NCBI GenBank assembly: GCA_000612485.1
Contig: CP007494.1
Span: 124,001-188,000 of the forward strand
DNA length: 64,000 nucleotides
From: Bordetella holmesii ATCC 51541
GTDB lineage: Bacteria > Pseudomonadota > Gammaproteobacteria > Burkholderiales > Burkholderiaceae_B
Direction: 5' to 3'
Shown here: in pieces, positions 1-64,000 of the stretch
Position numbering within the stretch: position 1 is the first letter of the stretch
How the letters are laid out: every line of letters starts with the position of its first letter
Translations under genes and position numbers: made by a program
Notes under the pieces: model-generated
What the model was told of the DNA's origin: nothing
Databases searched by the model: none
What the model saw: the letters and a program-made list of their open reading frames with translations, nothing else

Positions 1-823
1 CAACTGGTCTGCGGCCATCTGTCGGCCTATGGCCGCAGCGGTTCGCGCGCGGCCTGGCCCAGCTACGACTATCTCATGCAGGCCGAGGCGGGCTATCTCT
101 CCCTGACCGGTGAACCGGACGGCCCCGGCGCGCATGGGCCTGTCCATCATCGATCTGATGACGGGCACCACGGCCGCCATGGGGCTGCTGGCCGGTGTCC
201 TGGGCGCGCGTGCCAGCGGCCAGGGACGCGACATCGACGTCAGTCTGTTCGACGTCGCACTGCACAACCTGGCCTATGTGGCGACCTGGTACCTGAATGC
301 CGGCAAAGCCATCGGCCGCGAACCGCGCTCCGGCCATCCCTCGCTGACCCCGAGCCAGTTGTACAAAACCCGCGATGGGTGGATTTTTCTCATGTGCAAC
401 AAGGAAAAATTCTTCGGCGTACTGGCCGAGTGCATCGGCAAACCGGAATGGATCTCGGCGCCGCACTACAAGACATTCAAGGACCGTCTGGCCAATCGCG
501 AGCGCCTGACCGAGGAGCTTGACGCCGTCCTGCAACAGGAGGACACCGCGGAGTGGATGCGCCGCTTCGCAGGCAAGGTTCCTGCGGCTCCGGTCTATGA
601 CGTGCAGCAGGCGCTCGACAGCGACTTTGTCAGAGAGCAAGAGCGGGTGTTGGACTTCGCGCATCCCGAAGGCGATGTTCGCATGGTCGCCTCGCCCGTG
701 CGCGCCGGCCCTCACCCTGTGAATCCGGCGCCGTCCATGGGGGCTCATACTGACGAACTTCTGCGGGAACTCGGCTACGATGCGGAGAATATCGATCAGC
801 TTCGCCAACGCTCTGTAATATGA
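1..823 (+). pseudogene. CaiB/BaiF (class III) CoA-transferase, 3' part, frameshifted
   Basis: The 5' end lies outside the window. From base 1 the frame reads a class III CoA-transferase segment containing YDYLMQAEAGYLSLTG; the D of YDYLMQ sits where the family's catalytic aspartate is found. Around bases 121-127 the reading frame moves by one base, and the protein resumes with RMGLSIIDLMTG and runs to a TGA at 821-823. One extra base or two missing bases in a C run would explain it. Family members move CoA between short carboxylic acids. The stop overlaps the ATG of the next GntR gene (ATGA), so the two were probably cotranscribed with the CitE-like gene that follows, a layout typical of dicarboxylate or branched-acid catabolism. 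As read, it cannot give a full protein. Confidence 0.8.
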
Positions 824-1617
824 CCTCCGACGCCGCTCCCGCCTCTCTTTTCGCACCTAACCCGGCGCTGAAGACCAGCCAACCGCGCTATATGCAGCTG
901 GCGCAAACGCTGCTGAGCGAGATCGAGAGCGGCCAGTACCCCGTCGGTTCGCAATTGCCCACCGAGTACGTGCTGTGCGAGCAGTTCGGCGTGAGCCGCT
1001 CGACGGCCCGCGAGGCGGTCAAGCGGCTGGTGGAGCTAGGTCTGGTGGTGCGTCAGCCGCGCATCGGCACGACGGTCTGCGCACGGACCGTATCGTCCGG
1101 CTACCGGCAAAGCGTGGCCGATGTCAGCGATCTCTACCAATATGCATCGGAGACCACCCTGGTCATCGAGGCGCGCGAGACGGTGGAGATCGACGCGGAG
1201 CGCGCGCGCGCGCTGCACGCCACCGCTGGCGAGACCTGGCTGCATCTGCGTGGCCGGCGACATGCCGGCAATCCGCAAGAGCCTATCTGCACGACCGAAA
1301 TCTGGATACATCCGGCGTTTCGCTCCATCCAAGGCATGCATGGCCCACTCAAGGGCGCCGTGCATGCGCAGATCGAGCAGCATTTCGGCGAAGTGATCGC
1401 CGCCGTGGAACAGGAGATCCGCGCCATCGTGCTCACCAATGCCGACGCGCTCGCCCTCAATGCCCAGCCGCACACCGCCGCCCTGCTGGTCACCCGCAAA
1501 TATCGCAACCGGCGCAACCAGCTCGTCGAGTTGGCCACCAGCATCCACCCGGCCGACCGCTTCAGTTACAGCACCATCCTGCGCCGCGAATGGGGCGTGG
1601 GCATGAAGGATCGCTGA
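820..1617 (+). CDS. GntR/HutC-family transcriptional regulator (UTRA domain)
   Basis: 265 residues, intact. An N-terminal winged helix (about residues 22-88) contains the typical GntR stretch QFGVSRSTAREAVKRLVELG, followed by a C-terminal UTRA ligand-binding domain (about 105-255). It is a cytoplasmic, ligand-responsive regulator and was probably the local controller of the CoA-transferase and CitE-like genes on either side, both of which are broken. The start ATG overlaps the stop of the preceding gene and the next gene begins three bases after its stop, so an operon is likely. Ligand unknown. Confidence 0.85.
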   Translation: MTSDAAPASLFAPNPALKTSQPRYMQLAQTLLSEIESGQYPVGSQLPTEYVLCEQFGVSRSTAREAVKRLVELGLVVRQPRIGTTVCARTVSSGYRQSVADVSDLYQYASETTLVIEARETVEIDAERARALHATAGETWLHLRGRRHAGNPQEPICTTEIWIHPAFRSIQGMHGPLKGAVHAQIEQHFGEVIAAVEQEIRAIVLTNADALALNAQPHTAALLVTRKYRNRRNQLVELATSIHPADRFSYSTILRREWGVGMKDR

Positions 1618-1620
1618 CTC

Positions 1621-2442
1621 ATGACAGATCGCAGTTTTCTTTTCGTGCCGGGAGATCGTCCCGAGCGCTTCGACAAAACCGTGCATAGCGGCGCGCACCA
1701 GGTCATCATCGACCTCGAAGACGCGGTCACTCCGCAACGCAAGGATGCCGCGCGCGAGGCGGTGGGCATGTGGCTGCGCGACACGGCTGCCCGGGTTTGC
1801 CTGCGCATCAATCCGGCGGACACCCCCTGGCATGAGGCCGACCGCGCCTTGCTGGCCTGGCCGGCAGTCAGCCGCGTAATGCTACCCAAAGCCCAGGCGC
1901 GCTCGGACCTGGAAAGCCTCGCTCGCCTGCTCAGCGGCCAAACAGCGCATCCTCCCGCTGGTCGAATCCGTAGCTGGATGGTTCAACCTGGCCGAGCTGG
2001 CGGCTGCCCCGCGCGTCGAGCGGCTGGCCTTTGGCTCTTTTGATTTCATGGCCGACTCGGGCATACAGGGCGACGGCCCGGAACTCGACGCGGTGCGAAC
2101 CCACTTGGTATTGCATTCGCGTCATGCCGGCCTGCTGCCGCCCATCGATGGGGTATCGCTGGCCACCGATGATGCCGTCCGCCTGGAAGATGAGGTGCGA
2201 CGCTCCAAACGTTGGGGCATGGGCGCCAAACTCTGCATTCACCCCAAGCAGGTCGAGGTGGTCAATCAGGGCTTTGCGCCCAGCGAAGCCGAAGTGACCT
2301 GGGCGCGGTGGCCGTCGACGGCAAGCTGGTTGACAAGCCCATCGCCAAGCTGGCGCAAGCCATCGTGGATGAAGCCCAGGCGGCGGCTGTGCCCAGGCCG
2401 CAGGATGCGGCCCGGCCCACAGGACTCACCACTGGTATTTGA
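1621..2442 (+). pseudogene. HpcH/HpaI or citrate-lyase beta (CitE)-like gene, frameshifted twice
   Basis: The start MTDRSFLFVPGDRPERFDK and the motif VIIDLEDAV are characteristic of CitE-like lyases, which cleave (S)-citramalyl-CoA, malyl-CoA and similar thioesters with Mg2+. An extra A in the run at 1940-1942 changes frame. The protein then continues in the next frame as QRILPLVESVAGWFN and LAFGSFDFMADSG through GMGAKLCIHPKQV. A second break near 2297-2310, probably a short deletion, joins TWA to GAVAVDGKLVDKP in a third frame, ending at TGA 2440-2442. The 3' end overlaps the convergent autotransporter gene by 17 bases. With two breaks and lost internal sequence, this gene is probably dead. 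Confidence 0.8.
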
Positions 2443-5400
2443 ATCCCACCATCGCTCCGATGCCCGACCCCTTGCCGCTGTCTATGGGAAAGTTGTAGTC
2501 GATGGAGGTATAAAGGCTGGTGCTCTTGCCGACCTGGCCCGTGATGCCCGCGCCGACCTGCGCCCAACTGCCCCCCAGCTTGGTTTTGAGCAGCACCGGG
2601 TTCTGGCCGTCGAGAGTATTGAACTCGGTTTTCGCCTTCGCGCCGAAGTCCTGCCACAGATTGGCCCGGGCAAACGCGCTCAGATTGCGGTCAGGGCGCG
2701 AGGACAGATCCATGCTCAACTTACCACCGACCCGGCCATACAGCGCATTGCTCGGCCGGTAATCCACGCTCCCGAAGCTGTCACTGCCTCCCGTCAAGGA
2801 CACATGCTGATAAATCAGCTGCGCCTGCGGAATGAAGGAGAATTTTTCGCTCAAGGCAATCGGATAACCGGTTTCCAGCGAGCCTACATAGCCCCAGCCG
2901 TCGGAGCGCAGGCGCTCGCCATCATCGGACTTGGCTTTGATCCTGCCATACCGGGTAGCCTGCGCAACCACATCGACATACCAGCCGGTACTGGCGCGGC
3001 GCGTGAAGTAGGCGCCTGCGGAGTACGCGTCCATATCGACGCGGCCGACACGGCCGCCATTGGCCTGATCGACCTTGGCCTGTGCCTGCCCCGCCCCGAA
3101 ATAAACGCCTGCGATATTGCCCGCGTTGTTGTCATCCAGGCTGCGGTACAAATCCACCCCGGTCTGAAATCCGCTCAAGGTGTAATGGTAGGCGGGTCCT
3201 TTGCTGGCGAAAGCTTCGAGCCTGTCCGCAAAACCTGAACCGGCAAAATCCGTGTTGCCTCTCTGACCGAACAGCCTGCCCCATACGGCTTTGCCTGCTC
3301 CCGCGTCACCACAATTTGTGGTCATGGCGTCGACGTAGGCGCCGGATCGGTCATCGCAAGTACCCAGCATGGCCAGCCCAAAGCGGCTGGCCAAGCCCGG
3401 AGAGCTCATATACACCGGCACTTCCGGCCGATAGGGGTCTGTCGGGATAACCGGGTCGACCGGATCGACCGGAACATCCAGCGAAGAGCGCAGATACCAG
3501 TTGCCATTGGCATCCCGCACGCCATGCTGAACCAATTGGTACTCATAAGCGCCTGCCTTGACGGCCGACCCGAGGACAAAGGCGTCCACCGCCGATGCGG
3601 CCGCTCCCCCGGTCACATGCACGAGTTCGATGCCGTCGTTCGCTGTCAGCGCACCTAGTCCACCCGCATTGCTGACGAACACTCGCGTAGCGCCGCCCGA
3701 GTCGACCGTCACGCTGCCGGCCACGACTTTATCGGCCACGGAGCTGTCGTTGCCCAGCGCCACTCGGGTCAGCAACGACCCGCCATTGGACGCATAGTTG
3801 TTGCTTACGGTCAGCACGGTGCCAGGCGCGCCGCCCAGATCCACCACCCCGGCGTTGTTCATGCCGCCCACCGTCTGGGGCAGGCCCAGGAGCTTCATCA
3901 TGCCGGCCGCCCCCACCGTGACGGCTGAGTTGGGACTGAATACGTTGGCCGCGCCAGCCGCCAACACGCCCTGCTTGATCTGCCTGGCTTCTCGATAGGT
4001 ATTGGCCCCCGATAGCATGGTAGTGCCTGCGCCATCCTGGGTCACGCCGCCACTGCCGGAGATCACGCCGGCAAACGTGATGTCATCGGCACGGTTAAAG
4101 GCCAGGGTCCCGCTATTGGCCACATTGCCGATAATGGAACCCGTGGTGCCGCCATTGCCCAGTTGCAGCCGGCTGGCCGCGCCTATCGTGGTGCCTCCGG
4201 TATAGGTCATGTCCTTCAGAAAGGTCACATCCGCCTTATCCATCACCTGTACCTGTCCGGCACCGGCGATCATCAGCGTGGTCGCCCCATTCTGAAAACC
4301 GGTAACGGCCGAACTGGTGCGTTGCGACAGATCGCCAAACACCAGTCGATCCGCCGCGGTCACCAGATTGACGCCAATCCCGGCCACGCCCTGAGTTCCC
4401 ACGGCCGTATCCAGGGCGTCGGCCGTATTGAGCACGACCGTGGATCCGCCCGTGACCGTCACCGAACCGGCAAATCCACTCTGCTGGCCGTCGATGGCCA
4501 ACACCGAAGGATCGATGACCAATTGCCCAGGCCCAAACAGCGTATTGCTGGCCAGATAGCCGCCAGACGTGTCACCGGCCTGGCGCTGAGCATCCGTGAC
4601 GGTCAAGGTCGCGCCATCGAGATGGACCGCCGAACCCGCCGACGTCGTCAACTTGCCCACACTTTGGTTGTAGCCCGCCAAGTCCGCGATGGCGCCGCCT
4701 TGCACCAACAGCTCGGCGGTCTTGCCAAGCACATTGGGGTTGGCCATGAGCAGCGTGCCCGTGCGTACATCGGTCACGCCGGTGTAATCGTTGTGCGTGC
4801 CGGACAATGAAATGACGTTAAAACGCCCGGACAGGGCGTCCACCGCGAGGTCGCCCACCCCGGTCACCTTGACGTCCAGATTGTTGACCAAGCCCGAGGC
4901 GCCCGACAGGTTCAGCAGCAGCGCATCGGCGCCCGTCCCTATCAGATTCAACTGGGTCAAGCCATAACCGGCGTAGAGCCCGTCATCTTGCCGGCCGGTG
5001 TGCAAACGATAGTCGTAGGTCGCCTCCGCAGCCAGCACGCCCCCCTGTAAGAGATTGGCCACTTGCGCATCGGTGATGACATTGCTGCTCTGGTCGACCA
5101 AGACCAGGTTCGCCCCTGTGCCACTTAAGGAGCCCAGGCTATTGACGAGCTTGATATCGACCCCACCGATACCTTTTTGCTGGTCGAACAAATGTGCGGT
5201 GCCGGGGGCCGTCGGGGTGTAGTTCTTGATATCGACACCAGGTGGCAACACGATGCCCACATTACCCACGCGACCGGCATGCAGCAAACCACTGGTGTCG
5301 ATCGTGCTATTGGAAACGGAGGCGGAAGGTGTGGTGACATCGAAGTTGAGTGTGCCGCCATCGATGATCAATCCGCCAATCGCTTGGGACCCCTGCCCCA

Positions 5401-7241
5401 CGTCGGTCGTGTTGCCGGCCTGCAGCACCAGGGTGGCGTTGGTCAGCGCGGCGGTATTGGCGTTGGCGCCGGAGGCGTCGCCGAGCTCAAACCGGTTCTG
5501 GCCTAACTTCACCGCACCGGCATAAGCCGAGCCCACGCCTGCGCCGAAACTGAAACTCTGCCCGCCATTGCTAGCCTGCAATGTGCCCGTTCCAGTCAGC
5601 ACGTTGGTGAAGACCAAGGCACCGGTGGTGTTGAGCGTCAGCAACCCATTGCGGTCGATGAATATGCCTCCCGTACCCAGGTTCTGGGTACTCGTGGTCG
5701 CGGCCGCATCCACGGCGAGTTCACCGCCGTATACATTGACTCTCCCTTGATAATTGGCGTTGCCCCCGTCAAGGTGGTCTTCCCGGCGTAATTACTGACG
5801 CTTTGCGTGCCCGCCGCACTACTGTTGAGCGCCGGAGAGAAGACATAATTGGCGGACGTGTGGTTGAAATTCAACTCAGCCGTGCCCGGACCAAAGACCA
5901 CGGACGGCCCGTCCACGGTGCCCGGCGCGACGGGCGCCTGCCCTGCCGCGGAGCCGATATTCACCACCCCCTTGCCGGCCCCGGGCCCAAGGAAATATCG
6001 GAGGTCACGGTGGCCTTGCCGCCATTTTGCAGCGTCAGTGTGCCCTGCCCGTTGCCGCCAAAATAAAGTATCCCGTTAACCCGCCATTCGGAACCCGCCC
6101 CGGAAACCAGGGCGCTCCCGACGGCATTGGTCGCACTGCCCACCGTACCGCCATCAATCGTAAACACTCCCCCGTTGGTGATACGCAGCGTGCCTGTGGA
6201 TCCGCCCTGTGAGCCGATGATGGCCCGCGCTCCGGAGGCACGTCCGCCATCGAGGGTGAGAACACCCTGCCCGGTATAACCCACGTAATAACTACCGGTG
6301 GCGCTGGCCTGGGCGCCGTTCAACGTGAGCGTGCCCGGTCCGCCATACCCCACGTAGATGTCGACACTACTGGTTATCCTCGAGCGGTCGTTGGCGGTGA
6401 CATCGCCCTTGCTGCCCTGTCCGCCGATGACGATGCCATCGGCACTGGTCAGCAGCGCATCGTCATTCAGAATGATGGTGCCCGTGCCGCCCGACGACGT
6501 CGGGGTGTTGCCGTCGCGGTACTCGCCGCCCACAAAGGTCCACGACGTGTTGACGATGCCATTGTTGTGGACTTCCAGCAGGCCCACGCCGGATCTGCCC
6601 ACGACGAAGTTGTCCAGACCAACGCTGCCCCGAAACACCCCCCCGTTGACGATGACATGTCCGTTGGACCCGGCCTGTTCGCCGATTCTCACCGACCAGT
6701 TGGTGCCCGCCTGCACCTGTCCGCTATTGAGGATCAGCGTGCCCTTACCCGTGCTGCCCACATTCAGGTACTGATTGGATATCAGCGATCCGCCATTGAT
6801 CGTCACAAGGCCGTTGCCATTTCCGCCCAGCCCGATGTCGATGACGTTGTAATACCCTGCGGACACGGTCGCATTATTGAGCGTCAGGCTTCCCGTGTTG
6901 TTGTCGCCGATCGATAACCCGCCGGTAGTGAGCGTCGCGCCGGTGACCACCAAAGCGCCCGTGCCTCTGGTGCTGCCCAGATTGATGGTGCTGCCCCCAT
7001 ACGTCCCGGAACCGGGAGCCAACACCGCAGTGCCCCCGTTGTCGACCACCACATTGCCGCTGCCATCGGGCGGGCCGACCGGCGTCCAGTTTCCTGGCGT
7101 CATCCAGTCGCCTGACCCGGGCAGGTCCCAAGTAAAGGCAGCGGCGAACGCTTCGGTTCTTGCAATGATGAGGGGGCTGGAGACCAGCGCCGCTATTAAG
7201 GCTCTGCGGGCAGGAGTAAATCGGCCTAGACTGGAACGCAT
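2426..7241 (-). pseudogene. Large autotransporter (type Va secretion), broken by two frameshifts
   Basis: If repaired, the gene would encode about 1,605 residues. The first frame (7241-5961) starts with a signal peptide ending near EAFAAAF, then carries many Gly/Asn/Thr-rich repeats (for example NGGSLISNQYLNVGSTGKGT) typical of a beta-helical passenger. The C-terminal part (from about 3390 down to 2426) is a beta-barrel domain ending YQW, preceded by VWGRLFGQRGNTDF. Frame breaks lie near 5967-5985 and at 5763-5767. Both are single-base losses next to runs of five C (top strand); restoring a sixth base rejoins the frames (TGGNANYQGRVNVYGG). Bordetella species carry many such surface autotransporters used in adhesion. 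Function unknown; as read, the passenger would stop after 426 residues without a barrel. Confidence 0.88.
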
Positions 7242-7764
7242 AACTCACCTCCGTGGTTACCGCCTGTACAGCCATTGTGTGTGAGACAACCAAAATTTCT
7301 TTGACGCTGCCGCTTGCGTTAACCACTCAACTGCCATGAGGTTGTCGTGGCACTGCCAGTATCCGTTAGCAACGCGCTGAGCGATTTAGCCTAGCAGTTA
7401 ACCCGCGATGAGAGCTACTATTATTTATATGTTGCAAAATCGGCACATACCGAATAATAAATAGCAACTGATACAGATATTACGCATGACGCTGCGCCTG
7501 CCCCGCGCATTTTTCGCGGCAGGAGGCAGGCAGGCTCAGGTATCCACGGAAGCAGCACCGCGCCTTGGCCGCCGCGACACCGCAAAGTGCCTGGCGCCCG
7601 CCCATATGGTATGGATGCGCAAATACCTGCGCTCAGTCGCACCTCAACGGACTACAGCGGCCGCCTGAACAGAAGCGGTTTCTGCCCAAGCGGCCCTACC
7701 GTGACCGCACCTGAAGTGGCCGCAGCCTTATGCCAGCGGAGGTATTGTTTTGATGGCCTGCTGG
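7242..7764. other. Intergenic region upstream of the autotransporter
   Basis: No convincing gene. The first ~230 bases should hold the autotransporter promoter on the minus strand; an AT-rich stretch lies at about 7413-7470. An imperfect GC hairpin with a T5 loop is present at about 7498-7527 but has no T run after it on the minus strand. Short ORFs here lack coding signs. Confidence 0.4.
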
Positions 7765-10168
7765 CTAGAAGGTAGCCCGCAGCGCCAGGCGGAACGTGCG
7801 CGGCTGGCCCTGGAAACTCCAGTAATTCGGATTACCAACGGATTGGTAGTATTCCCTGTCGAACAGGTTATCTACGTTGAACTGCACCGTCAGGTTCTTA
7901 TTGACCTCATAGATCGCGTGCAATCCAATCAGGGCATAAGGCGACTGCGAAATACGATACTCGTCCTCATTGGCGCCGCTGACGTTGTAAATGCCGCTCT
8001 GCGCATACACCGAACCGCCAATGCGCAGTTGATTCCAGCGCTGGGGCAAGCGGTAATCGGTGGACACTTTCAACAAATGCCGCGGGTAGGTCGTGGCAAA
8101 CGCCTGCCCTGACTGCGGGCCCTGGGCATATTTCGACTGTGTGTAGGTATACCCGAAACTCACATGCCAGGCCGGAGTGAGCGCACCGTTGATCTCAAAA
8201 TCTACGCCCCGATTGCGCACTTTCTCCGCAGCCCTATAGCAATAGAAAACCCCAGGCGGGCACAGATTACTGTTCTCGATCAAGTCCGCCCGGCCTTTCT
8301 GGTCCGTTTGGAAAACCGCCAGTGCGGCATTGATCCGTTTCTCCAGAAACTCCCCTTTCAAGCCAACTTCATAATTCTGCCCAGTCATCGGCTTGAGCAC
8401 TTCATTGTCCACGCCGATGTTTTCCTGCGGTTTGAAGATCTCGGTGTAGCTCGCGTAGGCAGAAATGTCCTCATTCAGATCCTGCACCACACCCGCATAA
8501 GGCGTGATTTTTCCGCTCTGCTTATAACGGCTTTCGGTACGCACCGTCGTCTGGGCATATCGGTCGAAATCGAACCAGCTCATGCGCGCGCCGACGACCA
8601 AGGTCGTGCCTTGCGCCAGGCTGAAGCGCCCGGCGGTATAAATGCCTTGCTGTTTCTGCGTGATGTTGTAATGCCACATATCCGCATCCAGGCCGGTCGG
8701 CGCCGGCGGGTCAAAAGCCCCGAGGTTGTTCATATCAACCAGATAGCGGTAACTGACGTCACGTCCGCCGTGGTAACTGAAGTCGTCCTTGCGCGTCGAC
8801 GCGCCGATGACCAGCTCGTGCTGACGCCCCAGCAACTGGAAGGGACCCGATGCATAAGCATCCAGCCCCCATTGCGTGTCATCATACTGAAACAAGCGCG
8901 GATTCAGGGTGAACAGATCGCCGGTGGTGCGTTGCGTGTAATTGCCCAGAAAATCAGACTTGGCAGACAGCCAGTTGCCAGCCAGCGTCAGTTTCCAGCC
9001 ATTGTCCAGCTCATGCTTGATATCGGCGAACAGATTGATATTGCGCTTGTCCAGATAGTTCCACCTGCCGACCAGGGAAGTCTTGCGTGTCATCGGGTAG
9101 AAGGAACCGTCGGCGCGCGTAGGCAGGCCGGACCAGTCGTAGCCCTGGTTGCGATCCTTCTGGTAGCTCAGGCCCGCGGTGACGGTGGTCGCCGGCGTGA
9201 CATCGCCTTCCAGAATGCCGTAGAAAAGCTGATTCTCCTTGCCCGCATATGATCGATGAAACTACCCGCATTGGTGTAGGCCATCACGGCGCGGCCACGC
9301 AAAGTCTTGGACGCGTTCAAGGGCGAAGAGACATCCAGCATTGTCCGATAATCGTCCCAGGAACCTGCGGAGACGGTCACGATCCCTGGCTTTCCATGCC
9401 AGGCCGCTTGCGGATCAGGTTAATGGCTGCGGCCGGGTTCCCGGCGCCTTCAAGCAAACCCGTGGCGCCGCGCACCACCTCGACCCGATCGTAGATTTCG
9501 GTGGTGGGCTTGTTGATGGCATCGAACGAGTAGGCATTGCTGATATTGGTAGCCAAGCCATCGATCTGCAGATTGTCGACCAACTGCCCGCGTGCCTGAT
9601 AGACCGAGCGCTCCGATCCGTTCTGGATGACCGAAATGCCGGTGGTGGCCTGCAACACATCATCGAGGTTCTGCATGGCCTGGTCATCCATGCGCTGACG
9701 CGTCACCACCGTGACCGATTGCGGCGTTTCACGTTGCGACAGCAGCAGGCGGGTCGCACTGCTACTGGCCGGTACCACATAGCTGCCGCTAGAGTCCGTC
9801 CGTGCCTGCGCCGAGACGGCAACGGGCGCCAGGGTCGTTGCCTGTACATCCACGCGCCGCAGGGTCAGCGTGCCATCGGCCACTCGCGCAGGCTCCAATC
9901 CGCTACCGGCCAAGGCTGCGCGCAACGCCGCGTCGACGGTGTACACGCCGCGCACCGCGGGTGCGTGCAGGCCGCGCACCAACTGCGGGTCATAGGACAC
10001 GACGATCTTGCCCAGCCGCGCGATTTCCGTCAGCGTGGTGTCCAGGCTCGCGGCAGGCAGTGCAAATGCCAGCGGCGCCGATGACTGGGCATGAACGGGC
10101 TGAGACAGGCTGACGGCCGCTAGGGCCACCACCAAGCTCAGGGCGGAAGGAACAGGTAACACGCGCAT
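7765..10168 (-). pseudogene. TonB-dependent siderophore receptor (FecA/FpvA type with STN domain), frameshifted
   Basis: The N terminus has a signal peptide (cut near PVHAQ) and an STN (secretin/TonB short N-terminal) domain, the part that signals to FecR-type regulators. A plug domain follows (SQRETPQSVTVVTRQRMDDQ, VEVVRGATGLLEGAGNPAAA). The frame breaks near 9382 and again near 9246. The remainder is the 22-strand barrel, ending in RTFRLALRATF as expected for this family. Both breaks are single-base losses. The start at 10168 is chosen for a GGAG ribosome site seven bases upstream and a good signal peptide. The product would take up a ferric siderophore across the outer membrane. It lies downstream of fecR- and fecI-like genes on the same strand. 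Substrate unknown. Confidence 0.88.
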
Positions 10169-10250
10169 GAGGATCTCCGATACGTTGCGCACAGCGATAT
10201 GGAGATATGTGCCGCGAGACCCGAAAAGTGACAGTGGCTTTGAGAAAAAC

Positions 10251-11211
10251 TCAGGCCGCGCGCACGTCGATCACGGTTAGCCAACGCGTATAACGGCTGA
10301 CGGTGATGGGCAAGGTGTGTTCCAGCGCACTCAGGGCACGATCAGCGTCATCCAAAGGATAAAGTCCGGAGACCGCAAGCGTGGCAGCCTGCGGACTCAC
10401 CCGCAACAAGCCCGTCCGATAACGTTCCAGCGCCGCGACCACCGTCCCCAAGGGCTGATCGCGCACCTTGAGCCAGCCCTCTTGCCAGGCGGCGGCATAT
10501 TCCATGGGCTGAGGCCGATCGGCCCAGGTTTGCCCGAAACGCGTGCCCTCGCCGGCGTCCAGCATGACCGGCTCGCCGGCACGCGGCAAGACCTCGATGC
10601 GGCTTTGCAAGGCCACCGCCAGGCTGGACTGCCGCTCCAGACGCACCATGCAACTGGCGCCGGCGCTACGCACCTGCCCGTGCGGCGTCAACACCTCAAA
10701 CAAGGCCAAGGGTCCTCACGCGGCTGGAGCAGCAGCGCCCCCTCCAACAGCCGTATGCTGTGTTGCCGCCCCGCAAAGGCCAGATCCACCCGGCTGCGTG
10801 CGTCCAACGTCAGCATGCTGCCATCCGGCAATGTGAAGGACCGGCGTTCTCCCGTGGCAGTGCCCAGATCGGCCAGCACATTGCCCAAGGGGTGACGTGA
10901 TCCGTGGCCCAGGCACCCACTGCCGCGGCGCCCACCAGGCCCGCCGCATTCAGCAGAATCCGGCGCCGAGCGGGACGTTCCAAGGTGCTGCGCAACGCGT
11001 GGTACTCGGTTTTCATCACCGACTCCAGGCGCCCGACCGACTGATTCAACCCCTGCTGCAAGCGGCCCCAGGCGCGCTCATGCGCGGGATCCGCGGCACG
11101 CCAGACGGCGCAGGCATGCCGGTCAGCATCGGTCGCCTCGCCCGACGTCAGCGTCATCCAGAAAGCAATCGCTCTGTCGCCGGGTTCTGCTGCGGCCTGG
11201 TCACGCTTCAC
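10251..11211 (-). pseudogene. FecR-family anti-sigma/sigma regulator, frameshifted twice
   Basis: It begins with GTG at 11211, overlapping the sigma-factor stop codon (GTGA), the usual arrangement in fecIR-type operons. The N-terminal cytoplasmic part has AIAFWMTLTSGEATDADR and the family's WRAADPAHERAWGRLQ; a membrane segment follows (ILLNAAGLVGAAAVGAWA). One base is lost near 10884-10888 and another near 10709-10715. The periplasmic FecR domain (ERRSFTLPDGSMLTLDARSR, later GLYPLDDADRALSALEHTLP) is thus in three frames. In the intact system FecR passes the signal from the liganded outer-membrane receptor to the sigma factor. As read, only about 110 residues would be made in frame. Confidence 0.85.
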
Positions 11212-11726
11212 GTCGATTCCGCCAGCGCATAGCAGCGCGCCAGCGCCTGCGCGATGTACTGCCGCACCATGCTTACCGACACTCCCAGCGAGGCCGCGAT
11301 CTCCTTGTGCGTCAAACCATCGAGCTGGCTGTACAGAAAGGCCGCGCGCGCCTTGAAGGACAAGCCATCGAGAATCTGGTCGACCTGCTGCAGTGTCTGC
11401 AGCGCGCTGAGTTGCTCCTGAGGGGAAGGCGCGAGAGCCTCCCCCTGCGCAAACAGGCTTTCGAGCCAGGCGGCTTCGAGTTCCCGGCGGCGCCACAACT
11501 TCCAGACCAGGCGCTTGGCAATTGTGATGATGAGCGCCCTCGGTTCGCGCACAGAAGCCAGCCGCGGCGTCTGAATCAATTGCACGAAGGTATCGCCGGC
11601 GATGTCCTCAGCATCCTCGATGTTGCGCAACCGGGTATAAAGCCTGCCCAACAACCAGGCCCGGTCTTCGGTATGGATGCGAACCAGAAGTTGCTGGTCC
11701 GATAAAAGAGTAGACGGCGAAAGCAT
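11208..11726 (-). CDS. ECF sigma factor, FecI family
   Basis: 172 residues from ATG 11726. A longer reading from 11771 exists, but a possible -10 hexamer overlaps it. Region 2 (DAEDIAGDTFVQLIQTP and the basic stretch AKRLVWKLWRRRELE) and region 4 with helix-turn-helix (LTHKEIAASLGVSVSMVRQY) are both complete. FecI-type sigma factors direct RNA polymerase to the promoter of a cognate TonB receptor on binding of the ferric siderophore outside the cell. The stop overlaps the GTG start of fecR. It is the only intact member of this sigma-regulator-receptor triad, so it may be an orphan or control genes elsewhere. Fur control is expected; a gaatg...cattc inverted repeat lies just upstream but is not a clear Fur site. 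Confidence 0.9.
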   Translation of the reverse strand: MLSPSTLLSDQQLLVRIHTEDRAWLLGRLYTRLRNIEDAEDIAGDTFVQLIQTPRLASVREPRALIITIAKRLVWKLWRRRELEAAWLESLFAQGEALAPSPQEQLSALQTLQQVDQILDGLSFKARAAFLYSQLDGLTHKEIAASLGVSVSMVRQYIAQALARCYALAEST

Positions 11727-11851
11727 GGCGGCGCGGACCGATCTTCCATCAGGAATGGGAATCGATCGCATTCTATATCAGACGGGCACGTGCGGGCACG
11801 CGCTGCGGCGCGGCGGCGTAAGGCATGGAAGACTGCCCGACGCTAGACCCG

Positions 11852-11861
11852 CCCCCCCCCC
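11852..11861. repeat. Poly-C tract of ten C
   Basis: Ten consecutive C, the longest G or C run I noticed in the window. It lies 126 bases upstream of the sigma-factor start (minus strand) and inside a possible plus-strand reading frame from ATG 11825. With nine C that frame would run into the ORF ending at 12200. Poly-C tracts of this sort vary in length in Bordetella and control fim promoters. Confidence 0.7.
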
Positions 11862-11870
11862 AGGCACGAA

Positions 11871-12200
11871 TTGACAGGCATGCAACGGCTCGGGACAACC
11901 TGCCCGCTCCCGTCATTTATTTCTGGAACGCTCTTGCAAGCGCCGACTCAAGCATTGAAGCAGCCAGGCCCGCCCCTGCTGGCCGAGCTCGAAGCCATCG
12001 ACAAGGCTCTGCACCCACTCCCTGAACTGCCCATGCAGGACCTGTGCAGCGCCGCGATCCTTGCCCGGGCAATGCCGCGTTACGGTTACAAGCTGCTCCC
12101 CCATATCGGCGTGGCAGGCGTGGTAAGCCTCATGAAAAACGGCACTGGACCAGCGGGCATGTTGCGCGCCCTCAACGCCTGCTTGTGTCCGGCACCATGA
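11871..12200 (+). CDS. Hypothetical protein, translationally coupled to the TRIC-like gene
   Basis: 109 residues as read from a TTG at 11871. The C-terminal two thirds (PPLLAELEAIDKALHPLPEL onward) has strongly GC-ending codons, as real genes here do. Its stop overlaps the next ATG in the ATGA manner, both signs of coding. The N-terminal third is less convincing. An ATG at 11825 would extend it to 124 residues if the poly-C tract had nine rather than ten C. No family recognised, no signal peptide or membrane segment evident. A competing minus-strand frame (11913-12104) is considered less likely. Confidence 0.4.
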   Translation: MTGMQRLGTTCPLPSFISGTLLQAPTQALKQPGPPLLAELEAIDKALHPLPELPMQDLCSAAILARAMPRYGYKLLPHIGVAGVVSLMKNGTGPAGMLRALNACLCPAP

Positions 12201-12879
12201 GCGCGCACGAATTCGCCCTCGCGGCCTTGAATCAGCGCGGTCTGTTTATCGTGCTTGATCTCGCGGGGACGTTTGCTTTTGCGATCAGCGGCGCGGTGGC
12301 GGCCCGAAATCGCGGCCTGGATTGGTTTGGCGTCATGGTCATCGCCTTCTCCGTGGCTTGCGGCGGCGGCATCGTGCGTGACCTGTGCATCGGAGCGGTC
12401 CCTCCGGCCGGCCTGACAGACTGGCGCAACCTGACCGTGGCCATGGCGGCCGCTGTCATGACGACCGCCGCAGGCTCTCTGGTGGCCCGCTTGGCGCACC
12501 CGGTAACCTTATTCGATTCCCTGGGGCTGGGCTAGTTTGCGGTCACGGGAGCGCAGAAAGCGCTGTTCTATGGACACAACGCCGAGGCCGCCGTGTTGCT
12601 CGGGGTCCTTACCGCAGTGGGCGGAGGCGTGGTGCGTGACGTGCTGCTAAACCGCGTACCGGTCATTTTCCAACGCGAAATCTACGCCTCTGCCGCATTG
12701 GTCGGCGCGCTCATCGAGGTGGTGGGAGAACGCCTTGGATGGATGTCGAGCGCGCGAACCAGGTTCGCGCTGTTTGTTTCGCCCTCCGGTATCTGTCGCT
12801 ACGCTGCAAATGGAACTTGCCGCGCTGACCTGCTCCCCGTGATTAGTACGAAATCGATGTAGAGTCCGTTCCCAAAGGA

Positions 12880-13146
12880 ATGGCAATGAAGAAACGATTT
12901 ACGGAAGAGCAAATCATCGGCGTGCTCAAGGAAGCCGATGCAGGTGCCAAGCCCGCAGAGTTGTGCCGCAAGCACGGAATCTCCGAGGCAACGTACTACA
13001 ACTGGAAGGCGAAGTTCGGTGGCATGACGGTGTCGGACGCTCAGAGGCTCAAGGAGCTGGAGCAGGAGAACAACAAGCTCAAGAAGCTGTTGGCCGAGTC
13101 GATGCTGGACAAGGCGGCGCTTCAGGATCTGCTAAGCCGAAAGTAG
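12880..13146 (+). CDS. IS3-family transposase OrfA
   Basis: 88 residues. A helix-turn-helix of the transposase_8 (HTH) type (EEQIIGVLKEADAGAKPAEL, then CRKHGISEATYYNWKAKFGG) binds the IS ends; a leucine-zipper stretch follows (LKELEQENNKLKKLLAESML) for multimerisation. The stop at 13144-13146 lies within the beginning of the orfB frame, consistent with programmed -1 frameshifting to make the OrfAB transposase, although I did not see an unmistakable slippery heptamer. Confidence 0.93.
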   Translation: MAMKKRFTEEQIIGVLKEADAGAKPAELCRKHGISEATYYNWKAKFGGMTVSDAQRLKELEQENNKLKKLLAESMLDKAALQDLLSRK

Positions 13147-14006
13147 TCAGCCCGCAGGCCAAACGCGAGGCGGTCAGGACATTAATGACCGAGCGCAGCA
13201 TGGGTGTTACCCGGGCCTGTGGGCTGGTAGGAATTTCGCGGTCGCTGTTTGCCTACGAGAGCACACGCTCAGGCGATGCTGCGCTGACCGAGCGCATGAA
13301 AGAGATGGCAGTGGCGAAACGACGCTACGGCTATCGGAGGATCCATGTGCTCTTACGTCGCGAAGGCTGGCAAGCAAATCACAAGCGAATCTGGCGGCTG
13401 TACAGTCTGGCAGGGTTAAGCGTGCGAAAACGAAAGCGTAAGCGAATCGCGGCGACCGAGCGCGTGGTTCGCCTAGCGGCAATCGCGCCGAATCAGAGTT
13501 GGTCAATGGACTTTGTGGCCGACGGCCTAGCCTATGGCCGCCGATTCCGCTGTTTGACTATCGTCGATGACTACACTCGCGAATGCCTGGCCATCGAGGT
13601 CGATACGTCGTTGCCGGGACTGCGTGTTGCCATGGTGCTGCAACGGCTGGCGGAGATGCGTGGCCTGCCGCGATCTATTACCGTGGACAACGGGCCAGAG
13701 TTCGCCGGAAGAGCCTTGGACGCCTGGGCCTACCAAGCAGGCGTAAAGCTGTCGTTTATTCGGCCGGGTAAGCCGGTGGAGAACGCTTATATCGAAAGTT
13801 TCAACGGCAAGTTCCGCGACGAATGCCTTAACGAGCACTGGTTCTTGTCCCTGCGACAGGCTAAAAGCTTGATCGAAAACTGGCGAGTCGAGTACAACAC
13901 CGATCGGCCTCACAGCGCGCTCGGATATTTAACGCCGGCGCAATTCGTGCAGGCTCATCAGAAAGAAGGTCTTTTACCCCTGGGCTCTATGTCGGTGCCG
14001 TACTAA
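13143..14006 (+). CDS. IS3-family transposase OrfB (DDE integrase core)
   Basis: About 287 residues in the frame used after frameshifting from orfA; the independent start is uncertain (an ATG at 13185 is possible). An N-terminal HTH_21-like segment contains RRYGYRRIHVLLRREGW. The rve integrase core has the DDE residues in SMDFVAD, TVDNGPEFAG and NAYIESFNGKFRDECL. The usual R/K seven residues after the E is present. Complete in this copy; the second copy is broken by one extra base. Confidence 0.93.
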   Translation, partial: VVSPQAKREAVRTLMTERSMGVTRACGLVGISRSLFAYESTRSGDAALTERMKEMAVAKRRYGYRRIHVLLRREGWQANHKRIWRLYSLAGLSVRKRKRKRIAATERVVRLAAIAPNQSWSMDFVADGLAYGRRFRCLTIVDDYTRECLAIEVDTSLPGLRVAMVLQRLAEMRGLPRSITVDNGPEFAGRALDAWAYQAGVKLSFIRPGKPVENAYIESFNGKFRDECLNEHWFLSLRQAKSLIENWRVEYNTDRPHSALGYLTPAQFVQAHQKEGLLPLGSMSVPY

Positions 14007-14361
14007 ATCTGGGGGCAGGTCAGCGCGCCTCCGACTACGGAAAAAACATAGCGACTGATCCCGTCGCCACGTAAAGAGCAATAGCTCGGTTGGCATTCGG
14101 TGTTGCGCGCGCGGTGAGATATCCCGCCGTAGAATACCTACAGAGCATCGCCGCACTCAGGGAGCGCGATCATGACCCGCCCAAGTTTGCGCGCAAGCCT
14201 TTGGCGACTGGCGCAAGGCCACAGACACGGCGTTCGCGACTCAGACCATCGTTTGTTCCTGAGCGCTGCCCAACCCCTGTCGTCGAGCCGGAACGCTAGC
14301 GCGAACCATCGCCACGCCATGGGCCCGACGACAGCTTCACCGCCAAACACGGGAGATCAAC

Positions 14362-15123
14362 ATGAGCCAGAAAGTTCTAATCACCGCAGCCGCATCCGGC
14401 ATCGGGCTTGAAATTGCCCGGGCTTACGTCGCGGCGGGCGCCACCGTCTTCATCACCGACATCAATCAGCAGGCGATCGACGCTGCCCAACGGGAAGTCC
14501 CCGGCCTGCTGGCAACGCTGTGCGACAACGCCAAACTCGCCGACATCGAGAAAATGATCCCGGCTGCCATCAAGGCCCTGGGAGGCCTGGATGTGCTCGT
14601 CAACAACGCGGGCATCGCCGGGCCGACCGCGACGGTCGAAGACGTAGACCCCGCTAAATGGGAGCAAGTCATTGCCGTGGATCTGATCGGCACCTTCAAT
14701 GTCACCCGCTTGGCCATCCCGCACCTCAAACAGCAGCCAACGGCCAGCATCCTCATCATGTCGTCGTTGGGAGGGTGATTCGGTTACCCCAACCGCAGCC
14801 CTTACGGCGTGGCCAAGGCCGGCCTGATCTCCCTTGCGCAGACACTGGCCATCGAACTGGGCAACGACAACATCCGCGTCAACGCCATCGCTCCCGGCGC
14901 CGTGGGAGGCCAGCGCATCGAAAATGTGCTGCAAGGCCGGGCAAGCGCCAATGGCAAAACGGTCGAAGACGAACGTGCCTCCATGCTCAGCATCCAGTCG
15001 ATCAAAAGCTTTGTCGACCCCAAAGACATCGCCGCGCTCTGCGTCTTTTTGAGTTCCGACGCAGGCAAGTCCATCACCGGGCAGGTGATTCCCATCGATA
15101 ACGGCGCACTCAAAGCCGCGTAA
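14362..15123 (+). pseudogene. SDR-family oxidoreductase with in-frame stop codon
   Basis: A classical short-chain dehydrogenase of about 253 residues. The Rossmann start ITAAASGIGLEIARAYVAAG binds NAD(P); NNAG is at about residues 85-88; SSLGG precedes the catalytic tyrosine in RSPYGVAKAG. The codon after SSLGG is TGA (14776-14778) where CGA (Arg) would be expected, so one C-to-T change stops translation just before the catalytic Tyr-Lys. The rest of the frame is open to TAA 15121-15123 and ends ITGQVIPIDNGALKAA. Without the stop it would be a normal protein. Substrate unknown. The 287 bases upstream (14075-14361) hold no gene I can support. Confidence 0.88.
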
Positions 15124-15156
15124 ATGCGCCAAGGCGCCGCCCAGAAGGCGGGCAAC

Positions 15157-15192
15157 AAAAAACCCGCGTCTCTAAGAGAATCGCGGGTTTTT
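15157..15192. terminator. Bidirectional rho-independent terminator
   Basis: A stem of AAAAACCCGCG and CGCGGGTTTTT around a 14-base loop, with A and T runs on either side. It would end the SDR transcript on the plus strand and lies just downstream of the minus-strand tRNA-Leu. Confidence 0.85.
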
Positions 15193-15217
15193 GCAATTGC
15201 GTACTGCTAAGTATTCT

Positions 15218-15302
15218 TGGTGCCGACGGCGAGACTCGAACTCGCACAGCTTTCGCCACTACCCCCTCAAGATAGCGTGTCTACCAATTTCACCACGTCG
15301 GC
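15218..15302 (-). tRNA. tRNA-Leu, anticodon GAG
   Basis: 85 nt including encoded CCA. The acceptor stem GCCGACG pairs with CGUCGGC; the D-arm is TGGTGAAATTGGTAGAC; the anticodon loop carries GAG; a long variable arm (typical class II, Leu) and the T-arm GTTCGAGTC are present. Reads CUC/CUU codons. The gene is on the minus strand between convergent transcription units. Confidence 0.95.
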
Positions 15303-15415
15303 CAAAACTTCCGTCCTGGCTCGCAAACAAAATACATTCACGTCCTAGGAAGTCGGGCATTCTAGCACGGTTTTTTTAGCTCGCAAAACAGCAAGCCCCA
15401 GACCGTCTGCGCTGC

Positions 15416-16189
15416 CTATTGGATCAGCCTGCCGCCATCGACCACAAGCTCAGCACCAGTGATCATACGGGCATCCGAGGAGCCCAGAAAGGCTACGGAT
15501 GCAGCGACGTCCTCTGCCGTGACGATGGTCTGCATAGGATTCATGGCCCGAACCGCCGCCCGCGCCGCCTCTTGTCCGCCGAACTGCGCGGCCAGCTTCT
15601 CGGCGATGAGCGCCGTCCATACATACCCCGGGTGCACGACATTGACACGGATGCGGTAGCCCGCCCGGGCAGCACTCAACGCAGCCTGTTGCGTGAGATT
15701 GCGCAACGCGCTCTTGCTCGTGCCATAAGCGCCGCCCGTCGCCGAACCCACAAAACCGGCGATGGACCCCATGTTGACGATGGCTCCCCCGTCGGGCTGC
15801 TGTTTCATGACGCGCATGGCAGCCTGCACCCCATGAAAAACACCGTCCACATTGATCGCGAACAGGCGTTCCCACTCCGCAACATCGATGTCCTCGAAAC
15901 TGACCGACTCCGAAGAAACGCCCCCCGCATTGTTGACCACCACATCAAGGCGGCCGTGAAGGTCGAGCACCGCCTGCAGGGCATCTGCCCAACTCCCGGG
16001 CTTGGTGACGTCCAGCGGCACCCTATGGAGAGGGTCGTCGCCCGCGCGTCGCTCTCCAGAACGCACGGCAATATCGCCCAATACGACCGAGGCCCCCTCG
16101 TCGGCCAACCGCCGGGCGATGGCCTGCCCCATATCGCCCAGGCCTCCCGAAATGAATACTACCTTCCCTTCGTAACGCTGCATGCTCAA
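15416..16189 (-). CDS. SDR-family oxidoreductase
   Basis: 257 residues, intact. The cofactor motif is GGLGDMGQAIARRLADEG (the usual TGxxxGxG with Thr replaced by Gly at position 1); acidic LGDIAV after strand 2 favours NAD(H); NNAG is at about residues 89-92. Catalytic residues: Ser in NMGSIAGFVG, with Tyr and Lys in YGTSK. The end ITGAELVVDGGRLIQ is classical. It is the last gene of a minus-strand operon with the Bug protein, the hydrolase and the VOC protein. Probably a dehydrogenase for a hydroxy or keto intermediate in that pathway; substrate unknown. Confidence 0.88.
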   Translation of the reverse strand: MSMQRYEGKVVFISGGLGDMGQAIARRLADEGASVVLGDIAVRSGERRAGDDPLHRVPLDVTKPGSWADALQAVLDLHGRLDVVVNNAGGVSSESVSFEDIDVAEWERLFAINVDGVFHGVQAAMRVMKQQPDGGAIVNMGSIAGFVGSATGGAYGTSKSALRNLTQQAALSAARAGYRIRVNVVHPGYVWTALIAEKLAAQFGGQEAARAAVRAMNPMQTIVTAEDVAASVAFLGSSDARMITGAELVVDGGRLIQ

Positions 16190-16192
16190 TCC

Positions 16193-17154
16193 TTATTGGG
16201 CCGACATTCCGGCTTCTTTCATGATGGGTGTCCAGCGGCTGATTTCGCTATCGATATAAGCAGCGAACTCATCCGGCGACGAGGTTTTGACAAGCACCCC
16301 TTGCCCGGTGAACTTGGCGGCCACCTCGGGATCGGTAATGGCGGCGACGATGGCATCGTGCAGTTTGGCCACGACCGGCTCAGGCGTTCCCGCCTTGACG
16401 GCCACTCCCCACCAGAACGTCGGCACGATAGAGGCGTAGCCCAGTTCTTTCAACGTGGGGACCTCCGGAAAGAGTGCGGAACGCGCCTCCGACCCGATGG
16501 CCAGGGCCCTCAGCTTGCCTGCCTTGGCATATACGCCCGACGTCGGAATAGCGTCGTACATGAAATCCACCTGACCGCTGATGACATCGGCCAACCCCGG
16601 CGTGGAGCCGCGGTAGGCCACGTGCGTCATGGGAGCACCGATCTTGGCTGACAACAGCGTACCGAACAACTGCCCACCCGTCCCCACGCCCTGCGAGGCA
16701 TAAGCCAGCGTCTGCTTGCCTGCCGCGTCCACCAGGGCGGGAAAGTCGTGATACGACCGATTGTTGGGCACCACCACGAGGGCGGGAGACTCGATCAGTT
16801 GCGTGACAGGTCGCAGGTCGCGACGCGGGTCATAACTGAGCTTGGAAAACAGGCCCATATTGGTCGCCAAAGAGGGCACGTCACCGAAAAAATCTGATAA
16901 CCATCGGCGGGCGATTGCTTGAGATAGTTCATCGCGATCTGCGCGGCTCCCCCTGGCCGATTCTCGACTACCACGGGCTGCCTCAGGCTTTTGGCCATCC
17001 TGGCCCCCACCTCGCGCGCGAGTTGATCCGTCAGGCCTCCGGCGGCGTAAGGCACTACCGCGGTAATCGGTTTGGACGGAAACACTTCGGCATGACAGGC
17101 CGAACCCAGTGTCAGAGCCAAAAGCGCACCCAACCAGACAGGTTTCATTTTCAT
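16193..17154 (-). pseudogene. Bug/TctC-family periplasmic binding protein, one frameshift
   Basis: The start at 17154 is chosen because GGAG lies six bases upstream. The signal peptide MKMKPVWLGALLALTLGSAC ends at AxA (CHAEVFPSKPI); VVPYAAGGLTDQLAREV and NRPGGAAQIA are family hallmarks. Near 16887-16892 a run of six T on the coding strand shifts the frame; a seventh T would join QIFFGDVPSLATNMG. The second part runs to MKEAGMSAQ. If repaired, about 320 residues. Bug proteins are greatly expanded in Bordetella and bind carboxylates or aromatic acids in the periplasm. It lies four bases from the SDR gene and just downstream of the fumarylacetoacetate-hydrolase-like gene. Confidence 0.85.
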
Positions 17155-17186
17155 TGTCTTCTCCAATTTTTTGTCGTGTGTAGGAC

Positions 17187-18017
17187 TTATTCTGTGGCGA
17201 CCGTATTGCGCAGTACGCCGATGCGGTCGACCTCGATTTCCACCACGTCTCCTTGGCGCATGAACACTGGCGGCTGGCGCTTGGCACCCACGCCTCCGGG
17301 CGTGCCGGTGACGATGACATCACCCACCGCCAAAGGCGTGAACGTCGACAGATGGGCAATCTGCCGCGCGAAGGAATGGATGAGCAGATCGGTCGTGGTG
17401 CGCTGCATCTCCTGGCCATTGAGCCGGGTGACCAAGGTCATCGGCGAGCCGAACGGTATTTCGTCGGCCGTGACCAGCCAGGGACCAAAGCCGCCTGTGC
17501 GCCAGAAATTCTTGCCGGCGGTCCATTGCGAGGTGGCGGTTTGCCAGTCGCGAATGCTGCCATCGTTGTAGCAGGCATAGCCGGCGATGTAATCGCCGGC
17601 ATCCGCTTCGGCGATTCGCCGGCCGGCCTTGCCGATAACGATGGCAATTTCACCTTCGTAATCGAGCCGTGACGACTCCGCAGGCAAGACGATGGCTTCC
17701 CCATGCGCGACCTGCGAATCTGCCACGCGCATGAAAATGGTGGGATGCTCGGTCGACTGGCGGCCGGTCTCCTTGACGTGGTCGGCATAGTTCAGACCTA
17801 CGCAGAAAATCTGCCCGGGATTGGGAATGACGGGCAACAACCGCAGTCCGGCCAACTCCCGCCGCGGCGCCCCGACATCTGCCGGCAGACCTGCGGCCAG
17901 AAAGGTCTTTAGATCAGGGGCCTGGGCTCCGTAGTGGGCGCCGAGATCCAGAACATACTGGTCCTGCAACACGCCATAGGAGGCCTGGCTATCAAAGAGG
18001 AAGCTGATGAGTTTCAT
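17187..18017 (-). CDS. Fumarylacetoacetate hydrolase (FAH) family protein
   Basis: 276 residues from MKLISFLFD. An N-terminal small domain is followed by the FAH fold: FCVGLNYADHVKETG (catalytic His), then the metal ligands in LDYEGEIAIVIGKAGR and ACYNDGSIRDWQ, and the C-terminal VIVTGTPGGVGAKRQPPVF. Members hydrolyse or decarboxylate beta-diketo acids, for example acylpyruvates or products of aromatic ring cleavage, with Mg2+ or Mn2+. It is placed between a VOC protein and a Bug binding protein, so a ring-cleavage pathway is plausible. Intact; exact substrate unknown. Confidence 0.9.
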   Translation of the reverse strand: MKLISFLFDSQASYGVLQDQYVLDLGAHYGAQAPDLKTFLAAGLPADVGAPRRELAGLRLLPVIPNPGQIFCVGLNYADHVKETGRQSTEHPTIFMRVADSQVAHGEAIVLPAESSRLDYEGEIAIVIGKAGRRIAEADAGDYIAGYACYNDGSIRDWQTATSQWTAGKNFWRTGGFGPWLVTADEIPFGSPMTLVTRLNGQEMQRTTTDLLIHSFARQIAHLSTFTPLAVGDVIVTGTPGGVGAKRQPPVFMRQGDVVEIEVDRIGVLRNTVATE

Positions 18018-18044
18018 AGTGCAAAGGTCTCGGGTCAAAAAAAA

Positions 18045-18614
18045 TCAAGGTTGGCGCCGGTCGGCGAGCATGCGCAGATGCATGGCCTGCTGCCATTCCG
18101 TGCGTGGCTGAAAACCCGGCCGATCGCGCGCGATGCGTTCGGCCAGCGTCATGATGCTGGCGTCGTCCAGGGTCAGATCCACCGGCTGACGCAGGGGCTG
18201 CTCGCAGTACCACGGTGTATCCATGAACACCTCAAGACGATTGCCCTCGGGGTCGCGGCAATAGAAAGACACCGAATTGCCATGCGTGACGGCCTGCATG
18301 TCGGCCACGCCAGCGGCCAGCAGGCGCGCATGAAAATGCCGCAAGCCCGGCAGGTCCGGAACACGAAAAGACACCTGATTGATCACATTGAACGGCACCG
18401 CATCGGGGCGCCCTGACACCAACACGATCTGATGGTGCTCGGCCGGATCACGGCTCAGGAACACCAATTGCGCCTGCCCCATCGTCCCTTTGTCGGTCAC
18501 GGTAAAGCCCAGGGCCTGCTGGTAGAATCGGGTCATCGCCGCGAGGTCGATGACGTAAAAGCCCATGTGGCTGAAGGCGAGCGCAGGACCCTCTTCCCAG
18601 GTCATAGAATTCAT
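18045..18614 (-). CDS. VOC-superfamily protein (glyoxalase / extradiol-dioxygenase-like)
   Basis: 189 residues, intact, first gene of the operon. The glyoxalase-type repeat starts FSHMGFYVIDLAAMTRFY, whose His is the usual first metal ligand; the second half has SFYCRDPEGNRLEVFMDTPW with the usual Glu ligand. A C-terminal tail of about 45 residues lacks the fold. Such proteins include catechol 2,3-dioxygenases and isomerases acting on CoA esters. Divergent from an IclR regulator. Either Met1 or Met4 could be the start. Confidence 0.82.
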   Translation of the reverse strand: MNSMTWEEGPALAFSHMGFYVIDLAAMTRFYQQALGFTVTDKGTMGQAQLVFLSRDPAEHHQIVLVSGRPDAVPFNVINQVSFRVPDLPGLRHFHARLLAAGVADMQAVTHGNSVSFYCRDPEGNRLEVFMDTPWYCEQPLRQPVDLTLDDASIMTLAERIARDRPGFQPRTEWQQAMHLRMLADRRQP

Positions 18615-18623
18615 TTTTTATCG

Positions 18624-18649
18624 CCATTTGATAAATCGACGATAAATGG
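18624..18649. promoter_or_regulatory. Candidate operator, direct and inverted repeat
   Basis: CCATTT and AAATGG form an inverted repeat, and GATAAAT occurs twice (18630-18636 and 18641-18647). It lies immediately upstream of the VOC gene in the region shared with the divergent IclR gene. A candidate binding site for the regulator, or part of the promoter. Confidence 0.4.
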
Positions 18650-18672
18650 TGTCTGCCCTGAAAAAATTCGTC

Positions 18673-18693
18673 AATTATCTTATAGTGATAATT
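18673..18693. promoter_or_regulatory. Candidate IclR operator: AATTATC-N7-GATAATT
   Basis: A perfect seven-base inverted repeat with a seven-base spacer in the divergent intergenic region, 27 bases upstream of the IclR start. IclR regulators usually control their own gene and the divergent operon from such a site. The sequence also resembles a Fur half-site pattern, so the assignment is tentative. Confidence 0.45.
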
Positions 18694-18719
18694 TTCAAAT
18701 TTAAGGATCACGCCACCCC

Positions 18720-19520
18720 ATGGCCGAAACCAGCCTCGCCCGCATGATTGCCATCCTGGATCTATTCAAGAGCCCTCGCGCGGCATGGCCGGCCGAGGCT
18801 ATCGCCGAGGCCATGAGTTACAGCGTGCCGACGGTCTATCGCTATGTCCGGGAATTAGTGGCCTGCGGATTGTTGCGCCGCGACGTGGGAGGGACGTTTG
18901 TGCTCGGGCCTGCCGCCACGGAGCTGGATTACCATATCCGCACCGGCGACCCACTCATCACGGCCGCGGCAGCGCCGATGGCGGCGCTGGCAGCGGACAC
19001 CGGCATGGACGCCGTCCTCGCCACCATTTGCGGCGCCCGCATCATCACGGTGCATCACGAATTAGGCGCAGATCCTGCGCGCATGAGCTTCGGACGCGGG
19101 CGGCGCATGCCGATGTTCCGAGGAGCCATGTCCTTGTGCATCATGGCCGCGCTGCCGCGCGCCCAGATGCGCAAGCTGCATCAAGAGTGCGGAGATGCCC
19201 CCCCGGATCTGAGCTGGGACGAGTTTGTCGATGAGGTCAAGCAGCTACGGCGCCGGGGCTATGCCTACACCGAAGGGGCGCTGGACCCCAACTTGGCCGG
19301 ACTGGCACTGCCATTCACCGAGCCCGACCGGCATATCGTGGCCTCCCTGGGGCTGGTATCCAGGCAGACGCGGCTGGCCACTAGCGACAAAACGCCATTG
19401 TTGGCCGCGTTGCGTGAGTGCGCCCAACGCATTCACACCACGCTGGGCAGCGCATGCACGGCGGGCCCTACGGCCGCTGACCTCAATGCACATGCGGCGC
19501 CGACAGCAGGCAGCTTATAG
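18720..19520 (+). CDS. IclR-family transcriptional regulator
   Basis: 266 residues, intact. N-terminal winged helix (about 5-65: LARMIAILDLFKSPRAAWPA, then SYSVPTVYRYVRELVACGLL) and C-terminal IclR effector domain with GMDAVLATICGARIITVHHE and GRGRRMPMFRGAMS. Probably controls the divergent VOC/FAH/Bug/SDR operon in response to a pathway metabolite. Its stop overlaps the end of the convergent DUF4139 gene by six bases. Confidence 0.9.
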   Translation: MAETSLARMIAILDLFKSPRAAWPAEAIAEAMSYSVPTVYRYVRELVACGLLRRDVGGTFVLGPAATELDYHIRTGDPLITAAAAPMAALAADTGMDAVLATICGARIITVHHELGADPARMSFGRGRRMPMFRGAMSLCIMAALPRAQMRKLHQECGDAPPDLSWDEFVDEVKQLRRRGYAYTEGALDPNLAGLALPFTEPDRHIVASLGLVSRQTRLATSDKTPLLAALRECAQRIHTTLGSACTAGPTAADLNAHAAPTAGSL

Positions 19521-21104
19521 CCCGGAGACGGCCATATCGCCGGGATAGTCGATCGAAAACTTCAACACGGCGTCACGCGACTGCCCGGGGTGAAGTGTCC
19601 AGTTCCAGGTGAGTTTGCCATCCTCGCCTTTGTGAGCGTCGCTCGCGCCAATCAGCTTGACCACGATTTTCTCGTGACGAGAAACCGGCAGGCGATCGCT
19701 GAACACCACCTGCGCGTCACTGCTTTTGTTGTTTTTGATGGTGAATCTGTACTCGTAAGTCTGCCGCCGGCCATTGCCGGAAAAGCCGGTGTTCTCCGTT
19801 TTCCGCTCCAGCAGAGTGCGCTTGATGGCTATGCCCTCGTCCGCTCCCAGCGCCAGATCCACCTGCTCGGCCGGCATCACGGTTGGGATTTTGCTGGTGG
19901 CCAGAAAAGCATCGCCCAGGAAACTGTTCAACGATCCGGCCAACAGGGGATAGTCGGTGGCATTGCTCACTCTGGCCGTAAGATACGCGGTCTCGCGCAG
20001 GGCCGGCACCGCCTCGTACTGCAACTGCGCCGGCAGGCTCGCTGTCGTTATCGCCACGCGTTGCGTCGCGCTGCCCGAGGGTAGTGTCGCCGGGCTGTCG
20101 ATCGCAAAAGAGGCACTGGTCTGCTCGTTATGCACCTTGGCCTGCGCCAGCTCAGCCGCATCATCTGCCTCGCTGGCAGGGCGCGCGCTGTGTGACCGTT
20201 CGTAACTCAGGGCTGCCACCGGGGCTGGCGGCGGCGCGACCGCTTGATCCAGTATCCAAGGATGTTGCGTGGGAGCCGCGCCGCCCAGAGCCGGACGGGC
20301 CGTCGACAGCGTCAGCCTGACCTTGCTCCAATCCTCGCCAGTGTTCTGCTGCACGACGCCGAAATAAGTCAGCTCCACATGGCCATCTTGTTTGCCCAAC
20401 CGCACATCATAAGCAGGCGTCCAGCGTGCGCCAGGCACGGCATACGAAAGCCCCAGGTCCACCTTGCCCGCCTGCGCCAGCTTCAGGCGCAACGTCACCG
20501 CCTTGTTGCGACGGCCGAGATCGCCGCGCAGTTGCTGTTGGCTGTCCTGCAAGACGGCCAACTCGCGCCCGAGCTGCTCCCGCTCGGCGGCAACGCGTCG
20601 CAAACCGGCCAACGCGCCCGACAGCGTCTGGGCGCTGGCGGCCTGGATACCGTTGAGTTGCTCCAGCGACAGGCGCGATCCGTCGCGTGCGGGCTCGGCG
20701 GCACCGCGCTGGACGAGCATGACCCATTCGCGCTGATTGTCCAGAACGGCGGCCTCATCCTCCAGGCCAGCCAGGCGCGCCTGCAACTGACGGACCTGCT
20801 CATCGACGGCCCTCAGACGCTCGTTACTGTTCTCTGCCGTCAGCGCCGAGCCGGTTCGTACGTCCAGGAGCGTGGCCTGTCCCTTGCTCTTGGCCGCGAT
20901 CTGAACCGAGTTGTCCTGCAAGGTGGCGGGCAGTTTATCGAACACCAATTCGTGCTCGCCCGCGGGCAGATCGACGCTGGCATGACGCGCCACGACGGCG
21001 CGGTCCTGATACACGGTGACCGCATCTATCGTGGAAGACAGCGATGCTGCCATGCCCGCAGCGGGCAACGCCATGCCAAAGAGAAACAGGAGCGGAGTGC
21101 GCAC
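19515..21104 (-). CDS. DUF4139 / mucoidy-inhibitor A-like exported protein
   Basis: 529 residues from GTG 21104, chosen because AGGTGG lies just upstream and a signal peptide follows at once (VRTPLLFLFGMALPAAGMAA). The DUF4140-like N-terminal part has VTVYQDRAVVARHASVDLPAG. A coiled coil (about 95-230) is rich in QLQARLAGLEDE-type repeats. The C-terminal DUF4139 domain has LGLSYAVPGARWTPAYDVRL and EDWSKVRLTLSTARP, ending in a beta-rich region with YEYRFTIKNNKSSDAQV. Family members are periplasmic or surface proteins of unclear role. Intact and apparently a single-gene unit. Confidence 0.8.
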   Translation of the reverse strand: MRTPLLFLFGMALPAAGMAASLSSTIDAVTVYQDRAVVARHASVDLPAGEHELVFDKLPATLQDNSVQIAAKSKGQATLLDVRTGSALTAENSNERLRAVDEQVRQLQARLAGLEDEAAVLDNQREWVMLVQRGAAEPARDGSRLSLEQLNGIQAASAQTLSGALAGLRRVAAEREQLGRELAVLQDSQQQLRGDLGRRNKAVTLRLKLAQAGKVDLGLSYAVPGARWTPAYDVRLGKQDGHVELTYFGVVQQNTGEDWSKVRLTLSTARPALGGAAPTQHPWILDQAVAPPPAPVAALSYERSHSARPASEADDAAELAQAKVHNEQTSASFAIDSPATLPSGSATQRVAITTASLPAQLQYEAVPALRETAYLTARVSNATDYPLLAGSLNSFLGDAFLATSKIPTVMPAEQVDLALGADEGIAIKRTLLERKTENTGFSGNGRRQTYEYRFTIKNNKSSDAQVVFSDRLPVSRHEKIVVKLIGASDAHKGEDGKLTWNWTLHPGQSRDAVLKFSIDYPGDMAVSGL

Positions 21105-21216
21105 GGCGCCACCTATGCAGAGAGGGTACGCTGCACTGTAGCCTGCACGTCCATCGCCAGGTTTACAGAACATGACAATGACGACAGGGCGCTACCGCGG
21201 CGCCGTACCCGACCCA

Positions 21217-21975
21217 TTACCGGTAATAGACGCAGATGCGCTGCCCGTCGAGCTCGTGCACGGCGATCGGCAGCGCATAGAGCTGGCTGAGAATCTCGGA
21301 GCGGATGATTTGTTCAGGATTTCCCTGGTACGCGACATTACCCTGACACATGGCCACGATGTGGTCGGCATACGCCGAAGCGAAGTTCAGATCATGCAAC
21401 ACGATGACCACGGTTTTGCCTAGTTCGTCGGCGGCACGGCGCAAGATGCGCATCATGGCCACGGCATGCTTCATATCGAGGTTATTCAAGGACTCATCGA
21501 GCAACACGTAGCGCGTGTCCTGGCACAGCACCATGGCCACGAACGCACGCTGGCGCTGGCCTCCCGACATTTCGTCGAGGAATCTTCCCGCCAGAGGTTC
21601 CAGATCAAGATAGGAGATGGCACGGTCGATGTGCTTGCGATCCTCGATGGTGAGCCGCCCGCCGGTGTGCGGATAACGGCCAAAGGCGACCAGGTCGCGC
21701 ACCGTCAGCTGCAGCGGCAAGTGATTGTCCTGCCGCAGGATCGCCAACCGCCGGGCCAGCTCGCGGCTGTCGCTGCGCGCGACATCCAATCCGTCTATCA
21801 GCACTTGTCCACCACTCACAGGCAACAGGCGACTGACCATGGACAACAGCGTGGATTTTCCAGCACCATTAGGTCCGACAATGGCCGTGATGCCCGCGTC
21901 GAGCAAGACCAGGTTGACATCGTCAACCACGACGCTTTGCCCATAACGTTTGCTGAGCGATCGAAGTTCTATCAT
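21217..21975 (-). CDS. Siderophore ABC transporter ATP-binding protein (FecE/FepC type)
   Basis: 252 residues, intact. Walker A GPNGAGKSTLL, Q-loop LRQDNHLPLQLTVRDLVAFG, signature MSGGQRQRAFVAM, Walker B RYVLLDESLNNLD (Ser after the Glu, as in some FecE proteins) and H-loop VIVLHDLNFA. It powers the inner-membrane importer made by the two preceding permease genes; its ATG overlaps the upstream permease stop by four bases. It is the last gene of the four-gene binding protein-permease-permease-ATPase operon. Confidence 0.93.
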   Translation of the reverse strand: MIELRSLSKRYGQSVVVDDVNLVLLDAGITAIVGPNGAGKSTLLSMVSRLLPVSGGQVLIDGLDVARSDSRELARRLAILRQDNHLPLQLTVRDLVAFGRYPHTGGRLTIEDRKHIDRAISYLDLEPLAGRFLDEMSGGQRQRAFVAMVLCQDTRYVLLDESLNNLDMKHAVAMMRILRRAADELGKTVVIVLHDLNFASAYADHIVAMCQGNVAYQGNPEQIIRSEILSQLYALPIAVHELDGQRICVYYR

Positions 21976-22934
21976 GGGCGTGCCTTGCGCAGGATCAGGA
22001 TAAGAAAGAGCAGGCCGCCGATGAATTCGATCACCACGCTAACCGTGGTGCTCAAGCCGAGCACGCGCTCCAGCAGAGTTTGTCCGCCCACCAGGAATAT
22101 CACGCCCCACAGCACGGCAGCGGGCACGGTCAACGCATGGCGGTCACTCGCCATGCTCTGATAGGCCAGATTGCTGACCAGGAGACCGAGAAACGTGACC
22201 GGCCCGACCAGGGCCGTGGCCACGGCTACCAGCACCGCCACACCCGCCAGCGTGGCCAGCAAGGTGTTGCGATAGCTGACGCCGAGATTGATCGCGATTT
22301 CCCGACCCAGCGCCACGACATCGTACCGGCGACGCATTCTCCATAAACCCAGGCTGACCAGCAGCGCCACCGCAGCGGCCAGTGGCAACAGGCCGGTTCG
22401 TACACTGTTGAAACTGGCAAACATTCTGTCCTGCAGCACAAGAAACTCGTTCGGGTCGATCAAACGCATGGCAAAGCTCGAGAGGCTGCGAAACAGAAGG
22501 CCAAACACGATGCCGACCAGCATCATCCGATGCAGGCTCTGTGTCGCCCCGGTAAAGAGCCAGCGAAACAACAAACAGGCGAATCCTGCCATGGCGCCAG
22601 CCTCGAGGACGAATTGCCATACCGGCGGTTGCCCACTCAGCGCATTGAGTCCAAAGCCGTAGACGACGGCGGCCTGGATGGCCACATAAAGCGCATCAAA
22701 GCCCATGATCGACGGCGTCAAGATACGGTTATGCGTGATGGTCTGAAAGAGTACCGAGGACAACGCCACGCAGTAGGCCACCAGCACCATGACAAGTAAC
22801 TTTCCACCCCGAAACGGAATGACGAAAGACCACTGCCCGCGCGCATCCAGCGTCATGTAGGCAATGCAACAAAGCAGGGCCATGGCGGCCAGAAGCCCCA
22901 TGCGAGTGGGCTTGCCGCGCAGAGGGTCAACCAA
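21972..22934 (-). CDS. Siderophore ABC transporter permease (FecCD family), second
   Basis: 320 residues from TTG 22934, which overlaps the preceding stop and has a strong AAAAGGGGG site a few bases upstream; ATG 22901 is the alternative. About nine membrane segments; FecCD motifs include RILTPSIMGFDALYVAIQA, GREIAINLGVSYR and LVGPVTFLGLLVSNLAYQSM. It pairs with the other permease to form the channel for a ferric siderophore. Gene order and sequence resemble the FatCD/CeuBC/VctDG transporters for catecholate siderophores. Confidence 0.9.
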   Translation of the reverse strand: MVDPLRGKPTRMGLLAAMALLCCIAYMTLDARGQWSFVIPFRGGKLLVMVLVAYCVALSSVLFQTITHNRILTPSIMGFDALYVAIQAAVVYGFGLNALSGQPPVWQFVLEAGAMAGFACLLFRWLFTGATQSLHRMMLVGIVFGLLFRSLSSFAMRLIDPNEFLVLQDRMFASFNSVRTGLLPLAAAVALLVSLGLWRMRRRYDVVALGREIAINLGVSYRNTLLATLAGVAVLVAVATALVGPVTFLGLLVSNLAYQSMASDRHALTVPAAVLWGVIFLVGGQTLLERVLGLSTTVSVVIEFIGGLLFLILILRKARP

Positions 22935-23916
22935 GACGCCCCCTTTTGCTAAGTAGCAGCCACAGAAAGATCGCGCTGCCCACCACGCCGACGACCGTGC
23001 CGATCGGGACCTCATAGGGATAAAGCAGCAGCCGGCCAAGAATGTCGCAGGCCAGCACGAACACTGCGCCCAGCAACGCCACCCAAGGAATGGCGCGCCG
23101 CATGTTGTCTCCCATGACCAGACTCACTGCATTGGGCACGATCAACCCCAGAAACGGGATGCTGCCCGCAGTCACCACCACCACGGCGGAAATCGCCGAG
23201 ACGATCAATAGCCCGACCATGGTCAGCCGCGCATAGTTCAAACCCAGATTGGAAGCGAAGTCCTTGCCCATGCCGGCCACGGTGTAACGGTCGGCGGCCA
23301 GGTAGGCCACACAGGTCAGTACGGCGCCTAGCCATAAGAGCTCATAGCGCCCTCGCAGCACGCCCGAAAAATCGCCCGTCGTCCAGGCATGCAACGACTG
23401 TAAAAGATCGTGCTGCAAGGCCACGTACGTCGTCACGGCATGGATTACCCCACCGAGGATCAGGCCGATCAGCGGAACCAGAAACGGACTGCGCAAGGGA
23501 ACGCGGCGCAACAGCGCGAGAAACACCAGGCTGCCGGCCAGCCCGAAGCCGGTGGCCGCGAGCATCTTGGCAAGAACGGGCGCGCCAGGCGCCAACAAAG
23601 TCACCACAAAAATGCCAAGCGTGGCCGACTCCATGGTGCCCGCCGTGGAGGGTTCGACATAGCGGTTGCGCACCAACATCTGCATCAGCAGCCCCGCCAC
23701 CGCCAGCGACATCCCGGCCAGCAGCAGCGCCACCGTACGCGGCACACGGCTGACCAGCAACAATTGCCAGGCGCGATCCGCCTTCGCAGGAGCAAACAGA
23801 TCCGCGTAGGCAAACTGCCCCGCCCCCAACCCCAAGCTTGTCATGCACAAAGCGAGCAGGAGTACGCACACGGCAGCCAGCGCGCAGGACTGCCTGCGCC
23901 GCGCAACCTCGGCCAT
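22927..23916 (-). CDS. Siderophore ABC transporter permease (FecCD family), first
   Basis: 329 residues from ATG 23916, two bases after the binding-protein stop. Polytopic with FecCD hallmarks: VPRTVALLLAGMSLAVAGLL, MQMLVRNRYVEPSTAGTMES, GKDFASNLGLNYARL and IPFLGLIVPNAVSLVMGDNM. The expected first cytoplasmic turn and the GLIVPN motif that contacts the ATPase are present. Intact; partner of the next permease. Confidence 0.92.
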   Translation of the reverse strand: MAEVARRRQSCALAAVCVLLLALCMTSLGLGAGQFAYADLFAPAKADRAWQLLLVSRVPRTVALLLAGMSLAVAGLLMQMLVRNRYVEPSTAGTMESATLGIFVVTLLAPGAPVLAKMLAATGFGLAGSLVFLALLRRVPLRSPFLVPLIGLILGGVIHAVTTYVALQHDLLQSLHAWTTGDFSGVLRGRYELLWLGAVLTCVAYLAADRYTVAGMGKDFASNLGLNYARLTMVGLLIVSAISAVVVVTAGSIPFLGLIVPNAVSLVMGDNMRRAIPWVALLGAVFVLACDILGRLLLYPYEVPIGTVVGVVGSAIFLWLLLSKRGRLG

Positions 23917-23918
23917 GC

Positions 23919-24833
23919 TTATTTCGCAAGTGCCGCGTCGACTTCCTGCACGCTTTGCTGCAACGACGTCAGACCGGCAGCACCGAGCGAATACCAATTG
24001 AACGCGTCAAGGTAAACCACATGCTTGTTTTTCCAGGCTTTGGTCTGGCGGACGAGCTCATTGTCGAGCAAGGCGTTTGCCGATGTGCCTTCGCGCCCGA
24101 TGGCGGCATCGCGATCGATGACGAACAGCCAGTCAGGGTCGACCTGCGAGATGAACTCGAAAGAGACGGCCTGACCGTGATTGGAGACCTTCAGATCGCG
24201 CGCAGCGGGCGTCACACCAAAGGCATCGTGGATGACACCAAAGCGCGATCCGGGGCCATAGGCGCTCATCTTGCCTCCGGTCGTCAACACGATAAGCCCG
24301 GTGCCGGCTTGGCCAGCGCGCGCGCGCAGCGCGGCAATCGAAGCGTTCAGGGCAGCGAGTTTTTCATCGGCCTGCGCCTGGCGGCCATAGATGCCGGCCA
24401 GGGTGTGCGTATTACGTTGCACGCTTGCGACCAGATCCTTGGGATCGACGGTCAGATCGACTGTCGGCGCCAGACGAGCAAGCTCGGCATATTTGGGCGC
24501 CGAGCGCCCGGCAACAAAAATCACGTCCGGCCCCAGGCGGTGGATCGCCTCGTAGTCCGGTTCGGACATCGACCCGACCTTAGGGTAGCGTTTGTCCGCG
24601 TACTGCGCCAGATGATCCGGCCATTTGGTGGCAGACGGTACACCCGCGACGTCCACGCCAAGCGTATGCAGGGTGTCCAGCACGGCCAAGTCCATCACGA
24701 CCGTTTTGGCCGGATTCGGCGGTACGTTCGTGCTGCCTTGCGCATGCGCGACCTCGGCGACCGACACGAAAAAAGGAGAGGCGGCGAGCACGGCACCAGC
24801 CAGCCAGCGGCGCAGCCCTGGGTATTGAGACAT
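23919..24833 (-). CDS. Siderophore-binding periplasmic protein (FatB/CeuE type)
   Basis: 304 residues, intact. Signal peptide (LAGAVLAASPFFVSVAEVAHA, cut at AHA), no lipobox Cys. Two lobes joined by a long helix: KTVVMDLAVLDTLHTLGVDV, PDYEAIHRLGPDVIFVAGRS and FEFISQVDPDWLFVIDRDAA are typical of the FatB/YclQ group that binds catecholate or petrobactin-like ferric siderophores. First gene of the transporter operon, with a Fur-like site upstream. No outer-membrane receptor is next to it. Confidence 0.9.
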   Translation of the reverse strand: MSQYPGLRRWLAGAVLAASPFFVSVAEVAHAQGSTNVPPNPAKTVVMDLAVLDTLHTLGVDVAGVPSATKWPDHLAQYADKRYPKVGSMSEPDYEAIHRLGPDVIFVAGRSAPKYAELARLAPTVDLTVDPKDLVASVQRNTHTLAGIYGRQAQADEKLAALNASIAALRARAGQAGTGLIVLTTGGKMSAYGPGSRFGVIHDAFGVTPAARDLKVSNHGQAVSFEFISQVDPDWLFVIDRDAAIGREGTSANALLDNELVRQTKAWKNKHVVYLDAFNWYSLGAAGLTSLQQSVQEVDAALAK

Positions 24834-24882
24834 GTTTTTTCCTGGTTACAGCGGCTGCTTTAGGCAGCCAATTTTACAAATA

Positions 24883-24901
24883 GGAATTGTTCTCAATATA
24901 A
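24883..24901 (-). promoter_or_regulatory. Putative Fur box upstream of the siderophore transporter
   Basis: Contains the palindrome ATTG-TTCT-CAAT flanked by A/T bases, close to Fur sites of the GATAATGAGAATCATTATC kind. It lies about 50-70 bases upstream of the binding-protein ATG. Iron repression of the operon is the expected consequence. Confidence 0.55.
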
Positions 24902-25119
24902 CAGTATCTTCAGCTTGCCGACAGCTACGCCCCCTGCACTAAACCCATCCGTTTTTCATAAAGTGTTTCGGGTGATTTCAGTATTGACGGTTCCCCTGGG
25001 GCGGCTGTTTTTTGCGCTCATGGAAAACACATTTTCATTGCAAACCAGGCACGGAATAGCAAGTAAGGTTGGGTTTACTCCAGCCTCGGCGATGTTTCTC
25101 GCATCGCTGCATTACTCTG

Positions 25120-26271
25120 ATGTCCAGTTCTCTCCCCCTGCATCCATTGCGCATCCTTCATGCCGAAGCCGCGACCGGCCTCGGCGGTCAGGAACGGCGC
25201 ATTCTCAAAGAAATGGCCGCCATGCGCGAGCGCGGCCACCACGTTGAACTCATCTGCCAGCCCCAGGCGCAGATGGCCGCCAAAGCGGCCGAACTCGGTT
25301 TCACCGTGCACCGTCTGCCCATGGGCGGAATGGCAAACCTGCTGCGCGGTTTGCCGCAAATCCGGCGCATTCTGAAACAAGGGCACTTCGACGTCCTGAA
25401 TACCCACAGCCGCATCGATACCCTGCTGGCGGGCATCGGTGCGCGCCTGGCACGCACCCCCCTGGTCGTTCGCACCCGCCATCTCAGCAATCGCGTCAAT
25501 TCGATGCTGGCCTATACCTGGGTGCCGCACCGCATCAGCACGGTGAGCAACCACGTACGCGACTATCTGATCGAGCGCGGTGTGCCTTCGGCCCGCATGG
25601 AGACCATTTACTCCCCGATCAAGCTTCCACCCGCCGATCTTCGATCCACCCTGCGCGCCGAACTCGGGCTGTCGGATCAAGACATCGTGATCTGCAGTGT
25701 GGCCGTGCTGCGAGCCACCAAGGGGCACCCCGAGCTGATCGAAGCGCTGCAACCGGTAATCAAGGCAGATCCGCGCGTGCATCTGGTCATCGTTGGCACA
25801 GGCTCGCCCATGTTCGAGACCCTGCAGTCCCTGATCAACGCGCATGGCCTCGAAGGTCGTGTCCACATGATGGGCTTTCGGGATGATGTCCCAAATATCA
25901 TGGCAGGCAGCGACATTTTTGCCTTGCCTACCCGCAAAGAAGCGTCCGGCCCCGTGTTCGTCGAAGCCGCCGCGTGTGGACTGCCCGTAGTAGGACTGGA
26001 TGTGGGCGGCGTCAGCGAAATGCTGCACGACGGAGAAACCGGCATGCTCGTGCCCCCGGACGACATCGAGGCACTGCGCGCTGTCTTGCAGCGCTTCATT
26101 GCAGAGCCCGAGTTACGCCGCCTGATGGGTCAAGCGGGCAAGCAGCGGGTGCGCGGGGAAGACAAGTTCTCGCTGCGGCGCTTGGCTGAGCGAACCGAAC
26201 ATGTGTACTGGCGTTGGCTGCGCGAAGTCGCGCCCACGCGCTTTGCAAGCTCCCGCAGTCAAACCCAATAA
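25120..26271 (+). CDS. Glycosyltransferase family 4 (GT-B fold)
   Basis: 383 residues from MSSSLPLHPLRILHAEA. The N-terminal donor/acceptor domain has GLGGQERRILKEMAAMRERG; the C-terminal GT1/GT4 domain has SVAVLRATKGHPELIEALQP, VHLVIVGTGSPMFETLQSLI and the nucleotide-sugar binding EASGPVFVEAAACGLPVVGL (E-x7-E pattern). It probably adds a sugar to lipopolysaccharide or another envelope glycan on the cytoplasmic side. A single-gene unit; its stop lies in the base of a strong terminator hairpin. Confidence 0.88.
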   Translation: MSSSLPLHPLRILHAEAATGLGGQERRILKEMAAMRERGHHVELICQPQAQMAAKAAELGFTVHRLPMGGMANLLRGLPQIRRILKQGHFDVLNTHSRIDTLLAGIGARLARTPLVVRTRHLSNRVNSMLAYTWVPHRISTVSNHVRDYLIERGVPSARMETIYSPIKLPPADLRSTLRAELGLSDQDIVICSVAVLRATKGHPELIEALQPVIKADPRVHLVIVGTGSPMFETLQSLINAHGLEGRVHMMGFRDDVPNIMAGSDIFALPTRKEASGPVFVEAAACGLPVVGLDVGGVSEMLHDGETGMLVPPDDIEALRAVLQRFIAEPELRRLMGQAGKQRVRGEDKFSLRRLAERTEHVYWRWLREVAPTRFASSRSQTQ

Positions 26272-26304
26272 AACAACGGCGCCCTTGGGCGCCGTTGTTT
26301 TATT
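26267..26304. terminator. Bidirectional terminator between glycosyltransferase and secG
   Basis: A perfect 18-bp stem (AATAAAACAACGGCGCCC and its complement) around TT, with A and T runs at the base. Serves the convergent glycosyltransferase (+) and the tpiA-secG unit (-). The TAA of the glycosyltransferase (26269-26271) is inside the stem. Confidence 0.93.
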
Positions 26305-26315
26305 GGCCAGGCCGA

Positions 26316-26750
26316 TTACTTGCTTTCGGCAGGAGCTGGTGCTGCCGGCGTTTGCGGCACGTCAGCCGGAGCACTGGGCACCGACGGAGCAGCGGCCGGC
26401 GCTTGCGGGACCGATGCGGCGCCACCAGTGGCCGGCGTGCCCGGAGCCTGAGGCACAGAGCGATCCTGGAAAGTTTGCATCACGCCGCTCTCAACGGTGG
26501 GGCCGCTACTGCCCTTGTGCGACATATACGCCAGGCCAGCCGTCGTGGCGAAAAAGACCACGGCCGCCCACTTGGTGCTGCGTGACATGAAGTTGGCGGC
26601 ACCCGTGGCACCGAACAGGCTGCCGGCGGAACCGGAACCAAACGACGACCCCATGTCAGCGCCCTTGCCCTGCTGCAATAGCACCAAGGCAATGATGGTA
26701 AGCGCCGAGATCACCTGGACGACAAGCAGGATGGTAAGCATCAAAGACAT
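26316..26750 (-). CDS. secG: Protein translocase subunit SecG
   Basis: 144 residues, intact. Two membrane helices (MLTILLVVQVISALTIIALV and WAAVVFFATTAGLAYM) flank the conserved loop LLQQGKGADMGSSFGSGSAG, followed by GAANFMSRSTK. The tail is Pro/Ala rich, common in beta-proteobacteria. Part of the SecYEG channel in the inner membrane. It lies 21 bases downstream of tpiA, the usual beta-proteobacterial order. Confidence 0.96.
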   Translation of the reverse strand: MSLMLTILLVVQVISALTIIALVLLQQGKGADMGSSFGSGSAGSLFGATGAANFMSRSTKWAAVVFFATTAGLAYMSHKGSSGPTVESGVMQTFQDRSVPQAPGTPATGGAASVPQAPAAAPSVPSAPADVPQTPAAPAPAESK

Positions 26751-26771
26751 TACAGACTCCGAACGGAAACT

Positions 26772-27524
26772 TTAGTTTGCGGCAATACGCAAGAATTCTT
26801 CGGCCACCAGCGAGGCGCCGCCAACCAGCGCGCCATCGATGTCGGCCATGGCAAAAAGCGTGGCGGCATTCGCGGCTTTGACGCTACCGCCATACAGCAC
26901 CTGAACCTGCGCTGCGCCCAACGTGGTCAATGCCGCCCGAATGGCGGCATGGACTTCCTGAGCCTGCTCGGGCGTCGCCGACAATCCGGTGCCGATGGCC
27001 CAGACGGGCTCATACGCCAGAACCATACCCGCCACAGCCTCGCGGCCCAATGCCAAAACGGGTGCCAGTTGGCGCTCGATGATGGCCAGCGTTTGGCCAG
27101 CCTGGCGTTCAGCCAGAGACTCGCCCACACAAACGACCGGCACGAGCCCCGCGGCCAACGCAGCACTTGCCTTGTCGGCCACTTGTTGATCGGTCTCACC
27201 GTGCAAACTGCGGCGCTCGGAGTGCCCGGCCAGGGCCCAACGGCAGCCGAACTCTTTCAGCATCGACGCTGAAACCTCGCCGGTAAACGCCCCCTTGGCC
27301 TGGGCATTGACATCCTGCGCCCCCCAACTGACGGTGCTGCCCGACAATTCGGCATGTGTCTGAGCCAGATAGGGAAACGGCACACAGACACCGATCTCGC
27401 AATGCGAGACGGGGTCGGCGGCGCGCAGGGCAGCCAGCAGGCTGGCATTTTCGGCCAGGCTGCCATGCATCTTCCAGTTGCCCAGCACCAGGCGGGTACG
27501 ACGAGTGGCGGCGTTTTCGGTCAT
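26772..27524 (-). CDS. tpiA: Triose-phosphate isomerase
   Basis: 250 residues from MTENAATRRTRLVLGNWKMHG. Catalytic Lys in NWKMHG, His in LAGHSERRSLHGETD, Glu in LAYEPVWAIGTG, and phosphate loop VQVLYGGSVKAANA. It interconverts dihydroxyacetone phosphate and glyceraldehyde 3-phosphate in the cytoplasm. Intact and upstream of secG in one unit. The longer reading from 27611 has no family similarity and is rejected. Confidence 0.97.
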   Translation of the reverse strand: MTENAATRRTRLVLGNWKMHGSLAENASLLAALRAADPVSHCEIGVCVPFPYLAQTHAELSGSTVSWGAQDVNAQAKGAFTGEVSASMLKEFGCRWALAGHSERRSLHGETDQQVADKASAALAAGLVPVVCVGESLAERQAGQTLAIIERQLAPVLALGREAVAGMVLAYEPVWAIGTGLSATPEQAQEVHAAIRAALTTLGAAQVQVLYGGSVKAANAATLFAMADIDGALVGGASLVAEEFLRIAAN

Positions 27525-27710
27525 GCGCTCTATGGGTTGAAAGCTATTCACAAATGGTGAAGTCCGGTCGGCCAGAAAGGCCCACCAGACACTCGCCAAG
27601 ATGAGGCGCAAAGCCTGCCAGGCGAGTCAGCGGAGCGCAGAAAACCCCCGCACCCCGGGTTAAACCCACGATTGTATCCTGTTGGAGCGGTTTCCGCCGC
27701 CCCAAGGGTG

Positions 27711-28685
27711 TTACACGGTGAGGATGATCTTCCCGACCTGTTCGCCAGCTTCCATCATGGCGTGCCCCTTGGCGGCCTGCTCCAGTGGCAAGGTGGCATG
27801 GATGATGGGCTTGATCGCGCCTTGCTCCAGCAACGGCCAGACTCTCTGGCGCAGGGCCTGGGCGATCGCCCCCTTGAACGCTACCGGACGCGGACGCAGC
27901 GTGGACCCCGTCACCGTCAGACGACGACGCATCAGATCCGCCGTGTTGATGGTGGCCTTGGAGCCGCCTAGCTGGGCAATGATCACGACGCGCCCATCAT
28001 CGGCCAGGCAGCTCAGATCACGGCCGATATAGTCGCCAGCCACCATATCCAGCACCACGTCAACGCCCTTGCCGCCCGTCAAGGTCTTGATTTCCTGAAC
28101 AAAATCCTGGGTTTTGTAGTTGATTCCCTTGGCACCGAGCCGCTCGACGGCGGCCACGCGCTCGTCGCTGCCCACGGTCGCGTAAACCGTATGCCCCAAG
28201 GCGCACGCAATCTGAATCGCTGTGGTGCCGATACCACTGGCCCCGCCATGCACCAGCAGGGTTTCGCCGGCCGACAGCGCGCCACGATCGAACACATTGC
28301 TCCAGACCGTGAAATAGGTCTCGGGCAGGCCGGCGGCCTCGACGTCCGACAAGCCCTTGGGAATCGGCAGGCATTGGAGTGCGGGCGCGACACAGTATTC
28401 GGCATAGCCGCCTCCGGCCAGCAAGGCGCAGACCTTATCGCCCACTTTGAAGCCGCCCGCCGCGGCATCGCCGCCCACGATCTCGCCGGCCACTTCAAGG
28501 CCGGGCAGATCCGAGCTTCCCGGCGGAGGCGCGTAATTACCCATGCGCTGAAACACGTCTGGCCGGTTTATGCCCGCCGCGGTCACCTTGATCAGAACCT
28601 CCCCGGCTCCGGGTTCGGGCGTGGGTCGCTGGGCCGGCACCAGCACTTCGGGGCCGCCTGGCTGGCTGATTTCCACTGCGCGCAT
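27711..28685 (-). CDS. NAD(P)H quinone oxidoreductase (zeta-crystallin/PIG3 type MDR)
   Basis: 324 residues from MRAVEISQPGGPEVL. Zinc-free medium-chain reductase: GroES-like N-terminal part with GINRPDVFQRMGNYAPPPGS, then a Rossmann domain with LLVHGGASGIGTTAIQIACA and VVLDMVAGDYIGRDLSCL. PIG3-type proteins reduce quinones with NADPH. Intact single gene; neighbouring tpiA is on the same strand 186 bases downstream. Confidence 0.9.
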   Translation of the reverse strand: MRAVEISQPGGPEVLVPAQRPTPEPGAGEVLIKVTAAGINRPDVFQRMGNYAPPPGSSDLPGLEVAGEIVGGDAAAGGFKVGDKVCALLAGGGYAEYCVAPALQCLPIPKGLSDVEAAGLPETYFTVWSNVFDRGALSAGETLLVHGGASGIGTTAIQIACALGHTVYATVGSDERVAAVERLGAKGINYKTQDFVQEIKTLTGGKGVDVVLDMVAGDYIGRDLSCLADDGRVVIIAQLGGSKATINTADLMRRRLTVTGSTLRPRPVAFKGAIAQALRQRVWPLLEQGAIKPIIHATLPLEQAAKGHAMMEAGEQVGKIILTV

Positions 28686-28802
28686 GAATTGTCTCCGTCC
28701 TTCGTTGAGCAAATAGATTATTATGACGCCCTTTACGGAAAACCTGCGCCACGTCCTGGCGGCCAACAGGGTTTCATGACGCCTTTGGCGGCGTCGAATC
28801 AA

Positions 28803-28892
28803 GGAAGCGTGGCCGAGCGGTTGAAGGCACCGGTCTTGAAAACCGGCAAGGGTTTATACCCTTCGTGGGTTCGAATCCCACCGCTTCCGCCA
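28803..28892 (+). tRNA. tRNA-Ser, anticodon UGA
   Basis: 90 nt with encoded CCA. The acceptor stem GGAAGCG pairs with CGCTTCC; D-arm TGGCCGAGCGGTTGAAGG; anticodon stem CCGGT/ACCGG around CTTGAAA with anticodon TGA; long variable arm (class II); T-arm GGGTTCGAATCCC. 67 bases before the tRNA-Leu, probably cotranscribed. Confidence 0.96.
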
Positions 28893-28959
28893 TACACACT
28901 GTGGCAAGCCAGGCGCACAGCAGTATGGCGCGATAGATTTGCAGTGCAATGCGCACTCT

Positions 28960-29267
28960 GCCCGAGTGGTGAAATCGGTAGACACAAGGGACTTGAACAA
29001 TTTGAGCCCTCCGGAGGAAACTCCAGAGGTGAAGCCCGTCAAATTCGGCGAACGCCCTGGATGCCCCGGCATCCGAGCCAACGCCGAGCCAAGCCCAGGC
29101 CCCGGCCCGGGAAGGTGTAGAGAGCAGACGGCGGGCACCTAAGGCTGCAAGGCTAAGGTGAAGGCGTGCTCCAGACCACCAACAGCGCGCGCTGGCGGCG
29201 AAAGCCGAAGTGGTAAGAAAATCCCTCGCCGCAAGGCGTGCCGGTTCGATTCCGGCCTCGGGCACCA
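28960..29267 (+). tRNA. tRNA-Leu, anticodon UAA, interrupted by a group I intron
   Basis: Two exons, 28960-28994 (35 nt) and 29218-29267 (50 nt), make an 85-nt tRNA. Acceptor GCCCGAG pairs with CTCGGGC and is followed by ACCA; the D-arm is TGGTGAAATCGGTAGACAC. The anticodon stem AGGGA/TCCCT closes a loop CTTAAAA only when the exons are joined, placing the intron between U34 and A35 of anticodon UAA. That is the same site as the tRNA-Leu(UAA) introns of cyanobacteria and plastids. The long variable arm and T-arm CCGGTTCGATTCCGG lie in exon 2. The 5' exon alone has no complete stem, so standard tRNA finders may miss the gene. Confidence 0.93.
28995..29217 (+). ncRNA. Group I intron (IC3-like) in tRNA-Leu(UAA), 223 nt, no ORF
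   Basis: The 5' splice site gives a U-G wobble: exon end CTT pairs with GAG of the guide (at 29004-29006) and exon GGG with the following CCC, leaving one A bulged. The core closely resembles the Azoarcus tRNA-Ile intron as I remember it: GTCAAATTCGGCGAA, AACGCCGAGCCAAGC, GAAGGTGTAGAGA (R element) and AGACGGCG...CACCTAAGGC. In helix P7 the Azoarcus pairing GACUA/UAGUC is replaced by GAGCA/UGCUC (29122-29126 with 29167-29171), a compensated change. P2 and P9 end in GAAA loops, and the last base is G, as required. Probably self-splicing in vitro; no homing endonuclease is encoded. Confidence 0.9.
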
Positions 29268-29277
29268 ATTCTCTGCC

Positions 29278-29307
29278 AATAGACCTCAACACGAGGTCTA
29301 TTTTTTT
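29278..29307 (+). terminator. Rho-independent terminator after tRNA-Leu
   Basis: Stem AATAGACCTC / GAGGTCTATT with a five-base loop followed by a T run, ten bases after the tRNA 3' end. Ends the tRNA-Ser/tRNA-Leu transcript. The following ~240 bases up to the amidase end hold nothing I can identify. Confidence 0.9.
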
Positions 29308-29548
29308 ATCCGAAACCCAACTCCCATGCAGCTTTACGGGCACCCATCGGCCGCCCAAGTCAACGCATAGCGCCCTACCTTGCAAGACCTCCCCTGAAGA
29401 TGTACCTCGCCCCTTTCAGGTCACAGGAAACGATCCCGACGTGCAGGCGATCGACGCACGGAGATGCCGTGCTGCCGGACCGTCGGGATTCCCGAACGCT
29501 AAGGGCTACATCAATAGAACTTGGATCGTAGGCCGTGTGCAGCCGCGT

Positions 29549-30979
29549 CTACGGCAGGTTGGCAGGCCGGCGATGGAACCACGGCCGGGCCGCCTCGAGC
29601 TGGCCAGCTAGACTAAACAGGAGAGCTTCTTCACCCTGCGCCGCAGCAAACTGCACGCCTATCGGCAGGCCCACGCTGTTCCAGTGCAGCGGAATGGACA
29701 TCGCCGGCTGCCCGCTGGCATTGAAGTATGGAAGGAAGGCGGTGTATTTCAACGTTGCGCTGCGATGCGCAACATAATCCTTGTCGGCCGCGTACACGCC
29801 CAGCTCTACCGGAGGGCTCGCCAGCGTGGGCGTCAACAAAACATCGTATTGGCGCATGAGGCGGCCCAAATGCCGGCCGGTGGTGTGCATCAGCGAGATC
29901 GCTTCGAAATACTCAACCGCGCTATGGCGACGGGCAAAATCGACGGCCGTGAAAATAGACAGTTCCAGGTCCTCTTCGGTGGCCTTGCGGCCCAGCGCCT
30001 GTTCCCGCGCCTGAACCGCAGACGCCGTGCCAGAAGCCACGATGAGGCGCATGGCGTGGCCGAAGCGTTCGTACTCGATGGCCGCTGGAAAGTCGATCGG
30101 CTCAACAATGTGCCCCAGCGACACGCACAGCGCGGCCACATCCTCCGCCGCGGCGACGCAATCCGGATGGGTGGTCTCGCCGGAAGGTGAGCGAGTGACA
30201 AGGCCTATCCGCAATCGGCGGGGCGCCTCCCCCACCGCTTTCAGATAAGAGCCGCCAAAAAGCGGAGCTGTGTACGGGGTGCCGTCATCCGCACCTTGGC
30301 TGAAATCCAACGCGGCGGCGCTATCGCGGACCGAGCGAGACACGACATGATCTCCAGCCAGGCCACCCCAGCCCTCGCCGCCATTGGGGCCGGTGGGCGT
30401 ACGCATGCGCGAAGGCTTAAAGCCGAACAGGCCGCAAGCCGAGGCAGGAATGCGCAAAGACCCGCCGCCGTCGCCGCCGTGAGCCACAGGGACAATACCG
30501 GCGGCAACAGACGCCGCTGCTCCACCGCTGGACCCGCCGCTGGAGCGCGAGATGTCCCACGGATTGCGGGTCGGTCCACCATAGGCAAGGGCCTCTGTCG
30601 TGCAGTTGACGGCGAACTCAGGCGTGGTCGTGGTGCCAAAGATGGCAAGCCCGGCGCGGCGATAACGCGTAACCAATTCAGAATCTTCGGAGGACACAAT
30701 CCCCTTGAAGAATCGAGAGCCATTGCTCAAGGGCATACCGACTGCGGTCGCGCCAATATCTTTCAACAGAAAAGGAACACCATAGAACGGTCCGCTACGC
30801 GACGCCTGTTCGATGCCCTTTTTGCCGATATCTTCGTCGTAGTAGGCAACGCAGTTAAAGACCGGATTCCGAGTTCTGATGCGTGCAATAGCTTCCTGCA
30901 GGAGCTCTGTCGGCGACGTTTCACCGCGCCGAACCGCCGAGGCCAGGTCAAGGCCGTCACAGTTTTCGTATGTATTCAT
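29549..30979 (-). CDS. Amidase signature family protein
   Basis: 476 residues from [14 protein letters not shown] (a longer reading from 31021 runs through a poly-A tract and is rejected). Ser-cisSer-Lys triad: Lys in [15 protein letters not shown], the Ser pair in [18 protein letters not shown] and [20 protein letters not shown]. It hydrolyses an amide, perhaps aryl or short-chain; substrate unknown. Intact. The IS1001-like element is inserted just upstream (31015), between this gene and glnB's terminator, so its native promoter may have been displaced or replaced. Confidence 0.9.
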
Positions 30980-31014
30980 GGTTTGAATGGAGTAGTCAGG
31001 GGCAAAAAAAAAAA

Positions 31015-32320
31015 GGTTCATCGCGGAATAGCGTGGAGCCGTGCTTGATTGCCGTTACGCTTGATCCTTGATTTTTCAAGGATCAAGGCCGGGATCATGC
31101 TGGACCGCAAGACGATCGAGAGGTTGGGTGGGTGGGAAGGTTATCGGGTGGAGCGGGTCGTGTGGCCTGAAGGTGAGAGCCGGACGGTCACGATTTACCT
31201 GAAGCCTTCAGCGCGAACGATGCACTGCGAGCACTGCGGCAACCGATGTCGGCAGGTGCATGAGACGACCACGCGCCGGGTGCGGGATCTGCCGCTAATG
31301 GCGCTGCGAGTGACGCTGGTAGTGCCGCGTCGGCGGGTCTGGTGCGAGCAGTGCGGTGGACCGCATCTGGAGAGGCTGAGCTGGCTGGGCCGTTACCAGC
31401 GAGTGACCGACCGGCTGGCCGAGGCGGTCAGCCAGTTGCTTGAGTCCAGCAACATTCTGGCCGTGGCGCGCTTCTTCCAACTGGGTTGGCACACGGTCAA
31501 GGCGCTGGACAAGGCCCTGCTGCGACGGGCGATCCAAGAGCCGGACTGGAGCCAGATCCACTACCTAGCGATGGACGAGTTCGCTCTACACAAGGGCCAT
31601 CGTTATGCCACGGTCGTTGTCGATCCGATCCGCCGTCAGGTGCTATGGATCGGTGATGGCCGCTCGCGCGAGACGGCCAGAGCCTTCTTCGAACAACTGC
31701 CAACTGGGGTTGCCCAGCAGATCCGGGCCGTAGCGATCGACATGACGACGGCCTATGAGCTGGAGATCCAGGCCAACTGCCCCAACGCCGAGATCGTCTA
31801 CGACCTGTTCCACGTCGTGGCCAAGTACGGCCGTGAAGTGATAGACCGGGTGCGTGTAGACCAAGCGAACCAGTTGCGGCACGACAAGCCGGCCCGCCGG
31901 GTGATCAAGTCCAGTCGCTGGCTACTGCTGCGCAATCGCAAAAACCTCGATCCGTGCCAATCGGTAAAGTTGGACGAGTTGCTCCAGGCCAACCAGCCCT
32001 TGCTCACCGCTTATCTGATGCGCGATGAGCTCAAACAGCTGTGGTTCTACCAACACCCCGGCTACGCCCGCCAGGCATGGGATCACTGGCTGCAACAGGC
32101 TCGGGGCAGCGGCATCGCCGCCTTGGCTCACTTCGCGCTCAAGCTAAAAGCCTATCTGCACGGGATTCTGTCTCGCTGTCGCCACCGGCTCAACACCAGC
32201 ATCGTCGAGGGCATCAACAACACCATCAAAGTCATCAAGCGCCGCGCCTACGGCTACCGCGATCAGGAGTACTTCTTCCTCAAGATCCGGTCTGCATTCC
32301 CCGGTATTCCTCGATGAACC
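31015..32320 (+). mobile_element. ISL3-family element, IS1001-like (1,306 bp)
   Basis: Length 1,306 bp and a 406-residue transposase match IS1001 of B. parapertussis and its B. holmesii relative. Ends are imperfect inverted repeats: left GGTTCATCGCGGAATA, right (inward) GGTTCATCGAGGAATA. It sits within a poly-A tract: 11 A on the left, C plus eight A on the right, so the target duplication is hidden in A residues. The right-hand A run is the T tract of the glnB terminator. Confidence 0.93.
31097..32317 (+). CDS. tnpA: ISL3-family transposase (IS1001 type)
   Basis: 406 residues from MLDRKTIERLGGWEGYRVER. An N-terminal zinc finger (HCEHCGNRC, then CEQCGGPHLE) is followed by an HTH and the ISL3 catalytic domain with DEFALHKGHRYATVVVDPIR, VAIDMTTAYELEIQ and IVEGINNTIKVIKRRAYGYR. 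Complete and presumably active. Orientation is opposite to both neighbours, glnB and the amidase. Confidence 0.94.
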   Translation: MLDRKTIERLGGWEGYRVERVVWPEGESRTVTIYLKPSARTMHCEHCGNRCRQVHETTTRRVRDLPLMALRVTLVVPRRRVWCEQCGGPHLERLSWLGRYQRVTDRLAEAVSQLLESSNILAVARFFQLGWHTVKALDKALLRRAIQEPDWSQIHYLAMDEFALHKGHRYATVVVDPIRRQVLWIGDGRSRETARAFFEQLPTGVAQQIRAVAIDMTTAYELEIQANCPNAEIVYDLFHVVAKYGREVIDRVRVDQANQLRHDKPARRVIKSSRWLLLRNRKNLDPCQSVKLDELLQANQPLLTAYLMRDELKQLWFYQHPGYARQAWDHWLQQARGSGIAALAHFALKLKAYLHGILSRCRHRLNTSIVEGINNTIKVIKRRAYGYRDQEYFFLKIRSAFPGIPR

Positions 32321-32326
32321 CAAAAA

Positions 32327-32348
32327 AAACGCCGCGGATGCGGCGTTT
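32327..32348 (-). terminator. glnB terminator
   Basis: Stem AAACGCCGC/GCGGCGTTT with loop GGAT and, on the minus strand, a run of T immediately after. 24 bases past the glnB stop. IS1001 inserted in its T tract, leaving at least eight T. Confidence 0.85.
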
Positions 32349-32372
32349 CCTGGCAAACCGAGTGACAACGAT

Positions 32373-34379
<2,007 letters not shown>

Positions 34380-34415
34380 GAACGACGATTCCAATGCAGA
34401 CAAAGGGATGTGAAA

Positions 34416-35735
34416 TTATCGCATGGCCGACTCGTCCCAGCCCGCGTCCGCCGGCGCCTGCTCCAGACGCGCGTGCCGCAGGGCGGTCTGGCCCAGTTGG
34501 CCGGAAAAGGCACTGAGGTCCGCGCCGGAAGGCTGCTGATAGAGCCTGAGGCCGAGTTCGGGGAGAATAGCCAGAAGATGGTCGAAAATGTCGCCTTGTA
34601 TGCGCTCATACTCGACCCAGGCCGTCAGTGCCGTGAAGCAATAAACCTCCACGGGGATGCCTTCGGCCTGGGGCTCCATCATGCGCACCATCATGGCCAT
34701 GTCCTGCCGCACCTCGGGATGCTGGCGCAGGTATGCCAGCCCGTAGGCGCGGAACGTGCCGATATTGGTCAGTCGCCGCCGGTTGGCCGGCACCTGGGCC
34801 AGATCTCCCAGGGTCTGGTTGGCCCGAGCCAGATCGTGTTCTTTGGCCTCGAGATAATCGTGCAGCAGCCGAAAGCGCATCAGGCACTGCGACTCGGCGG
34901 TGTCCAGAAAACGCACCGAGGTGGCATCGATGCGCAATGTGCGTTTGATACGCCGCCCGCCCGATTCGAACATCTGGCGGTAGTTGCGATAGCTTTCGGA
35001 AAACAGCTTATAGGTCGGCACGGTGGTTACCGTGTTGTCCCAGTTCTGCACCTTGACCGTGTGCAGCGCGATGTCTTTGACGAAGCCATCGGCGTTGGCC
35101 TGCGGCATCTCGATCCAGTCGCCGATGCGCAGCATGTCGTTGGAGGTCAGTTGCGTGCTGGCCACCAGCGACAACAACGTGTCCTTGAACACCAGCAGCA
35201 GCACGGCGGACAGCGCCCCCAGGCCGGAAATCATCCACAGTGGCGAGCGGTCCATCAGGATCGACAGCACCAGCACCACGCAAATGGCCACCATGACGAG
35301 CTTGGTGATCTGGATATAGCCCTTGATGGAGCGGGTCTGCGCGCGCGTGGTGGCCGAGTAGGTGTCCTGCCAGGCGCTGAGCACGCCGCTGACGGCCACG
35401 AACACGCAGATCCAGGCCCCGGCATGCGCCAGTCGGCCGACCAGCGTGACGACGCGTTCGGCATGAGGCACCAGACCGATACCTACCGACACCACCGCAA
35501 ATGGCACGGCGTACCAAAGGTTGTGGTAGGCCCGGCGGCGCAGCAAGGCCTTGTCCCAGTCCTCATGCCCGGACGCACGCAGCAGGCGATGGGCGAAATA
35601 GAGCACCAGGCGCGCCACGACCCACTGGACGAAAAGCGCCGCCACAACAAGCACGGCCACGCCGACCAGGGTCTGCGCCCAGGGCTGGCCAGGGGTGTAC
35701 TCGTCCAGGGTTGCGGCCACGGTCTGCCACTGCAT
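34416..35735 (-). CDS. MscS-family mechanosensitive channel (YbdG/MscM type)
   Basis: 439 residues from [16 protein letters not shown]. Five membrane segments at about 20-200, the last being the pore helix ([20 protein letters not shown]). The MscS beta domain follows with [20 protein letters not shown] and [19 protein letters not shown], then the larger cytoplasmic domain typical of YbdG. It protects against osmotic downshift in the inner membrane. Intact; divergent from argH. Confidence 0.9.
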
Positions 35736-35845
35736 TGTCAAAGCTTGCTCCTTGCGTCGGGGTCCTTGCAGCCACATTATCCGATATCGCGGGCGGCAAA
35801 GCCCGCGCGCCAGTATGCCTTCAAGGCCCTATAATTCTCGACATC

Positions 35846-37258
35846 ATGGCAAATAATCCCTCCCAACAAGACCAGTTCGCCAACAAGGCCCAAGCCTGGT
35901 CCGCGCGATTCTCCGAACCCGTCTCCGATCTCGTCAAGCGCTACACCGCGTCGGTGGATTTCGACAAGCGCCTGGCGCGCCACGACATTCGCGGCTCACT
36001 GGCCCATGCCGACATGCTGGCCGCCCAGGGCATCATTTCCGCCCAGGATCTGGCCGACATTCAACGGGGCATGCAGCAGATTCTCTCCGAGATAGACGCG
36101 GGCAGCTTTCAGTGGCTGCTCGACCTCGAAGACGTCCACCTGAACATCGAAAAACGCCTCGTGGAACTGGTGGGCGATGCGGGCAAACGCCTGCACACCG
36201 GCCGCTCGCGCAACGACCAGGTCGCCACGGACATCCGTTTGTGGCTGCGCGATGAGATCGACATCCTGATCGGTCTGCTGCGCCAGTTGCGCCATGCGCT
36301 AGCCACAGTGGCGCTGGACAACGCAGCCACCATCATGCCGGGCTTCACCCATCTGCAGGTGGCCCAGCCGGTCACCTTCGGCCATCATCTGCTGGCCTAC
36401 GCCGAGATGTTCGGCCGCGATGCCGAGCGACTGGCCGATTGCCGCAAGCGGGTCAATCGCCTGCCGCTAGGCGCAGCCGCCCTGGCGGGCACGTCCTATC
36501 CGATCGACCGCGAGCGCGTGGCCCACAGCCTGGACTTCGACGGCGTGTGCCGCAACTCGCTCGACGCCGTATCCGACCGCGACTTCGCCATCGAATTCTG
36601 CGCCGCCGCCGCTCTGATCATGACGCACGTCTCGCGCCTGTCCGAAGAACTGGTGCTCTGGATGAACCCGCGCGTGGGTTTTATCGACTTGGCTGATCGT
36701 TTCTGCACCGGCAGCTCCATCATGCCGCAGAAGAAAAACCCTGACGTCCCCGAACTGGCGCGCGGCAAGACCGGCCGGGTCAACGGCCATCTGGTCGCCC
36801 TGTTGACCCTGATGAAAGGCCAGCCCCTGGCCTACAACAAGGACAACCAGGAAGACAAGGAAGGCCTGTTCGACACCGTTGATACGGTGCGCGACACGCT
36901 GACCATCTTTGCCGACATGGCCGGTGGCATCAAGGTCAAGCCTGACAACATGCGCGCCGCCGCGCTACAGGGTTTCGCCACGGCCACCGATCTGGCTGAT
37001 TACCTGGTCAAACGCGGCCTGCCCTTTCGCGACGCCCACGAAGTCGTTGCCCACGCGGTGCGCGATTGCGAACGGCGCGGCTGCGACCTGGCCGATCTCA
37101 CGCTCGATGAGCTCAAGGCCTACCACCCCTCCATCGGGGCCGACATCCATGAGGTGCTGACCCTGGAAGGCTCGGTGGCCGCGCGCAAGCATATCGGTGG
37201 CACCGCCCCTGAGCGCGTGCGCATTGAAGCCCAGAGGGTCATCGAAGAAAGCGCCTGA
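35846..37258 (+). CDS. argH: Argininosuccinate lyase
   Basis: 470 residues from [19 protein letters not shown]. Signature [20 protein letters not shown] holds the catalytic Ser loop; [13 protein letters not shown] and [14 protein letters not shown] are substrate-binding stretches. It catalyses the last step of arginine synthesis, argininosuccinate to arginine plus fumarate. Intact, with a good terminator downstream. A longer in-frame reading from 35501 is rejected. Confidence 0.97.
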
Positions 37259-37279
37259 GCGCACGTTCGGCGCAATGCA

Positions 37280-37313
37280 AAGTGGGCCCCACACGTGGGG
37301 CCCACTTGCTTTT
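37280..37313. terminator. Terminator between argH and the nitroreductase gene
   Basis: Perfect 13-bp stem (AAGTGGGCCCCAC / GTGGGGCCCACTT) with a two-base centre, followed by GCTTTT on the plus strand. Serves argH; the end of the convergent nitroreductase gene abuts it. Confidence 0.88.
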
Positions 37314-37933
37314 CAGACCTCGGGCGCCTGGCTGCCGGCGGCTGGTTCAGCCCCCGTCCAGTCGCTCAGAAAATCGTGGAAATCCGGGCGCTCGTGTTGC
37401 GGCACGGCGCAAGCTGGTGTGCCGATGGCCAGATAGCCCAGAAAACGATAGTCCAGCGGGTCGAGGCCAAGGATCTCCTGCACTTCTTCAACATATGTGC
37501 CCAGGCCCGCGCTCCAGAAAGCACCGTAGCCCAGCATATGGGTAGCGTTGAGGATGTTCATCACCGCCGCGCCGGCAGCCAGCACCTGCTCCTGCTCGCA
37601 CACCTTGGAGTTGTGGTCGATCTTGGCCGCCAGGGCCAGAAACAGCGGGACATCCGCCATCCAGGCGCGCACCGACTTTTCTTTCTCGGGGGTCATGCGC
37701 GCGTCGCCACTACGCTTGACCGCATCCAGCGCCACGTCGGCAAAACGGGCAATCGCATCACCTTGGATGCGCACAAAGCGCCAGGGGCGCAAGGCACCAT
37801 GGTCGGGCGCACTCATGGCGGCTTGAAGGATCAGGGCCTGCTCATCAGGCTTGGGGGCCGGACCGCGGAGAAATTTCACGGAACGGCGGGTATTCAGCGC
37901 ATGCAGGGCGGGTTGAGTCAGGGCGTCGGTCAT
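37313..37933 (-). CDS. Nitroreductase-family protein (YdjA-like)
   Basis: 206 residues from MTDALTQPALHALNTRRSVK. FMN-binding pattern RRSVKFLRGPAP, then AAMSAPDHGALRPWRFVRIQ, and the C-terminal LGYLAIGTPACAVPQHERPD. Short form typical of YdjA. Uses NAD(P)H and FMN; substrate unknown. Intact; about 160 bases of unassigned DNA separate it from the MerR gene. Confidence 0.9.
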   Translation of the reverse strand: MTDALTQPALHALNTRRSVKFLRGPAPKPDEQALILQAAMSAPDHGALRPWRFVRIQGDAIARFADVALDAVKRSGDARMTPEKEKSVRAWMADVPLFLALAAKIDHNSKVCEQEQVLAAGAAVMNILNATHMLGYGAFWSAGLGTYVEEVQEILGLDPLDYRFLGYLAIGTPACAVPQHERPDFHDFLSDWTGAEPAAGSQAPEV

Positions 37934-38090
37934 GGGGCTCGAATAGGTACGGATTGCGGCTATGGTAGCAAGCTGCAATATGCCGGCCCGTCAGTCCGGG
38001 CCAATCAATGAGAAACATTCCTATTGTAAAGCCCTACCCCGGCGGCGACCTTAGCTCCCCGCTCGGCCGCGGGGGTATTGCCGCGCCCGT

Positions 38091-38525
38091 TCAACCCAGG
38101 TGAGTGTGGCGCTGCGGCCTTTCCTCGACCTGCATCTCTGACAGGCCATGCAGAATGCCGCAGTCCTCCGCATCCTGACGCGCCGAGCCGCAGCGCTGGC
38201 GCAAGTCGCTCAGCTGCTCTCGGAGCTGGGTGAGCTCGGCAATACGGGCATCGACATGGGCGATATGCTCATCGAACAGTTCGTTGATACCCCCACAGCC
38301 TGCCTGATGGTTGTCGGCCAGGCTGAGAATGGCGCGGATTTCGTCCTGAGTCATGTCCAGCGCGCGGCAATTGCGGATCAGCCGCAGCCGCTCCAGATGC
38401 AGTTGCCCATAACTGCGGTAGTTGTTCATGCCGCGCTCGGGCGCGGGCAGCAACCCTTCACGCTCGTAATAGCGTACGGTTTCCACCGTGGTGGCAGCTG
38501 CCTTGGCTAATTCGCCGATTTTCAT
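38091..38525 (-). CDS. MerR-family metal-responsive regulator (CadR/PbrR type)
   Basis: 144 residues from MKIGELAKAAATTVETVRYY. An HTH, then a dimerisation helix, then metal-site cysteines in HQAGCGGINE, LRQRCGSARQDAEDCGI, matching the three-Cys pattern of CadR/PbrR. The tail has HTHLG. It binds the 19-bp spacer promoter in front of the divergent P-type ATPase gene and activates it with Cd, Pb or Zn. Intact. Confidence 0.92.
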   Translation of the reverse strand: MKIGELAKAAATTVETVRYYEREGLLPAPERGMNNYRSYGQLHLERLRLIRNCRALDMTQDEIRAILSLADNHQAGCGGINELFDEHIAHVDARIAELTQLREQLSDLRQRCGSARQDAEDCGILHGLSEMQVEERPQRHTHLG

Positions 38526-38547
38526 AGGAAACTCCGGATCGGAAGGC

Positions 38548-38578
38548 TTGACCCTATAGTAACTCCAGGGTGTGCAAT
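38548..38578 (+). promoter_or_regulatory. MerR-type promoter of the metal-ATPase gene
   Basis: -35 TTGACC (38548-38553), 19-base spacer, -10 TGCAAT (38573-38578). Overlapping dyad ACCCT...AGGGT (38551-38555 and 38567-38571) is the regulator site. The over-long spacer is the mark of promoters that MerR proteins untwist on metal binding. Confidence 0.88.
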
Positions 38579-38626
38579 GCCAACATACCCTGTGCTCCAA
38601 CTGGGGACGCAACATACGGAATCATC

Positions 38627-40900
38627 ATGTCCACGCCCACGCACGACGACCGCCCTGCCGCCTGCTGCTCGCACCGCGATGACGCCCATGCGGCCGGCCA
38701 CCACGAGCATGACCATGGACACACCCACGCTCATGGTCACGAGCATGCCAGCCGCCGCGCAGACTTTCCTGATCCCACGGGATTGCAGGCCGGTGACGGC
38801 CAGGAGCTGTCGCGCCTGCGCATCGGCCAGATGGATTGCCCGACGGAAGAGACGCTGATCCGGAAAAAACTCGGCGGCATGCCGCAAGTGCACGCGCTCG
38901 AGTTCAACCTCATGCAGCGTGTGCTGACGGTCGTGCATGCCGACGGCAGCCGGGATGCCGTCATCGAGGCCATCTCCAGCTTGGGTATGACCCCAGAGCC
39001 GGTCGGAACAACGGCGTCGCCCCAGTCCGCCAAGCACACCGCCTGGCGTTTGCTGGCCGCAGGCGGTATGCTTGCCGCCCTGGCCGAGGCAGCGCATTTC
39101 GCGTCCTTGCCAATCTGGCTGACGGCGCTTCTGGCCGTGGTCTCCATCGCAGCAAGCGGCCTGGGTACCTATCGGAAAGGTTGGATCGCTGTGCGCAACG
39201 GCAATCTCAACATCAACGCCTTGATGAGCATCGCCGTCACGGGCGCGGTGCTCATTGGGCAGTGGCCTGAAGCGGCGATGGTGATGTTTCTTTTCAATGT
39301 GGCCGAGTTGATCGAGGCCCGCGCGCTGGACCGCGCGCGCAATGCCGTGCGCGGTCTGATGGATCTGGCGCCGCAGACCGCCCATCGCCGCAACCCCGAT
39401 GGCAGTTGGAGCGACGTGCCGGCCGCCACGCTGCGAATTGGCGACGCCGTGCGTGTGCGCCCCGGCGAGCGCATCGCCGCCGACGGCACCCTGATCGATG
39501 GCGGCTCCGCCGTGAATCAAGCACCTATCACCGGCGAGAGCCTGCCGGTGGAAAAGACCGTGGGGGACCCGGTATACGCGGGCACCATCAACGCCGACGG
39601 CGGATTCGACTATCGCGTCACGGCCGCGGCCGGAAACACGACCCTGGATCGCATCATCCACGCTGTCGAGCAGGCACAAGGCGCGCGTGCTCCGACACAG
39701 CGCTTTATCGACACATTCTCGCGAGTCTATACCCCCACCGTCGTGGGCCTGGCCGTGCTGGTGGCCGTGGTGCCGCCATTAGCCCTGGGCCACACATGGA
39801 TCGACTCGCTCTACCGAGCGCTGGCGCTGCTTATCATCGCCTGCCCCTGCGCCCTGGTGATTTCCACGCCGGTCAGCGTGGTCAGCGGCCTAACTGCCGC
39901 GGCACGGCGCGGCATTCTCATCAAAGGCGGTGTCTATCTGGAGAACGGCCGGCGTTTACGTTGGCTGGCACTGGACAAGACCGGTACGCTCACACGTGGC
40001 AAGCCGGTGCAGACCGATATGCAGATTCTGCAACCAGCCACGACTGGCGGCCTGTCGCCGCAACGCGTGGCCGCCAGTCTGGCCGCGCGCTCGGATCATC
40101 CCGTCTCGCGCGCGTTGGCGCTCGCCTATACGCCCGCCGATTTCCTGCCCGTGAGCGATTTCAAGGCGCTGGCCGGCCGTGGCGTGGCCGGCCGCATAGA
40201 CGGCACCGATTTCTATCTTGGCAACCGCCGATTGATGCGCGAACTCAACGTGCTCGACGCCGGCGTCGAGGCGCGCATCGATGCGCTGGAAGCGGCCGGC
40301 AAAACCGCCAACGTCCTGACCGACGGCCGCCACGTGCTCGCGCTGGCTGCCGTCGCCGATACGCTCAAACCCACCAGCGCCGAGGCGATCGCGGATCTGC
40401 ACAGCCTGGGCGTGCGCACGCTGATGCTCACGGGCGACAACACCCGTGCCGCGCAGGCCGTGGCCCGCGAAGCCGGTATTGACGAGGTCCACGGCGACAT
40501 GCTGCCTGAGGACAAACTCGCGCGTGTGGAGGCCAAGGCCGGCGGCCCGGGGTTGGTGGGCATGGTGGGCGACGGCATCAACGACGCTCCGGCCCTGGCG
40601 CGCGCCGACATCGGCTTTGCCATGGGTGCGGCAGGCACTGGTACGGCCATCGAAACGGCCGACGTGGCCTTGATGGATGATGACCTGCGCAAAATTGGCA
40701 GCTTCGTGCGCCTGTCGCGTGCGACCCATCGCGTGCTGATGCAGAACATCGTCCTGGCGCTAGGCATCAAGGTGGTGTTTCTGGCGCTGGCCGTCACCGG
40801 CAATGCCACCCTCTGGATGGCAGTCTTTGCGGACGTCGGCGCCAGCCTGCTGGTCGTGGCGAATGGTCTGCGCCTGCTGCGCGCAGCCAGAGCGCGCTGA
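38627..40900 (+). CDS. Heavy-metal (Zn/Cd/Pb) P1B-type ATPase
   Basis: 757 residues from MSTPTHDDRPAACCSHRDDA. A His-rich N terminus (HHEHDHGHTHAHGHEH) precedes an HMA domain with MDCPTEETLIRKKL. Membrane part: CPC in LLIIACPCALVISTPVSVV; actuator PITGESLPVEK; phosphorylation DKTGTLTRGKP; nucleotide-binding SDHPVSRAL; hinge GMVGDGINDAPALARADIGF. It exports Zn2+, Cd2+ or Pb2+ from the cytoplasm. Under divergent MerR-type control. The natural N-terminal stretch from 38570 is not needed. Intact. Confidence 0.94.
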   Translation: MSTPTHDDRPAACCSHRDDAHAAGHHEHDHGHTHAHGHEHASRRADFPDPTGLQAGDGQELSRLRIGQMDCPTEETLIRKKLGGMPQVHALEFNLMQRVLTVVHADGSRDAVIEAISSLGMTPEPVGTTASPQSAKHTAWRLLAAGGMLAALAEAAHFASLPIWLTALLAVVSIAASGLGTYRKGWIAVRNGNLNINALMSIAVTGAVLIGQWPEAAMVMFLFNVAELIEARALDRARNAVRGLMDLAPQTAHRRNPDGSWSDVPAATLRIGDAVRVRPGERIAADGTLIDGGSAVNQAPITGESLPVEKTVGDPVYAGTINADGGFDYRVTAAAGNTTLDRIIHAVEQAQGARAPTQRFIDTFSRVYTPTVVGLAVLVAVVPPLALGHTWIDSLYRALALLIIACPCALVISTPVSVVSGLTAAARRGILIKGGVYLENGRRLRWLALDKTGTLTRGKPVQTDMQILQPATTGGLSPQRVAASLAARSDHPVSRALALAYTPADFLPVSDFKALAGRGVAGRIDGTDFYLGNRRLMRELNVLDAGVEARIDALEAAGKTANVLTDGRHVLALAAVADTLKPTSAEAIADLHSLGVRTLMLTGDNTRAAQAVAREAGIDEVHGDMLPEDKLARVEAKAGGPGLVGMVGDGINDAPALARADIGFAMGAAGTGTAIETADVALMDDDLRKIGSFVRLSRATHRVLMQNIVLALGIKVVFLALAVTGNATLWMAVFADVGASLLVVANGLRLLRAARAR

Positions 40901-41055
40901 CCGCCGATACATCACGCGCAGCAGCGCGAGCGGCGTTCATGTTTTGTCGCGAATGGAAAAGCCATCACATCAGGTTTCTTTCCTCTCCTATTAGAGTGCA
41001 GGCTGAGGCCGGCCTGCCCGGCCGCAGCCACCACTACCAACGAGGAAAGAGGACA

Positions 41056-41829
41056 ATGACGCCCACCAAACGTGCTTTGCTCTGGACCGTCGCGACCGGC
41101 ACGCTGACACTGGCTGGCTGCGCGAACCTGCAGAACATGGATACCAATAGCCTCATGGGCGCAGGCGGCAACGTCGCACGCGCCGTCAGTCTGTCGGATG
41201 CCGACATCGTGCAACTGTCAGACGCCGCCTGCAAGGAAAGCGATGCGCAATCGAAGATCGCCCCGGCAGGCAGCAACTACGCCAAGCGGCTCGACACGAT
41301 CATGGCCGGCTTCGGCGGCATGGACCTCAACGGCCAGAAGATCAACTACAAGGTCTATCAGACCGACGAAGTCAATGCCTGGGCCATGGGGAATGGCTGC
41401 GTACGCGTCTACACCGGCTTGATGGACAAGATGAATGACGACGAACTGCGCGGCGTCATCGGCCATGAGATGGGCCACGTCGCTCTGGGCCACACGAGAA
41501 AAGCCATGCAGACCGCGTACGCGGTAAGCGCGGCGCGAACCGCCGCCGGCGCAGCCGGCAACAGCGCAATCAGTGCGCTTTCCGCTTCGCAAATGGGGGA
41601 GCTCACGGAAAAATTCATCAACGCCCAGTTTTCGCAGGCGCAAGAGTCTGCCGCCGACGACTATTCTTTCGACCTGCTGACTAAGAAGAAGATGAACCGC
41701 CAAGGGTTGGTGACGGCATTTGAAAAACTCGCCGAACTCGATGGCGGCCAGAGCGGCCTGTTGAGCTCCCATCCGTCATCCCCCGCCCGGGCCAAGCATA
41801 TTCAACAACGCATCGACAGCGGGAAATGA
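41056..41829 (+). CDS. M48-family metalloprotease, lipoprotein (LoiP/YcaL-like)
   Basis: 257 residues. Lipoprotein signal with lipobox LAGC (Cys about residue 22: LWTVATGTLTLAGCANLQNM). Zinc site HEMGH in GVIGHEMGHVALGHTRK with the third ligand Glu in SQAQESAADDYSFDLL. Ends with SHPSSPARAKHIQQRIDSGK as in family members. Periplasmic quality-control protease anchored in a membrane. Start supported by AGAGGA upstream. Intact. Confidence 0.9.
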   Translation: MTPTKRALLWTVATGTLTLAGCANLQNMDTNSLMGAGGNVARAVSLSDADIVQLSDAACKESDAQSKIAPAGSNYAKRLDTIMAGFGGMDLNGQKINYKVYQTDEVNAWAMGNGCVRVYTGLMDKMNDDELRGVIGHEMGHVALGHTRKAMQTAYAVSAARTAAGAAGNSAISALSASQMGELTEKFINAQFSQAQESAADDYSFDLLTKKKMNRQGLVTAFEKLAELDGGQSGLLSSHPSSPARAKHIQQRIDSGK

Positions 41830-41841
41830 CGCCGGCACCGG

Positions 41842-42747
41842 TCAGGCTGAGGCCGGCGGCATGACCTGGCCGATGGAACGCGGATCGCGCGGCAGCCAGC
41901 GCGATGCCTCGACCTGCGCGATGAAGTCCAGCACCGCCCGATTAAATGCCGCGGGTTCCTCGAGGTTGATGGTATGGCCGGTTTTGGCCAGCACCAGCAG
42001 CCCGCTTGCAGGCAGGATCCGCTTCAGAAACAGCGAGGCCTGCAGACTGTGGTCATCCTCGTCGCCGGCAATGATGAGCGCCGGCACCCGCAGGTCCGCC
42101 AACGACTCACCCATGGTATCGAGCGCAGGTCGGCGCGCCTGCACCCCGCGCAGGGTCAGGGCAGCGCCACGGGCGTCGTGTTCGGCCAGCGCATCGGCGA
42201 ACTCCTGCCAGCCGCGGGCATCCTTGTCCAGAAACGGTATACGGGCAGCCCCCCGTGCGTACATGGGGCCATAGACCGCACTGCCAAGCGTCTCGAATTG
42301 CGCGGCTGCTGCCTGCGAAGCCGCCTGAAACGCCTGCCTGTCCGCCCCCATGGCGCCATACCCCGCGCCGGCGATGGTCAACGACCTCGCCCGCTCGGGA
42401 AAAGCCAGGCCGAAGTGCAGCGTGGCAAATCCGCCCATCGACAGCCCCACGATATGGGCCTGCTCGACGCCGGCATCATCCAGCACCGCGGCCATGTCGC
42501 GCACCGCGCGTGCCTGCGAATAGGCGTCGGCTGCCTCGGGAACGTCGGAAGGCGGATAGCCGCGCGCGTTGAAAACAATGCAACGATGGCGGCGGGCAAA
42601 CGCCCGCAGTTGCGGCTCCCAACTGCGCATGTCGCCGGCGAACTCGTGCACGAAGAGAACGGCCGGGCCCTCACCCAGGCTCGCGTAGCTCAGCCGCACC
42701 CCATCGTCGGTCAGTGCCTGGGGCAAGGGGTTCTCCTGGCGGCTCAT
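41842..42747 (-). CDS. Alpha/beta hydrolase
   Basis: 301 residues from MSRQENPLPQALTDDG. Ser nucleophile in IVGLSMGGFATLHFGLAFPE, oxyanion stretch VLFVHEFAGDMRSWEPQL (HEFAG instead of the common HGxxG), Asp in ALIIAGDEDDHS, His in LAKTGHTINLEEP. Last gene of the nine-gene operon; its ATG overlaps the preceding stop (ATGA). It could act like RutD or an ester hydrolase; the substrate is unknown. Confidence 0.87.
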   Translation of the reverse strand: MSRQENPLPQALTDDGVRLSYASLGEGPAVLFVHEFAGDMRSWEPQLRAFARRHRCIVFNARGYPPSDVPEAADAYSQARAVRDMAAVLDDAGVEQAHIVGLSMGGFATLHFGLAFPERARSLTIAGAGYGAMGADRQAFQAASQAAAAQFETLGSAVYGPMYARGAARIPFLDKDARGWQEFADALAEHDARGAALTLRGVQARRPALDTMGESLADLRVPALIIAGDEDDHSLQASLFLKRILPASGLLVLAKTGHTINLEEPAAFNRAVLDFIAQVEASRWLPRDPRSIGQVMPPASA

Positions 42748-43616
42748 GGTGCCGGATACTGGCTGGTGAACCAATCCGCGATCTGGCTGCCGGTCATGAA
42801 GACGACGTCCGGATGCTGGATCAGCAGATCCAGCATCCGCTCGAAGTCGCCGAACCGGTGCGGCACCCCCATCAGATGCGGATGCAGCCCCAGCGCCAGC
42901 ACTCTGGGGCTGCTCGGGACCTCTTTGCCGAACACCTCCAGCGTACGTGTCAGGCGCAAGAGGAACTCGGGCGTGGAGTGCTTCTCTACGGCATAGATCA
43001 CCGAGTCATTGAGCTCGAGGTTATAGGGCATCTGGATCAACCTGCCCTGTTGCACCCGCATCCAGTTGGGCAGATCATCGACGACCCAGTCGCAGACATA
43101 GTCCACGCCGGCCTCGGCCAGGATATCTGGCGTATCGAGCGTCTCGCGCAGGCCAGGACTCAACCAGCCGCGCGGTCGGCTGCCGGTGAAAGCACGCAGC
43201 TTCTCCAGGCAGGCTTCGATGAGTTCGCGCTCGCCGTCGCCGTGGTTGAGCGATTGTTGATGCATGCCGTGCCCGATGAACTCCCAGCCGGCTCGCAGCA
43301 TGGCCTGCGCGGCGCGCGGATAGGCGTCGATGACGCTGGCATTACAGCTCGTCGACGCGGGCAGCCCGCGCGACCCGATGGCCTCCAGCATCCGGACCAG
43401 GCCGGCGCGCATGCCGTAATCGGCCCAGCTGAAATTCGGCACGTCGGGTACCGTCTCGCGGCCGTGCGGCGGCGTGATGATCGTGCGCGGCATGGCCTGG
43501 TCGAAACGCCAGTTCTCGACGTTGATGACCAAGTGCACCATGATGCGGCCGCCCGGCGGCGGCTCGCAGGCCGGGCGGTCTTGTGGAAAGGCATGGGCAA
43601 TACGCGGATTGGACAT
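42744..43616 (-). CDS. Polysaccharide-deacetylase-fold protein (PuuE/allantoinase-like)
   Basis: 290 residues from MSNPRIAHAFPQDRPA. NodB-type TIM-like barrel: VHLVINVENWRFDQAM, PASTSCNASVIDAYPRAAQA, metal-type FIGHGMHQQSLNHGD, and RPRGWLSPGLRETLDTPDIL, which is typical of the PuuE-type allantoinases and cyclic-amide hydrolases rather than of glycan deacetylases. No signal peptide, so cytoplasmic. Probably opens a cyclic amide or removes an acyl group. Intact; coupled to the hydrolase by ATGA. Confidence 0.85.
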   Translation of the reverse strand: MSNPRIAHAFPQDRPACEPPPGGRIMVHLVINVENWRFDQAMPRTIITPPHGRETVPDVPNFSWADYGMRAGLVRMLEAIGSRGLPASTSCNASVIDAYPRAAQAMLRAGWEFIGHGMHQQSLNHGDGERELIEACLEKLRAFTGSRPRGWLSPGLRETLDTPDILAEAGVDYVCDWVVDDLPNWMRVQQGRLIQMPYNLELNDSVIYAVEKHSTPEFLLRLTRTLEVFGKEVPSSPRVLALGLHPHLMGVPHRFGDFERMLDLLIQHPDVVFMTGSQIADWFTSQYPAP

Positions 43617-43630
43617 GTGAGATTCCGGAG

Positions 43631-44380
<750 letters not shown>

Positions 44381-44387
44381 GACACCC

Positions 44388-45233
44388 TCAATGATTCTGG
44401 AGCATGCGCCAGGCCAGGACGCGATGTTCGATGACTACCAGCAGGCGGTCGCTCAGAAAGCCCATCAACCCGATGGAAGCCATGTCGGCCAGCACGATAT
44501 CCATGCGGCCGACGTAATAGGCATCCCACAGCACATAACCCAACCCTGACTTGACCGCCACCATCTCGGAGACGATAACGGCCGTCCAGGAAATACCCAG
44601 GCCAATACGCAGTCCCGTGAAAATCGAGGGCATGGCCGCCGGGAGCACCACCCGGCGCAGCATCTGCCCGGGCGAGGCCCCCATCATGCTGGCCGCGCGC
44701 ACCAGATTACGGTCCACATCGCGCGCGCCCTGGGTGGTGTTGACCACGATGGCGTAGAAGCCGCCCAGAAAGATCAGGAAGATGGACCCCATATCGCGGA
44801 TGCCGAACAACGCGATCGAAAATGGCAACCACGCCGTGATCGGAATGGGCCTCAGGCCCTGGATCAACGGATCCAGCATCCGCGAAGCCAGTCGGCTCCA
44901 ACCAATGGCCAGGCCAAGCGGAATGGCGGCCAGCATCGCCAGCACAAAGCCTTGCGCAACCCGCAAGGTTGAGTACTGCACGTTGCTCACCCAGGTCCCC
45001 TGATACGGGTTCAGGCCCATGCCGGGGTTGCCAAAAGCCCAGGCATACCAGGCCTTGGCGACGTCGACCGGCGTGGGCAGGACCCCAGCCATGTTCGCGG
45101 ACTGGCCTGCCCACTGCCAGATCGCCAGGATGAGCAGGGGCACTACAAGCGCGGTAGCCGTGCGCCGCCAAACCGCGCCGCACACGCCCATGCGCGGCGC
45201 GCCGGCCGGCTGCTTGAGGATGGAAGAGTTCAT
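44388..45233 (-). CDS. ABC transporter permease, NitT/TauT family
   Basis: 281 residues, intact, about six membrane helices. The EAA loop is seen as LVRAASMMGASPGQMLRRVV followed by PAAMPSIFTGLRIGLGISWT. N-terminal part LVVPLLILAIWQWAGQSAN. It starts MNSSILKQPAGAPRMG, 18 bases after the binding-protein stop. Middle gene of the importer. Confidence 0.92.
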   Translation of the reverse strand: MNSSILKQPAGAPRMGVCGAVWRRTATALVVPLLILAIWQWAGQSANMAGVLPTPVDVAKAWYAWAFGNPGMGLNPYQGTWVSNVQYSTLRVAQGFVLAMLAAIPLGLAIGWSRLASRMLDPLIQGLRPIPITAWLPFSIALFGIRDMGSIFLIFLGGFYAIVVNTTQGARDVDRNLVRAASMMGASPGQMLRRVVLPAAMPSIFTGLRIGLGISWTAVIVSEMVAVKSGLGYVLWDAYYVGRMDIVLADMASIGLMGFLSDRLLVVIEHRVLAWRMLQNH

Positions 45234-45251
45234 GACTGGCTCCTGTGGCGA

Positions 45252-46229
45252 CTACTGGACCTCGCGCATCAGCGTCGGATCCCAGACCTTGCTGATCTGA
45301 CCGCTGACGTCCTTGGGGATCACGCCCAAGTCATGGAAGGTCTTGGCCTGACGCTGCAACTGACCAAGATCGAGAACGCCACCCAGCTTGATAAGCTTGG
45401 CCGACTCGCGGGTGACGGGCAAAGGCAGGTTGGTGTATTTGGCATAGGCCTCGGCAAAGGCTTCCGGATCCTTGGCGAGTTTCTCTTCGGCCTGCTTATA
45501 GGCCCACAGGAAGCACTTGACCGCTTCACGCTTGCTGGTCAGGGCATCGCGTGTGGCGGCCAACAGCCCGAGCTCCGCCCCCACGGCCTTGGACTGGCTG
45601 TATTCCAAGTTGTTGGCAAAAAAGGCTGTGCCATTGGCTACCAACTGCGACTCGAACGGCTCCCACAACGCTACGGCGTCGACGTCACCACGTTGCAGCG
45701 CTTGAACGAAAGCCGTGCCGCCACCCTGGATATTGACGGCCGTGAAGCTGTTGTAAGGAATACCTTTCTCGGCCAGGGTGGCAGCCCACTGGAACCACAC
45801 GGCAGACCCCGGCGCGATGCCGACGCGCTTGCCGGCCAAGTCCTTCCAGTCGTCCATCTTCACGCCTTTGCGCGTGACCAGGTGCTTGGGCGATGACGCC
45901 ACGCCGGACAGGCCGACGATTTTCTCGCTGCCCTGAGCCAGCGCGATGGCCAGATCGGCCGGCCCGATGCCGGAGACGTCGAGCGACCCGGAAAGCAGCG
46001 CCGTGCGCGCGTCAGCGTAACGCACGAACTCGACCGGATTGACCTCCACGTTGCAGGCCTTGAGCGGCTCGGCGATGAAGATCATGGGCGACAGGTGCCC
46101 GACCTTCACGTAACCCACATTGAGCGTCTGTTTCTGCGGTGCGGGGGCCGGCTGAGGACCCACCGCGGCGGCCAGGCTGGCAAACCCGCTTAAGAAGACC
46201 GCAATCGCGGTCCGGCAAAACGTTTTCAT
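45252..46229 (-). CDS. ABC transporter substrate-binding protein, NitT/TauT (SsuA/THI5-like)
   Basis: 325 residues from MKTFCRTAIAVFLSGFASLA (signal peptide, cut near AAAVGPQP). NMT1/THI5-like binding fold: LNVGYVKVGHLSPMIFIAEP, DARTALLSGSLDVSGIGPAD, GKRVGIAPGSAVWFQWAATL and GDVDAVALWEPFESQLVANG. Periplasmic. Preceded by a 70-base gap from the enoyl-CoA hydratase gene, the largest gap in the operon, which could hold a second promoter. Ligand unknown; the neighbouring amidase and PuuE-like genes suggest an amide or ureide. Confidence 0.9.
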   Translation of the reverse strand: MKTFCRTAIAVFLSGFASLAAAVGPQPAPAPQKQTLNVGYVKVGHLSPMIFIAEPLKACNVEVNPVEFVRYADARTALLSGSLDVSGIGPADLAIALAQGSEKIVGLSGVASSPKHLVTRKGVKMDDWKDLAGKRVGIAPGSAVWFQWAATLAEKGIPYNSFTAVNIQGGGTAFVQALQRGDVDAVALWEPFESQLVANGTAFFANNLEYSQSKAVGAELGLLAATRDALTSKREAVKCFLWAYKQAEEKLAKDPEAFAEAYAKYTNLPLPVTRESAKLIKLGGVLDLGQLQRQAKTFHDLGVIPKDVSGQISKVWDPTLMREVQ

Positions 46230-46299
46230 GCATTTCCCCTTGTGCTGAAAGTCGGCGGCCGATGAAGACTGCGCGGCCCTGGCTGATGAAGGCGTTGTT

Positions 46300-47090
46300 C
46301 TACCGCCCTTTGAAAACCGGCGGCCGCCTCTCGCGAAAGGCAGCCTGCCCCTCGCGATAATCGGCGCTGCCAAAACACTGCTGTACTGCCTGTTCTACCT
46401 CGCTGGCCGCTGGCTCGGCATTGAGCAGATGACGCAAGGCCAGCCGCGCGGCGTACATGGTGAGCGGCGCATTACCCGCCACGGCCTCGATCCGAGACTG
46501 CGTTTCGCCAGCAAATGCGCTGTCTGCGAACATCTCGTGGACCAGGCCTATCCTTGCGGCCTCCCCCCATCGAAGGTGCGCGCCGTCAGAAACAGATCCA
46601 TGGTCCGCGCCGCGCCCAGCATGTCCCGCATGCGCTTGACCCCGTCGAGCGCGTAACCCAGCCCCAGGCGCGCGGCCGCCATCCGGAACCGCGCTGAGGC
46701 ATTGCAATAGCGCAGATCGCAGGCCAACGCCAGCGCCATCCCGCCACCCATGCAGATGCCCTGGATCACCGCAATCGTCGGGATACGGCTGTCGGCCAAC
46801 GCGTTCTGCGCGGCACTTACAGCCTGGTCATAGCGCGCCACCTGGGCCGGATCATTGCGCTGCTGGCCAAACTCGGAGATATCCGCCCCGGATACAAAAG
46901 CCCGGTCGCCCTCGCCGTGCAGCACGATCGCGCGCAGCGTCTCATCGGCCTGCGCCTCGCGCACTGCCGTGTGAAGCGCCTGCCACATGCTCAAGGACAT
47001 GGCATTGAACCTCGCCGGGTTGCAGATGCGCACGCGCAGCACCCCGCCCTGCCTGTCGGCCACAATGCGGCCAGGAGGATATTCATTCAT
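46300..47090 (-). pseudogene. Enoyl-CoA hydratase/isomerase, one frameshift
   Basis: From MNEYPPGRIVADRQGGVLRV. Crotonase fold: FNAMSLSMWQALHTAVREAQ, oxyanion holes HGEGDRAFVSGADISEFG and VIQGICMGGGMALALACDLR. At 46563-46568 six C (top strand) break the frame; a seventh would give TFDGGEAARIGLVHEMFA, which then reads on to REGQAAFRERRPPVFKGR. If repaired, about 263 residues. Acts on a CoA thioester, fitting the adjacent CoA-transferase. As read, the protein lacks its C-terminal trimerisation helices. Confidence 0.86.
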
Positions 47091-47103
47091 GGTGCGCTCC
47101 ATC

Positions 47104-48300
47104 TCAGACAACGCCCGTGTCATGCAGTCGGCGAATATCCTGCTCTTCGTAGCCGGCTTCGCGCAAGACTTCATCCGTGTGCTCCCCCCACCCCGGCGCG
47201 GTGCGCTCGATGTCCGCAGGCGTGCGCTCCAGCGTCACCGGCTGAGTGATGAACGTGCGCTCTCCCCCCTGCCAGGCCTGGCAGGGGCGCGCCACGTCAA
47301 GATGGCGCACCTGGGCATCCTCGAACATCTGCGGCACGTTGTAGACCGGCCCGGCGGGCACGCCCGCGGCATTAAGCACGTCAACCCAGTAGGCGACAGA
47401 CTCGCGCTCGAAGACCGCCTGAATCTCCGTGTTGAGCCGCTGACGATGGCGCACCCGCAGCTTTTCGGTCTGAAACTCGGGGTCGGCCAGCCAGTCCTGG
47501 CGGCCCAGAGCCTGACAGAAGCGCTTCCAGTTGCCCTCGCCCGAGGCCCCCAGATTGAACGCCCCGTCCTGCGCTTGAAACAAGCCCATGGGGCTGCTGG
47601 TAGGGTGATCATTGCCCTCCTGCACCGGCACGTCGCCATCGTTGAGGTAGCGCGCGCCCTGGAAATCCATCATGGCGATCTGCGCATGCAGCAGCGAGGC
47701 ATGCACCCACTGCCCCTCGCCGGAAACCTCGCGTTCGAGCAAGGCGGTCAGAATACCGATGGCCGTGTAAAGACCCGTACTGGAGTCCGCCACGGCCAGG
47801 CCGGCGCGCACGGGCCCCTGCCCCGGCAGACCGGTCACCGACATCAGGCCGCCCATGCCCTGCACGATCTGGTCAAAACCCGGCCGGCCCGCGTAAGGGC
47901 CCGTCTGCCCGAAACCCGAAATGCTGGCCAGAATGATGCGCGGGTTCAGCGCGCGCAATGAAGCGTAGTCCACGCCCAGCCGCGCCTTGACATCGGGGCG
48001 CCAGTTTTCGACCACCACGTCCGCTCCCGCCACCAGGCGGCGAAAGACTTCCAGCCCCTCGGGCTTTTTGAGATTCAGCGTCAGGGAGCGTTTGTTGCGA
48101 TTCAGATTCTGAAAGTCCCCGCTCCAGCGGTCGGCGGCGAACATGGCTTCGTTGGGGTCGACGCCCGGCGGCGGTTCGATGCGGATCACATCCGCGCCGA
48201 AATCTGCCAGCATGCGCACGCAGGTCGGGCCCGCACGCACCCGGGACAGATCCAGGACGCGGAAGCGGCGCAGGGCTGGCGAAGCGGAAAGCGAAGGCAT
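47104..48300 (-). CDS. CaiB/BaiF (class III) CoA-transferase
   Basis: 398 residues from MPSLSASPALRRFRVLDLSR, intact. Family motifs: LADFGADVIRIEPPPGVDPN, NKRSLTLNLKKPEG, ASISGFGQTGPYAGRPGFDQ (the catalytic Asp is in GFDQIVQG) and the C-terminal APGWGEHTDEVLREAGYEEQ. It transfers CoA to a carboxylic acid. 13 bases before the enoyl-CoA hydratase gene and eight after the amidase gene. Probably activates the acid released by the amidase or hydrolase. Confidence 0.92.
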   Translation of the reverse strand: MPSLSASPALRRFRVLDLSRVRAGPTCVRMLADFGADVIRIEPPPGVDPNEAMFAADRWSGDFQNLNRNKRSLTLNLKKPEGLEVFRRLVAGADVVVENWRPDVKARLGVDYASLRALNPRIILASISGFGQTGPYAGRPGFDQIVQGMGGLMSVTGLPGQGPVRAGLAVADSSTGLYTAIGILTALLEREVSGEGQWVHASLLHAQIAMMDFQGARYLNDGDVPVQEGNDHPTSSPMGLFQAQDGAFNLGASGEGNWKRFCQALGRQDWLADPEFQTEKLRVRHRQRLNTEIQAVFERESVAYWVDVLNAAGVPAGPVYNVPQMFEDAQVRHLDVARPCQAWQGGERTFITQPVTLERTPADIERTAPGWGEHTDEVLREAGYEEQDIRRLHDTGVV

Positions 48301-48308
48301 GATGCGAT

Positions 48309-49600
48309 TCAACCTTGAGACAGAGAAGACGTAAGGGGAGAAAACGCTCGCGCCAATGCGAGCAACTGCGCCTCGGCGCCCGGCCGGCCGATGGCCTGCA
48401 CACAGACGGGCCGGCCCGGCCATCGCGGCCGACGGGAAACACCAGGGCGGGCAATCCGAGATAATTCACAAACGCAAACCAACGGAACATATCCAGCAAG
48501 CGGCGGGCCTCGAATTGCGGTGAACTCGTCAGCACTTGGGCCCAGTCCGGTACGCCGCGCGGCAACGCCGGCGTGAGCAACACGTCGCTGCCGGCCAACA
48601 CCTGCGCCAGAAAATCCTGAGTGCAGCCGCGGCGACGTTCGTGGGCCGCGGCGAGCCATTCGTGCGGCACGGCCGCACCCGTCAAGGCCAAGGCGCGCGC
48701 CAGGCTGCCCAGCTCAGGCGCCTGACCGCGCAGCGCCTGCGCGTGGCTGTCATACGCCTCGCTATAGAGCACCGTCTGAGCCAGTCGCATCCATTCGGCA
48801 AGCCCGGGCATGGCCGCGTCCCGGCGCTGCGGTGCGCAGCACACGGCAAACGCTTCCAGCACGGCAGCGACGTCGTCGTCCACACTGCCCTCGGGGTGTG
48901 TCCAGCAGGTACGGATGCGCTGCGGCGGCTCGACCGGTACGCCCGGCACGAGCTGCTCCCATACTGCCTGCAGATCCGCAGCGGTACGAGCCAGCAGGCC
49001 CACCGTGTCCAGGCTCGGCGCCAGGGGTGCCACGCCGATACTCGGCAGTCGGCCTGCCGTGGGCTTGAGGCCCAGAAGACCGCAGGTGGCCGCCGGGATG
49101 CGCACCGACCCCGCCGTATCCGTACCCGGCGAGGCATAGCAAAGCCCGGCTGCCACCGCGACGCCCGACCCGCTGGACGACCCTCCGACTGCCGCTTGCG
49201 GATCAAGAGGATTGAGCGGCAAGGGATAGCGCGGGTTCTCGCCGGTGGCTCCGCAGGCGTGTTCGGCCATCACCAGCGTGGCCAGAGGAGCTGCGCCCGC
49301 GGCTGTAAGACGTTGCACCACCGGCGCCGCCGGCCCAGCCCCCGGCCAGGGATGCGCGGTGCCGCAACGCGGCGCGCGTTCAGGCAGCACAAAAATATCC
49401 TTGTGTGCCAGGTCAACGCCGGCCAACGGCAGCGCCAGATCAGCACGTGGGGACGGCGGCAACAAGTCAGCCACACAGTTCCAGCCCTGGCGCTCAAACG
49501 CCAGCCGCTGCGCCCAAAGCGCCTCGTCCACGCTGAGCTCGCCGCACCGCAACGCCGCACGCAATGCGGCGATGGATTCCGGCAGGCCAGCGGGCGTCAT
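48309..49600 (-). pseudogene. Amidase signature family protein (AtzE/GatA-like), one frameshift near the 3' end
   Basis: From MTPAGLPESIAALRAALRCG. Catalytic Lys in LAGVDLAHKDIFVLP, Ser pair and nucleophile in AVGGSSSGSGVAVAAGL with TDTAGSVRIPAATCGLLG. Around 48410-48423 one base is lost in a GC-rich stretch; the correct end GRPVCVQAIGRPGAEAQLLA reads in the next frame to TGA at 48309. As read, translation runs on out of frame into the CoA-transferase region (to 47873), giving a 575-residue product with the last ~50 family residues replaced. About 430 residues if repaired. Starts with an ATGA overlap with a small GatC-like gene. Confidence 0.85.
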
Positions 49601-49725
49601 GCGCGCCCCGCAGCCAGGCGCGCCAGAGCCTTGGCCACCGATTCGACCTCGCGCGACGACGCGGCAATACCCAGCGCGGCCAACTTGAGTGCCACTTCCG
49701 CGGCAGTGGGAGCCATGACTTGCAT
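49597..49725 (-). CDS. Small GatC/AtzG-like protein upstream of the amidase
   Basis: 42 residues from ATG 49725 (or 39 from Met4). It reads MQVMAPTAAEVALKLAALGI and continues SSREVESVAKALARLAAGRA to a TGA that overlaps the amidase ATG (ATGA). Small, Ala-rich helical proteins directly before AtzE- or GatA-type amidases form a complex with them (GatC, AtzG). Size, position and coupling fit; similarity is too short to prove. First gene of the nine-gene operon. Confidence 0.6.
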   Translation of the reverse strand: MQVMAPTAAEVALKLAALGIAASSREVESVAKALARLAAGRA

Positions 49726-49757
49726 ATCGAAAAACCCTTTGTGTATTATTTTTTAGA

Positions 49758-49775
49758 CTATAAATATATTTATAG
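49758..49775. promoter_or_regulatory. 18-bp perfect palindrome, candidate GntR operator
   Basis: CTATAAAT-AT-ATTTATAG, centred in the 94-base AT-rich region between the divergent GntR gene and the amidase operon. The symmetry and position suit a dimeric repressor controlling both directions. Confidence 0.55.
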
Positions 49776-49819
49776 ATCGGTGGATAATTTCGTGCAATCA
49801 GTATTTATATGTATAGACC

Positions 49820-50482
49820 ATGAAAGTCAGTGAACGCATACGCCAGTCCGTGGAGAACGACATCCGCCATGGGACGCTGCTGCCGGGCGACCCCATCGAC
49901 GAGCAGCAGCTGGCCACCCGCTATCAGGTCTCGCGCACACCCGTGCGCGAAGCCCTGTTGCAGCTCAAAGTGCAAGGCATGCTCGAGAGCCAGCCGCGCA
50001 ACGGCATGGTGGTCGCTCGGCTGGACGTGCAGGAATTACTGGCCATCTGGGAGCTGATGGCCGAAATGGAGGGGGTCTGCACCCGCATGGCCTGCCAGCG
50101 CATGAGCGCCGAAGAACGCGAAGAACTCGCGCGCGTGCACCGCGCCGCCGCCCCCATTGCCGAGGCCGACGACAGCCAGGCCTGGCGCGACGCCAATCAC
50201 GACTTCCATGAGATCCTCTACCGGGGTTGCCGCAACCCCTATCTGCGCGAACAACTGGTCGGCCTGCGCGCACGCACCGGCGCCTATCTGCGTCACGCGT
50301 TCACCGCCGTGGGCCGCGTACGCGCCTCGTATGAGCAGCATGGTGAACTCGTCGAAGCCATCCTCGCCAACGACCCCGACCGCGCGCACCGCATGATGAT
50401 GCGGCACATCAGCCTGGCTCAGGGCGCCAAAGGCCTGGCCGACTTTCTCATCAACCTGCCGCGCTCGATGGTCAAAACTTGA
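49820..50482 (+). CDS. GntR-family regulator with FCD domain (FadR subfamily)
   Basis: 220 residues, intact. The winged helix has YQVSRTPVREALLQLKVQGM; the FCD effector domain has metal-type residues in DANHDFHEILYRGCRNPYLR and later HGELVEAILANDPDRAHRMM with MRHI. It probably senses a carboxylic acid and controls the divergent nine-gene operon through the palindrome at 49758-49775. Start ATG 49820. Confidence 0.92.
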   Translation: MKVSERIRQSVENDIRHGTLLPGDPIDEQQLATRYQVSRTPVREALLQLKVQGMLESQPRNGMVVARLDVQELLAIWELMAEMEGVCTRMACQRMSAEEREELARVHRAAAPIAEADDSQAWRDANHDFHEILYRGCRNPYLREQLVGLRARTGAYLRHAFTAVGRVRASYEQHGELVEAILANDPDRAHRMMMRHISLAQGAKGLADFLINLPRSMVKT

Positions 50483-50882
50483 CCCGCGAAGCCTGCCCGG
50501 CTTTTGTCGCCCCGCCCGAACCTGACCGCGCGCCTTTTTACCGTGGGCCTGCTCCGCTCCCCGCCTTGCCGACTGGATATCGGAGAGAATTGCCTAGTCT
50601 GTGAGCACATTACCTGCTGGCAGACACCCGGCGTCGACACCGGATAGGCGCAGGGCAGATGCGGGTCCGACGGGCTGGGGGTGAGCCCGATATCCGGGCG
50701 CGAGCAACATCCTCAATCCCGTCCCGGTCAACGCGGCTCGCGGATTCGGCGCCTTCCACCCCAAACGAAAGCCCTATCGCGTTGGCCACAGGGCTTTGTT
50801 GCTGGCGTTCGATGACAATCTTGGAGCTGCCGGCAAATCGGCGGCTGCCGCGGCACAAACGCGCCATGGCGCCGCCTGCCAC
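50483..50882. other. Intergenic region between the GntR gene and the autotransporter remnant
   Basis: Apart from the hairpin at 50768-50797 I see no gene or RNA in these 400 bases. Short ORFs on both strands lack family signals. Confidence 0.4.
50768..50797 (-). terminator. Possible terminator downstream of the autotransporter remnant
   Basis: AAAGCCCT and AGGGCTTT pair around a 14-base loop; on the minus strand the stem ends in TTT. It lies 86 bases past the autotransporter stop. The T run is short, so strength is doubtful. Confidence 0.5.
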
Positions 50883-51945
50883 TCAGAAACTGTAACGCAC
50901 ACCCACGTGGCCGCTATATGGGCTTTCTTGCTTGCTGCCCTTGCCGTAGTTGAACTCACCATAGACTGCCCAAGCGGTGTTCCAACGCGCGTCCACCCCC
51001 AACCCATACCTGCCCATGCTGCCGGACATATTGTTGGAGAAGGTTTCGCTGCTGTTAATGCGCACATCATTGTTCTTGCTGAACTAATGGTTCAGCGCAA
51101 TGCGTGCATAGGGCTTGATCAGCGCACCGCTGTCCAGCGTGAAGGTCTTGCCGAGCGTCAAACCGGCTTCGGCGCTGACCGACTTCACCGAATCAGCCTC
51201 GACCTGCACTCCATTGCTGTAACCGTACTTGGTCTTGCCGCCACGGAAAGCCGCCAGTTGCAAATAGGGCTCGACAAAGAAACTGTCGATGACGATGTGT
51301 TTCCCGGCTTCAATCGACACGCCCACACCCGTGGTCTTGTCGTTGGCCTTGCTGGTGCCAGCATTGAAGCGGGCGTCATTATCCGTCTTGAAACGGTTGA
51401 CCTTGACAACACCGTCCACGTAGTAGCCGCTGTCATGCAACCAAGTAGTATACATCCCCAGCGCATAGCTATCGACTTTGCCGCGGCTGTCATCGGCTTT
51501 CAGGTCGGAGTCGCTGTACGAGAATAGACCACCCACAAACAAGCGCGCCGTTTGCAGATCAAACTGGCGGTCGGCGCCGACCATGAACCCATTCATGGTC
51601 TGGTCGTAGGCCACGTTATTGGTCACCCGGTTCTTGCCAGTGATGTACTTGCCCCACACGCTGTTTGACGGCGCCTGCCCACGCAACTCGCCCAGACGAC
51701 TGCGCAAAATAAACAATTCGCTATTCCAGATGGTGGGCGTGACGTTGGCCAGCATCACCGCATTGCGGGTGGTCTCCGACATACTCTGACGGCTGGTGCT
51801 CAAATACCAGTCATCGGCCTGGGTGCCGTCCTGATTCAGCGCGAGCTGATAACGGTAAGCGCCGATGTCCACCTGACTATTGTTCAAGGCAAAGCTGTCT
51901 GCCTGGCTGCCCGCCGCATGGATGAGGTGATAGCGCACGGCCTGC
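50883..51945 (-). pseudogene. Autotransporter beta-barrel remnant (pertactin-like family)
   Basis: Only the C-terminal ~350 residues remain. IS3 copy 2 cuts the gene at 51945, removing the signal peptide and most of the passenger. What is left has the pertactin-type junction ADDWYLSTSRQSMSETTRNA and barrel segments SVWGKYITGKNRVTNNVAYD and LFVGGLFSYSDSDLKADDSR, ending SGHVGVRYSF. In addition, codon TAG at 51084-51086 interrupts the barrel (ARIALNH, stop, FSKNNDVRINSSETFSNNMS), probably from GAG. Definitely non-functional. Confidence 0.9.
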
Positions 51946-51961
51946 TGACCTGCCCCCAGAT

Positions 51962-52826
51962 TTAGTACGGCACCGACATAGAGCCCAGGGGTAAAAGACC
52001 TTCTTTCTGATGAGCCTGCACGAATTGCGCCGGCGTTAAATATCCGAGCGCGCTGTGAGGCCGATCGGTGTTGTACTCGACTCGCCAGTTTTCGATCAAG
52101 CTTTTAGCCTGTCGCAGGGACAAGAACCAGTGCTCGTTAAGGCATTCGTCGCGGAACTTGCCGTTGAAACTTTCGATATAAGCGTTCTCCACCGGCTTAC
52201 CCGGCCGAATAAACGACAGCTTTACGCCTGCTTGGTAGGCCCCAGGCGTCCAAGGCTCTTCCGGCGAACTCTGGCCCGTTGTCCACGGTAATAGATCGCG
52301 GCAGGCCACGCATCTCCGCCAGCCGTTGCAGCACCATGGCAACACGCAGTCCCGGCAACGACGTATCGACCTCGATGGCCAGGCATTCGCGAGTGTAGTC
52401 ATCGACGATAGTCAAACAGCGGAATCGGCGGCCATAGGCTAGGCCGTCGGCCACAAAGTCCATTGACCAACTCTGATTCGGCGCGATTGCCGCTGGGCGA
52501 ACCACGCGCTCGGTCGCCGCGATTCGCTTACGCTTTCGTTTTCGCACGCTTAACCCTGCCAGACTGTACAGCCGCCAGATTCGCTTGTGATTTGCTTGCC
52601 AGCCTTCGCGACGTAAGAGCACATGGATCCTCCGATAGCCGTAGCGTCGTTTCGCCACTGCCATCTCTTTCATGCGCTCGGTCAGCGCAGCATCGCCTGA
52701 GCGTGTGCTCTCGTAGGCAAACAGCGACCGCGAAATTCCTACCAGCCCACAGGCCCGGGTAACACCCATGCTGCGCTCGGTCATTAATGTCCTGACCGCC
52801 TCGCGTTTGGCCTGCGGGCTGACTAC
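51962..52826 (-). pseudogene. IS3-family transposase OrfB, copy 2, frameshifted
   Basis: Same as orfB of copy 1 up to GPEFAGRALDAW, where an extra base in a run of four C/G (52242-52245) turns AYQAGVKLSF into GLPSRRKAVV and a stop. The catalytic Glu lies after the break, so no active integrase can be made. A second difference is Pro for Leu in VVRPAAIAPNQ. Confidence 0.9.
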
Positions 52827-53089
52827 TTTCGGCTTAGCAGATCCTGAAGCGCCGCCTTGTCCAGCATCGACTCGGCCAACAGCTTCTTGAGCTTGTTGTT
52901 CTCCTGCTCCAGCTCCTTGAGCCTCTGAGCGTCCGACACCGTCATGCCACCGAACTTCGCCTTCCAGTTGTAGTACGTTGCCTCGGAGATTCCGTGCTTG
53001 CGGCACAACTCTGCGGGCTTGGCACCTGCATCGGCTTCCTTGAGCACGCCGATGATTTGCTCTTCCGTAAATCGTTTCTTCATTGCCAT
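52823..53089 (-). CDS. IS3-family transposase OrfA, copy 2
   Basis: 88 residues, identical to orfA of copy 1 as far as I can compare: HTH EEQIIGVLKEADAGAKPAEL and coiled-coil LKELEQENNKLKKLL. Intact, but its partner orfB is broken, so the element would depend on transposase from copy 1. Confidence 0.92.
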   Translation of the reverse strand: MAMKKRFTEEQIIGVLKEADAGAKPAELCRKHGISEATYYNWKAKFGGMTVSDAQRLKELEQENNKLKKLLAESMLDKAALQDLLSRK

Positions 53090-53143
53090 TCCTTTGGGAA
53101 CGGACTCTACATCGATTTCGTACTAATCACGGGGAGCAGATCA

Positions 53144-53822
53144 CTCGCGTGCCAGCTGCCGTGCCAGCGCCAATTACCTGCGCGCCGAAGCGGCCCTGCC
53201 CCGGCGCCGCTATCCGCAGCCGCCGGTATCCGGCGCCGCGACGCTGCAGAAACTGCAGGCGCAGGTCGACACGCTCGAGCTGGAAAATGCGCGGCTGCGC
53301 CGCCTGGCGCTGACCGACGACCTGACCGGGGCGTACAACCGGCGCTACTTCGCCACCATGCTGCGCGATGCGCTGCGCGAACGCGTGCGCGGCGGCGGGC
53401 TGGCGCTGTGCCTGTTCGATATCAACAATTTCAAGACCATCAACGACCGCCACGGCCACTTCGCGGGCGACTACCTGCTGCGCCGCGTGGCGCTGGCGGC
53501 GCGCCGCTGCATGCGCCGCACCAGCGACGACCTGTGCCGGGTGGGCGGCGACGAGTTCGCCGCGGCGCTGTCGGCGCCCAGCGCGTCGGCGGCGCTGGCG
53601 CAGGCCCAGCGCGTGCTCGACGCGATACGCGCCATTGCGCCGCTGGACACGCCGCACGGGCCGCGCCATGTCACGGCCACCTTCGGTCTGGCGTGGATCG
53701 CTCCCGGCGTCTCGTTGACCTGGGAGCAGGCCTACAGCGATGCGGACCGGGCGCTCTACCGGGCCAAGCAGGCCGGCAAGAATCGCCTGCACCTGATCGC
53801 CAGCCGCACGGCTGGCGCATAA
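53144..53822 (+). pseudogene. GGDEF-domain (diguanylate cyclase) gene, 5' end lost at the IS junction
   Basis: In-frame from the IS edge: a coiled linker TLQKLQAQVDTLELENARLR, then a complete GGDEF domain from LTDDLTGAYNRRYFATML, with NFKTINDRHGHFAGDYLLRR and the active-site VGGDEFAAAL, ending AKQAGKNRLHLIASRTAGA. The catalytic GGDEF motif is perfect, but the sensory N terminus and start codon are missing. An ATG at 53358 inside the domain could not give an active protein. In an intact gene it would make cyclic di-GMP. Confidence 0.88.
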
Positions 53823-53837
53823 CGGCCCGCGGGCCGG

Positions 53838-54092
53838 TCAGCCTTCCTGGCTGATGACCGGCGGTTCGATCCAGAAAAAACGTTCGCCCTGGCGGATCAT
53901 GCTGGCGACGCCTTCGGGCTCCACGCGGTAGTCGGTACCCATCAACGTCGCGCCGCCATCTTCATGGATATGAATGATGGCCAACGGATCGTTTTCCATG
54001 GTGTACCAGTAGTACCCGGGCTTGAGGTCGTGGGTCGTCCTGGACGAAACGCCAGTGTCCCCCAGGGGGCGATTGCGCGCATACTGCCACAC
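53838..54092 (-). CDS. Hypothetical protein, 84 residues
   Basis: Unrecognised. Reads from a GTG at 54092 (MWQYARNRPLGDTG) or from an internal ATG giving MENDPLAIIHIHEDGGATLM. It contains HIHEDGGATLMGTDYRVEPE and ends FFWIEPPVISQEG. No signal peptide or membrane segment. Codon use is like that of its neighbours, which favours a real gene. If the GTG is right, its start lies beside the start of the divergent ASCH-like gene. Confidence 0.5.
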   Translation of the reverse strand: MWQYARNRPLGDTGVSSRTTHDLKPGYYWYTMENDPLAIIHIHEDGGATLMGTDYRVEPEGVASMIRQGERFFWIEPPVISQEG

Positions 54093-54608
54093 ATGACACC
54101 CGGCCCGCGTACGTCACCGCTTGTGTTCGCGAGCGCGTCGATACAAGCCATCAAGGCCGGCAAGCAGCGGCAGACGCGCCGGATCGTCAAGCCGCAGCCC
54201 CCGCCGGCCGCCACGCTTTGGTACTGCGACCCCGCGCACGCCGAACGCTGGATCGCCGCCACGGCTCGCCCGGATGACGCGACCCCCGCACAAACCGTAT
54301 CGAAATGGCTGGTATGTCCCTACGGCAAGCCAGGCGACCTGATCGACCTGGCCCACGAATCGGGCCAGCCGTTCGGGCGGGCCATCCTGATGGGGGTGCG
54401 CATCCAGCGCCTGCAGGCCATCAACGAGGCCGACGCGGCGGCCGAAGGCTTCGCCGCCGCATCCCGGCTGGATGAATTCCTGCCGGAAACCCCGCCCCAG
54501 GCCGCGTTTGCGCTGGCCTGGGGCGAACGCTACGGCGCGCGCGCCTGGGCGGCCAACCCCTGGGTATGGGTGCTGGAATTCCGTCTGCTGAACCAGAACG
54601 GGCATTGA
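54093..54608 (+). CDS. ASCH-like / phage-type hypothetical protein
   Basis: 171 residues from ATG 54093. The N-terminal IQAIKAGKQRQTRRIVKPQ and C-terminal NEADAAAEGFAAASRLDEFL with GARAWAANPWVWVLEFRLL match the pattern of ASCH-domain proteins often found in prophages, which have a PUA-like fold thought to bind RNA. No other phage genes are near. Assignment rests on motif pattern only. Confidence 0.6.
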   Translation: MTPGPRTSPLVFASASIQAIKAGKQRQTRRIVKPQPPPAATLWYCDPAHAERWIAATARPDDATPAQTVSKWLVCPYGKPGDLIDLAHESGQPFGRAILMGVRIQRLQAINEADAAAEGFAAASRLDEFLPETPPQAAFALAWGERYGARAWAANPWVWVLEFRLLNQNGH

Positions 54609-54880
54609 TCCTCGTGGCGGACGGGCCACGCAAGGTGTGGAAATGTAACCCCACCTGGGGCCCGCCTTGGCTCCCCCCGCGTTTCAACCCATTTCAAAGC
54701 CGCGCCCGCCCCAGCGGGACAAATTTGCCGCAACACAGCAAACGCCGGCGTCCCGGACTGCGGGCGGTTGCGGAATGTCGCCATTGCGGGGGCTGTTTTC
54801 ACAAATTTACGCGCAAAACAGCCGAGAATAGGCCCGTCGATTAGTCAACTTGGCTGCACGCGCAGCAAGGCAGGTGAAAA

Positions 54881-55195
54881 ATGAAAAAGTGGTTCGTTGC
54901 TGCCGGCATCGGCGCTGCCGGACTCATGCTCTCCAGCGCCGCCCTGGCCCGTGTGGATATCGGGGTGTCGATCGGCATTCCAGGCGTGGTGTACCCGGCG
55001 CCCGTGTATGTGGCGCCCGCCCCGGTGTATGCCCCGCCGCCCGTGGTGCACTACCCGGCGCCGGTCTATGTGCGCCCGCAGGTGGTGTATCCGGCGCCCG
55101 TCTACTATGGCGGCCCCCGCTACTACAAGGGCCATCGGCACTATGACCGCGGCCATCGCGGCCATCGCGGCCACCGCGGCCACTGGCGCGATTGA
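54881..55195 (+). CDS. Small exported PXPV-repeat protein
   Basis: 104 residues. Signal peptide MKKWFVAAGIGAAGLMLSSA cut near ALA. Then repeats of the PAPVYV / PPPVVHYPAPVYV kind (about residues 38-75), Tyr-rich, and a basic tail with three to four RGH units (DRGHRGHRGHRGHWRD). PXPV-repeat proteins are short and found in beta-proteobacteria; function unknown. AGGTGA lies just upstream of the start. Followed by a terminator. Confidence 0.85.
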   Translation: MKKWFVAAGIGAAGLMLSSAALARVDIGVSIGIPGVVYPAPVYVAPAPVYAPPPVVHYPAPVYVRPQVVYPAPVYYGGPRYYKGHRHYDRGHRGHRGHRGHWRD

Positions 55196-55218
55196 CCGGC
55201 GATCGCCGCAAATCAATG

Positions 55219-55249
55219 AAAAAACCGCCCGGATGGGCGGCCTTTTTTT
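55219..55249 (+). terminator. Terminator after the PXPV-repeat gene
   Basis: Stem CCGCCC/GGGCGG with loop GGAT, A run before, and seven T after. It also would work on the minus strand for the following gene. Confidence 0.9.
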
Positions 55250-55264
55250 GCGGCACGGCTGGGT

Positions 55265-55631
55265 TCAGGCCTGTTCGGCCGGGACCTTGGCGGCTGGCGC
55301 GGCCGTTTGCCCCTCGGCGGGCTTGTCGCTGCGCATGGCGTCAAGCCAGCGGCGCGGCGCGCTGGAGGCCTTCCACCAGCCGTTATGCGGACGCGTGTGC
55401 GAATTCCGGTTCACCATTGAAACGTACTCCATTGATTCTTTCAAAGATCTGCTGGCTCGTTCGCTCGGCGTCCTCGCGGTCCTGGTAAGAAACCTGGCCC
55501 GGCACCGTCCAGCATTTCTCGGGCGCATTGCCGCCAACGCGGCGCGTGCAGATCTGCACGCTGTACTGATTGCCCTCTTCCTGAACGACGGTACACCTGA
55601 CGCGAAAATCGCCAATCATTCGCGAAGTCAT
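55265..55631 (-). CDS. Hypothetical protein; true C terminus uncertain
   Basis: From MTSRMIGDFRVRCTVVQEEG the frame reads 82 residues to a TAA at 55383 (RINGVRFNGEPEFAHASA). Just before that stop another frame becomes coding-like (TRPHNGWWKASSAPRRWLDA ... AKVPAEQA) and continues to 55265. Either the gene is frameshifted near 55400 or the longer tail is accidental. Predicted cytoplasmic; no family recognised. The coordinates cover both possibilities. Confidence 0.55.
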
Positions 55632-55858
55632 AAAACAGCTTCCTTTATTGAAATGAAGGGGACGTGTTGCCAGGCGATATTTTGCCGTAGATATGGCCCT
55701 GTTTATTGCCGGTACACATTTATTCACATCAACTTAGGCTGTTCTACGGAGATTACCTGCCAAAAGCGACAAATTTGTGGCTAACCCGGGAAAACCCCCG
55801 GCCGCGTTTGTACCAGTTGCGCGCCGTTGCAATACGCGCATGGCGGCCCGCCGAAATG

Positions 55859-55884
55859 AAAAACGGAACCCGCGGGTTCCGTTT
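55859..55884 (-). terminator. serS terminator
   Basis: Stem AAACGGAACC/GGTTCCGTTT with centre CGCG, followed on the minus strand by a T run; 26 bases after the serS stop. Confidence 0.9.
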
Positions 55885-55909
55885 CTGGTTCACGTGCGGC
55901 GCGGCCGTC

Positions 55910-57271
<1,362 letters not shown>

Positions 57272-58651
57272 TCAGTAAGGGTTGGCATTCACGGCGGCGG
57301 CGGTCGCGCCGCTACCGTTTCCTGGCGCGTTCCTGGGCGTCAAGCTCATCCAGGAATGCCAGCTTCTGCTGGATTTTAGCTTCCAGCCCCGGTCGGTCGG
57401 CCGGTAGAAGGTGGGATTGAGGCCGTCGGGGAAATATTGCTCGTCCGCGGCATAGGCATGCGGCTGGTCGTGGGCATAGCGATATGCCTTGCCATGGCCG
57501 AGCTGCTTCATCAGCTTGGTGGGCGCATTGCGCAGATGCAAGGGCACCGGCGCGCTGCCATGCTCGGCCGCGAACTTGCGCGCGGCGTTGTACGCGTTGT
57601 AGACCGCATTGGACTTGGCCGCACAGGCCATGTAGACCACCGCCTGCGCCAGCGCCAGCTCGCCTTCGGGCGAACCCAGGCGTTCGTAGATGTCGGCGCC
57701 GTTGACGGCCAGCTCGGTGGCGCGCGGATCGGCCAGGCCGATATCCTCGATCGCCATGCGCACCAGGCGGCGCGCCAGGTACTTGGGATCGGCGCCGCCG
57801 TCGAGCATGCGGGCCAGCCAGTACAGCGCTGCGTCCGGGTCGGAGCCACGCACCGACTTGTGCAGCGCGCTGATCTGGTCGTAGAAGGCGTCGCCCCCCT
57901 TGTCGAAACGGCGCAGGTTCTGCGACAGCGAGGTTTCCAGCCAGGCCGCGTCGACGCTGTCGCGCCCGGCGGCCTGGGCGGACTCGGCCACCACCTCGAC
58001 CGCGCTGATCAGGCGGCGCGCATCGCCGTCGGCCCAGGCCGCCAATTGCTCGCGCGCCTCGGTCTCGAAGCGGATCTGCTGCCCGTCCTCCAGGCCCTCG
58101 TTGAGCGCGGCGACGGCGCGGTCGACCAGCTGCATCAACTCCTCGGCCGACAGCGACTGCAGCACGTAGACGCGCGCCCGCGACAGCAGCGCCGAGTTGA
58201 CCTCGAAGGAAGGGTTCTCGGTGGTGGCGCCGATGAAGGTGAACAGGCCGCTTTCCACATACGGCAGGAAGGCGTCCTGCTGCGATTTGTTGAAGCGATG
58301 CACCTCGTCGACGAACAGGATCGTGCGGCGCCCCTGCCCTTGCGCGACCTGGGCGGTCACCACTGCGTCGCGAATGTCCTTGACGCCGCCCAGCACGGCC
58401 GAAATGGCGATGAACTGCGCATCGAAGCCGTCTGCCATCAGGCGCGCGAGGGTGGTCTTGCCCACGCCGGGCGGGCCCCAGAAGATCATCGAATGCGGCC
58501 GCCCGGAGTCGAACGCGACGCGCAGCGGTTTGTCCGGCCCCAGCAGATGCGACTGCCCGACCACATCGGACAGCGTACGGGGCCGCAGGCGTTCGGCCAG
58601 CGGCACATAGGGCCGATGGGGCGGATCGGAGGCGAACAGGTCGTTGCTCAT
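57272..58651 (-). CDS. rarA: Replication-associated recombination protein A (MgsA/RarA), C terminus out of frame
   Basis: From [23 protein letters not shown]+ ATPase: Walker [21 protein letters not shown], Walker [21 protein letters not shown], sensor [20 protein letters not shown], then the tetramerisation domain. Near 57386 one base is missing, so after FYRPTDRG the read gives [10 protein letters not shown]... to a stop at 57272. Correct is [20 protein letters not shown] with a stop at 57312-57314 (446 residues). The altered tail is only ~25 residues, so partial function is possible. Confidence 0.92.
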
Positions 58652-58752
58652 GGACAGCAGGAAAAAAACACGGGCGGATCCAACGCGCATTACACCATGC
58701 GGCGGCCTTGGCCCGCAGGATTGCCCTGCGCGCGACGCAGAGCGTCGCGGCC

Positions 58753-59385
58753 CTACATCTTCACCACGTCCACTCCCTGAGGCGGGGTGAACTGGAATTC
58801 GGAGGCCGGCACGGCGCCGGGCAGCAGGTTGGACAGCTCGACGCGCGTGGTCTGCCCGAAGGCGTCGACCAGTTCGATGCGCGCGGGCTGGTTGTCGCGC
58901 AAGCCGATATCGACCTGCGAGAAACCCGCGTCGGCGTTGCGCGGCTTGGCGCGCAGCCATTGCAGGCCGTCGCGGTCGGGCAGCGCGCTGACGGCAAACG
59001 CCTGGCTCAGCTGGCCCCCGCCGAACAGGATGGCGGCGGGCGACGTGCCGATGACCTGATCGACCTGGCGCACGGTGACCTGCGCCAGGTCCGGGTCGTA
59101 CTGGAAAACCTGCTTGCCATCGGACACGATGAGTTGCTCGTACGGCAGCTGGACGGCCCACTTGAACTTGCCCGGGCGCTGGAACGCGAAAGTGCCGCTT
59201 TGCGCGGGCTGGGTGGCGCCCTGCGGGCTGACGGTCGATTGCTTGAACGAGCCGGTGGCGCCCTTGACGGTGGCCACGAAGGTGTCGAGCTGCTCCTGGG
59301 CCGTGGCGGCCCAGGCCGGCGCGGCGGCCAGGGCCGCCACGGCGAAAACGGCAAGCGCGCCGGCGGCGCGGCGGATCATGTGCAT
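58753..59385 (-). CDS. lolA: Outer-membrane lipoprotein carrier protein
   Basis: 210 residues. Signal peptide ([20 protein letters not shown], cut after AWA). LolA fold: [60 protein letters not shown]. Periplasmic chaperone that carries lipoproteins from LolCDE to LolB. ATG overlaps the ftsK stop by one base. Order ftsK-lolA-rarA-serS is usual in beta-proteobacteria. Intact and essential. Confidence 0.95.
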
Positions 59386-61754
59386 CAGGCTTCCTCTCGG
59401 GCCGGCACCAGGATTTCCCGGTTGCCGTTGGATTGCATGGGCGACACCATACCCGCCTGCTCCATCTGTTCGAGTAACCGTGCGGCACGGTTGTAACCAA
59501 TACGCAGATGGCGCTGCACCAGCGAAATCGAGGCGCGGCGGTGCTTGAGCACCACTTCGCAGGCCTGGTCGTACATCGGATCGGACTCCGCGTCGCCCAT
59601 GCCAGTGACCGAGCTCAGGCCATCGCCGGTCTCGCCTTCGCTGCCTTCGAGCAGGCCATCGATATAGTTGGGCTCGCCCTGCGCCTTGAGCGCCTCGACG
59701 ACGCGGTGCACCTCGTCGTCGTGCACGAACGCGCCGTGCACCCGCACCGGCAGGCCGGTGCCCGGCGGCATGTACAGCATGTCGCCCTGGCCCAGCAGGG
59801 TTTCGGCGCCCATCTGGTCCAGGATGGTGCGCGAGTCGATCTTGGAAGACACCTGGAAGGCGATGCGGGTCGGGATGTTGGCCTTGATCAGGCCGGTGAT
59901 CACGTCCACGCTGGGGCGCTGGGTGGCCAGCACCAGGTGGATGCCCGCGGCGCGGGCCTTCTGCGCCAGCCGGGCGATCAGCTCCTCGATCTTCTTGCCC
60001 ACCACCATCATCAGGTCGGCCAGCTCGTCGATCACCACCACGATATGCGGCAACGCCTGCAGCGGCTCGGGCGCGTCCGGCGTCAGTGAGAACGGATTGG
60101 GAATGGGCTCTTCGCGCTTGATGGCGTCGCGAATCTTGCTGTTGTAGCCGGCCAGGTTGCGCACGCCCATCTTGCTCATCAGGCGATAGCGCTTTTCCAT
60201 CTCGCCCACGCACCAGTTCAGCGCGTTGGCGGCATGGCGCATGTCGGTGACCACCGGCGCCAGCAGGTGGGGAATGCCTTCGTAGACGCTCATCTCGAGC
60301 ATCTTCGGGTCGATCAGGATCAGCCGGGTATGGCTGGCGTCGGTCTTGTAGAGCAGCGACAGGATCATGGCGTTGATGCCGACCGACTTGCCCGAGCCGG
60401 TGGTGCCGGCCACCAGCAAGTGCGGCATCTTGGCCAGGTCGGCCACCACCGGGTTGCCGGCGATGTCCTTGCCCAGCGCCATGGTCAGCACCGAATGGCT
60501 GGCATGGTAGGTCTGCGAGCCGAGGATTTCCGACAGCTTGACCATCTGGCGACGCGGGTTGGGCAGCTCCAGGCCCATCAGGTTCTTGCCCGGGATGGTT
60601 TCCACCACGCGGATGCTGACCAGGCTGAGCGCGCGCGCCAGATCCTTGGCCAGGTTGACGATCTGGCTGCCTTTTACGCCCGTGGCGGGCTCGATCTCGT
60701 AGCGCGTGATCACCGGGCCGGCCTGCGCCGCCACCACGACCACGGAAACGCCGAAATCGGCCAGTTTCTTCTCGATCAGGCGCGAGGTGAATTCGATCGT
60801 CTCGGCGGAAACGGTTTCCTGGTTCTGCAGGGGAGGATCCAGCAGCCCGATGGCCGGCAGGTCGCTCTCGCCGGCCGGCGGCGCGAACAGGCTTTGCTGC
60901 TTTTCCTTCTCGGCGCGATCCGAGCGCGGCACCACGGTAATGGCGGGCTCGATGCGCACGGGCTGCTCGTGCACCAGCTTTTCCTGCTTGGCCACCACCT
61001 GCTCGGTACGGACCGCCTTGGCGACCTCGCCGACCTTGCGGTCCTCGCGCGCGGCGTACGAATCGCGCACGCGCCGCACCAGGCCTTCGAGCCAGCTGCC
61101 GACCCGTTCGGCGATCTGCAGCCACGAAAACGAGAAGAACAGGCTCAGGCCGACCGCCAGCAGCACCAGCAGGGCCAGGGTGCCGCCGGTAAAGCCCACG
61201 CCGCGCGACAGCCAGCCGGCCAGCATCTGGCCGATCACGCCGCCGGCGCCGCTTTCGCCGTCGGTGCCGCCGGGCAGGTGCATGCCCCAGCTGTACAGGC
61301 GCAGCGCCTCGATGCCCAGCGAGCAGGTCAGCAGGAGCACGAAGCCGATGCCCTCTTCCCAGTGCACGCGCGGCAAGGCGTCGGGCTGCTTGCCGCTGGT
61401 GACGCGCAGGTTGCTGGCCAGGCGGCGGTAGCCGGCGCGCACGCGGTGCAGCAGCAGCACGACCCACCACCAGGCGGAAAATCCGAACAGGTACAACAGG
61501 ATATCGGCGAGATAGGCGCCCAGCGTGCCGCCGCCGTTGTGGATGGCGTCACCGGAAACAGAATGTGACCAACCAGGGTCGGCCGGGCTCCAGGTGGCAA
61601 GCACCAGGGTCAGCCAGGCGGCCAGCGCGGCGAACAGGATCCAGCGGGCCTCCCTGAGGAGCGCGGAGATGCGCGCTTGAAAGGGAGACGGCCCGTTGCG
61701 GGTGTTGCGCGAGGCGCGCGGAGTAGCATTCGAAATACGCGGCATGCGGCTCAT
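59385..61754 (-). CDS. ftsK: DNA translocase FtsK
   Basis: 789 residues, intact. Four membrane helices in the first ~200 residues ([20 protein letters not shown] and others), short linker, then the motor: [20 protein letters not shown], Walker [21 protein letters not shown], Walker [21 protein letters not shown], and the C-terminal gamma winged helix ([20 protein letters not shown]) that reads KOPS sites. Coordinates chromosome dimer resolution with division. Divergent from trxB. Confidence 0.96.
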
Positions 61755-61759
61755 TATAA

Positions 61760-63421
<1,662 letters not shown>

Positions 63422-63425
<4 letters not shown>

Positions 63426-63754
63426 ACAGCTGGATCCATCTGTCGATGGCCATCGTGGCCGAAATCATCGCCACCAGCGCCCTGAAAAGCTCGGAGGGCT
63501 TCACCCGCCTGCTCCCCTCGCTGGTCACCGTGGCGGGCTACGCGATCGCGTTCTACTTCCTGGCCCTCACGCTGCGGGTCATCCCGGTGGGGGTCGCCTA
63601 CGCCATCTGGTCCGGCGTGGGCATCGTGCTGATCTCGCTGGTTGGCGCGCTGTTGTTCAAGCAGCACCTGGACCTGCCCGCCATCATCGGCATCGCGCTG
63701 ATCCTGGCGGGCGTGGTGGTCATGAACGTGTTCTCGAAGTCCGTCGGCCACTGA
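63422..63754 (+). CDS. Small multidrug resistance (EmrE/SugE-type) transporter
   Basis: 110 residues, four membrane helices. The essential membrane Glu is in HLSMAIVAEIIATSALKSSE (about residue 14); IPVGVAYAIWSGVGIVLISL and ALILAGVVVMNVFSKSVGH complete the family pattern and favour the EmrE (efflux) over the SugE group. Proton-driven export of cationic compounds. ATG overlaps the Smr stop. Intact. Confidence 0.92.
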
Positions 63755-63772
63755 AGGCGCGGCCGCGCTAGC

Positions 63773-64000
63773 TGTGAAGATTCAATAGGTTGTATGCATG
63801 GTTCATCCGAACCGGATTTGAGAAACTGGAAATCGCCAACCCCCCAGTTCACTCAAGGAGCCCGGCCGGATGAACACCCATAAGCATGCCCGATTGACCT
63901 TCCTACGTCGCCTCGAAATGGTCCAGCAATTGATCGCCCATCAAGTTTGTGTGCCTGAAGCGGCCCGCGCCTATGGGGTCACCGCGCCGACTGTGCGCAA
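63773..64000 (+). mobile_element. IS481, left part (cut by the window edge)
   Basis: Begins TGTGAAGATTCAATAGGTTG, the known left end of IS481, at a CTAG target: GCTAGC at 63767-63772 is the usual duplicated site. The rest of the ~1,050 bp element lies outside. It closes the GC-rich block that starts at 53144. Confidence 0.93.
63870..64000 (+). CDS. IS481 transposase, N-terminal part
   Basis: From MNTHKHARLTFLRRLEMVQQ; 43 complete codons are in the window, containing the helix-turn-helix ARAYGVTAPTVRK that binds the IS ends. The DDE core is beyond the window. Confidence 0.9.
   Translation, partial: MNTHKHARLTFLRRLEMVQQLIAHQVCVPEAARAYGVTAPTVR

Follow-up and report, generated by a model that had tools for sequence, protein, structure and literature searches.

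Group I introns in the tRNA-Leu(UAA) genes of cyanobacteria and plastids are inserted between U34 and A35 and are of the IC3 type. An intron in the tRNA-Leu(UAA) gene of Pseudomonas D0715, reportedly described by Vepritskiy in 2002, is said to agree with the intron considered here in host tRNA, length class and P8 motif; we know of no link between it and an integrative element. In the available sections of the published literature, tRNA-Leu(UAA) is given as the home of the cyanobacterial introns, and introns in the tRNA-Ile2 genes of Acidovorax and Burkholderia are noted in the available sections of the tRNAscan-SE 2.0 paper. A tRNA-dependent lysogeny, with a carried substitute tRNA, has been described in actinobacteriophages (PMC10865867, available sections). 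The elements ICEbphKF708 and ICE-KKS102-4677 have the attachment sequence 5'-GATTTTAAG-3', tRNA-Leu as the main target and trb genes, according to the available sections of PMC9960961 and PMC6563109.

A tRNA-Leu(UAA) gene containing a group I intron was identified in Bordetella holmesii ATCC 51541, within a window of 64,000 nucleotides (the whole stretch of DNA that was analysed; the features of the tRNA locus are all on its forward strand). The original prediction placed this gene at 28960..29267, split between U34 and A35, and its coordinates proved exact. The 5' exon (28960..28994) has U34 as its last base, the intron (28995..29217) is 223 nt long with a terminal G, and the 3' exon (29218..29267) encodes the CCA end. 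The exons were recognized from the sequence and by ARAGORN, and the intron by cmscan, covariation, ARAGORN and splice-site pairing. Excision of 28995-29217 gives, as had been claimed, an 85-nt class II tRNA; its anticodon loop is CUUAAAA. The same reading is obtained by ARAGORN with introns allowed, tRNA-Leu (taa) i(36,223), and the gene is not detected by ARAGORN without introns. At the level of sequence this anatomy is well established. The resident neighbour upstream is a tRNA-Ser(UGA) gene (28803..28892), identified by ARAGORN without introns and by homology to relatives. The gap of 67 nt between the two tRNA genes contains an element-like spacer (28903..28957), so called for its likeness to the segment directly 5' of the carried tRNA in the elements described below. 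A terminator-like hairpin followed by a T run is visible in the sequence at 29278..29308. A transposase-like open reading frame, presumably an IS1001-type ISL3 transposase, is present at 31049-32317. It is considered fairly probable that the gene is a functional foreign tRNA-Leu(UAA) gene, acquired whole by horizontal transfer, that has replaced the resident gene, with a Tn4371-like element as the probable vehicle.

In four loci (L034, L179, L191 and L167), the intron gene is preceded, about 160 nt upstream, by a 5' half that belongs to another tRNA-Leu(UAA). This half differs by genome, and the sequence behind it is nearly constant. A stricter regular expression for such a half, applied to at most 300 nt upstream of genes that had enough flank and had been chosen for their intron tRNA, detected a native tRNA-Leu 5' half at 22 of the 133 Leu(UAA) and 17 of the 53 Leu(CAA) intron genes. 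The anticodon of the broken tRNA is clearly that of the carried tRNA in 39/39 cases, and the spacing from the split half to the intron gene is 152-197 nt in 35/39. A first expression had given 23 and 18 rows, among which L202, L251 and L253 were doubtful; the stricter set still holds L253, at a distance of 8 nt, and L272, with the core TTTAAAA, and the sequence behind the core was inspected for the rows of the first expression, L272 excepted. Used alone, the split-half expression also matches intact tRNA-Leu genes, with 376 matches in all sequence searched. An element-end pattern that is blind to introns was found in 3 of 399 genomes (G029, G498 and G346), all of which were previously known to carry an intron tRNA behind the end.

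Seven elements of about 26-78 kb were bounded on single contigs, and each splits a tRNA-Leu anticodon loop. The elements of G152 (28.4 kb), G151 (66.9 kb), G053 (25.6 kb), G035 (77.5 kb), G102 (73.4 kb) and G498 (66.9 kb) are located in tRNA-Leu(CAA), and the element of G029 (44.9 kb) in tRNA-Leu(UAA). The core is CTCAAAA, the anticodon loop itself, in six of the seven and CTTAAAATC in one. Joining the two halves restores an intact tRNA-Leu in all seven, and the single junctions give no tRNA. In the carried tRNA, the core is split by the intron, between CTC and AAAA or between CTT and AAAA. In the G152 element, a Pfam search identified a tyrosine integrase by the 3' half; the genes by the intron tRNA are DUF2274, TrbI and VirB8. 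Integrase homologues are present at the same end in G151 (84.5% identity) and G029 (66.7%), with trbI homologues at the opposite end; these are the three of the seven elements across which element genes were checked. In G053, G035 and G102 (L049, L055 and L056), the roughly 1.5 kb next to the tRNA holds no trbI. This gene was found near the intron tRNA in 14 of 23 loci, a count in which the query's own locus is included and one element appears twice, and was not found in the remaining nine, several of which have a short downstream flank and two of which (L173 and L207) have several kb. In what we take to be the layout of the Tn4371 family of ICEs, an integrase lies at one end and trbI with DUF2274 at the opposite end, and the G152, G151 and G029 elements appear to have this layout. 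The position of the core within the tRNA, together with junctions neither of which rebuilds the tRNA, points to tRNA-dependent integration of the bounded elements. Such an end with an intron tRNA-Leu(UAA) is also present in the genome of strain KF708 (L437), and its core suggests that this is the end of ICEbphKF708 itself.

These observations suggest a mechanism. The element would recombine at a core of 7-9 bp inside the anticodon loop of a tRNA-Leu gene and would leave the native tRNA unrebuilt, so that it must supply a substitute. The substitute, a tRNA-Leu with the same anticodon, would be brought just inside one end of the element. Because its anticodon is the same, it would itself hold the attachment core, usually less than 200 nt from the element end. 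In the carried copy, the intron would split the core and thereby hide the DNA site from the integrase of the element, and self-splicing would restore a normal tRNA in the RNA. From the position of the intron, we infer that it shields the rescue tRNA from the integrase. In the window, the carried tRNA would remain, the split native tRNA and the remaining element would be gone, and the transcript would have to lose the intron before UUA could be read by the cell. That the intron is an adaptation of the elements that hides the rescue tRNA, and that genes of the window type have outlived their elements as the sole essential copy, is put forward tentatively, as a proposal somewhat short of probable.

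The window gene itself retains few possible traces of an element. No split tRNA half was found upstream of it, and no trb or integrase relics were detected in the window by tblastn with four proteins. The spacer gave local scores of 34 with L207, 30 with L191 and 30 with L179 against the segment upstream of the carried tRNA; the score of 34 was reached in 0/300 shuffles, for which the maximum was 27. The likeness to an element end is weaker for the spacer of G036 (3/300 shuffles) and is not significant in G154, G156 and G158. The nearest relatives of the window gene behind a split half are L173 and L201, with 94.2% and 92.6% identity, respectively. The trbI gene lies near L201 and was not found in L173, the nearest relative, or in L207, the best spacer match. 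Since the spacer is the one part that resembles an element end, the window gene is at most a relic. It is probably a stranded rescue tRNA left after loss of the element, and this copy would have arrived on such an element.

Related introns also occur in phages and plasmids. At least 119 stretches with a related intron core were identified in viral contigs (L441-L559). An intron tRNA was called in 118 of the 124 viral loci examined, and 71 of these 118 were called Leu(UAA) among the matches listed; two integrase queries, a weak test, gave no match in the 118 loci. In the uncultured phage LR756511 (L374), a related intron end was observed, with an HNH-like frame, recognized by eye, just upstream of the P7 region; this frame is possibly a homing endonuclease inside the intron. 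The Gordonia phage Daredevil, in the available sections of a published account, integrates in tRNA-Lys-TTT, has no tRNA of its own and forms clear plaques. An unannotated intron-containing tRNA-Lys(UUU)-like gene was found in its sequence (L373 1419-1730, about 41820-42131 of the record), some 570 nt away from its integrase gene. The isotype match supports the idea of a rescue tRNA, whereas clear plaques argue against a functional one. Among 72556 plasmid records, 1285 match the window gene, 1258 of them over at least 80% of the gene. An intact-looking intron tRNA-Leu(UAA) gene was observed near aac(3)-IId in the Citrobacter freundii plasmid pCTX-M3 (L370 4001-4293) and in L371, the two places from which the placing in a resistance region is taken. 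The best relative among the loci compared is L317 (85.6%).

Whole genes could have been transferred without such elements, through homologous recombination or other vectors, the element ends being a side branch and the intron not protective. Most of the intron genes examined are outside an element setting today, since no split half was found within 300 nt in 111 of the 133 Leu(UAA) and 36 of the 53 Leu(CAA) genes, and this explanation also accommodates the introns in viral contigs and resistance plasmids. It is nevertheless judged unlikely, being at variance with the anticodon match in every one of the 39 cases, the spacing of 152-197 nt in 35 of them, the intron tRNA behind all three ends found by the intron-blind search and the element-like spacer in the window.

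The preferred reading, in which a carried gene replaced the resident one, was examined within the genus; a comparison with the tRNA-Leu(UAA) of other Bordetella had been suggested with the original prediction. In 15 genomes of the genus, two of which are only 73-77% complete, the UAA gene found is the native intronless tRNA-Leu(UAA) in ten and a foreign body bearing the intron in five (the window genome G000, G036, G154, G156 and G158). The acceptor stem is GCCCGAG/CTCGGGC in the five intron-bearing genes and GCACCCA/TGGGTGC in the native gene, in which GCATCCA also occurs, and the exons differ from the native gene across the whole tRNA body. When G156 was compared with the intronless G068, the flanks were 85% identical upstream (1141 nt) and 80% identical downstream (1197 nt). 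Between these flanks lie about 584 nt in G156, including the intron gene, and about 133 nt in G068, including the native gene. The window and G148 are 86% identical over 1176 nt upstream, and the homology with the intronless relatives G132 and G148 ends at the last base of tRNA-Ser(UGA). In G148, the native tRNA-Leu begins 11 nt beyond tRNA-Ser, and no homology to the window was found downstream within 1.5 kb. In the family sample, a full-length native gene was present in 0/18 Leu(UAA)-intron genomes, among the matches listed. The alignments show that the whole gene was replaced in place and was not invaded by an intron, and they do not support the implication of the original prediction that the intron sits in the resident tRNA-Leu(UAA). 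In another genome of the genus, G092 (L060/L089), an intron was observed in tRNA-Ser(UGA) after U34; this gene adjoins a divergent intronless native tRNA-Leu(UAA), and the upstream gene is the same as at the window locus.

The direction of the exchange could in principle be the reverse: Bordetella and its relatives would have had the intron gene from the start, and the intronless gene would be a newcomer. Achromobacter species have the intron gene and form a group of their own (value 90, within a set of value 95) in a tree whose Achromobacter rows were chosen by intron presence. Within the genus, on the other hand, the five introns in Leu(UAA) do not form one group and fall in at least three places beside other genera, some with Cupriavidus (99) and some with Lysobacter, Ottowia and Frateuria (96), which makes this direction rather improbable. 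A near-identical gene, within about 2 kb of 92% identity, is shared by the gammaproteobacterium Lysobacter concretionis (L179) and a member of the family of the window genome (L034).

Plain gain of an intron by the resident tRNA-Leu(UAA), through homing or reverse splicing and with retention as in cyanobacteria, is very improbable. The host tRNA is that of the cyanobacterial introns, as these are described in the available literature sections, and the introns cluster by host tRNA. In a tree of 250 distinct introns, the host label switches 14 times, compared with an average of 106 over 30 shuffles, and the intron lineages therefore mostly keep to their tRNA. Gain into the resident tRNA was rejected nonetheless on the exon bodies, which are unlike the native gene throughout, and on the flanks, which enclose a replaced segment.

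With the resident gene replaced, the foreign gene appears to be the only tRNA-Leu(UAA) of the genome. A search for tRNAs in the genome, made without introns, gave 55 matches; all of class II length were read, and three matches of class I length were outside the anticodon reading. The leucine anticodons among the class II matches were UAG, CAG (twice), CAA and GAG, and no intronless tRNA-Leu(UAA) was present among them. The window gene itself is missing from the 55 matches because the search admits no introns. The original prediction had considered the case of a sole tRNA-Leu(UAA), and this is the case indicated by the class II-length matches; its description of UUA as a rare codon agrees with a count over 38 long open reading frames of the window, a rough set, in which UUA makes up 36 of 1513 leucine codons. 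Genomes of this kind may appear devoid of tRNA-Leu(UAA), since the gene is missed by ARAGORN at its default and tRNAscan-SE 2.0 is, by the available sections of its own paper, not meant for such introns.

The fold of the intron was examined by cmscan and by covariation. The Infernal comparison suggested with the original prediction yielded a match over the full length of the Intron_gpI model (RF00028; E 5.8e-9), although the score of 42.8 bits misses the curated gathering score of 50, a library threshold. The E value and the covariation still support a group I intron. An alignment of P3, P4, P5, P6, P7 and P8 was made from 33 related cores, 32 of them distinct. In this alignment, 95.1% of the cells are paired and 20 of 42 pairs show two-sided changes; none of 500 shuffles equals this fold, and slid partners reduce pairing to 27-42%. 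P3 is paired in 99.5% of the cells and P7 in 100%, with both sides changed in three of the five P7 pairs, so that the paired differences in P7 claimed earlier are genuine and are kept as pairs across the cores. The window intron has the P3-P8 core with the P3/P7 pseudoknot. By core alignment, the 5' strand of P3 (29035..29040) pairs with 29130-29135, and the 5' strand of P7, GAGCA (29122..29126), with UGCUC (29167-29171). The GAAA-capped helices that had been described are present in the sequence as P2 (29008..29029, with the loop at 29017-29020) and as a GGC-GAAA-GCC hairpin in the P9 region (29197..29206).

The U-G pair and terminal G claimed for the splice sites are likewise there. By the splice-site pairing check, the internal guide GAG (29004..29006) can pair with the exon CUU (28992-28994), which allows U34 to form a U.G pair with G29004, and UUU (29001-29003) is able to pair with AAA of the 3' exon, giving a possible P10 of 3 bp in the pre-tRNA. 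The 5' splice pair is T-G in 131 of 135 Leu(UAA) intron genes and T-A in four, as chosen by the script. The long core stretches that were said to be common with the Azoarcus tRNA-Ile intron were recovered as 73.1% identity over 145 nt to L114, a tRNA-Ile(CAU) intron that we take to be the Azoarcus-type intron, and by this resemblance the window intron is IC3-like. The intron is probably spliced in vivo. A decayed gene or an artefact, to which the Rfam score under the gathering cut-off might point, is hardly credible and was rejected, as ARAGORN reads an intact tRNA once the intron is excised, the guide, P10, terminal G and covariation are kept, and the genome yielded no second UAA gene.

The intron type is not peculiar to Bordetella. 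With a covariance model of the core and a match threshold of E 0.001 or better, matches, some of them weak, were obtained in overlapping samples of genomes at four levels: the genus (8 of 15), the order (63 of 399), the class (53 of 369) and the phylum (27 of 299). A named scan gave at least 119 exact matches to one core string; the 80 matches listed include Achromobacter, Bordetella genomosp. 13, Bordetella ansorpii, Cupriavidus, Variovorax, Pseudomonas, Stutzerimonas, Lysobacter and Rhodanobacter, among others. The hosts in the tree are Leu(UAA) (136), Leu(CAA) (54), Ile(CAU) (32, in two positions), Arg(CCU) (15), Ser(UGA) (5), Thr or Thr-like (4), Asn(GUU) (3) and Lys (1). The host calls of ARAGORN were wrong for some rows (Ile2, Asn and plasmid genes), to which manual rules were applied as a correction; two rows were left as Thr-like, and an intron tRNA was absent from the calls in 13 of 296 loci. 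The window intron is of a known kind, of which it is an ordinary representative, and this kind is more widespread than was found described.

Few natural cases of a C-G pair at the 5' splice site are known. The Leu(CAA) introns retain the guide GAG and therefore have C-G in place of U.G, in 54/54 distinct genes (e.g., L049-L058 and L072-L075). A second intron family was observed in tRNA-Ile(CAU) between U33 and C34, directly in front of the anticodon (L137, L139, L141-L145 and others). Three core matches each are present in G318, G325 and G375, and those in G318 and G325 are in three different kinds of tRNA. An intron tRNA-Leu(UAA) and an intron tRNA-Leu(CAA) are adjacent, 261 nt apart, in L251 (827-1734). 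In L411, L412, L413 and L416, an intron tRNA-Leu(CAA) and an apparently intronless one are 2-5 kb apart in opposite orientation, an arrangement that is perhaps another small type of element.

Bacterial group I introns in anticodon loops may persist as useful to mobile DNA and not as neutral passengers. The proposal joins the literature on tRNA introns with that on ICEs and phages that target tRNA genes, and suggests a route by which an element could integrate midway along an essential tRNA. The case also shows a host tRNA exchanged for a foreign, ribozyme-dependent one. An intron in an element-carried tRNA is not reported in the available sections of PMC4033280, PMC3610870, PMC3984707, PMC8450103 and PMC11835236, nor in those of PMC6125680, PMC9960961, PMC6563109 and PMC10865867, in a search mostly of literature outside subscription; the word "intron" does not occur in the main text of PMC6563109, which describes ICEbphKF708. 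As far as this search reaches, two things are new: the replacement of the host tRNA, and the association with integrative elements, in which the intron lies in the attachment core.

The cyanobacterial and plastid introns have the same host tRNA as the window intron, whereas exons, vehicle and distribution differ, and the window-type gene moves among proteobacteria. The introns in tRNA-Ile of Azoarcus, Acidovorax and Burkholderia share the IC3-like core, and the Azoarcus and Ile2 introns differ from the window intron in host tRNA, in P7 sequence and in insertion after position 36. In the actinobacteriophage system, the vehicles are phages and no intron is seen in the carried tRNA (PMC10865867, available sections), whereas the elements described here are conjugative and bear an intron. 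ICEbphKF708 and ICE-KKS102-4677 are presented without mention of an intron tRNA in the available sections of PMC9960961 and PMC6563109, and the core CTTAAAATC reported here corresponds, as its reverse complement, to their attachment sequence GATTTTAAG as given there.
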